Positions 1 to 30,802 of a stretch of 30,802 nt of DNA are shown one piece after another. Each line of letters opens with the position of its first letter. Position 1 is the stretch's first letter. Source of the DNA: a virus; IMG/VR virus record IMGVR_UViG_3300021964_000311, positions 1 through 30,802 of that record, one strand, 5' to 3'. Below the pieces are notes generated by a model. That model made no database searches, was not told where the DNA came from, and saw only the letters and a list, made by a program, of their open reading frames with translations. Position numbers and translations under genes: made by a program.

Positions 1-378
1 CAAGACTGTGAATGTCGATCGGGGCATCCAGCCTCGAATCTGACGGAACGAGAAGCACGCCGAAAGGTACAGCCGTTCCCGATCTCAAGTAAAAGCGTGT
101 TTTGGCACCAATGCTTGAGGCGACCTAGATGATAGCGAAGGCTTAAGAATAGCGCAGTTGCTCCAGTGATGGAGGGAACGTAGCGGCCTGAGGTGGACTA
201 GGGATGATCTCACGGAATCAGCCGAGTGATGTGTCAATAATCACCAGAGAGCATCCGACCGAGTGTTTAGGCTTAGAAAGGTGGGCGATAATGCCTATGT
301 TTCGGCCACCTTGATTGGGGAGGGTAAGGTTTGACGGCCTCACGAAACTGTGGACGTGGGATTTATGGGTAAGGTTTA
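1..378 (+). ncRNA. Gene-free structured leader, possible 3' part of a large RNA
   Basis: No ORF with a convincing start lies here. Complementary segments suggest folding: 17-23 (GATCGGG) pairs with 78-84 (CCCGATC); 85-89 pairs with 114-118; 161-165 and 170-174 form CTCCA/TGGAG closed by a GTGA tetraloop of the GNRA class; 278-284 (AAGGTGG) pairs with 306-312 (CCACCTT). An 11-base direct repeat, GGGTAAGGTTT, occurs at 322-332 and 368-378, the second copy abutting the first tRNA-like element. Large phage RNAs of the GOLLD and ROOL type often lie near tRNA genes, so such an RNA is possible, but I cannot match a consensus and the 5' part would lie outside the window. It could instead be a long early-operon leader. 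Confidence 0.35.
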
Positions 379-422
379 GCGTCGCTGGAGCGATAACCGA
401 GGTTCGATTCCTCGGTGACGCA
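379..422 (+). ncRNA. tRNA-like minihelix 1 (acceptor stem plus T-arm)
   Basis: Bases 379-385 (GCGTCGC) pair with 415-421 (GTGACGC) to give a 7-bp acceptor-like stem with one G-U. Bases 398-402 (CGAGG) pair with 410-414 (CCTCG) around the T-loop TTCGATT (403-409). A422 sits where the tRNA discriminator base would be; CCA is not encoded. Only 12 bases (386-397, including TGG) separate acceptor and T-arm, so D and anticodon arms are missing and this cannot decode. Acceptor plus T-arm is the known minimal substrate of RNase P and CCA-adding enzyme. The structure is clear; function is inference. Confidence 0.6.
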
Positions 423-423
423 C

Positions 424-443
424 TGCCGCCACCAAGGGCGGCA
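424..443 (+). promoter_or_regulatory. 5' leader hairpin 1
   Basis: TGCCGCC (424-430) pairs with GGCGGCA (437-443) around a six-base loop. It starts two bases after the discriminator-like A of minihelix 1 and is followed by ACATACAAAGGAG and the start codon at 463. It is nearly identical to the hairpin at 829-846. If the minihelix were removed, this stem would form the 5' end of the mRNA, a known way to protect transcripts. There is no T-tract, so it is not a terminator. Confidence 0.55.
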
Positions 444-462
444 CATACAAAGGAGCAAACAC

Positions 463-774
463 ATGAGCGCCATGCCTAATTTCGATTGGTTTTGGGCTGA
501 CCCTTGGGGTCACATGACGGACGATGCCAAAGAATTGGCTACGTTTATGCAAAACGACTACGATCTTTGGATGCGTCGTCGTCTAGACTTCTGGAAGAAT
601 CTAGACAGACACGAGGCACGTGGTGTCTTTGACACCAAGAAAGCCGTGAAGGGCTTAGGTCATTTTGTCTCCGAAGGAGCCAAAAAGTATGGACATCGTT
701 TCGATCCTTCGGATCGTGAACAGGTTGCCAAGTTTTTCGTATGCTTATGGAGTGAAGATCACTCCATGAAGTGA
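463..774 (+). CDS. Hypothetical early protein, 103 aa
   Basis: I do not recognise the family. The ATG at 463 is chosen over an in-frame upstream start at 415, which would lie inside the tRNA-like element; AAAGGAG at 449-455 is well placed for 463. The product is rich in aromatic and charged residues, with an N-terminal FDWFWADPWGH segment, a basic centre (MRRR) and many Asp, Lys and His. It has no signal peptide, membrane segment or cysteine motif. It is the first gene of the visible array and stands between minihelices 1 and 2; its last codons and stop form alternative hairpins (749-765 or 757-776). A small early host-takeover protein is plausible from position only. Confidence 0.7.
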   Translation: MSAMPNFDWFWADPWGHMTDDAKELATFMQNDYDLWMRRRLDFWKNLDRHEARGVFDTKKAVKGLGHFVSEGAKKYGHRFDPSDREQVAKFFVCLWSEDHSMK

Positions 775-776
775 TC
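749..776 (+). other. Mutually exclusive hairpins over the stop codon
   Basis: GGAGTG (749-754) can pair with CACTCC (760-765), or GATCACT (757-763) can pair with AGTGATC (770-776) around CCATGA. The second form contains the TGA stop (772-774) and ends five bases before minihelix 2. No T-run follows, so this is not a normal intrinsic terminator. It could protect a 3' end produced by cleavage at the minihelix. Confidence 0.5.
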
Positions 777-781
777 CGATA

Positions 782-827
782 GGCTAGGGCTGGTGCCTTC
801 GGCAAGATTCGATTTCTTGCCTAGCCA
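782..827 (+). ncRNA. tRNA-like minihelix 2 (acceptor stem plus T-arm)
   Basis: GGCTAGG (782-788) pairs perfectly with CCTAGCC (820-826). CAAGA (803-807) pairs with TCTTG (815-819) around the T-loop TTCGATT (808-814). A827 is discriminator-like and is followed by CT, as in the other two copies. The 14-base connector (789-802) again has a TGG that could act like the D-loop GG in tRNA elbow contacts. The T-stem sequence differs from copies 1 and 3 yet still pairs, which is compensatory support for the fold. No anticodon arm exists. Confidence 0.6.
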
Positions 828-828
828 C

Positions 829-846
829 TGCCGCATCTAGGCGGCA
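829..846 (+). promoter_or_regulatory. 5' leader hairpin 2
   Basis: TGCCGC (829-834) pairs with GCGGCA (841-846) around ATCTAG. It begins two bases after the discriminator-like A of minihelix 2 and precedes ACCTACAAAAGGAG and the next start. Stem sequence, loop size and spacing match leader hairpin 1, so the unit is duplicated. Confidence 0.55.
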
Positions 847-866
847 CCTACAAAAGGAGAAACAAC

Positions 867-1058
867 ATGAGCACAGACACACGGATCAAGGGTGCCGCTT
901 TAGCGGCTTTTGCTGTCGGCAAGACGGTGGAAATTTGGTATGCGGCACCGAATGGTGATTCTAGCGATTCGGTGATCCACCATCTTGTCTGTCATTCTGA
1001 CAGTCAAGCCGAGGCAGTTGCCGAGATGCATCGTAGCGTCTGGAATTTGACAGTCTGA
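867..1058 (+). CDS. Hypothetical early protein, 63 aa
   Basis: No family is recognised. The start is set by AAAAGGAG at 852-859 ahead of the ATG. The N-terminal half is alanine-rich (GAALAAFAVGKTVEIWYAA) and the C-terminal half has His and Asp residues (HHLVCHSDSQAEAVAEMH); one cysteine is present. It could be a compact single-domain fold; there is no clear transmembrane helix. It is flanked by minihelices 2 and 3, and its TGA stop lies in the loop of a perfect 7-bp hairpin. A further perfect hairpin (CTGTCA, loop TTC, TGACAG) lies inside the gene at 989-1003. Confidence 0.65.
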   Translation: MSTDTRIKGAALAAFAVGKTVEIWYAAPNGDSSDSVIHHLVCHSDSQAEAVAEMHRSVWNLTV

Positions 1059-1065
1059 GACTGTC
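1049..1065 (+). other. Stop codon in the loop of a perfect hairpin
   Basis: GACAGTC (1049-1055) pairs with GACTGTC (1059-1065); the three-base loop TGA (1056-1058) is the stop codon of the upstream gene. Minihelix 3 begins one base later. The lack of a T-tract argues against an intrinsic terminator. Confidence 0.6.
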
Positions 1066-1066
1066 G

Positions 1067-1109
1067 GGCTAGGGTGGTCGTCACCGAGGTTCGATTCCTC
1101 GGCTAGCCA
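1067..1109 (+). ncRNA. tRNA-like minihelix 3 (acceptor stem plus T-arm)
   Basis: GGCTAG (1067-1072) pairs with CTAGCC (1103-1108), six base pairs with a mismatch at the seventh position. CGAGG (1085-1089) pairs with CCTCG (1097-1101) around TTCGATT (1090-1096). A1109 is discriminator-like, followed by CT. The T-arm and flanks are identical over 20 bases to minihelix 1, while the acceptor matches minihelix 2, as if copies had recombined or been duplicated with domain exchange. Confidence 0.6.
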
Positions 1110-1111
1110 CT

Positions 1112-1129
1112 CCCTACCGAATGGTAGGG
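1112..1129 (+). promoter_or_regulatory. 5' leader hairpin 3
   Basis: CCCTACC (1112-1118) pairs with GGTAGGG (1123-1129) around GAAT. It has the same position after a minihelix as hairpins 1 and 2 but a different stem sequence, so the structure rather than the sequence is kept. An ATG at 1121 falls inside it and is not the gene start. Confidence 0.5.
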
Positions 1130-1165
1130 TACACCTACAACACCACAAACCTAGGAGGTTTGGAA

Positions 1166-2422
1166 ATGAGATATGTCCACCAAGTTGCCATCGTAGATGA
1201 CAACATTCAATGTTTCGTTAGCGATTCGCCAATAACTGATAGTTATTGGGTCGATTTCGATGGTCTGCCGATGGCAGAGTGTCGTAGGGCTAGTCGTAAT
1301 CTAGAGATTGCGACAACTGCCACAACGACAAGAGATCAGATCAGCGATCTGATTCATCGTCACTTTGCTGGAGAGTTGACGACCGACGATTACATTAAGC
1401 CGAAGGCTTCGCAACGTCGTCGGATTTCGACTTCGACAACACCAGCACCGACACCTTCGGTGTCGTCGTCACCGATGGATCTTGGTGTCATCTCCGATGT
1501 CATCAAATCAACAGTGGCCGATGCCATGTCGTCGTTCCAACATCCTTTAGATGTTGACGCTGTGAACGCTCTGATCCAATCTGCCATCGAAGATGCCAGA
1601 TTGCCAGTGTCGTACCAGTTCAACGTCGGCTCTAAGCCGACAGTGACAGTCAATGGAGCGCACCAAATGGTGCCATCCATCGTTCGATGGATGACTGCTG
1701 GATTGAACGTCTGGCTTCATGGCGAGGCTGGCAATGGTAAATCTACCATTGCAGGACATGTGGCCGAGGCTCTAGGTGCTGAACTCTTCGAGATCAGCCT
1801 TTCTCCAGAGACTAGCGAAGTGAAACTTCGAGGCTACAACGATGCTCAAGGTCGTGAGGTTCTATCGGCCATAGGCCGAGCAGTCAAGGCCATGCTGGAA
1901 GGCAAGACTGTCGTCTTGTTTTTGGATGAGATAAGCAACGCTAGGCCAGACCTAGCGACATGGCTCAACATGATGTTGGCCAACCGAAAGGTGGAACTGC
2001 CTAGTGGAACATATGAACTCACTGATGAGTTCTATGTTTTGGCAGCGGCCAACGACATTGGTCTTGGTGCTTCGGTCAAGTACCCGAAGGGTAAGTTGCA
2101 GGATGCTTCGTTCCGTGACCGTTTCAACTTTGTTGAGATTGGCATTGACATGAACATCGTCAACTCTGTTGTCGCCACCAAGTGCCAAGACGATGCACTG
2201 CTTCAGCAGTGGATGGGTGTCTGGCACACGGCACGACTGAACGTCAAGACCTACGGTCTCAACTTCGAGATCACTCCTAGGTCGGCGATTCAAGGTGCAA
2301 CCTTGCTTGGTCTTGGTGAGAGCATCGAGGTGGCTACGATGGCGGCACTCCTTCGAGGAGTGCACGACCAACACCAGATCGACAAAGTGCTGGAAGGCAC
2401 CAACGTGAAAGTGAGCGTATGA
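1166..2422 (+). CDS. AAA+ ATPase, CobS/MoxR-like
   Basis: The 418-residue product has a variable N-terminal ~120 residues with a Ser/Thr/Pro-rich linker, then an AAA+ module. Walker A is GEAGNGKST from about residue 186, Walker B is VVLFLDEIS with D254-E255, sensor 1 is AAAND near residue 296, and FRDRF near 317 could hold the arginine finger. This resembles CobS/MoxR-type ATPases that remodel other proteins. The ATG at 1166 is chosen because AGGAGG (1153-1158) precedes it; an upstream in-frame ATG lies in a hairpin. The stop overlaps the start of the next gene (ATGA), as for a co-produced partner. Several perfect hairpins lie inside the gene (1335-1353, 1449-1465, 1625-1641, 1674-1693, 2345-2363). 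Confidence 0.88.
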   Translation: MRYVHQVAIVDDNIQCFVSDSPITDSYWVDFDGLPMAECRRASRNLEIATTATTTRDQISDLIHRHFAGELTTDDYIKPKASQRRRISTSTTPAPTPSVSSSPMDLGVISDVIKSTVADAMSSFQHPLDVDAVNALIQSAIEDARLPVSYQFNVGSKPTVTVNGAHQMVPSIVRWMTAGLNVWLHGEAGNGKSTIAGHVAEALGAELFEISLSPETSEVKLRGYNDAQGREVLSAIGRAVKAMLEGKTVVLFLDEISNARPDLATWLNMMLANRKVELPSGTYELTDEFYVLAAANDIGLGASVKYPKGKLQDASFRDRFNFVEIGIDMNIVNSVVATKCQDDALLQQWMGVWHTARLNVKTYGLNFEITPRSAIQGATLLGLGESIEVATMAALLRGVHDQHQIDKVLEGTNVKVSV

Positions 2423-3216
2423 TGGAATGGGTGACCGAGTATCACAACTCTCTTCGAGAGTTCATGTCCACTGTGTCAGATCGTACTAGGAAGTACGATG
2501 CTGGCAGTGGCGACTGGTATGGCTACACCAACGATGTTGGTGAGGCTCTAGCGATTGCTGAGCGTGGCTGGCAGGAAGTTCGACCGAAGGTCGATCAGGC
2601 TAGGTCAGAGATCATGGGTGCCGTTAGGCAGTTCGTGAACGTTGACGTTGTTCCAACGTGGCAGGTTGCTGGTGGGGAAGTTGACATTGCCGAGTTCCTC
2701 ACTGGCAATCCCGAGTGCATGGTGACATTTCCTGTCACTGAGCAGTCCACAATGAAGCGTTCGCTTCGCCTAGTCCTAGACCCTGGTGGTTGTGCCGATG
2801 TGGATGGTGAGCAACTTGCCACCAGAGGTGCCGCTGTAGCGACACTGTTGGAAGTGTTGCAACTGTTAGGTTTCTCACTGGAAGTGATGCTTGCTAGTCC
2901 TGTCAAGGGCACGATCCGAGGCAAGGTTTACACTCCAGTGATAAAGGCTAACGAGGCTGGCACCTTGGTGGACATTGACAATCTGATGTTCGCTTGTGGT
3001 CATCCTGCAATGCTTCGGCGGATGATCTTCACCGAGCGGCTTCAGCACTCTGGCGCTATGGGTTCTAGTGTTCGGCTGGATGTTGATGCTCTGGGTTTGC
3101 ATGACATTGACCTTGTGATGCAACGTGCAGAGCATCGCTCTGCTTCGGAGCCTGATGCTGGCTTCCAGCCTGTCGAGTGGGTTCGGTGGGCGTTGGTGAA
3201 CCTAGAGATCCTCTAG
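2419..3216 (+). CDS. Partner of the AAA+ ATPase, possible degenerate vWA-like protein
   Basis: The start overlaps the ATPase stop, so the two are translationally coupled. The 265-residue product has a helical N-terminal half, then alternating beta and helical segments (RSLRLVLDPGG, ATLLEVLQLLGFSLEVML) whose order recalls von Willebrand A-like folds. No DxSxS metal site is seen, so any vWA resemblance is degenerate. MoxR/CobS-type ATPases are usually encoded beside a vWA or CobT-like partner, which supports a two-gene machine. The substrate is unknown. A second ATG directly follows the first. The stop codon sits in the 3' arm of a perfect hairpin at 3201-3217. Confidence 0.75.
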   Translation: MMEWVTEYHNSLREFMSTVSDRTRKYDAGSGDWYGYTNDVGEALAIAERGWQEVRPKVDQARSEIMGAVRQFVNVDVVPTWQVAGGEVDIAEFLTGNPECMVTFPVTEQSTMKRSLRLVLDPGGCADVDGEQLATRGAAVATLLEVLQLLGFSLEVMLASPVKGTIRGKVYTPVIKANEAGTLVDIDNLMFACGHPAMLRRMIFTERLQHSGAMGSSVRLDVDALGLHDIDLVMQRAEHRSASEPDAGFQPVEWVRWALVNLEIL

Positions 3217-3217
3217 G
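3201..3217 (+). other. Stop-codon hairpin ending the ATPase operon
   Basis: CCTAGAG (3201-3207) pairs with CTCTAGG (3211-3217) around ATC. The TAG stop (3214-3216) lies in the 3' arm. This is the third gene end in the first 3.2 kb that carries such a hairpin. Confidence 0.55.
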
Positions 3218-3377
3218 CTAGATGTTGGGTGGTGGTGGGGCTTCGGCTCCGCCACCATCACGCTGGATGTAGCGTGCTGTGCACCACCCGAACTACTGTT
3301 GTAGGTGGTTGTCTCCCCTGATGGGGTGGTGCATGGCACGGTGCATCCCGCACCGTGCAAACTAAAAGGAGAAACTA
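3218..3377 (+). promoter_or_regulatory. Highly structured intergenic leader
   Basis: 3228-3241 pairs with 3246-3259 (14 bp including G-U pairs) capped by a C(TTCG)G tetraloop. 3274-3289 can pair with 3324-3339 (16 bp, two G-U). 3336-3344 (GCACGGTGC) pairs perfectly with 3350-3358. The last two helices share 3336-3339 and so compete; a small stem 3259-3263/3272-3276 competes with both neighbours. AAAAGGAG follows at 3364-3371. This looks like a regulatory leader or an mRNA-protecting element. I recognise no riboswitch class and there is no T-tract terminator. Confidence 0.5.
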
Positions 3378-3614
3378 ATGTCTGCACAAATGACTATTGA
3401 CAAACGCATCCATGACTTCGGTGATGGAGTTGTAGCATCTTGCTACAAGGTGGAGTGCCCTAGCCTAGAGCACGCCATCCAGATTCAGCAGGTTATTCCA
3501 CGATCAAAGATCGTCCAGTCTGGCGACAAGGTTCTTGTCGTTCGGGTTGTGTCCACTGATCGTGATTCCCGTAAGGTTGCGACGGCTATCGCTAAGTTGG
3601 CTGGAGTGAACTGA
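3378..3614 (+). CDS. Hypothetical protein, 78 aa
   Basis: AAAAGGAGAAACTA directly precedes the ATG. The product has a predicted beta-rich N-terminus (IHDFGDGVVASCYKVECP), a central SLEHAIQIQQVI helix and a second strand (KVLVVRVVSTD) followed by a helix, a compact alpha/beta fold. No family is recognised. It begins a new translational unit after the structured leader. Its stop TGA overlaps the ATG of the next small gene (TGATG). Perfect hairpins lie at 3430-3448 and 3524-3540. Confidence 0.7.
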   Translation: MSAQMTIDKRIHDFGDGVVASCYKVECPSLEHAIQIQQVIPRSKIVQSGDKVLVVRVVSTDRDSRKVATAIAKLAGVN

Positions 3615-3715
3615 TGTTCATGGCCGATTGGACAAACCTGATTGACACTGCTATTGTTGTTGTGGCTGGCATCGCTTTGGCGGTGCTGGTCACACGACCA
3701 ACTGAGGAGGATTGA
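3614..3715 (+). CDS. Small membrane protein, 33 aa
   Basis: This short frame starts inside the previous stop codon (TGATG) and ends one base before the next start. The product reads MFMADWTNLIDTAIVVVAG at its N-terminus and forms one hydrophobic helix from about residue 9 to 27, with a short polar tail ending TEED. One transmembrane segment and tight coupling on both sides support a real gene. The function is unknown; small early membrane proteins often act on the host envelope or in superinfection exclusion, but nothing here shows that. Confidence 0.55.
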   Translation: MFMADWTNLIDTAIVVVAGIALAVLVTRPTEED

Positions 3716-3716
3716 C

Positions 3717-3932
3717 ATGGAATGGTTGCCGATAAGCACCCGATGCCCACATGAGGACTGCGGTTCACATCACATCTCTAGGATGGAGGATGAGTTCATG
3801 GATGACATGATCCGTGAACTGTGGCAGTGCGACGAATGTTCAGGGTACTGGTCTGAGGTGCACCGTTTAGAATCTGTCCGACTGTTACACTCTGATGATG
3901 ATGTGTCCGACTGGTGGGCACACGCTAACTAA
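3717..3932 (+). CDS. Small zinc-ribbon protein, 71 aa
   Basis: The start at 3717 is set by the GAGGAGG-like site inside the end of the previous gene (3704-3710). Two cysteine pairs, CPHEDC near residues 10-15 and CDEC near 39-42, suggest a zinc ribbon, with additional histidines (HHIS) between them. The C-terminus is acidic (SDDDVSDWW). Such small ribbons usually bind nucleic acid or polymerase subunits; the partner is unknown. It belongs to a run of small Cys-containing genes in this region. Confidence 0.7.
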   Translation: MEWLPISTRCPHEDCGSHHISRMEDEFMDDMIRELWQCDECSGYWSEVHRLESVRLLHSDDDVSDWWAHAN

Positions 3933-3963
3933 ATAACAACAACACCTAGTAAAGGAGAATGAA

Positions 3964-4578
3964 ATGAAATACAATAACGGATGGTTGCTACCTAAGGGTA
4001 TCAACGTGGAGCCGACACCTGTGTTGGTTCCTGACAACGCCGAAGGCATTGTTCAACTGTTGGGCTGTGACCTGTTCGATGTCATCAGTAATGACATCGG
4101 TGACAGTGACGGCAAACTCACTACCATCATCGGCTATGTCGATGACGAAGGACTGTTGAAGAACCCTCAGATGGGTGACCTGAATCATCTAGCGATGTAC
4201 CTGTTCGATAGGGAACACCCTATCGTTGGTGATGTGCTGGTGGTTGGTGCCCTTAGCCCTAGCGGTGAGTACGACGGCAACAACTATGACCTGCCAGAAT
4301 GGGTGACCACTCTAGGTGACGAGGTTACTGAGGGTGCCGCCGACCGTTACAACAGTGCGTTGACTGGAATGATAGCAATAGTGACTGCCCTAAACGACAA
4401 TGCGATTGACGAGGATACGTTCATGGAATCGTTGTTCGATGATTCCGATGAGGGTAACGCTAACTTTATTACGATCGCTAAGCAGGCTATGCAATATGCC
4501 GAGATGCTAGCGGAAGTAGAAACATCCACCCCGATTATCGAGGGGTTCGAGCAACTGTTAGGAGAAACAGATGACTGA
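3964..4578 (+). CDS. DUF3846-like protein, 204 aa
   Basis: AAAGGAG at 3951-3957 precedes the ATG. The central stretch (residues ~40-95), with GDLNHLAMYLF followed by PIVGDVLVVGA, resembles DUF3846 proteins of actinophages and plasmids, which share a pattern of N-rich segment then I-x-G-x-hydrophobic-V-x-G. The rest is acidic and helical. The biochemical role of the family is not known to me. The 3' end overlaps the next gene by eight bases, so the two are coupled. Perfect hairpins occur at 4077-4099 and 4206-4225. Confidence 0.65.
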   Translation: MKYNNGWLLPKGINVEPTPVLVPDNAEGIVQLLGCDLFDVISNDIGDSDGKLTTIIGYVDDEGLLKNPQMGDLNHLAMYLFDREHPIVGDVLVVGALSPSGEYDGNNYDLPEWVTTLGDEVTEGAADRYNSALTGMIAIVTALNDNAIDEDTFMESLFDDSDEGNANFITIAKQAMQYAEMLAEVETSTPIIEGFEQLLGETDD

Positions 4579-4699
4579 GTACAAGTGTCCTGTGTGTGGC
4601 AACACGATCAAGGTGGGGGTGAACCTTCGGGTTCCCCCCATCTGCGCCAACCCTAAGCACCGCAAGGTGGAAGTGATGATTGTGAAGGAGAAGAAATGA
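4571..4699 (+). CDS. Mini zinc-ribbon protein, 42 aa
   Basis: The short frame starts within the end of the DUF3846-like gene after GGAGAAACAG. The product begins MTEYKCPVCGN and has a second Cys/His cluster (CANPKH), giving a CPVC...C...H zinc-binding pattern, then a basic tail. Its stop overlaps the next ATG (ATGA). Bases 4614-4638 encode a strong hairpin with TTCG loop (GGGGG, bulged T, GAACC). The family is common among actinophage early genes; a nucleic-acid or protein-binding role is inferred only from the ribbon. Confidence 0.65.
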   Translation: MTEYKCPVCGNTIKVGVNLRVPPICANPKHRKVEVMIVKEKK

Positions 4700-4860
4700 T
4701 TGAGGGCTACGAAGATGAGATTTGTTACAGATGTAAGGAGTCTTTCACTGGAGAGGAGTGGCTTGACAGACATGAGGTGGACTTGTTTAGGGAAAAATAT
4801 TATCCCGACATTCAGGTTTGCCACGCTGACTGTTGCCCTAGATGTCTGGTGGTGTCGTGA
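4696..4860 (+). CDS. Small cysteine-cluster protein, 54 aa
   Basis: Start and stop both overlap neighbouring genes (ATGA at 4696-4699, TGATG at 4858-4862), which strongly supports this frame. CYRC near residue 10 and CHADCCPRC near residue 42 give a likely zinc-binding fold with an intervening acidic helix (EEWLDRHEVDLFREKYY). No family name can be given. It is the third small metal-binding-type protein in about 1.2 kb. Confidence 0.7.
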   Translation: MIEGYEDEICYRCKESFTGEEWLDRHEVDLFREKYYPDIQVCHADCCPRCLVVS

Positions 4861-5456
4861 TGGGTTGCGGAGTTCTAGAACATGACGAGTATTGTTTGTG
4901 TGATGTGATTATCACTGAACCTACTCCCGTCAATTATGGCACTGATAATCATTGGCTTTTATCTATGGTTGCTAAACATTTTGAGTTGGATTTGTGTAAT
5001 TCACCAGAAAATTTTGAGTTCCTTTTAGATAAATGTCTAGAGTTTTTAGTAGCATATCAGGTAAATAAAGGCGTATTTGACACACATCTTTACAAGAAAA
5101 GAGGTGGGCATCCGTGGTACGCTAAGGATCACGGTGAGGCACCTGCCATGCTGTACCAGCGTGTCAGACAGGAAGCAGAGTCTGTAATATTATCTAGGCA
5201 AGGCAGTCTGTCAGTGTGCGACCTGCGTGACATCCTAGGATTAGAGACAGACAAATTTTTAGAGTATGTTTCCTACGGGAAACAGGAAGGGTTGACTATG
5301 GAACGGATGCAATCGTATCTAGATTTACGTAGGACTGGTTTGAATCACAGGGCTTCGTCTGTTGCTACTGGTTTCACAAATTTCAACAGAAAAACAGGGG
5401 TGAATGGGTGGTTGTGTCGCACTTTCATCGACCCTTATGATAGGATAGAAGCATGA
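4860..5456 (+). CDS. Hypothetical protein, 198 aa
   Basis: The ATG at 4860 shares its A with the preceding stop and is preferred to an in-frame ATG at 4842, although either is possible. The product has a short Cys-rich N-terminus (MGCGVLEHDEYCLC), then a mostly helical body with a basic patch (LYKKRGGHPWYAKDHGEAP), a segment resembling a helix-turn-helix (SLSVCDLRDILGLETDKFLEYVS) and a basic C-terminus. DNA binding is possible but not shown. Codon use is visibly more AT-rich from about 4910 to 5090 than in neighbours, a possible sign of separate origin. Its stop overlaps the nuclease start. Confidence 0.65.
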   Translation: MGCGVLEHDEYCLCDVIITEPTPVNYGTDNHWLLSMVAKHFELDLCNSPENFEFLLDKCLEFLVAYQVNKGVFDTHLYKKRGGHPWYAKDHGEAPAMLYQRVRQEAESVILSRQGSLSVCDLRDILGLETDKFLEYVSYGKQEGLTMERMQSYLDLRRTGLNHRASSVATGFTNFNRKTGVNGWLCRTFIDPYDRIEA

Positions 5457-6265
5457 GATTAGATCCGCAAGAACAAAGAATCTATGTACGCCAATCGTGG
5501 ATTGGCGACTACCTTATTTGCCCTGAGCGTTCACGTCTTGGTGTGGCCATGCCACAGTTCCGAACAGGTTCCGACGCTACCGCTATCGGAACAGGACTAC
5601 ACTCCGCTATTGAATGGGCACTAAATAGTTTTGACGATGCTGGTTCTATTGCATATGAAGAGATGAAAGAATATGCACAGAACGAAGTGAAGAAAGAACT
5701 ATCGGAACCTAATATCAAACTGACTAAGATATCTGATAGTCCTATTGAACCGACTGTGGACGCTATGGTTCATAGTTGGATAACAGAAATAGCAATAGAT
5801 GTAGAATGGGGTGGGACAACGGAACTAGGGTTCCGTTATCCCTCAGGTCTATTGGCTAGTAATGGTTACGAAATATGGTACGAAGGTACTATGGATTACA
5901 TAGATCCTAATGGTACTATCTGGGATTGGAAAACTGCTGGCAGAAAATACTATGCCAACGAGAAACAGAACAAGGCGTACCAGCCTACGGTCTACTGTCA
6001 GTTCGCTAAGCGTAACGGTCACTCCACTAGCGACACACAAACTTTCAAGTACGGTGTGATGATGCGGAAAGAAAAGCCAGAGGGTCAGGTGGTGGACATC
6101 GCACGCACCGAGTCAGATTACCGCTGGTTGAATCGTCAGACACAGGTCATCGTGAACAACGCTCTCCAGTCTGGCATCACTAGTGCTTGGCCGATGAACG
6201 ACCAAGGTGCTCTCTGCTCAGCGACTTGGTGTAACTACTGGTCGATCTGCAAAGGGGCTTGCTGA
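5453..6265 (+). CDS. Cas4/RecB-like PD-(D/E)XK exonuclease with Fe-S cysteines
   Basis: The 270-residue product carries the Cas4/AddB-type nuclease motifs in order: Cys23, His50 in GTGLHSAIE, Asp148 in EGTMDYID, Asp158 and Lys160 in WDWKT, then an AYQPTVYCQF motif. C-terminal Cys255, Cys260 and Cys266 (also Cys270) with Cys23 fit a 4Fe-4S staple. It likely resects DNA ends for recombination or degrades host DNA. It is coupled to the previous gene by ATGA. The next gene follows a 239-base gap, so it ends this translational unit. Perfect hairpins are present at 5489-5507 and 5818-5837. Confidence 0.88.
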   Translation: MRLDPQEQRIYVRQSWIGDYLICPERSRLGVAMPQFRTGSDATAIGTGLHSAIEWALNSFDDAGSIAYEEMKEYAQNEVKKELSEPNIKLTKISDSPIEPTVDAMVHSWITEIAIDVEWGGTTELGFRYPSGLLASNGYEIWYEGTMDYIDPNGTIWDWKTAGRKYYANEKQNKAYQPTVYCQFAKRNGHSTSDTQTFKYGVMMRKEKPEGQVVDIARTESDYRWLNRQTQVIVNNALQSGITSAWPMNDQGALCSATWCNYWSICKGAC

Positions 6266-6504
6266 TTCCCTCGTTGACACATCTGATATGATGTTGACAT
6301 GAACTCAAGGGAAGGCGGTGACGCAGGAGTGGTGTCCCTGCAAATGTTTCTCCGCCGCCTTCCCGAAAATCTTGGGGGGTAACCCTAACAACATAAACAA
6401 CTAACATAGAAAGAAGTCATGCCACATTTCTTTCACCCTAGGGTGGTCTGCAAACCGCCCCCCAAGAAACTTCTCCAAACACAACCAACAAAGGAGCAAT
6501 ACAC
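6266..6504 (+). promoter_or_regulatory. Intergenic region with long hairpin and 12-bp palindrome
   Basis: GGGAAGGCGG (6309-6318) pairs perfectly with CCGCCTTCCC (6355-6364), and an inner 5-bp stem joins 6323-6327 and 6337-6341. A perfect palindrome CACCCTAGGGTG lies at 6434-6445 and could be an operator. A 27-codon frame at 6299-6382 overlaps the hairpin, lacks a Shine-Dalgarno site and is not called. TATGAT at 6287-6292 could be a -10, but the TTGACA at 6274 is only 7 bases away, so no promoter is claimed. AAAGGAG before 6505 serves the next gene. Confidence 0.45.
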
Positions 6505-7002
6505 ATGAATAAAGATGAGTCAATCATCACACAAGTTGCCGCAAAAATTGCGGCAGAACTAGCAACGTCAGTGAAGCCTGACAACATTGAGTTAGCCACT
6601 GCTGATTGGGCGGTCGCGTTCGAGATCGTTCGTGACAGCATCTTCAACGCAGTTGGCAGTGCACCAGCACCTAGTCAAGTACCTAGTCCAGTACCTAGCC
6701 ACATTGCGGACATCTCGATGCAACAGGTTCAGGATGTATTTCCAACCGCAACGATGGCATCTGCACCACAGCAGTATGCACAGCCAGCGCCCACCAACAT
6801 GGGTGTTCAGGTCAAGGGCACACAGCATGGCGAGTTGCCTGACTGGTTGACGGCACAGTGTGCCGCCGCAGGTGTCACACAAGTGTGGGACAACCGTGAC
6901 GGACTAGCACAGAACCCGAAGCGGCCTTGGTTCAAGGCGGCTGACGGCACGAAGAACGCACGTGGTGACGACATGGCGTTCTGGCCTCCACGAGGTCGGT
7001 GA
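6505..7002 (+). CDS. Hypothetical DNA-metabolism protein, 165 aa
   Basis: The ATG follows AAAGGAGCAATACAC. The protein has a helical N-terminal domain (residues 1-48), a flexible Pro/Ser/Gln-rich linker (about 50-105, with PSQVPSPVPSH) and a C-terminal domain of ~55 residues with conserved-looking tryptophans and basic residues (DWLTAQCAAAGVTQVWDNRD, RPWFKAADG, FWPP). I have seen comparable C-terminal domains in actinophage replication regions but cannot name the family. Its place directly before helicase and primase genes suggests a role in replication, for example single-strand DNA or helicase binding. This is inference from context. Confidence 0.6.
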   Translation: MNKDESIITQVAAKIAAELATSVKPDNIELATADWAVAFEIVRDSIFNAVGSAPAPSQVPSPVPSHIADISMQQVQDVFPTATMASAPQQYAQPAPTNMGVQVKGTQHGELPDWLTAQCAAAGVTQVWDNRDGLAQNPKRPWFKAADGTKNARGDDMAFWPPRGR

Positions 7003-7007
7003 CATAG

Positions 7008-8075
7008 ATGGACACCGCCACTCTAGAAGAGCGGTGGGCGAAGTTGGGGCGGGGAGAGAACATCTCCCCGCCTGATTCGTCTACGGCCACACTTAGCAGA
7101 CCTGCACTTTACAAACCGTTATCAGATTCGATTGACGACTATGTGCATTGGGCGCAACATCCTAACGAACGTATCTACTTCGGGTTCCCTGACCTAGACG
7201 AACAGGTGCGCGGTATTGCACCATCAGAGATGTGTCTAGTCAACGGGTTCTCCCACTCAGGTAAGACACTGTTCTTGCTACAGATCCTTGTCACTAATCG
7301 TGACAAGAACGTCGTCTACTTCTGTCCTGATGAGCCACGTACGCTGACGCTAATCAAGTTGGCGTGCCTAGTTCACAAGGTGGAGGGGCGCAGGCTAGAG
7401 CAGATGATCTCTGACGGTGATCCCGAAGGGATTGAACTTTTGGAATCTACAGCACGTGAGTGGTTCCCTAACCTTGCAGTGTTCGACCAGTTCATGTCCC
7501 TTAGTGACATGGAGAAAGCAATGATTGAAGTAGACAGGCACCTAGGTACACCAGCGTTAATGGTGTTCGACTATCTAGAGTTGCTGACAGGTGACGAAAC
7601 TGTGCCTGCTAAAGCGAACACAATCAAAGCGTTCGGTAAGCGTCACAACATTCCGTTGATCGTGTTGCACCAGTCATCACGAACCGCAGGTTCGGATGGG
7701 CAGAAGCAGACGATCTCGTCAGGTGCTTACGGTGGAGAACAACAAGCGTCACACATCATCGGTGTACGACGTAAGAAGTTTGAGATCGACCGACAGATGC
7801 GTGACATCGTGGAGAAACTCAACAAGTCTACCGCTAACGAACGTATGTTGGAACGGCTGGATCAGTTGCGTTACGAACAACAACTGCATGAGAACACTGT
7901 GACTGTGAACCTTGTGAAGTGCAAACGTCAAGATGCACACCTGCTTGACGACATTGACTTCGAGATTGAGCAGGGCACAGGTAGACTGCTGAGACTGAAC
8001 GGTTTCGGCATGTCAACGACCGACGACACTAACGACGACTATGATGCCCAAACCGTATTGGGTGACGACTGGTGA
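7008..8075 (+). CDS. DnaB-like replicative helicase (RecA-fold)
   Basis: The product is 355 residues. Walker A is GFSHSGKT (residues 80-87) and Walker B is LMVFDYLEL with Asp188; LIVLHQSSR around residue 218 matches the DnaB motif with His and Gln that senses nucleotide. The YFCPDEP segment fits the catalytic Glu position. Compared with full DnaB (~450 residues) the N-terminal primase-binding domain is missing or reduced to about 65 residues. It should unwind DNA at the phage fork, with the primase encoded ten bases downstream. The start lies five bases after the preceding stop. Confidence 0.85.
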   Translation: MDTATLEERWAKLGRGENISPPDSSTATLSRPALYKPLSDSIDDYVHWAQHPNERIYFGFPDLDEQVRGIAPSEMCLVNGFSHSGKTLFLLQILVTNRDKNVVYFCPDEPRTLTLIKLACLVHKVEGRRLEQMISDGDPEGIELLESTAREWFPNLAVFDQFMSLSDMEKAMIEVDRHLGTPALMVFDYLELLTGDETVPAKANTIKAFGKRHNIPLIVLHQSSRTAGSDGQKQTISSGAYGGEQQASHIIGVRRKKFEIDRQMRDIVEKLNKSTANERMLERLDQLRYEQQLHENTVTVNLVKCKRQDAHLLDDIDFEIEQGTGRLLRLNGFGMSTTDDTNDDYDAQTVLGDDW

Positions 8076-8084
8076 GGAGAAACA

Positions 8085-8978
8085 ATGCACCAAACATTAG
8101 AACAATTCAAGCGTATCTTCAGAGGACGTGGCGACGTATGGGGTCACGACGAAGGGCGATGCGTCAAAGAGAAACTGACCGACGACCATTGGGCAGATCA
8201 TCTAGCAGGCAGGTCGGGTATCGGGATTTACCCTGCCGTTCCCACACCTGCCCGAAGTGTAGTTTGCGCTTGGGGATGTACCGACATCGACACGAATGAC
8301 CTAGATGCAACACGTCTACTGCAATCAACCTTGCAGGTTGCTGGCATTCCCGCCTACGTGGAACGGTCACGTTCCAAGGGCTACCACATCTGGGTGTTCG
8401 CAGACAAACCTGTGTCCGCTCAGTCAATGCGTGACATGCAACTAGCCGCACACCAAGTGGCAGACATGCGACCCATCGAAGTCAACCCTAAGCAGACCGA
8501 TGTCAGCGCACACAAGTACGGCAACTATGTACGGTTGCCGTATGTGGGTGGCATAGACACCACACCTGAGCGTCGTGTCATCATAGATGACACCGACACA
8601 CCAGTACCACTACAAACATTCTTAGACACCGTACAGTTTGCTAATCCTGAACTCATAGATAGGCTGGCCTCCATGTATCAACCTCCAACCACCAGACAAG
8701 TAGCATCATGGGATGTTGTCGATCCGTCAACAGACCTAGCCGAAGGGTTACGTACTGTGTCCCCCTTGGGTTATGTCATCTGGCGTGACGGCGCACTAGA
8801 GGGACGTGACAGATCCACCACGTTGGCACGACTGGCACACATCTGTGCCGAGTCAGGTATGCCACCATCAGCGGCAACGATGGTGGTGCGTGATGCTGAC
8901 CGACGTTGGGGCAAGTTCTATGACAGACCTGACGGTGACGAACAGATCGACAAGATGATTATGAGGGCATACCAATGA
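8085..8978 (+). CDS. Archaeo-eukaryotic-type primase (AEP)
   Basis: GAGGAGAAACA precedes the ATG. The 297-residue product shows AEP motifs: Asp67 and Asp69 in GCTDIDTND (metal-binding DxD), ERSRSKGYHIWVF (motif II with S-x-x-H-x-W) and HKYGNYVRLPY (motif III region with a basic nucleotide-binding patch). The C-terminal ~90 residues, with GRDRSTTLARLAH, resemble the helical PriCT-like domains that follow phage AEPs. It probably makes primers and may also polymerise, since some AEPs do both. It overlaps the next gene by ATGA and pairs with the helicase. Confidence 0.82.
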   Translation: MHQTLEQFKRIFRGRGDVWGHDEGRCVKEKLTDDHWADHLAGRSGIGIYPAVPTPARSVVCAWGCTDIDTNDLDATRLLQSTLQVAGIPAYVERSRSKGYHIWVFADKPVSAQSMRDMQLAAHQVADMRPIEVNPKQTDVSAHKYGNYVRLPYVGGIDTTPERRVIIDDTDTPVPLQTFLDTVQFANPELIDRLASMYQPPTTRQVASWDVVDPSTDLAEGLRTVSPLGYVIWRDGALEGRDRSTTLARLAHICAESGMPPSAATMVVRDADRRWGKFYDRPDGDEQIDKMIMRAYQ

Positions 8979-9358
8979 TGATGATACTGAAAATATTTAT
9001 GATGATTTACCTAGGTGTTGTATCCACGTGGTCTAACTCTGAAGAAGGCAAATGCGATAATTGGAACGCAACGATGCAAGTGCACGGCCTAGATGCCGAA
9101 GTGTTCTCGCCTATCATGTGGCGTGAATCACGATGCGAAGCATGGCAGGTAAACGAGGATGACCCGTATGACGGGTCGTTCGGGTTACTACAGATCAACT
9201 CCATCCACCTAGAAGATGTCCAGTTGCATCCAGATAAATGGGTTGGTGTAGAGAGATGTCGAGTCACAACGACAGGTGACTTGCTGGTCGGTTGGCGAAA
9301 CATCTGTTTCGCTAGCCACCTAGTTAACAGAGCAGGTCTAGATCCTTGGGGTCTATGA
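8975..9358 (+). CDS. Exported lysozyme-like transglycosylase
   Basis: The 127-residue product starts with a hydrophobic segment (MILKIFMMIYLGVV), a signal peptide or membrane anchor. The mature part has an SLT/lysozyme-like core: Glu51 in MWRESRC is the likely catalytic acid, and GLLQIN near residue 70 is a hallmark motif of this fold. Four cysteines could form disulfides outside the cell. It would cut glycan strands. Its position among replication genes is unusual, because the main endolysin is at the end of the late operon; it may act early on the cell wall or assist lysis. Three ATG codons in a row start the gene, so the exact start is uncertain. Confidence 0.78.
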   Translation: MMMILKIFMMIYLGVVSTWSNSEEGKCDNWNATMQVHGLDAEVFSPIMWRESRCEAWQVNEDDPYDGSFGLLQINSIHLEDVQLHPDKWVGVERCRVTTTGDLLVGWRNICFASHLVNRAGLDPWGL

Positions 9359-9371
9359 TACGATAACAGTT

Positions 9372-9740
9372 ATGCCTAGACGCAAATCCCCTAAAAAACC
9401 TTTCACCATCAAAGTGGAGCAACGACCAGTGGTGAAAGGTAGGCCACGCCTAGGGCGCAAGGGGCGTGTGTTCACACCTGAACGAACCTTGATCGCAGAG
9501 GCAATTATTGCTGACCAGTGGCGCAAAGATAATGCACCATACTACGAGACACCCGTGATGCTGGAAGCAACGTTCACACCAACCTCCACAGAAATAACTA
9601 TCACACCTTTAGATCCTAGCCACGCATCCAAGTTGCGTGGCGATACCGACAACTATTTGAAACTGGTATGCGACGCGCTGAACGGTGTCGCATACCCTGA
9701 TGACAAGGCGGTCATGGTGATCCGAGGAGAAAAACAGTGA
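9372..9740 (+). CDS. rusA: RusA-like Holliday junction resolvase
   Basis: The 122-residue length fits RusA. It has the N-terminal GRPRLGRKGRVFTPER motif and the catalytic cluster RGDTDNYLKLVCDALNG with Asp91, Asp93, Lys97 and Asp101, followed by AYPDDKAV. RusA dimers cut four-way junctions, resolving recombination or replication intermediates before packaging. No strong Shine-Dalgarno site is seen 5' of the ATG. Its stop overlaps the GTG of the next gene (GTGA). Confidence 0.88.
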   Translation: MPRRKSPKKPFTIKVEQRPVVKGRPRLGRKGRVFTPERTLIAEAIIADQWRKDNAPYYETPVMLEATFTPTSTEITITPLDPSHASKLRGDTDNYLKLVCDALNGVAYPDDKAVMVIRGEKQ

Positions 9741-10189
9741 CAGAGTTCCATCAACAATCGTGGGGTGCACGCTATCAAAAGATGGGTAGCACAGCAGAGA
9801 CAGCGTTCCTAGAAAGTTATCCGCACGCACACCGACTAGGCATAGACAGACCAGATTTCTCTGTCGCTAAACTACCTGTGTTCTTCAGACAAGCACCAGA
9901 CTTCCTGCTACCCAACGGAGCCTATGAGGTGATGGGTGTTTCATCTAGGGCTAAGAACCCTACGTTGAAACTGAAGTTTGAGAAACTAGAGATCCTGAAT
10001 TTGTGGGACACGTTCGGAGACACATACCTGTGGGTATGGGACTCCGCCAAGAAGCGGCACACATGTGAGCGCGTCGCAGTGTGGGGTGCTTTGTGTCACG
10101 CTCATGGAACAGTGTCTAGGTTCGAGGATAACAACAAACCTTACTGGTCACTACCGATAGAAAACTTCCCGAACAATGACCCCTTCTAG
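9737..10189 (+). CDS. Possible nuclease-fold protein, 150 aa
   Basis: The GTG start overlaps the RusA stop and follows AGGAGAAAAACA. The segment APDFLLPNGAYEVMGVSS (about residues 54-71) resembles the PD...(D/E)xx core of PD-(D/E)XK nucleases, with Glu upstream (TAETAFLE) as a possible helix acid. The usual catalytic Lys two residues after the Glu is absent (EVM), though KLKFEK follows; this may be a divergent or inactive member. Context next to RusA fits DNA processing. Confidence in the gene is high and in the fold low. Confidence 0.6.
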   Translation: MTEFHQQSWGARYQKMGSTAETAFLESYPHAHRLGIDRPDFSVAKLPVFFRQAPDFLLPNGAYEVMGVSSRAKNPTLKLKFEKLEILNLWDTFGDTYLWVWDSAKKRHTCERVAVWGALCHAHGTVSRFEDNNKPYWSLPIENFPNNDPF

Positions 10190-10559
10190 TTTAACCGTGG
10201 GAAAAAAAATAGCCAACGACGCTCAAGAGCGTGCGCGACACACGGGAGAACTGCATCCGTACAAGCCGACATCCGACATAGAAAAGATGATGGAGTGGGG
10301 TGAATACCCCACTCCACAGGAAGCAGATTGGGACATCATTGACATCGTGGAGTCCTGCCTAGATCAAGTGCCAGAACCCCACCGCACTCTGCTGAAACTC
10401 AGGTTCTTCGACAAGTATTCGTACAACAAAATGACAGAAATAATGGGCTACTCGGGCAAGTCGCACACATGGTATCATGTTCAAAAGGCTTTGAAAATGC
10501 TAGAAGAAATACTAAGAATAGATCCCACCATAAGGAAAAAATATGATGATAAAAACTGA
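10176..10559 (+). CDS. Sigma-70 region 4-like helix-turn-helix protein
   Basis: The 127-residue product has a C-terminal domain (about residues 55-115) patterned like sigma factor region 4: LDQVPEPHRTLLKLRFFDK, then YSYNKMTEIMGY and a recognition-helix-like KSHTWYHVQKALKMLEEIL. The N-terminal half is basic, then acidic, with no region 2. Such phage proteins can be transcription activators, anti-sigma-like regulators or switches of late transcription. It overlaps both neighbours (14 and 17 bases), so it is translated with them. It is a candidate regulator of the convergent late arm. Confidence 0.65.
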   Translation: MTPSSLTVGKKIANDAQERARHTGELHPYKPTSDIEKMMEWGEYPTPQEADWDIIDIVESCLDQVPEPHRTLLKLRFFDKYSYNKMTEIMGYSGKSHTWYHVQKALKMLEEILRIDPTIRKKYDDKN

Positions 10560-11052
10560 TCCAACCACATGGCAAGAAGCCGCACGCAACGAACTGGACG
10601 CTATCGAAAGTAAGATCCCCGTCCTAGACTACGATAAGAGTGCAGACCTAGTGAACGAACTATCCATCAGGTCTGAATGGATTGCTGACCTAGTGCACGA
10701 AATGTTTGAGGGCGTTACCGAACAGTGGCAACGTCACCTAGCGTACATGCTGATGGCGTGCGGCAACATCGCCGCACGCAAAATGCACGACGACGGCACA
10801 TGGAACAGCAAACACATGGCGATGCTCTTAGCACGCAAGCAACACGACTATGGGCATGGCAACATCACATCGTTCGGACTGCTAGGTGTAGCGGTACGCA
10901 TGTCCGACAAGATTGCACGACTGAAGAACCTGACTGCACGTGGCACCAATGCCGCTAACGAACCATTGCGAGACACCTACGAGGACATCGTGGGGTATGC
11001 TGTTATTGCAGGAATGTTATTGAACAACACTTTCAGATTGGAACTCGGATGA
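10543..11052 (+). CDS. DUF1599-like protein, 169 aa
   Basis: The C-terminal ~90 residues carry the pattern of DUF1599 (described as nucleotide-modification-associated): LLARKQHDYGHGNI, then GLLGVAVRMSDKIARLKNL, then NEPLRDTYEDIVGYAVIAGML. The motif combination K-x-x-D-Y, R-x-x-D-K-x-x-R and D-x-x-x-D-x-x-x-Y is MazG-like in spirit and suggests binding of nucleotides. The N-terminal ~75 residues are helical and unassigned. The family is frequent in phages. No base-modifying enzyme is visible in this window, so DNA modification is not established. The stop overlaps the next ATG (ATGA). Confidence 0.68.
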   Translation: MMIKTDPTTWQEAARNELDAIESKIPVLDYDKSADLVNELSIRSEWIADLVHEMFEGVTEQWQRHLAYMLMACGNIAARKMHDDGTWNSKHMAMLLARKQHDYGHGNITSFGLLGVAVRMSDKIARLKNLTARGTNAANEPLRDTYEDIVGYAVIAGMLLNNTFRLELG

Positions 11053-11210
11053 AACTTTATGAAGTCAACCAGATAGCAGAAGCACTAGACAAGTTAGAAG
11101 CCTCAGTCATACGCAACGGTCTAGCCAAAAAATATTTGCTAGACATAAGGTCAACACGGCAAGCCGTTGTCAAACTTCGAGAGAAAGTTGAGAAAGGCAA
11201 TGTCCGATGA
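11049..11210 (+). CDS. Small helical protein, 53 aa
   Basis: This frame begins in the stop of the preceding gene (ATGA) and ends with TGA at 11208. The product, MKLYEVNQIAEALDKLEASV at its start, is basic and almost entirely helical, likely a coiled coil ending in KLREKVEKGNVR. No family is recognised. Coupling at both ends and the absence of any other frame in the gap support it as a gene. Confidence 0.55.
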   Translation: MKLYEVNQIAEALDKLEASVIRNGLAKKYLLDIRSTRQAVVKLREKVEKGNVR

Positions 11211-11433
11211 ACACCCAGACATGGAAGAAATGACATGGAGAATGGACGTGGCTGAAGAGAAAATGCAAACCGTGTTCGAGGTTGTGTTTGACATCTCCCA
11301 GTATGACGCAGAAATACTAATCGAATGTTGGGAGGATGCGACGAGCGGTGATACCACCGCCATCTACAGCCTCATGGGAGAAATGAAAAAACTAGTAGAT
11401 GTCCTGAAAGAAGAAGTAGGTTACATCGACTAG
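11200..11433 (+). CDS. Hypothetical acidic helical protein, 77 aa
   Basis: The ATG at 11200 is chosen over an in-frame TTG at 11167, which would overlap the previous gene further; GAGAAAGG precedes it. The product is strongly acidic and helical (MSDEHPDMEEMTWRMDVAEE), with no cysteine or membrane motif. It is the last gene of the rightward arm. Its TAG stop (11431-11433) lies in the tetranucleotide CTAG that also supplies the stop of the endolysin gene on the other strand. Confidence 0.6.
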   Translation: MSDEHPDMEEMTWRMDVAEEKMQTVFEVVFDISQYDAEILIECWEDATSGDTTAIYSLMGEMKKLVDVLKEEVGYID

Positions 11434-12137
11434 AAGTATCTAGAGATCACAGGCCACGTTTGTGAACCAATCCAACCGTCAGCCTGCAAGCCATGCTTGC
11501 CTTGCCAACGCATCAACGCCGCCTCGGTCTTGCGACCGAAGATCCCATCAACCTTAGCACCCACAACTTTCTGGATCTGCTTGACAAGTTCCTTGTCTTT
11601 CTCGCCACGACGAATCGGCTTGCCACGGAACGGAACAAAGTTCCTCTTAGGCGGAGTTGTGTCCGCTCCTAGCAGTTCGGCAAACGCCTGCTTAAAGAAA
11701 TCTGCATCATCAGCAACCGAAGGATCAACCTCCACGTGGCACCAGTCTGCCCATGATGCACCGCCACCAGTCACCGTCTTACGTAGATACTTCTTCCAGC
11801 CACGGTCACAACGCCATGCCCTGCCGAAAGGCTTGGGCTGATAGTCCACCACCATCGTCAACATCAGACGGTCACCGTTATCGGCCAGCCAGTTGATCCA
11901 CTTCTCTGCCACCTTGCGGTCGCCACACCCTGAGTGTGGTGACCCACGGTAACTGAAGTCAACCGCCCTGCCTGTCCCGTGGATACTAGGCTTCGAGCCG
12001 CCACGGATCGATCTGCGCCCATAGGAACCGTTATTAAAGAACGCTCCGCCTGTGGCTTTCACAAACTCTCGGATGAACTGTTCGGTTCCTGCACGCTTCT
12101 TCGTTGCGTACCCGTCGAACCCTACATACTTTCTCAT
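11430..12137 (-). CDS. Endolysin: M15-type peptidase plus peptidoglycan-binding domain
   Basis: The 235-residue product has the M15 (VanY/D-Ala-D-Ala) zinc signature SIHGTGRAVDF with His53 and Asp60 and a second site WCHVEVD with His134. A linker with KRNFVPFRGKPIRRG leads to a C-terminal peptidoglycan-binding domain (about 175-235, VKQIQKVVGAKVDGIFGRKT...GSQTWPVI). It should cut stem peptides of the host wall. It has no signal peptide, so it needs the holin encoded 16 kb upstream in the same arm. It is the last late gene and overlaps the preceding gene by four bases (ATGA). Confidence 0.85.
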   Translation of the reverse strand: MRKYVGFDGYATKKRAGTEQFIREFVKATGGAFFNNGSYGRRSIRGGSKPSIHGTGRAVDFSYRGSPHSGCGDRKVAEKWINWLADNGDRLMLTMVVDYQPKPFGRAWRCDRGWKKYLRKTVTGGGASWADWCHVEVDPSVADDADFFKQAFAELLGADTTPPKRNFVPFRGKPIRRGEKDKELVKQIQKVVGAKVDGIFGRKTEAALMRWQGKHGLQADGWIGSQTWPVISRYF

Positions 12138-15100
12138 AACCCTAACTCTTCTTTCATTTCTTCTCTTGCGGCTTTAATGATTTCTTCTGGAGTTTGATAC
12201 TCCGACTTTGCTTCACGCATAATCTTTTCGATCCCGTACACCGTAGAGTCTACCGCTTTCCTTAGTTCTTCATCGGTTAGATCACGGTACGGAATACCTA
12301 GATAGTTGGCGAACGTTGTCAGGAAGTCACGCGACTTGTAACGCTCGGGGCCACCGACAAAATCTTGTGCACCTTCCAGCCCGACAGCACCCAACGTAGG
12401 TTGCAAGTAGCGTTGCAACTGTGACAACGGAGGTAGCAAACTAGGTAGAAGTTCCTGCCAGTATTTGTTGAACTCGGGTTCTTCACCTCGCCACAACCTA
12501 GTGATGTTCTGTAACGCTTGCGCTGGACGATCAGTGATGCCGACAGGATCTTCAACAGGTCGCCGCAAGTTGCTACCAAACATCGCGGACTCACCCATAG
12601 CAAGTTCAACACCTGCACGAATCAGAGGGTTCGATTGGGCGGCAATCCTAGACAGACCGCCGCCACCTAACTGGTTGATTTGTTCCTGCAAACCAACCAT
12701 CGGTAGGTCTGGCATCAGCACCTTGTCTGCCCCCAGCATGATCGGGTTGCGGTTCGACATCCATTCTGGAAGAATGGTGTCGAAGTCTCCGCCGCCATCA
12801 ACAACACGTTCATAGGCACGGTACATTGCTGGCCGTGTAATCATGTTCACCATCTGCAACTGGACGTTGCGGCTAGCAAAAGTCCAGAACGGAATGATCT
12901 GCTTCATCGTCCTGTCGAACCCGCTAAGGTCAGAGTAATCGAAATGGTAGCGTCGGATACGTGCCGCATTAGCGTTCATGTCCCAACCTTTTTGCACAGC
13001 ATCTAGAGCCATGCCCATACGTGCCGCAATCTCCACTGTTTCGTTGACACGTTGCTGTCCACGTGTGAGCGCATTGTTGTAAGTCCAATCCCAGTTCCGT
13101 TTAGCCTTGCCGCCAACCACAGGTTGCGGCTTGATGCGCTTAATCAAAGGCAACACTTCGTCAATGGCTTGACCGCCACCAGAAATCAGCACCGCTTCAT
13201 ACGCTTTCTCTAGATCGTCACGCATCTGCTTGCCGTACTTGCGTTCAGCCCAATCCAAAGCGTACGTCAAACCACCCTTCTCGGTGTTGCTAGTTCTGAT
13301 CCTTGCCAGTTTGCTAGCGAACTCAATGCCGATCTGAGTGTTCTTAAAACCTACGTCTGCCACAGCGTTGTTGAACGCCGCAGTCATAGCGTTACGCACC
13401 GTAAATCCTGGGGTTGCGATAGCCCACGCCTTAAAGAACCTAGTGTAAGCACGATAGTATTTCAACAAATCCTTCCAGCCGTCAGGATCTACCACCTTGC
13501 GGATACCAGACATCCATTCGTCCATGATTTCTTTAGGAACCTGAACACCTAAACCTTGCAGTTCAGACCATCCGTCAAGAATATCTTTCTCCATCTTCTG
13601 TAGATGGGAGGCAGACAACTGGGCAAAAATCCCCTCGTTCATTGTTATCTCACCATCAAGGAACGCTAGGTCTGCCTCCATGCCATGCAACTGTTTGAAC
13701 ACCCTGTCGTACGCCGCACGCTGACGGTTATCCAAAATACTAGGATCGTTAATCTGCTGAATGATGCTTTCAACCTGATCGAACCAGTCTTTTGTGGCCT
13801 GCTCGCTAGTACCCTTAGTCGGCTGACTCTTCAACAAATCATCTAGGCGTTTAATCTTGTCGTCATACTCTGCACCAACAGTCGTGACCCAAGTGTTCTG
13901 ATCTACGGACAACGCATTAGCGGTGTCCATATCGGTAGCAATACTGGTCACCTGCTTCTCCGTGTCATCAATATATTTTATTAACGGATCATTCTCCACA
14001 GCGGCATCGAACTTGCGTTTCTCTGCCGCAACCTTCTTGTTCAAAACAGAACGCTCTTTGTATTGCGCCTTCAACTCTGGAGTGGTCTCAGATGCCTCTA
14101 GATTGCGTTGTACGCCCCGTTCAGACCTAGTAAGCCCCGACCTAGCACCCCCAACGTCACGGCCAACCTGAGCGATCGCCTCTTCAGCGGCCATAATATC
14201 TGTATCAGCCACATCCATACGGGTCTGAACCCGCTGACGCTCCTTCAACAGATTATCAAACTCCTGCATCACCTGCGCTTCACGAACAAAAGGATCAGCA
14301 GGCTCAATGCCGCTCTCAGGAACAACAGCACTCCACTTAGAAGAACCCATCTCAATGCCAGCGAACACATCGTCAGTGGTGCCCCTGAAAAGATTCTGTG
14401 CTTCCGTGCTAGAAACCAGCAACTTGTTACCCATGCCGTAATCTACGTCAGGCAGAACAACAGTGACACGGGCACCCTCAGGGTTGGCGGCCTGAGCCGC
14501 CGCCCTGATAGAGTCATCAACAATGGCGTAAGCATCCTCAGGATCAAACGGTTCCAACGACCTAGCGGACAGAACCGTGTTGATCTGATCCGCCAACTCA
14601 TTCAAGTAAACCTCTACCACTTCAGGGCTTGTCTCAGCAGAACGCCCCCAACCTTCGATCGTAGCGATCAGACCATGCAAATCTTCAGGCACCCTAGGAT
14701 CAACGTCCGTTCCTAGCGGGGAACGCAACAGACGTGAAGTTTCCCGCACAATGTATTCACCCAGCGCATCATCACCAGTAGCGGCCACAACATTGTCAGC
14801 AATACTGGAAGGCAAACCAACAATGATTTCCTGCACATCCTCCAGACGCAACCCTAGATCGTAGGTTTGCTGAATGTCTGGAGCAGGCAACGCCACAGGG
14901 TCAGGGATCTCATCGAAAGTATCGTAAAAAAACACCGTGTCGTTAGTAGGTTGACTTTCCAAATGCGCCTTAGATGTATACATCATCCCATCAGGGAACA
15001 CCTCAGGGTCATAGTTAACGTCAACCATTTCCCGCAACAAAGCCTTCGTTTCATTCGTCGCAACAAGCGACTCCTCAACCACAGCCATCTCTGCCTCAGC

Positions 15101-17515
15101 AGTAGCCCGACGTGTGGACGCTCCAGCCTTCTTGCCTTCAGCCTTAGCCTGTTTAGTTTCCAACGACTTCAATCGTTGCTCAAAACGTTTACGTTTTGCG
15201 CCAACGATCTCATCAGCCAACACCTTCATGTCAGTCGGACGCTTAGCCCTACTGGGGAACATTTGAACATGCTGTTCAACCAACGCCTGACGTGCCGCTT
15301 CACGCTTCGCAGTACCACTATCAATAGATTTCTTCAACGCTTCTAGTCGCATCTCTAACGGAGCGATAGCAGTCTCATACTCCAACTTGGAAGCGTCAGC
15401 ATTCTTCGCCAACTGCTTCTTAGTTGTGTCAATATGCTTCTTCAAAGCATCCAAGTCTTTAGTCATCTGAGCAATAGACTGCTCAGTGTCCTCCAACATT
15501 GCAGTCCCATTAGACACAGCCTTAGCCAAACGATTCCCAGTTCCCTGCATTTCATTGGCTAAAGTTCTTTGATTACCCTTAACAGTGGTACGTGCAGAGT
15601 TCTGAATCATGCGAACAAGTTTGTTACGTTGACTGTTCAAACCCCTCAACGTAGATTGGACACTGTTCATAGCCTGCTTGTTGTTCACATACTTAGGTAG
15701 AACAACACGGATCACATCGTCGCCATGCTCAAACAACTTGTCCATATATCTGATACGACGAAAGTTCCTAGCCGCAGAATCAATGTAACTAGACAACACA
15801 GTTGAAGCACTCGTGTTGAACCAATCGTAATCCACCTCAGCCTGCTCACGGAACACACGGTTGATTTCCTCAATCGTGCCTTCCTTCAGTTCAACACCAA
15901 AAAACTTTTCACCCTTAACAACTTTACGTGCACGCAACGCTCCCACGCCACGCTTCATATCAGCAACAGACTCCTCAAACATTTCGTTAAACATCGACTT
16001 GAACGGGCTGTCATCACCATTCTTCTTCAACCAGTCAGCCGCATCACGAGTAATCGTGTGAGAAAAATAGTTCTCAATATCGTTGATGTTGTTAACAAAC
16101 TCTGGAGTTAAACCATACTCCTTGGTGATCCGATCCATCGCATCGTTATACATTTGGCGGATCTCACCAAACGCCAACTGTGTTTCCTCAGCCAACGCCC
16201 TAGCCGTAGGATCAAAAATGTTTGCAACAGTACCACCCTCAATCGCCAAATGTAAAGCATCATCAAACTCTGACTTAGACAGACGGCTAATCAAATCGTA
16301 GTAACGTGAACCAATCATCTGTTGCATCTTGCCGTACTCCGCTTTAGCGGCAAGACTCGCATTATAGTGTGCGATCATCGACTTTGCTTCGCCGCCAGTT
16401 GCCTTGTTGCTGGCAAGCGAACGCAAACTACGCAAACTCTTAGTGGTAAAGAACTCGTTAATCTTGTCGTTCTGCCTCAGCAGACGACTACCACCATACC
16501 TAGCGTAAGATGCTCCACGACCAATCGAGTTAGACAAGAAACCTGTGCCACGGATTGTGGAACGCTGACCAAAGTTCAAAGAGATACCAGCATGTTCAAT
16601 GATGCCAGCGTTCGCCAACAGGCGACGTTGCGCCTTGTCCAAACCGAACTCTCCCAAACGATAAATCTTGCCATAATCTAGTGCCTTGATAGCACCTCGC
16701 GTAACTGCGTTCTCTAAAACTTGAACCGCATCTTTCTGCAGTAGACGTGACGCAAGAGCGGCACGTCCAGCCTGACCTGCCCACTTACCTGCACCAAACG
16801 ACACGTAACTTAAAGGATCAACAGCGGACTGTGCGGCAAGTTCAATGCTTGCATCTAGCGTCCACAACCCTGCGCGTGAAAGCCAACCCAACACAGGGAT
16901 ATCTGGGGTGTCAACCTTGTCACGAATGTTGGGCACAGTCACATGGAACGTTGGGTCACCGTACAGTTCAGTCCAACTAGGCATGTACCCTTGTTGAATT
17001 TTGTCTTGTAAATCTGGATTAGAAACACTAACAAATTTGGCGGCAATAGGGGTCGGTGTTCCTTCGTAAACAGTACGACCTGTTCTTGCTGTTGCTCCAG
17101 CGGCATCTAACGCTTGTTGCGGTGTCATTCCCTGACCAGCGATGGCACGTATTCCTTGTTCTAAACCTCCAGCACCCGTAGCGACAGTAGCGGCAACACT
17201 TTTTGATGCCGCCGACAAACCTTCCAAACCCAAAGTTAAAGGTTTCAGATACCAAGGGGTATCTTTGCGTTGCTCAGCCAAACCGTAAACGTTGCTGATT
17301 ACTTCTTCCCATTTGTCTGGATCAACTTCGTTGCGTTCCAGTAACGCATCGAACAAAGCCAACTCTATAGGGGAACGGTTCTGTACGTTCTCTTGCGTCG
17401 GAAGAACATTACCAGTATTGACTGGGGTAGGGTTTTGCCCTTGCCCCGATTTCAAATAATCTTCTAATGTCCAGTCGCTATTATCAGAAGAGAACGGGCT
17501 ACGAATTACTGCCAT
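12134..17515 (-). CDS. Giant internal virion protein, 1793 aa
   Basis: By far the largest gene. The first ~330 residues include small hydrophobic and Ala/Gly-rich stretches (LSAASKSVAATVATGAGG). The middle (about 640-820 and 1150-1300) is long charged coiled coil with Lys/Glu/Ala/Gln. The C-terminal part has segments typical of large podovirus virion proteins (FKAWAIATPGFTVRNAMTAAF; MKQIIPFWTFASRNVQLQMV). Size and place between smaller internal proteins and the endolysin match proteins such as T7 gp16 that are ejected to form a DNA channel. No lytic transglycosylase motif was found. Family-level homology is not established. Confidence 0.72.
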   Translation of the reverse strand: MAVIRSPFSSDNSDWTLEDYLKSGQGQNPTPVNTGNVLPTQENVQNRSPIELALFDALLERNEVDPDKWEEVISNVYGLAEQRKDTPWYLKPLTLGLEGLSAASKSVAATVATGAGGLEQGIRAIAGQGMTPQQALDAAGATARTGRTVYEGTPTPIAAKFVSVSNPDLQDKIQQGYMPSWTELYGDPTFHVTVPNIRDKVDTPDIPVLGWLSRAGLWTLDASIELAAQSAVDPLSYVSFGAGKWAGQAGRAALASRLLQKDAVQVLENAVTRGAIKALDYGKIYRLGEFGLDKAQRRLLANAGIIEHAGISLNFGQRSTIRGTGFLSNSIGRGASYARYGGSRLLRQNDKINEFFTTKSLRSLRSLASNKATGGEAKSMIAHYNASLAAKAEYGKMQQMIGSRYYDLISRLSKSEFDDALHLAIEGGTVANIFDPTARALAEETQLAFGEIRQMYNDAMDRITKEYGLTPEFVNNINDIENYFSHTITRDAADWLKKNGDDSPFKSMFNEMFEESVADMKRGVGALRARKVVKGEKFFGVELKEGTIEEINRVFREQAEVDYDWFNTSASTVLSSYIDSAARNFRRIRYMDKLFEHGDDVIRVVLPKYVNNKQAMNSVQSTLRGLNSQRNKLVRMIQNSARTTVKGNQRTLANEMQGTGNRLAKAVSNGTAMLEDTEQSIAQMTKDLDALKKHIDTTKKQLAKNADASKLEYETAIAPLEMRLEALKKSIDSGTAKREAARQALVEQHVQMFPSRAKRPTDMKVLADEIVGAKRKRFEQRLKSLETKQAKAEGKKAGASTRRATAEAEMAVVEESLVATNETKALLREMVDVNYDPEVFPDGMMYTSKAHLESQPTNDTVFFYDTFDEIPDPVALPAPDIQQTYDLGLRLEDVQEIIVGLPSSIADNVVAATGDDALGEYIVRETSRLLRSPLGTDVDPRVPEDLHGLIATIEGWGRSAETSPEVVEVYLNELADQINTVLSARSLEPFDPEDAYAIVDDSIRAAAQAANPEGARVTVVLPDVDYGMGNKLLVSSTEAQNLFRGTTDDVFAGIEMGSSKWSAVVPESGIEPADPFVREAQVMQEFDNLLKERQRVQTRMDVADTDIMAAEEAIAQVGRDVGGARSGLTRSERGVQRNLEASETTPELKAQYKERSVLNKKVAAEKRKFDAAVENDPLIKYIDDTEKQVTSIATDMDTANALSVDQNTWVTTVGAEYDDKIKRLDDLLKSQPTKGTSEQATKDWFDQVESIIQQINDPSILDNRQRAAYDRVFKQLHGMEADLAFLDGEITMNEGIFAQLSASHLQKMEKDILDGWSELQGLGVQVPKEIMDEWMSGIRKVVDPDGWKDLLKYYRAYTRFFKAWAIATPGFTVRNAMTAAFNNAVADVGFKNTQIGIEFASKLARIRTSNTEKGGLTYALDWAERKYGKQMRDDLEKAYEAVLISGGGQAIDEVLPLIKRIKPQPVVGGKAKRNWDWTYNNALTRGQQRVNETVEIAARMGMALDAVQKGWDMNANAARIRRYHFDYSDLSGFDRTMKQIIPFWTFASRNVQLQMVNMITRPAMYRAYERVVDGGGDFDTILPEWMSNRNPIMLGADKVLMPDLPMVGLQEQINQLGGGGLSRIAAQSNPLIRAGVELAMGESAMFGSNLRRPVEDPVGITDRPAQALQNITRLWRGEEPEFNKYWQELLPSLLPPLSQLQRYLQPTLGAVGLEGAQDFVGGPERYKSRDFLTTFANYLGIPYRDLTDEELRKAVDSTVYGIEKIMREAKSEYQTPEEIIKAAREEMKEELGL

Positions 17516-17519
17516 TATT

Positions 17520-18527
17520 TTATGCTCCGCCTACAGCAAAGTTCAACATAGATTGCAAACTAGCATTGTAAGGTGTCGCACCCATTGAAGCAAAAAAGTT
17601 TGCCATTTCCTCACTATCTCTTTTCCTATTAGACTCTTCTCTGCGTAACTTTTTGTTGATGTGTTCTTGCTGTAAACGCCTTGCCATCGTCGCCGCCGAT
17701 TCAGTCCCAGTAAAAGCAGGGTTCAAAGGAGCAGGTTGTTCTTCGGGCAGGAAGCGTTCCAACTCTCCACGCATATCTTCCAAAGTGCGTGACGATTCGT
17801 ACATGGGGGTGAAACGTTCTGACGGGCTAGGCATGTACGCCATGTTAGGAACACCAGCCTCATCATAGTATTGACGCATCGCTTCCTGCTGGCTAAACGG
17901 CTCCCAACTATGAGTCCACTGCCCAGTATCAGTATCGTACTGGGAACCTAACGTTTCCAGCAACGGAACAGCCGCAGTAAACTTCGCGGTATAATCTGAT
18001 TCAGCCTTGCGGAAATCTTCACCCGTTTTTTTCACACCCTCAAAATAATTGTTAACCAAAGCCATATCATATCTATCTGATATGCCTTCATCGTTAACAA
18101 CTGCGGACATCTGCGCACTTGCCTCCAGCGGATCTAAAGTACCGTTCTCAACCAAAGTGGCAAGACTACTAAATTTGGCTTGAGCATTATCGTTTTGAAA
18201 AGCCCCTAAGATGTCCATTCCCTGATCGATTAAACCACCAAAATATTGTTCATAAACAGGTGCCTGCGGAATATCACCAACAATCTGGGCACGCTTGTAA
18301 TTCTCTTCAGCCTCATACAAACGTCGCTGACGCTCAACCTCTTCCAACATGGCCTGCTCAATAGCGGCAGGATTAATACCGCCAGTAACAGCACCCAAAC
18401 CTGTGTCATCCAACAAAGGAGCAATGTCGGTACGACCGACACCAGCCTGAAGTGGTGTCTGCAACATCGGGTTCATCATTGATTGCCCGCCAGAAAGCAG
18501 ATACAACAGTAATGCTTGCTCATCCAT
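17520..18527 (-). CDS. Putative internal virion protein, 335 aa
   Basis: The ATG overlaps the previous stop by one base (TGATG). The N-terminus is hydrophobic and Gly/Met-rich (MDEQALLLYLLSGGQSMMN), followed by a helical charged region (EEVERQRRLYEAEENYKRAQ) and an acidic C-terminal half ending with a basic helix (INKKLRREESNRKRDSEEM). No family is recognised. Composition and position in the late operon, between two other helical proteins and the giant virion protein, suggest an ejected or internal core protein. Confidence 0.6.
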   Translation of the reverse strand: MDEQALLLYLLSGGQSMMNPMLQTPLQAGVGRTDIAPLLDDTGLGAVTGGINPAAIEQAMLEEVERQRRLYEAEENYKRAQIVGDIPQAPVYEQYFGGLIDQGMDILGAFQNDNAQAKFSSLATLVENGTLDPLEASAQMSAVVNDEGISDRYDMALVNNYFEGVKKTGEDFRKAESDYTAKFTAAVPLLETLGSQYDTDTGQWTHSWEPFSQQEAMRQYYDEAGVPNMAYMPSPSERFTPMYESSRTLEDMRGELERFLPEEQPAPLNPAFTGTESAATMARRLQQEHINKKLRREESNRKRDSEEMANFFASMGATPYNASLQSMLNFAVGGA

Positions 18528-19672
18528 CAGACTGCTACTCCTGACTGCGCCGCCATTAAGCGGGCTTCCAACAACATGTTAGCCAAATTGTTTTGCTGTG
18601 CCTGCTCTGCGGCACGCAAACGTTCAACCTCAGCGGCCAACGCCTCAGCATACTGACGGCGTTGCGCCTGCTCATTAGTAGCCAAACCGCTAGAAGCCTC
18701 CTGAAGAATGGTTTCAACAGCCGCCTGCTGAGCCATACGGTTCGCCTCATCCACAGCGGCTAGACGCTGAGTGTAAGCCTGCGTGCTAGCCAACGATTGA
18801 TTCAACATCTGTTGTTCCATAGCGCGCACAGCATCTACATCTCTTGTGGACGCTCCAATGTTTTGCAGATATCCTGTTGCGGTGCCAGCCCCAAGGTTGG
18901 CAGGCGTAACATTAGAAACAGTGGTAGGCATCAAACCTAGAAGAGCCTGTCTTGCTTGCTGTGCCGCCGCCTGCTGTTTCGCAGTAGCGGCGGCAACATC
19001 GGTAGTCAACGTGTCACCGTAACCGCCGTAGCGTGCTTGTGCTTCTTCAATCAGTTTCCCATAGTCAAGACCAGATCCCTGTATCCCAGCAATATAATCA
19101 CGCAACGCTGTTGCATATTCAGCATTGACACTGCTACCACCAGTACCAGTGTCAGGTACAGTCTCGTCATTGTTTAAACTAGCAAGATATTTGTTGTAGG
19201 CTGTAGCCCGCCATTGATCTCTTTGCTCTGGGGTCATAGAGTTCCAAATATTTTTGTCAATGTACCCCATTTGTCGCCCGACTTCTTTTCCAAACCACGT
19301 TTCAAAAGGATAGACAGGTTCAACCCTATTCATCGTCGTCCCAACTGAACCTCGGTCTGCATCAGCGTAAGAACTATCAACAGCAGGAACATTAAATGTA
19401 TCCGTAGACGTAGATGTAGGCGTAATATTGGGCATCGTCCAACTAGGCAAACCGCTAGTGAAATCTATTGTTTGGCTGGCGGGTTGAGCGGGCGCAGTGT
19501 AACCACCAAAATCAGGCATGTTCCAAGTAGGAATCAAATTTTGTCCAGTAGCATAATCCACAGTGTCGTTGGGGTTCCAACTTCCATCGTTGATAACAAC
19601 ACTAGGTTTTACACTAGGTTTTCTAGCGTTCCTAGATAGAGGACTACTGAATTGACTGTATTGAATAGCCAT
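18527..19672 (-). CDS. Putative internal virion protein, Ala/Gln-rich, 381 aa
   Basis: AGGAG lies eight bases before the ATG. Residues 1-170 are Pro/Ser/Thr-rich and probably disordered (repeated motifs of the type LPSWTMPNI and IPTWNMPDF). Residues ~195-381 are a long Ala/Gln coiled coil (AAATAKQQAAAQQARQALL; EVERLRAAEQAQQNNLANML). Such low-complexity helical proteins are typical of podovirus internal cores. Tandem WxMP-type repeats near residues 50 and 78 also occur in the 162-aa protein further upstream (TPKWTMPEP), a possible shared binding motif. Confidence 0.6.
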   Translation of the reverse strand: MAIQYSQFSSPLSRNARKPSVKPSVVINDGSWNPNDTVDYATGQNLIPTWNMPDFGGYTAPAQPASQTIDFTSGLPSWTMPNITPTSTSTDTFNVPAVDSSYADADRGSVGTTMNRVEPVYPFETWFGKEVGRQMGYIDKNIWNSMTPEQRDQWRATAYNKYLASLNNDETVPDTGTGGSSVNAEYATALRDYIAGIQGSGLDYGKLIEEAQARYGGYGDTLTTDVAAATAKQQAAAQQARQALLGLMPTTVSNVTPANLGAGTATGYLQNIGASTRDVDAVRAMEQQMLNQSLASTQAYTQRLAAVDEANRMAQQAAVETILQEASSGLATNEQAQRRQYAEALAAEVERLRAAEQAQQNNLANMLLEARLMAAQSGVAV

Positions 19673-19680
19673 AATAACTC

Positions 19681-20109
19681 CTAGATAAGTGGGGCGGCAT
19701 TCTTTAATGCCGCCGCATCCGCCGCAATCTGCTTCAACTTGGCCTGCTCTAACCTAGCAATCTCGTCATTCAAAGCCTGATCGTAACCTGCTTGCTGTAC
19801 GTCGTACATAGCCTGCTGTTCTGACATTTGACGTAAAACATCTGCACGATCACGTTCCTGCTGTAAAGCAAAATCTGTCATCGACTTCTTAAACAAACCA
19901 GACCTACCTAAACCACGGCCAGTGAACTGTGTGATCTGTTGCGGAGCCGCCTGCCTATATTGTCTTGCTAGATTCTCATAGTTGCGTGTTGTTTGACGAC
20001 CCAGATTCTCACGCTTCCGAGTCAAATCAGCCATGCCCAAATCAAACGCACTTTGCGCACGCCTACGACCCAGATTAAAGTCTGTCTCTGCAAAAGAAAT
20101 ATCTGCCAT
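19681..20109 (-). CDS. Putative internal virion protein, helical, 142 aa
   Basis: The product is almost entirely helical and rich in Arg, Gln and Ala (RRRAQSAFDLGMADLTRKRE; LQQERDRADVLRQMSEQQAM), with a central GRGLGRSGLF turn. This pattern occurs in small podovirus internal core proteins. Its ATG lies three bases after the TATA of a putative phage promoter (20113-20131), and no good Shine-Dalgarno site is present, so translation may be leaderless. Confidence 0.6.
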   Translation of the reverse strand: MADISFAETDFNLGRRRAQSAFDLGMADLTRKRENLGRQTTRNYENLARQYRQAAPQQITQFTGRGLGRSGLFKKSMTDFALQQERDRADVLRQMSEQQAMYDVQQAGYDQALNDEIARLEQAKLKQIAADAAALKNAAPLI

Positions 20110-20112
20110 TAC

Positions 20113-20131
20113 TATACCCTATCTCGTTCTA
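20113..20131 (-). promoter_or_regulatory. Putative late promoter, copy A
   Basis: Reading the - strand from 20131, TAGAACGAGA begins the motif and TATA starts exactly 15 bases later, followed by G. It starts two bases after the stop of the upstream gene and ends three bases before the next ATG. It shares its core with copies at 23050-23068, 26596-26614 and 28997-29015. The layout, a ~9-12 base specificity block then TATA then G, recalls T7-class promoters. Confidence 0.55.
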
Positions 20132-20132
20132 G

Positions 20133-20498
20133 TCACGGTAAACATAACATGAAAAACCCAACAGGCGTACTAGCCCTATTATTGCCACTAGTTGACGTAA
20201 GAAAATGTATTGTCACATTATCCTTATCCCAAGAATCAATATGGAAACCACCCTGACTGTGGGTCGATATACCCTCAAAATGTTCAGTAATCAGAATACA
20301 ACTAGGAGTAAACGGTGCGCCATGCGCCACCGTAAACTCCCCAACACCATCAGTCGTACCATGAAACTCGCCCCAAACACCCACAGTCTGATTGAAAAAC
20401 TCGGTCAACGATAAAGTAGTATCAGTCATCGCCTTAGAGTTCTGATCCGTGTAACTAGGAAGAACAGGAGACATCCATCTACGCCCAGCCTTATCCAT
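20133..20498 (-). CDS. Possible tail-tip or receptor-binding domain protein, 121 aa
   Basis: The start at 20498 overlaps the upstream stop (TGATG) and is preferred to an in-frame ATG at 20552. The protein is beta-rich (VGVWGEFHGTTDGVGEFTVA; WDKDNVTIHFLTS), with a HGAPFTPSCILI segment resembling the HG...P-x-x-V pattern in C-terminal beta-sandwich domains of tail fibres. It follows the nozzle-like gene, the usual place for tail proteins. A capsid decoration role is also possible. Short length and lack of a trimerisation stalk keep confidence low. Confidence 0.5.
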   Translation of the reverse strand: MDKAGRRWMSPVLPSYTDQNSKAMTDTTLSLTEFFNQTVGVWGEFHGTTDGVGEFTVAHGAPFTPSCILITEHFEGISTHSQGGFHIDSWDKDNVTIHFLTSTSGNNRASTPVGFFMLCLP

Positions 20499-22150
20499 CA
20501 GACACGCACCTTGCGGAACGAATAGCGGAACACTACACCATTCACACCCCACTTAGCACCAGACGACCCGAACCTGACCTGCACGGAACGTGCCGAACCT
20601 AACGTGTCGCCACGCACCGTGTCAGACCCATAGAAATCTGTCCACTGTTCGATGTCATCAGGTGTCCCTTCTGTGTTCGCCACAAAAGGAACAGTGAACG
20701 TGCGGTCATAGTTGAATGTGTTCCAGTCATGGAACACATCAACATCCAACGTGTAACTAGATGACACTCTAGATACAATGAACTCTGGTGAACGCCAAAA
20801 CTTACGGGCTTGTGGCTGACCTAAATCCTGCCAACCCATCGTATAGTAGCCATTAAAATCTGTTGCCACAGCGTCCACAGGATCGGTGTGCAACTCGGAA
20901 TTAAACCGCAACACTCTAGCCTCATACGGAGAACAAAAATATCCGCTAGACACACCAGAAGGAGTGGTGTAATCGGTGCCACAAACCATTCCATACCCGT
21001 CAGCATGACGGTATCTAGTCCACGCACCATTCCTACCAACACTAGGATCGTACACGAAACTGGCGGTAGAAATAGGTGGACGTTCGTATCCGTCATACTT
21101 AACTAGATAGTCGTCATACACAGATCCGCTAGAATCAGTGTCATCATAGTTTTCAAAATCGTCAGGGCTGGTACCTACAGGCAAACTCAAGAAAATACGG
21201 CGACCTGACCAGTCAACATGCACAGCATCCAAAGCGTTACGGTTAATTTCGTTACGGTCAATCATAGGACGTAACTGAGTGAAAACATCTTCAATAGTTG
21301 AACCGTTATAGCGAAACAAACCGTCAGGCCACGAGAAGAAATACACAGCCTGTTCGCTAGCCGCAACAGTCTGCGACGAATACGTACCCAACTCCTGTGT
21401 TAAAGGAACCAACTGGAACGTGTTCTCATTGTAACCATGGATCGCAAACACGGCACGATCCTTAAACACAAGAATATGATTAGAGAACGGAATCAGCGCA
21501 CGGATACCGACACCGCCACCAACAACATCAATATAGTCGTTCTCACGCCAAGACTCAGGGAACAACGGATGCGACCAACGCACCCTGTCAGGATAATCAA
21601 CACTATCTTCCTGCGTAGAAGCAACCCACAAACGATCAATATGAGTAGCAACATGATCGGCAGTCGGCATATGTGTACCGCTAGGGGAAAGCAAATCACC
21701 CTGCCAAGCACCACTACCACTAGGAGTCAACGAAGTAACCAGCGCATCATCCCACTTCACAGAGTTAGTACCAGCACCACAAGAAACATACAGATAGTCG
21801 TCTGAACCAATCCACTCAGCAAACTCTGCACCATACTGCTGTGTCGTAACAATCCCAGTATCAGTAAAATTGTTTTCCGTACCGTAAAATACTTTATTGT
21901 TAGCGGCCAAGATCAACTGTTGGTTTGCTCGCCGCCAGTGAAACAGGCGATGCGGAGCAAACGCACCATCAGCAAAACCACCAATAGCAGTATCATTCAT
22001 ATACTCTGTGCCAGCACGCTGTTGAACCCCACCCCTAGGGTCAATGTCCACATTCAACAAATCAGGTGTCTCATTCTTGCCGATGTTAAACACATCGGCA
22101 CGCAAATTTAACCCGCCAGTAAAATCCTCAACAGCAAAAACGCTGGTCAT
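20498..22150 (-). CDS. Tail nozzle / DNA-stabilisation-like protein, 550 aa
   Basis: The start at 22150 overlaps the adaptor stop (ATGA) and is preferred to an ATG at 22174. The N-terminal motif FTGGLNLRADVFNIGKNETP followed by LLNVDIDPRGG is typical of podovirus nozzle proteins (T7 gp12 or P22 gp10 type). The rest is a predominantly beta, propeller-like chain with repeating W/Y and Asp/Gly turns. It would bind below the head-tail adaptor and close or shape the tail tube. Its 3' end overlaps the next gene. Confidence 0.75.
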   Translation of the reverse strand: MTSVFAVEDFTGGLNLRADVFNIGKNETPDLLNVDIDPRGGVQQRAGTEYMNDTAIGGFADGAFAPHRLFHWRRANQQLILAANNKVFYGTENNFTDTGIVTTQQYGAEFAEWIGSDDYLYVSCGAGTNSVKWDDALVTSLTPSGSGAWQGDLLSPSGTHMPTADHVATHIDRLWVASTQEDSVDYPDRVRWSHPLFPESWRENDYIDVVGGGVGIRALIPFSNHILVFKDRAVFAIHGYNENTFQLVPLTQELGTYSSQTVAASEQAVYFFSWPDGLFRYNGSTIEDVFTQLRPMIDRNEINRNALDAVHVDWSGRRIFLSLPVGTSPDDFENYDDTDSSGSVYDDYLVKYDGYERPPISTASFVYDPSVGRNGAWTRYRHADGYGMVCGTDYTTPSGVSSGYFCSPYEARVLRFNSELHTDPVDAVATDFNGYYTMGWQDLGQPQARKFWRSPEFIVSRVSSSYTLDVDVFHDWNTFNYDRTFTVPFVANTEGTPDDIEQWTDFYGSDTVRGDTLGSARSVQVRFGSSGAKWGVNGVVFRYSFRKVRV

Positions 22151-22821
22151 CTGAACCTCGGATGACGACCCCAAGACTTCACATGACCGCCACTAGATAA
22201 CTGCACAGGCGCATACGAATCAGCCTTCATCACATCACGTCTAGCGAACGCCACCGTGTCATTAAACGAACGTTCAAACTCTTGTGCAGGTTGAAACGCT
22301 TCCTGCATCTTGTACGACCTAGACACAGCATAATCAATCAACGCCAGATCAAACGCTTCCACCCCGTCAGGAGCAGTGCCAGCCGTGATCCAATCGGTAG
22401 GTTCACGATAGGCACGCACATTCAACGTATACACCTCTTTAGGTGTGGGGAACAAATGTATCTGGTCAGCCCAATGTGAAGCAAACATTGGGCGACCACT
22501 AGGAGCATCGTTAGTTACAAATGTTTCCTCAGCAATCTCATACGAAACAAAATCTAGACGCACATGGTCGGGGTCAACGATGCTGACAACCTCACGGATA
22601 GTGTGATCCGTGTAGTCATCTATTGTGTACGCTGTCTGATTGGCAACAGTGTTCATAGTGAACGATACTTCAAGGAACGGCCAACGCCGTTCCAAATCAA
22701 TAATCCTGTTGTAGCCGTCACGGATAAACAAATCCATTAAAGCATCAGAAACGTCGGCAGAAGAAACTTCTGCGACTTCACGTGCCCGTGAACGAATGTC
22801 ACTCAACGTCAGTCGTGCCAT
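22147..22821 (-). CDS. Head-tail adaptor (neck) protein, 224 aa
   Basis: AAGGAGA precedes the ATG. The N-terminal helical region with LIRD-like residues and RWPFLE (about residue 46), then a beta region (FTMNTVANQTAYTI; IHLFPTPKEVYTLNVRAYR) and a C-terminal helix with DLALIDYAVSRSYK match podovirus adaptor proteins of the T7 gp11 / tail tubular A kind. It joins the portal to the nozzle. It lies between a small Cys protein and the nozzle gene, overlapping both. Confidence 0.72.
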   Translation of the reverse strand: MARLTLSDIRSRAREVAEVSSADVSDALMDLFIRDGYNRIIDLERRWPFLEVSFTMNTVANQTAYTIDDYTDHTIREVVSIVDPDHVRLDFVSYEIAEETFVTNDAPSGRPMFASHWADQIHLFPTPKEVYTLNVRAYREPTDWITAGTAPDGVEAFDLALIDYAVSRSYKMQEAFQPAQEFERSFNDTVAFARRDVMKADSYAPVQLSSGGHVKSWGRHPRFR

Positions 22822-23047
22822 CAGTCTCCTTGCCTTTCTTAATTAAACCCATAGACCTAGCATGGCCGAAACAATAATCCGTGCCCTTGGCCTTGCGGCC
22901 TGTGCACGTATCTTCATTAGCGGCACACAGATTGCCCCTACCCAGATACGGTGCAGACGGAGCCGCTAGGCGCGCTCCGTCCATGTGGGCTAGACGTGCA
23001 TCGTTCGCTGGTCTGCCATAAAAAGAATATGCTGGTACTCCACTCAT
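22799..23047 (-). CDS. Small Cys/His protein, 82 aa
   Basis: The ATG lies directly after the AT-rich part of a putative promoter, with no Shine-Dalgarno site. The protein has a cysteine cluster CAANEDTCTGRKAKGTDYCF plus His, a C-x6-C-x9-C-x2-H pattern that could bind zinc, a disordered N-terminus and an acidic tail. No family is recognised. Being placed before the adaptor it could be a minor virion or assembly protein. Confidence 0.58.
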   Translation of the reverse strand: MSGVPAYSFYGRPANDARLAHMDGARLAAPSAPYLGRGNLCAANEDTCTGRKAKGTDYCFGHARSMGLIKKGKETDGTTDVE

Positions 23048-23049
23048 AT

Positions 23050-23068
23050 AATATGCTTTCTCGTTCTA
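23050..23068 (-). promoter_or_regulatory. Putative late promoter, copy B
   Basis: TAGAACGAGA starts at 23068 and TATT starts 15 bases later. The first TAG of the motif is the stop codon of the upstream metallopeptidase gene, and the downstream ATG begins at 23047. The whole 18-base gap between the two genes is therefore the motif. Confidence 0.55.
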
Positions 23069-24238
23069 CGATCTAGACGGAATCAAAGCGTCCATAACCG
23101 CATTCTGCCTCAACAGGCCATCAAAATATCTAGTTAACCAAGGAAACAATTCAGCGAATCTCCACTTTTTCGTTCCAGTAACATCCTCCATTGCCCAACC
23201 TACGTCCCTGTCCATCAAATACAATGTAAATCTTTCTGCAAAATCTTCCACATCTTCTGCTGAAGAATCCAAAGAATAATCAGTAAAAAAATCTTCATCA
23301 AGATTTACGGCTGTGTCTCTGGTGGAGAAATAAAGAGGCATATTTTCAGGAATATTTAATCTTTCTCTGATGCTACCCATAGCCAAATCTTTATCAACGT
23401 TTTCCCTATACGAGTCCTGTTCAGAAACAAAATTTCTGTTAGTGTTATTAGTAAAAGGAACACCGTAAGGATCTGTGGATCCTGCACCAGACATTACGCC
23501 TGCAAGACCTCTGTCCAAAATGTGTCCTGATTCGTGCATCGTAGTAGAAGGCCAGTAATTGCCAGCGTTCATCAGTGCTTCCTGATTGAAGAACATTGCT
23601 TGATCGGAGTCAAACGCAAATCTGCCAGCACCATCAGTAGCATTTACATAAGCCGCATATTCTCCGCCAAATCTATCAGGATAATAAAAGTTCAACACAT
23701 CAGGACGAATCGACTCAGGCAAGTTGGCAACAGTCGCAGACACATCATAAGTAGGGTTCGGGTTACCGCCACCAAAATCTTCCAACAAACGTTCCATATT
23801 TAAATCTACAGCAGGAATGTTGTAAGTGCTGGAAGCCGCCGCCATCGCACGCAAAAACGGATCTGGTGGTAAATCCACTTGGTGCAAAGCCCACCCATCA
23901 ACAGGATAATACGAAGCATAACCAATAGGGTGTGCATCAGGAGAATTTCGAGACAAAGTAAACAGAATGTCATCATTGCCAAGATTCTGAATCGCTGGAT
24001 CATTTCTTGTCTGAGCGAAAACAGAACTATCTATTTCTCTAGCACTAGCGTTTAAAGGATGTTCTGGTTTAACAAAATCTTTCATTGCACCAGAATCGTA
24101 AGCCTGATTGAAGAACCGCATTGATTCTCCACGAGCAGGATTGTTTCGATTTATCTTTGCTTGCACCAACAAATCCAACATGTTTTCATACATGTTTTCA
24201 CCAGTAACATAACTGGTTGGAGGGATCGAAGGTGCCAT
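23066..24238 (-). CDS. Zincin-type metallopeptidase in the structural operon
   Basis: The 390-residue product contains STTMHESGHILDRGL: HESGH (residues 235-239) is an HExxH zinc motif. About 95 residues later EDVEDFAERFTLYL (E335 region) supplies an acidic third ligand candidate, as in gluzincins related to the anthrax lethal factor domain. The N-terminal half is unassigned. It might process a virion protein, or be a virion-borne or injected toxin-like enzyme. It overlaps the upstream basic protein gene (ATGA) and its stop forms the start of promoter copy B. Gene confidence is high; substrate is unknown. Confidence 0.7.
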   Translation of the reverse strand: MAPSIPPTSYVTGENMYENMLDLLVQAKINRNNPARGESMRFFNQAYDSGAMKDFVKPEHPLNASAREIDSSVFAQTRNDPAIQNLGNDDILFTLSRNSPDAHPIGYASYYPVDGWALHQVDLPPDPFLRAMAAASSTYNIPAVDLNMERLLEDFGGGNPNPTYDVSATVANLPESIRPDVLNFYYPDRFGGEYAAYVNATDGAGRFAFDSDQAMFFNQEALMNAGNYWPSTTMHESGHILDRGLAGVMSGAGSTDPYGVPFTNNTNRNFVSEQDSYRENVDKDLAMGSIRERLNIPENMPLYFSTRDTAVNLDEDFFTDYSLDSSAEDVEDFAERFTLYLMDRDVGWAMEDVTGTKKWRFAELFPWLTRYFDGLLRQNAVMDALIPSRS

Positions 24239-24726
24239 CAGCGAGTGGGTGGCAAGAACCTGAAGTGTTCTCCAACAACAGGGCCACTGCCTCCACGAAT
24301 AGGAGTACGAGGACGAGGGCGACGAGGAGAAGTACCCTGAGGTTCAGGCATAGTCCACTTCGGAGTGTAAGGCATATTAACCACAGGAGAAGGAATCGGA
24401 GTAACACCCTGCGGATAGTAACGTCCAACACCAGTTTGCGTCAACGCCCTAGGATCTAGTCCGTCGTTGTGTGCGCTACCACGAGAAGAACCCATGCCGT
24501 ACCCATCGCTAGATGGGTACAAATAGAACTGGGTTTGGTTATCCCACCAATCATTCGCTGCATTCTTAGCCATAGCAGTATTGCCAGCATTGCTGACAGG
24601 ACGACGAGGACGATTGCGACGAGCAGGACGAGTCGTATTAGGATCACCAGTAGTAGCCCTAGTATTGCGACTAGCCGAACTGCCATTACCTAGTTCGATT
24701 GCAGATTTCTTTCCACCTTTAGGCAT
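24238..24726 (-). CDS. Basic Pro/Arg-rich virion-associated protein, 162 aa
   Basis: AGGAG precedes the ATG. The protein is low in complexity: an N-terminal basic part (PARRNRPRRPVSN), a central aromatic/Gly stretch (FYLYPSSDGYGMGSSRG) and Pro-rich segments (MPYTPKWTMPEPQGTSPRR). It is likely disordered and may bind DNA or the capsid. It is the first gene after the terminator-like hairpin behind the major capsid gene, so its expression may be lower than that of the capsid. No family is recognised. Confidence 0.58.
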   Translation of the reverse strand: MPKGGKKSAIELGNGSSASRNTRATTGDPNTTRPARRNRPRRPVSNAGNTAMAKNAANDWWDNQTQFYLYPSSDGYGMGSSRGSAHNDGLDPRALTQTGVGRYYPQGVTPIPSPVVNMPYTPKWTMPEPQGTSPRRPRPRTPIRGGSGPVVGEHFRFLPPTR

Positions 24727-24762
24727 TGTTACTCCTATCTAATTTCCAAATACAAAGTAAAG

Positions 24763-24797
24763 TGTGTGGTGGGGGCGAGGCATACCCCCACCACACA
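24763..24797 (-). terminator. Terminator-like hairpin after the major capsid gene
   Basis: A perfect 13-bp GC-rich stem (24763-24775 with 24785-24797) encloses a nine-base loop. On the - strand it is followed by CTTTACTTTGTATTT, an imperfect T-rich tract. It lies 10 bases after the capsid stop and before the next gene, so it probably reduces read-through and stabilises the capsid mRNA end. Confidence 0.65.
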
Positions 24798-24806
24798 ACA
24801 ATGCTA

Positions 24807-25748
24807 TCAGGCGGTGCGACCCGTCAACTTGCCCTGCTTCGCACGGTTGCGAACGGTCAAGTTGCCGTAGCACATGATGAGTGCATACTGCGCATCAAGG
24901 TTCTCTGGGCGGACAAATTCTGTCTGCGAGAACCACTTACCTGAGTGACCAACGAGGGTCAGGTACTTGGAGTTAATGAAGAACATCGTTCCTGCTGGAG
25001 CGTGCACATCATAAACAACAGGTGCCGACTTGAAGAGAAGGTTTTGGAAACCTGCATCAGCCGTCTTTGCATCCGTGTAACGGAGTTGTGGCTGAAGAAG
25101 TGACTCGTACTTCTCAAACAATGTCTGTGTGGTTAGCACCATGTCAGGATGGTCGTTGCCGACCGACACTGAGTTGTATGCGGTTGCCATGTCAGCAAGC
25201 GAAAGGGCACCAGCGGTGCCTTCCTCGTATGAACCCCACCAACTGTTGCCAGCCCCAGCAGGATCAATACCGCCAACAGCGGTCGTTGCATCAACAAGGT
25301 TGCCAAGACCGTTCCAGTCTTTGCCACTGTTACCAGTGCCATCTGAGAAGAACATCTGGTTGAAACTTTCACGCATTGACTCTTCTGCCTGCATAATTTT
25401 TGCTTCGAGAAGGTTAATGATTGCGGCTTCACCGTTGTTCTTGGCTTCTTCGATACCGCTGATTGCGATAGAAGCGGCGTACTGCTTCCAGTCGTACTCT
25501 GCGGCGGAGATGCCTTCTTGTGCGGTAAGTGAAATAGTGTCGTATCCAGCGTATGAACCGACGGTTGAGTTCTGCCCGTAGATCAATGGTTCCACAATCT
25601 TTGTGCCGCCATCAAGCATACGCACACGACCATTCTCCATGAGATGGTTCGTGAGCGGACGTGCAGTGAAAATGTTGTCCGTCAACTGATCGCGATAATT
25701 CGCAAGGGTTGTGGACAGCAATGAATCGAAACTTGAGTTTCCAGCCAT
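24807..25748 (-). CDS. Major capsid protein (HK97 fold)
   Basis: The 313-residue product follows the scaffold gene and an AGGAGA site. It has the long N-terminal helix pattern (SFDSLLSTTLANYRDQLTDN), the ...GGTKIVEPLIYG beta segment, a spine-helix-like region (EAAIINLLEAKIMQAEESM) and the C-terminal KWFSQTEFVRPENLDAQYAL segment common in HK97-type coat proteins with a separate scaffold. There is no N-terminal delta domain for proteolysis. It is followed directly by the terminator-like hairpin, as expected for the most abundant virion protein. Confidence 0.85.
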   Translation of the reverse strand: MAGNSSFDSLLSTTLANYRDQLTDNIFTARPLTNHLMENGRVRMLDGGTKIVEPLIYGQNSTVGSYAGYDTISLTAQEGISAAEYDWKQYAASIAISGIEEAKNNGEAAIINLLEAKIMQAEESMRESFNQMFFSDGTGNSGKDWNGLGNLVDATTAVGGIDPAGAGNSWWGSYEEGTAGALSLADMATAYNSVSVGNDHPDMVLTTQTLFEKYESLLQPQLRYTDAKTADAGFQNLLFKSAPVVYDVHAPAGTMFFINSKYLTLVGHSGKWFSQTEFVRPENLDAQYALIMCYGNLTVRNRAKQGKLTGRTA

Positions 25749-25775
25749 TTTAGTCTCCTAACTAAATTGAATAAA

Positions 25776-26555
25776 TTACATGCCGAGTTGTTGCTTGCTG
25801 AGCGCCCACGCTTCAGCAATGCTAGAAGGTTTAAACTCGTTAGTAGCAGAAGGACTGTTTGCTCGTGTGCCGCCTTCAACAAATCCAGCGTCACGTTTTG
25901 CATCCACCAGAGTCTGCTCTTGTTGTGCTAGAACTTCTGGGGCGTTAGCCCTAGCCGCTCTAAGCCTGTCAAAAGCCAGCATCTTGTATGTTCCTTCTAA
26001 GTCCGTAGTGTTGTTTTTCAACGCCACACGGACAACTTCTTTCGGGTCAAAATCTTCGTATGTAGATTGCAGTCTACCAATCTCACTTTGCAACTGTTGG
26101 TTAGCGCGCTCCTGCTCATACTGTTGAATCCGTTGTTCAGTTTCCCAAATTCGTTTCTCCAAAGGATCATCGAACTCTGGAACCTGCGGTTCGTTCTGTG
26201 CATCGGCAACCATCTGATTTGCTGTAGCCACACCATAATGGCGTGTCAACAGGTCAATGGTTCCCTGTGGATCTGTTTCTAACGCTTGTTGTAAAGTTTG
26301 GGCGTAGCCCAACTGCTCTCTTTGTGCCGCAAGTTCCTGCGTCTTACGTGTATAATCAGCCTGACGCTGATACCCTTGAATGGCTTCGCCAAACGGAACA
26401 TCAATATCTGTCCCGTCTACCTTAACCTTCACATACTTTCCGTCGAAAGCACTAGGGTCTACATATTCGTAAGATGTAGTATCTTCCGCCACTGCTGGTG
26501 CTTCGGTGTCCACTGCTGGACTTTCAACATCAACATTAATATTTTCTTCAGACAC
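25776..26555 (-). CDS. Scaffolding protein
   Basis: The GTG at 26555 is preferred because TTGGAGA lies six bases before it; an in-frame TTG at 26579 would add eight residues. The ~259-residue product is acidic at the N-terminus (ENINVDVESPAVDTEAP), has an SPAFDGKYVKVKVDG-like beta segment, then a long helical coiled coil (KRIWETEQRIQQYEQERANQ) and a helical C-terminus (SIAEAWALSKQQLGM) that may bind coat protein. Position between portal and capsid genes fits the family. Confidence 0.78.
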   Translation of the reverse strand: MSEENINVDVESPAVDTEAPAVAEDTTSYEYVDPSAFDGKYVKVKVDGTDIDVPFGEAIQGYQRQADYTRKTQELAAQREQLGYAQTLQQALETDPQGTIDLLTRHYGVATANQMVADAQNEPQVPEFDDPLEKRIWETEQRIQQYEQERANQQLQSEIGRLQSTYEDFDPKEVVRVALKNNTTDLEGTYKMLAFDRLRAARANAPEVLAQQEQTLVDAKRDAGFVEGGTRANSPSATNEFKPSSIAEAWALSKQQLGM

Positions 26556-26595
26556 GAATGTCTCCAATCTAGAGTCCAAAAGGTTGCTCTTATAT

Positions 26596-26614
26596 ATATG
26601 TTTATCCCGTTCTA
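26596..26614 (-). promoter_or_regulatory. Putative late promoter, copy C
   Basis: TAGAACGGGA starts at 26614, one base after the portal stop, and an ATATATATA run begins 15 bases later. Unlike the other copies it leaves a leader of about 40 bases with a Shine-Dalgarno site before the scaffold start. It would drive scaffold and capsid. Confidence 0.55.
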
Positions 26615-26615
26615 A

Positions 26616-28388
26616 TTACATTGTTGGCGACGGCGGGATACCCGCCGCTAACATAGCCTGCAACTCAGGTGGAATATTCCCTGCGGGAGCCATCTGAGGT
26701 TGAGCCATCATGGGAGCCGCCTGATCCATAGGGATCGGCGGCATCGGAGGTTGTTGACCTTGTGGTTGCATCTCTGCTTGTGGAGGCTCAGTCATAAACA
26801 TTTCAGGATTCTTAACCCCAAAACCATACTGAAGAACATATGCACCCAGTTTCTGAACATCCACAACACCAGCGGAAACAAACGGTGCCATAGCATCAAC
26901 CATTTGCATGGCAGACTGGCGACGGAACGCTTCGTTAGACGGCTGAGTAGATCCAGCCGCCACCTCAAAGTCAAAGTCACCGTTCAAATATTCGCGGTCA
27001 AACGTTACCCACATTGGTTCACCGTCTTTAGCCAGAACACGTGCCACCTGTTCACCGCTCATGTATTGGCGTGCAAGCATAAGAACTCTGCGTCCAACTT
27101 CTGCAACAGACTTTTCAATGACAGCAAGTTTGTCTGCTGTACGTGCATTCTGTGCATCTTGAATAAGTGCGGCTTCTGTTGCGGTGCGGCGAATCTCTGA
27201 TACGCCGCCACGCATAAACTCTGTGACACCTGACACAAGTTCAATATCTGTACGAATGAGTTCAGATTGATTGTAAAACTCTGGAGGGTTAATCAAAGCA
27301 GGGAATGGAGCAACCACATCACCGAGAGGGTTGTCGCCCTGCACAGGAACCATCACGTTGTCATCATCAGATTCCAACGCAGACCTACCATTAGAATCAA
27401 AGTTTGTTTCACGGTACAGATACTTACGTGCGTACCGTTTACGGTGATTCATCATCTGGGTACGAGTTTCGTTCAACTCTCGCTGTAGCGGCTCAATGGC
27501 CTCCAACTCGCCAATAGGGTAGAACTGGTCTGGAACATCATAGTTGCGTAACATCACAAACGGATGACCAAATGAGTACGGTTGCTTCTTCGGTTTAATC
27601 AGGAAGCCATCACCTGAATCGCAGAACACGCTAACCGTGTTGTTCTTCAGATCATAAAACTCGTAGACATCAGCGTAGCCTTCGTCTTTGTCGTGGATTT
27701 TACGTGACGATGGATCGTCGGTATACTTGGCGTAAGTAACCGCACCTACGTCCTTGCGTACGCTAGCCGCATAACGCTTGTCTGTCTTGACATCGTTTAC
27801 TGTACGGCGTACACGATGAGCAATCCACTTAGCGTCGTGCATTGACGTAGCGTCTGGGTCAACGAACACGTCGAACGGTGAAACACGTTCGACGAACGGT
27901 TCGTCCTGCAACACAATCAGAGTTGTGGATGTTACATTATCTTCAACGTTCGGGTCAGAAATATCTTCGTGTTCTCCAACACGTTCTTCTTCAACGTAAC
28001 GGTAGCCAACCTTCAGCCATCCGTGACCAACAATAAGGAAGTCTTTTACTGCACGACGGAACTGATCTTTAAAGTCACGATGCCGCCACCAATAGTTTGT
28101 TACTGCTTCAGCGATTACGGCGTTAGCCGCATTCTCAGGATTGACAGCATTAACAGCAATCTTGGGATAGTTCACAGCAATCGAAGGTGCAATAACGTTA
28201 ATTGTGGAGAACGCAAGGTTCACAAGCACACGATCTTCGTCCGTAAAATACTCGTAGTGACGGCCACGATACAAGTCAACTAGACGTTTCCAAGTGTCGT
28301 CGTAATGTTCCTCCCGTCGCCAACGACGGGAGGTTGTCATCTTCTTACGATACTTCGCAAGCAGGTCATTATTAGATGGGCGAGCCAT
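26616..28388 (-). CDS. Portal protein, podovirus type
   Basis: At 590 residues it is the usual size of P22/T7-class portals. The N-terminal region with DLYRGRHYEYF and NLAFSTINVIAPSIAVNYPK, the RAVKDFLIVGHGWLKVGY core, PFDVFVDPDA, the long helix ELEAIEPLQRELNETRTQM and the C-terminal SEIRRTATEAALIQDAQNAR stem/crown helices are typical of portal proteins. The C-terminus is Pro/Met/Gln-rich. Twelve copies would form the DNA entry ring. The ATG begins two bases after the holin stop. Confidence 0.82.
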   Translation of the reverse strand: MARPSNNDLLAKYRKKMTTSRRWRREEHYDDTWKRLVDLYRGRHYEYFTDEDRVLVNLAFSTINVIAPSIAVNYPKIAVNAVNPENAANAVIAEAVTNYWWRHRDFKDQFRRAVKDFLIVGHGWLKVGYRYVEEERVGEHEDISDPNVEDNVTSTTLIVLQDEPFVERVSPFDVFVDPDATSMHDAKWIAHRVRRTVNDVKTDKRYAASVRKDVGAVTYAKYTDDPSSRKIHDKDEGYADVYEFYDLKNNTVSVFCDSGDGFLIKPKKQPYSFGHPFVMLRNYDVPDQFYPIGELEAIEPLQRELNETRTQMMNHRKRYARKYLYRETNFDSNGRSALESDDDNVMVPVQGDNPLGDVVAPFPALINPPEFYNQSELIRTDIELVSGVTEFMRGGVSEIRRTATEAALIQDAQNARTADKLAVIEKSVAEVGRRVLMLARQYMSGEQVARVLAKDGEPMWVTFDREYLNGDFDFEVAAGSTQPSNEAFRRQSAMQMVDAMAPFVSAGVVDVQKLGAYVLQYGFGVKNPEMFMTEPPQAEMQPQGQQPPMPPIPMDQAAPMMAQPQMAPAGNIPPELQAMLAAGIPPSPTM

Positions 28389-28389
28389 A

Positions 28390-28566
28390 TCAGGACTTCA
28401 CCCACACCTGAGCAACACGACCCAACCAGTTCCACACCGCAACCAAACCAGCAATACCAGCCGCTTTAAAGAACGAGATGTCGGCTACAGCCGCAGTGAT
28501 CGGTGCCGCAGTAGCACCAGCCAAAAACGTTGCTACCGCCTTGTTAAACGCTTCACGATAATTCAT
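28390..28566 (-). CDS. Holin, r1t-like, 58 aa
   Basis: AAGGAGACAAA precedes the ATG, which overlaps the upstream stop (ATGA). The product starts MNYREAFNKAVATFLAG and has two hydrophobic stretches (about 10-30, ATFLAGATAAPITAAVAD, and 32-50, FFKAAGIAGLVAVWNWLG) with a short basic tail. This matches r1t-type holins of Gram-positive phages, which include a PIT-like turn. It would let the M15 endolysin reach the wall. It sits at the start of the late operon rather than beside the endolysin. Confidence 0.72.
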   Translation of the reverse strand: MNYREAFNKAVATFLAGATAAPITAAVADISFFKAAGIAGLVAVWNWLGRVAQVWVKS

Positions 28567-28766
28567 TTTGTCTCCTTATCTAGATGCCACTCAATGTGAT
28601 GATCTAGCCTATTGTCGATGCCATCAACCTTAACATCAATCTGTTCCAACAACTCCCTGTTACTGTTATGGTCGCGATTATTTTCTTTCCTAGTTCGCTC
28701 TAGCAAAGTAACGATAACACCGCTAGGTGCTAGGATCGCTAGGATAACCGCAACAACATTAGACAT
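28563..28766 (-). CDS. DUF2746-like membrane protein, 67 aa
   Basis: One N-terminal transmembrane helix (VVAVILAILAPSGVIVTLL) is followed by a charged coiled coil (RTRKENNRDHNSNRELLEQI; DNRLDHHIEWHLDKE). The pattern matches DUF2746 proteins of actinobacteriophages, often next to holin genes. It may be a holin partner or antiholin. It overlaps the holin gene by four bases. Confidence 0.65.
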   Translation of the reverse strand: MSNVVAVILAILAPSGVIVTLLERTRKENNRDHNSNRELLEQIDVKVDGIDNRLDHHIEWHLDKETK

Positions 28767-28772
28767 ATCAGA

Positions 28773-28994
28773 TCACTTGTTCCCCACATATTCTATGTCG
28801 CGACCCTGCGCTATGGCATCGCCAATGATTTCACGCTCACGTTCCTTAAACGTAGCACCATGAAACGTTTCCTGACCATGAGTGAAACCGAACCTGATGC
28901 CCTTAACATGGCAACCAAAACAAATAGCACCCCGACGTGGAATCACATCGAACGTAAAAACTTTTCCACATTGTTCACATTTGAGACTACCCAT
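28773..28994 (-). CDS. Zinc-ribbon protein, 73 aa
   Basis: Two CxxC knuckles, CEQC (residues 6-9) and CFGC (residues ~25-28), define a zinc ribbon, followed by a basic/aromatic stretch (KGIRFGFTHGQETFHG) and an acidic helix (KEREREIIGDAIAQG). Function is unknown; similar small ribbons lie between terminase and portal in related phages. Its ATG is two bases from the TATA of promoter copy D and no Shine-Dalgarno site is visible, so leaderless translation is likely if that promoter is real. Confidence 0.65.
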   Translation of the reverse strand: MGSLKCEQCGKVFTFDVIPRRGAICFGCHVKGIRFGFTHGQETFHGATFKEREREIIGDAIAQGRDIEYVGNK

Positions 28995-28996
28995 AC

Positions 28997-29015
28997 TATA
29001 AACGTTCCCGTTCTA
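28997..29015 (-). promoter_or_regulatory. Putative late promoter, copy D
   Basis: TAGAACGGGA starts at 29015 and TATA occupies 29000-28997, 15 bases on, followed by GT and the ATG. The first TAG of the motif is the terminase stop codon. The 18-base gap between the genes consists of the motif alone. Confidence 0.55.
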
Positions 29016-30605
29016 ACCTAAATGTGCACTATTGCGCGTATTGTACGCACCTAACGGAGTTTTTGCAGGAGATTCCTCTCGCATAAGAAACTGTTCCCAC
29101 CAAACCAAACTATTCGTAGGAACAGGAGTACCCGCATCATACTCGGGAAGCCACACAAACTTTAACATCTGATTAGCAATAGCCAACGAAATCACACGGT
29201 CATCGTGTGGGGAACCAGCCATCTTCCCGTTCGACTTGCGAACAAACGTTCGCAACTCACCAATAGTATTAGAACAAAACAAACCAATATTTTCTGTCCT
29301 AATGACAGCCGCCAACTCGTCAATCATCAACGGCTTTGTGGACGCTGTAGTTCTCCAACCTAAAATATCTGTCTGCTTGGCACGCACCTGTGCGAGCCTG
29401 CGCTGTTTATAGATATTATGGTAACCAGTACCTTGCAACGCCTTCAGCGTTGTAAGACCATGGTTGTTATTCTCTACACCCACAAGAGCGTTATTGTACC
29501 ACCAGCCCATATATCCTAATAGTATGCCAAACAAATCTGGAGCAATGTGTCCATGCCAATGAGCAACCACATTCCCAGTTGTAGCATCAATCACATGGGC
29601 AGAACTGTAGTCACCGTACGATAAACCTTCGGCAACGTCAGCACCAATCACATACACGCCCTCATGTTCTGGTTCAACCCAAACTTTAAAAGAGCCGTCC
29701 CTGTGCGGTTTCAAATAAGTAGGACTTTCAGTATCAAACACTAGATCGCCCACCACAGGATCAACTGTGATAAATCCCTCCAAAATATCTACATCAAATA
29801 CGGGGTTACCTGATTTGATGAACGCTTCTTCAGGTGACCTAGGGTACTCTTGATGCAACTGCCACAACGGAGTGTTGCGTGCTTTAACTTCGTACCACGC
29901 TTCGTCACGATCACCAGCAGACCAAGGGAAAAACAAACCCTTAAACAAGTTGGTTCCCGTCTGGGAACCAACCCACATCTGATGAAAGAAGTTACCAGAA
30001 CCATTAGCGGTGCTGAGAGTGATGATGCGTCCACCCACGTCAGCAATAGGTTCAATCGAAGCCCACGCTTCCTCAGAGTTAGGCAAGAACGCCATCTCGT
30101 CTACCACAACCAGATACACCGACTCACCACGAGCAGGATCATTACTGGAAGGTAGTGACTCTATGGCGGACTCGTTATCAAACACCATCTTCAACTGGTG
30201 GTCTGTGATCTGACGCGGCCCTCGCTCCTTCATCCACTGCGGCATCCAACGATAACCATACTTGGATTTCTGTAGCAACTTAGCCGCTTCACGTTCAGTA
30301 CGTGACAGCATGACGATAAACCTGTCAGGCCAAAAGAAAACCAGCCAAAAACAGTATGCCGCCGCCAATGTAGAGAACCCGATCTGACGTGCCTTCAACA
30401 CAATGTTATAGCGTTCAGTGTGCCATGCTTCAATGGTTTGTTGCTGGGCTTCACGCAACTCGAACAGAATCCGTCCCCGTTCAGGGTGACGGATAAACCA
30501 ATAGTTCTCACAAAAATAAAAGAACCCTTGGATTTGTTCATCTGGCGTGTCGCCACCTTTACAGGAACGCCATTCACGTTCCCACAACAACTCGTTTAAT
30601 TCCAT
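29013..30605 (-). CDS. terL: Terminase large subunit
   Basis: The 530-residue product has a Walker A variant KARQIGFST (71-79), Walker B YLVVVDEM with D169-E170, and the coupling motif TLSTANGSG near 197-204. The C-terminal RNase H-like nuclease has Asp323 in GADVAEG, Glu378 in GVENNN and Asp468-469 in SPHDDR. It drives DNA into the prohead and cuts concatemers. ATG 30605 is preferred to an adjacent GTG because AGAAGG is well spaced. The stop codon forms the first three bases of promoter copy D. No small subunit is visible in this window. Confidence 0.9.
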   Translation of the reverse strand: MELNELLWEREWRSCKGGDTPDEQIQGFFYFCENYWFIRHPERGRILFELREAQQQTIEAWHTERYNIVLKARQIGFSTLAAAYCFWLVFFWPDRFIVMLSRTEREAAKLLQKSKYGYRWMPQWMKERGPRQITDHQLKMVFDNESAIESLPSSNDPARGESVYLVVVDEMAFLPNSEEAWASIEPIADVGGRIITLSTANGSGNFFHQMWVGSQTGTNLFKGLFFPWSAGDRDEAWYEVKARNTPLWQLHQEYPRSPEEAFIKSGNPVFDVDILEGFITVDPVVGDLVFDTESPTYLKPHRDGSFKVWVEPEHEGVYVIGADVAEGLSYGDYSSAHVIDATTGNVVAHWHGHIAPDLFGILLGYMGWWYNNALVGVENNNHGLTTLKALQGTGYHNIYKQRRLAQVRAKQTDILGWRTTASTKPLMIDELAAVIRTENIGLFCSNTIGELRTFVRKSNGKMAGSPHDDRVISLAIANQMLKFVWLPEYDAGTPVPTNSLVWWEQFLMREESPAKTPLGAYNTRNSAHLG

Positions 30606-30607
30606 CA

Positions 30608-30802
30608 CTACCTTCTAATAGCGTACGGCCTAGCAGTAAACAAACGTTTCGGAGGCATCACAGCCTCCAAATTTAAAGACTGGCCTGCGTTTTTCCACAA
30701 CGTAAAACTGTAGTCATTCAGACCAGACGAGTACGCTGTCGCAAATGTTGTGCGAACATATTCAGTTTCACTAGATCCTAGACCCGAGGCACTAGCGGCA
30801 CG
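30608..30802 (-). CDS. C-terminal fragment of an unknown protein (window edge)
   Basis: An open frame enters from the right edge and ends at TAG 30608-30610, giving the last 64 residues. It is Ser/Ala/Gly-rich at first, then includes TEYVRTTFATAYSSG and a basic end (MPPKRLFTARPYAIRR). No family can be assigned. It ends three bases before the terminase start and is probably in the same operon; a structural or terminase-associated role is possible. Confidence 0.5.
   Translation of the reverse strand, partial: RAASASGLGSSETEYVRTTFATAYSSGLNDYSFTLWKNAGQSLNLEAVMPPKRLFTARPYAIRR

Follow-up and report, generated by a model that had tools for sequence, protein, structure and literature searches.

Reduced tRNA-like elements as probable RNA-processing signals in the early operon of a podovirus-like phage, with hammerhead ribozymes at the same junctions in relatives

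Between the early genes of a podovirus-like phage lie three short elements that we consider, with a probability of roughly three in four, to be reduced tRNA mimics acting as RNA-processing signals of the early mRNA. Each of these tRNA-like elements (TLEs) combines an acceptor stem, a short D-loop-like connector and a T-arm, the anticodon arm being absent. On sequence comparison, their reading as cleavage sites is strongly supported, because 22 related phages have hammerhead ribozymes in early junctions, including the one that precedes the ATPase gene.

The window, by which we mean the whole stretch of DNA analysed, is an entire IMG/VR virus record and spans 30,802 bases. The plus strand carries the early genes, and the minus strand carries the structural ones; the structural region includes a very long protein of 1793 aa (minus strand, 12134-17515). 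The early operon around the three elements, E1 to E3, is laid out as follows.

1-378, plus strand: structured noncoding RNA with no substantial open reading frame (alignment with relatives L003 and L004, consensus fold, covarying pairs)
379-422, plus strand: TLE E1, GCGTCGC/TGGAGCGATAAC/CGAGG-TTCGATT-CCTCG/GTGACGC/A; predicted RNase P cut 378/379, predicted RNase Z cut 422/423
425-442, plus strand: 5' hairpin of the gene 1 message, GCCGCC-ACCAAG-GGCGGC (sequence, consensus fold)
463-774, plus strand: gene 1, 103 aa, no known family
757-776, plus strand: hairpin at the stop codon of gene 1, where the 3' end of its mRNA is predicted (sequence)
782-827, plus strand: TLE E2, GGCTAGG/GCTGGTGCCTTCGG/CAAGA-TTCGATT-TCTTG/CCTAGCC/A; predicted cuts 781/782 and 827/828
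829-846, plus strand: 5' hairpin of the gene 2 message (fold)
867-1058, plus strand: gene 2, 63 aa
1049-1065, plus strand: stop-codon hairpin of gene 2, GACAGTC-TGA-GACTGTC, 1 nt before E3 (sequence, fold)
1067-1109, plus strand: TLE E3, GGCTAGG/GTGGTCGTCAC/CGAGG-TTCGATT-CCTCG/GCTAGCC/A; predicted cuts 1066/1067 and 1109/1110
1112-1129, plus strand: 5' hairpin of the ATPase message, CCCTACC-GAAT-GGTAGGG (fold)
1166-2422, plus strand: MoxR/AAA_5 ATPase gene (Pfam AAA_5); the preceding junction holds a TLE or a hammerhead in relatives
3280-3333, plus strand: weak candidate for a further junction element, TGCACCA/TGGTGCA stacked on CCCC-TGAT-GGGG, without a T-loop

An earlier note on this DNA had placed three elements at 379-422, 782-827 and 1067-1109, and these coordinates were confirmed: a search for the combination of 7-bp acceptor, 5-bp T-stem and canonical T-loop found precisely these in the window, with 0 matches on the other strand and 0 in 200 Markov-simulated sequences of the window. 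E1 to E3 are not chance occurrences. Acceptor and T-stem stack in the 7+5 register of tRNA with the T-loop in place, pair 7:66 being often mismatched, and CT directly follows all three elements. Some details of the earlier note need correction. Pair 7:66 of E3 is a G.G mismatch and leaves 6 of 7 acceptor pairs. The fixed order that it proposed is only partly kept, since only E2 and E3 have a stop-codon hairpin on their 5' side (757-776 and 1049-1065), E1 being preceded by a long noncoding stretch, and AAAGGAG accompanies E1 and E2, whereas E3 has AGGAGG. Its description as minihelices captured the acceptor and T-arm and missed the D-loop. In the predicted folds of E2 and E3, the connector forms a small hairpin of its own (GGTG..CACC in E3), so that the connector TGG is best read as a D-loop or reduced D-arm, and E2 and E3 themselves are best read as three-arm reduced tRNAs, not plain minihelices. 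For E1 in isolation, the fold of minimum energy is a different, long hairpin.

No tRNA was detected in the window by ARAGORN, whose negative result also led us to reject a tmRNA identity. The Rfam tRNA family (RF00005), a full cloverleaf with anticodon arm, gave a match of 23.2 bits against a cut-off of 29, the anticodon region being absent, and the mascRNA-menRNA family (RF01684) gave 27.9 bits for E3 and 18.7 for E1 against a cut-off of 42.5; E1 to E3 thus fall outside both families. A blastn search of the region against annotated phages returned short matches only, mostly to tRNA T-arms. An attachment site built on a tRNA 3' end was rejected as well, the 5' acceptor strand being present and covarying.

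Two close relatives, L003 and L004, were reached via the ATPase gene, and both carry all three TLEs at the same places (E1 counterparts at 3218-3261 and 2718-2761, respectively); an ATPase alignment scan of viral contigs, run with poor peptide patterns, returned known loci only. Compared with the window, the T-stem shows paired changes from CGAGG/CCTCG to CGGGG/CCCCG, and the connector hairpin of E3 changes on both sides, from GGTG..CACC to GATG..CATC in L003. The noncoding stretch of about 380 nt on the 5' side of E1 is also conserved in L003 and L004, with covarying helices, and E1 would define the 3' end of this RNA, whose length is at least 378 nt. Its counterparts lie at about 2760-3217 in L003 and 2290-2717 in L004, and more distant relatives have noncoding stretches at the same place; a conserved 24-mer from it, used as a query, recovered L003 and L004 only. 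It has no Rfam match, which led us to reject GOLLD, RNase P RNA and any other Rfam family as its identity.

The gene between E1 and E2 differs in each of the three phages while the elements stay constant. Between the conserved flanks, gene 1 is swapped for unrelated small genes (L003 3321-3613, L004 2803-3045), and gene 1 as a query found no relative. This arrangement, an unrelated gene 1 between conserved elements in the three closest phages, is what DNA recombination sites for the exchange of gene cassettes would produce. We regard that explanation as very unlikely, since it leaves the covariation at the RNA level, the coding-strand bias and the replacement by hammerheads (both described below) without an account. 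Recombination and RNA roles can nevertheless coexist, because conserved flanks permit homologous recombination.

The search was extended to distant relatives, as the earlier note had advised. The capsid gene matched about 600 contigs, and a covariance model built from 8 copies found good new elements, beyond the window and a close relative, in 2 of 45 records: G020, with a TLE before a small gene of the same early operon, and G027, with TLEs before the first small gene (found by reading) and before an ATPase gene whose product is 30% identical to that of the window. With the DnaB-like helicase as query, 80 loci were obtained, many extending to the early operon, and a relaxed scan upstream of the helicase found 54 TLE matches on the coding strand against 3 on the opposite one. 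Of the 54, four were discarded for their implausible location and 50 were kept; at least one TLE was present in 34 records, some of them near-duplicates. Among 32 distinct elements in the 7-bp register, all 12 stem pairs were changed on both sides (counts not tree-corrected), and 94% of cells were paired compared with 41-51% in slid controls, a figure inflated because the scan itself required pairing; strand bias and position are free of this inflation. Pair 7:66 was not maintained in 20 of the 32. Some copies of E1 have larger bodies (L179, L184 and L199): they include a D-hairpin, for instance CACAC-AGGCA-GTGTG, and their acceptor lies about 75 nt upstream.

The helicase scan of bacterial and archaeal genomes revealed no prophage or host; the best annotated match by portal and helicase was an uncultured podovirus from Manatee Spring, with a portal 42% identical. 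Many relatives carry a single true tRNA gene, found by ARAGORN or scans and mostly located just upstream of the early operon: tRNA-Asn in L129, L147, L151, L161-L163, L165, L167, L172 and L189, tRNA-Leu (CAA) in L124, L125 (called by ARAGORN) and L127, and tRNA-Lys in L146 and L150. In L099 (4940-8120, reverse strand) and L105 (11800-13660, reverse strand), two phages in which TLEs are few or absent, a short motif, GTGCG..GTGCGTCTTTGAT or GTGTG.GCGTCAAAGA, is repeated before early genes and is a candidate promoter or another RNA element.

A real tRNA close to the elements in some genomes, together with copies in L159 and L160 that are nearly tRNA-sized (74 nt), might suggest that TLEs are decaying remnants of full tRNA genes. 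We find this scarcely credible: the anticodon loop is absent, identical and precise spacing recurs across many genomes with E1 to E3 keeping the 7+5 register, and the covariation of stems and elbow indicates selection for the fold. Covariation in relatives, whose absence the earlier note had listed among the outcomes that would tell against its proposal, is present, and the same covariation speaks against remnants of full tRNAs, the other outcome it had held against itself.

Three features outside the scan criteria, namely elbow pairing, R73-C74 and a downstream hairpin, bear on the likeness to tRNA-processing substrates. T-loops of the TGC type go with TAG in the connector and those of the TTC or TCC type with GG: the ratio of TAG to GG is 17:2 for TGC and 1:24 for TTC/TCC (Fisher 4e-9, not tree-corrected and including some near-duplicate contigs), and 10:2 and 1:18 after similar connectors were collapsed (Fisher 1.5e-5, not tree-corrected). 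The three discordant cases (L172b, L128a and L200b) arise because a simple leftmost rule was used; read by sequence, L172b has TTGG further along the connector, and L128a and L200b have TAG within a hairpin loop closed by GCAC/GTGC. Such covariation between T-loop and connector is expected if selection acts on the tRNA elbow pair 18-55, which could be either G18-U55 or A18-G55, and it is through this pair that a D-loop/T-loop elbow is recognized here; C56 is invariant in the alignment by design of the scan and says nothing about pair 19-56. Of the 50 elements, 45 have R73-C74, the dinucleotide that would pair with RNase P RNA. At position 75, T or G predominates, the encoded sequence being R-C-T/G instead of RCCA, and the RNase P contact at this position would therefore be weaker. 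In 37 of 50 elements, a hairpin of at least 5 bp starts no more than 5 nt beyond position 73, compared with 14% in shuffles.

The elbow and the acceptor are also what a trans-acting decoy of tRNA, EF-Tu or tRNA enzymes would display, and the several copies per genome would suit a role in altering host translation or tRNA processing. Such a decoy is nonetheless highly improbable, given that the elements hold a fixed position in cis between genes, that CCA is not encoded and that hammerheads, which do not mimic tRNA, take their place.

These hammerheads, of type II, were first spotted in the junctions of G023, as GGACGAAAC...GTC...CTGATGAGTCC. The core consists of GAAA, CUGANGA and the GUC cleavage site, and the two closed stems vary between copies and still pair. 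Copies in relatives show the features of Hammerhead_II (RF02276), that is, the core, three stems, an NUH cleavage site and an open stem II; against a cut-off of 37, the copy of L125 scores 50.4 bits, above it, and that of L112 scores 27.7 bits (E 0.003), below it. At least one hammerhead was found in 22 records, and 10 hold both kinds of element; all convincing copies lie on the coding strand in early junctions. The Manatee Spring podovirus has a hammerhead in its early operon as well, at 1949-2004. In the window, no match to the Hammerhead_II core was found. At the junction immediately 5' of the ATPase gene, the window, L122, L128, L129, L130, L134, L160, L172, L179 and L184 have a TLE, and L165, L168 and L175 have a hammerhead. 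Hammerheads also follow the homologous 271-287 aa gene in L149, L154, L157 and L182, at the junction that in the window holds the candidate element 3280-3333. In the window, a hairpin comes after the acceptor-like structure of that candidate, and the junction of genes 4 and 5 (3216-3377) has a near-identical counterpart in L122.

The distance to the start codon is mostly 38-59 nt from the end of a TLE and mostly 23-31 nt from the end of a hammerhead. The predicted 5' UTR left after a cut has a median of about 55 nt for hammerheads and 51 nt for TLEs, with a hairpin at its start in both. The uniform placement of the TLEs, all about 40-60 nt before start codons with a hairpin after them, would also suit structured leaders that are never cut, whose stable, tRNA-like fold would bar exonucleases or control translation of the gene downstream. 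This reading we judge unlikely, because self-cleaving ribozymes replacing TLEs at the same junctions point to cutting, and an elbow with R73-C74, which tRNA-processing enzymes read, would be superfluous for a mere barrier. In principle, TLEs and hammerheads could serve different ends at one site.

The proposal of the earlier note is thus supported in part. Its core, that the early polycistronic mRNA is cut at these elements into single-gene messages with protected ends, gains strong comparative support from conserved position, covariation of pairs and elbow, R73-C74, the downstream hairpin and replacement by hammerheads; the host enzymes that would act on them, RNase P, RNase Z and CCA-adding enzyme, are candidates. 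Each TLE would fold into a tRNA-like elbow within the early transcript, and host RNase P would cut on its 5' side. RNase Z could cut after the discriminator where CCA is not encoded. A cut by RNase Z on the 3' side of the discriminator is probable here, though the less certain step; after an RNase P cut alone, the TLE would stay on the 5' end of the downstream message. With the TLE excised, two messages would result, the upstream one ending in a hairpin (the stop-codon hairpin at a TLE, stem III at a hammerhead) and the downstream one beginning with CT followed by a hairpin, about 50 nt ahead of its start codon. In related phages, self-cleaving type II hammerheads would do likewise at equivalent junctions. 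The purpose would presumably be separate stability or expression of each message. We also favour, with less assurance than the signal function itself, a dedicated mRNA punctuation of this phage family, in which anticodon-less mimics with G18-U/C55 and A18-G55 elbows recruit host enzymes and have been exchanged with hammerheads in evolution.

Precedents exist for several parts of this proposal. Bacterial RNase P cleaves model substrates consisting of acceptor and T-arm, its GGU pairing with R73C74C75, and host RNase P acts on phage M3 RNA, P1/P7 C4 RNA, operon mRNAs and T4 gene 32 mRNA (PMC11143913); phage RNAs and polycistronic mRNA are thus cut by the host enzyme there too, but as single or incidental sites, whereas here a dedicated array is repeated at gene junctions. 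The MALAT1 mascRNA and MENbeta menRNA (RF01684) are likewise small elements with D-arm and T-arm inside a long transcript, and in mascRNA an elbow of two D-loop guanines and the T-loop is recognised by RNase P and RNase Z, which cut it (PMC11693755). These RNAs are, however, mammalian, each present once at the 3' terminus of a noncoding transcript, unlike arrays between phage genes; moreover, E2 and E3 of the window lack an anticodon-side arm, and the Rfam scores obtained here stay below the cut-off. In mitochondrial tRNA punctuation, units shaped like tRNAs separate the genes and show where the transcript is cut to free single messages (PMC8601606); those are working tRNAs, whereas the elements here are anticodon-less mimics in a DNA phage that alternate with ribozymes. 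Type II hammerheads are common in bacteria, and hammerheads occur in phage intergenic regions and cleave in polycistronic RNA (PMC3088659); they are the devices of the 22 relatives, the window itself having none. In the open-access literature, we found neither an array of tRNA mimics within phage operons nor an exchange of such elements with ribozymes.

If the proposal is true, tRNA punctuation by mimics that are not tRNAs would extend beyond organelles to a widespread phage group, and the elements, carrying a new elbow variant, would be natural minimal substrates of RNase P and RNase Z. The junctions would also record a rare evolutionary experiment in which a cut site dependent on protein or ribonucleoprotein and a self-cleaving ribozyme replace each other. 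Small self-cleaving ribozymes of phages, whose role is mostly unknown, would thereby gain a concrete job, the separation of early messages.
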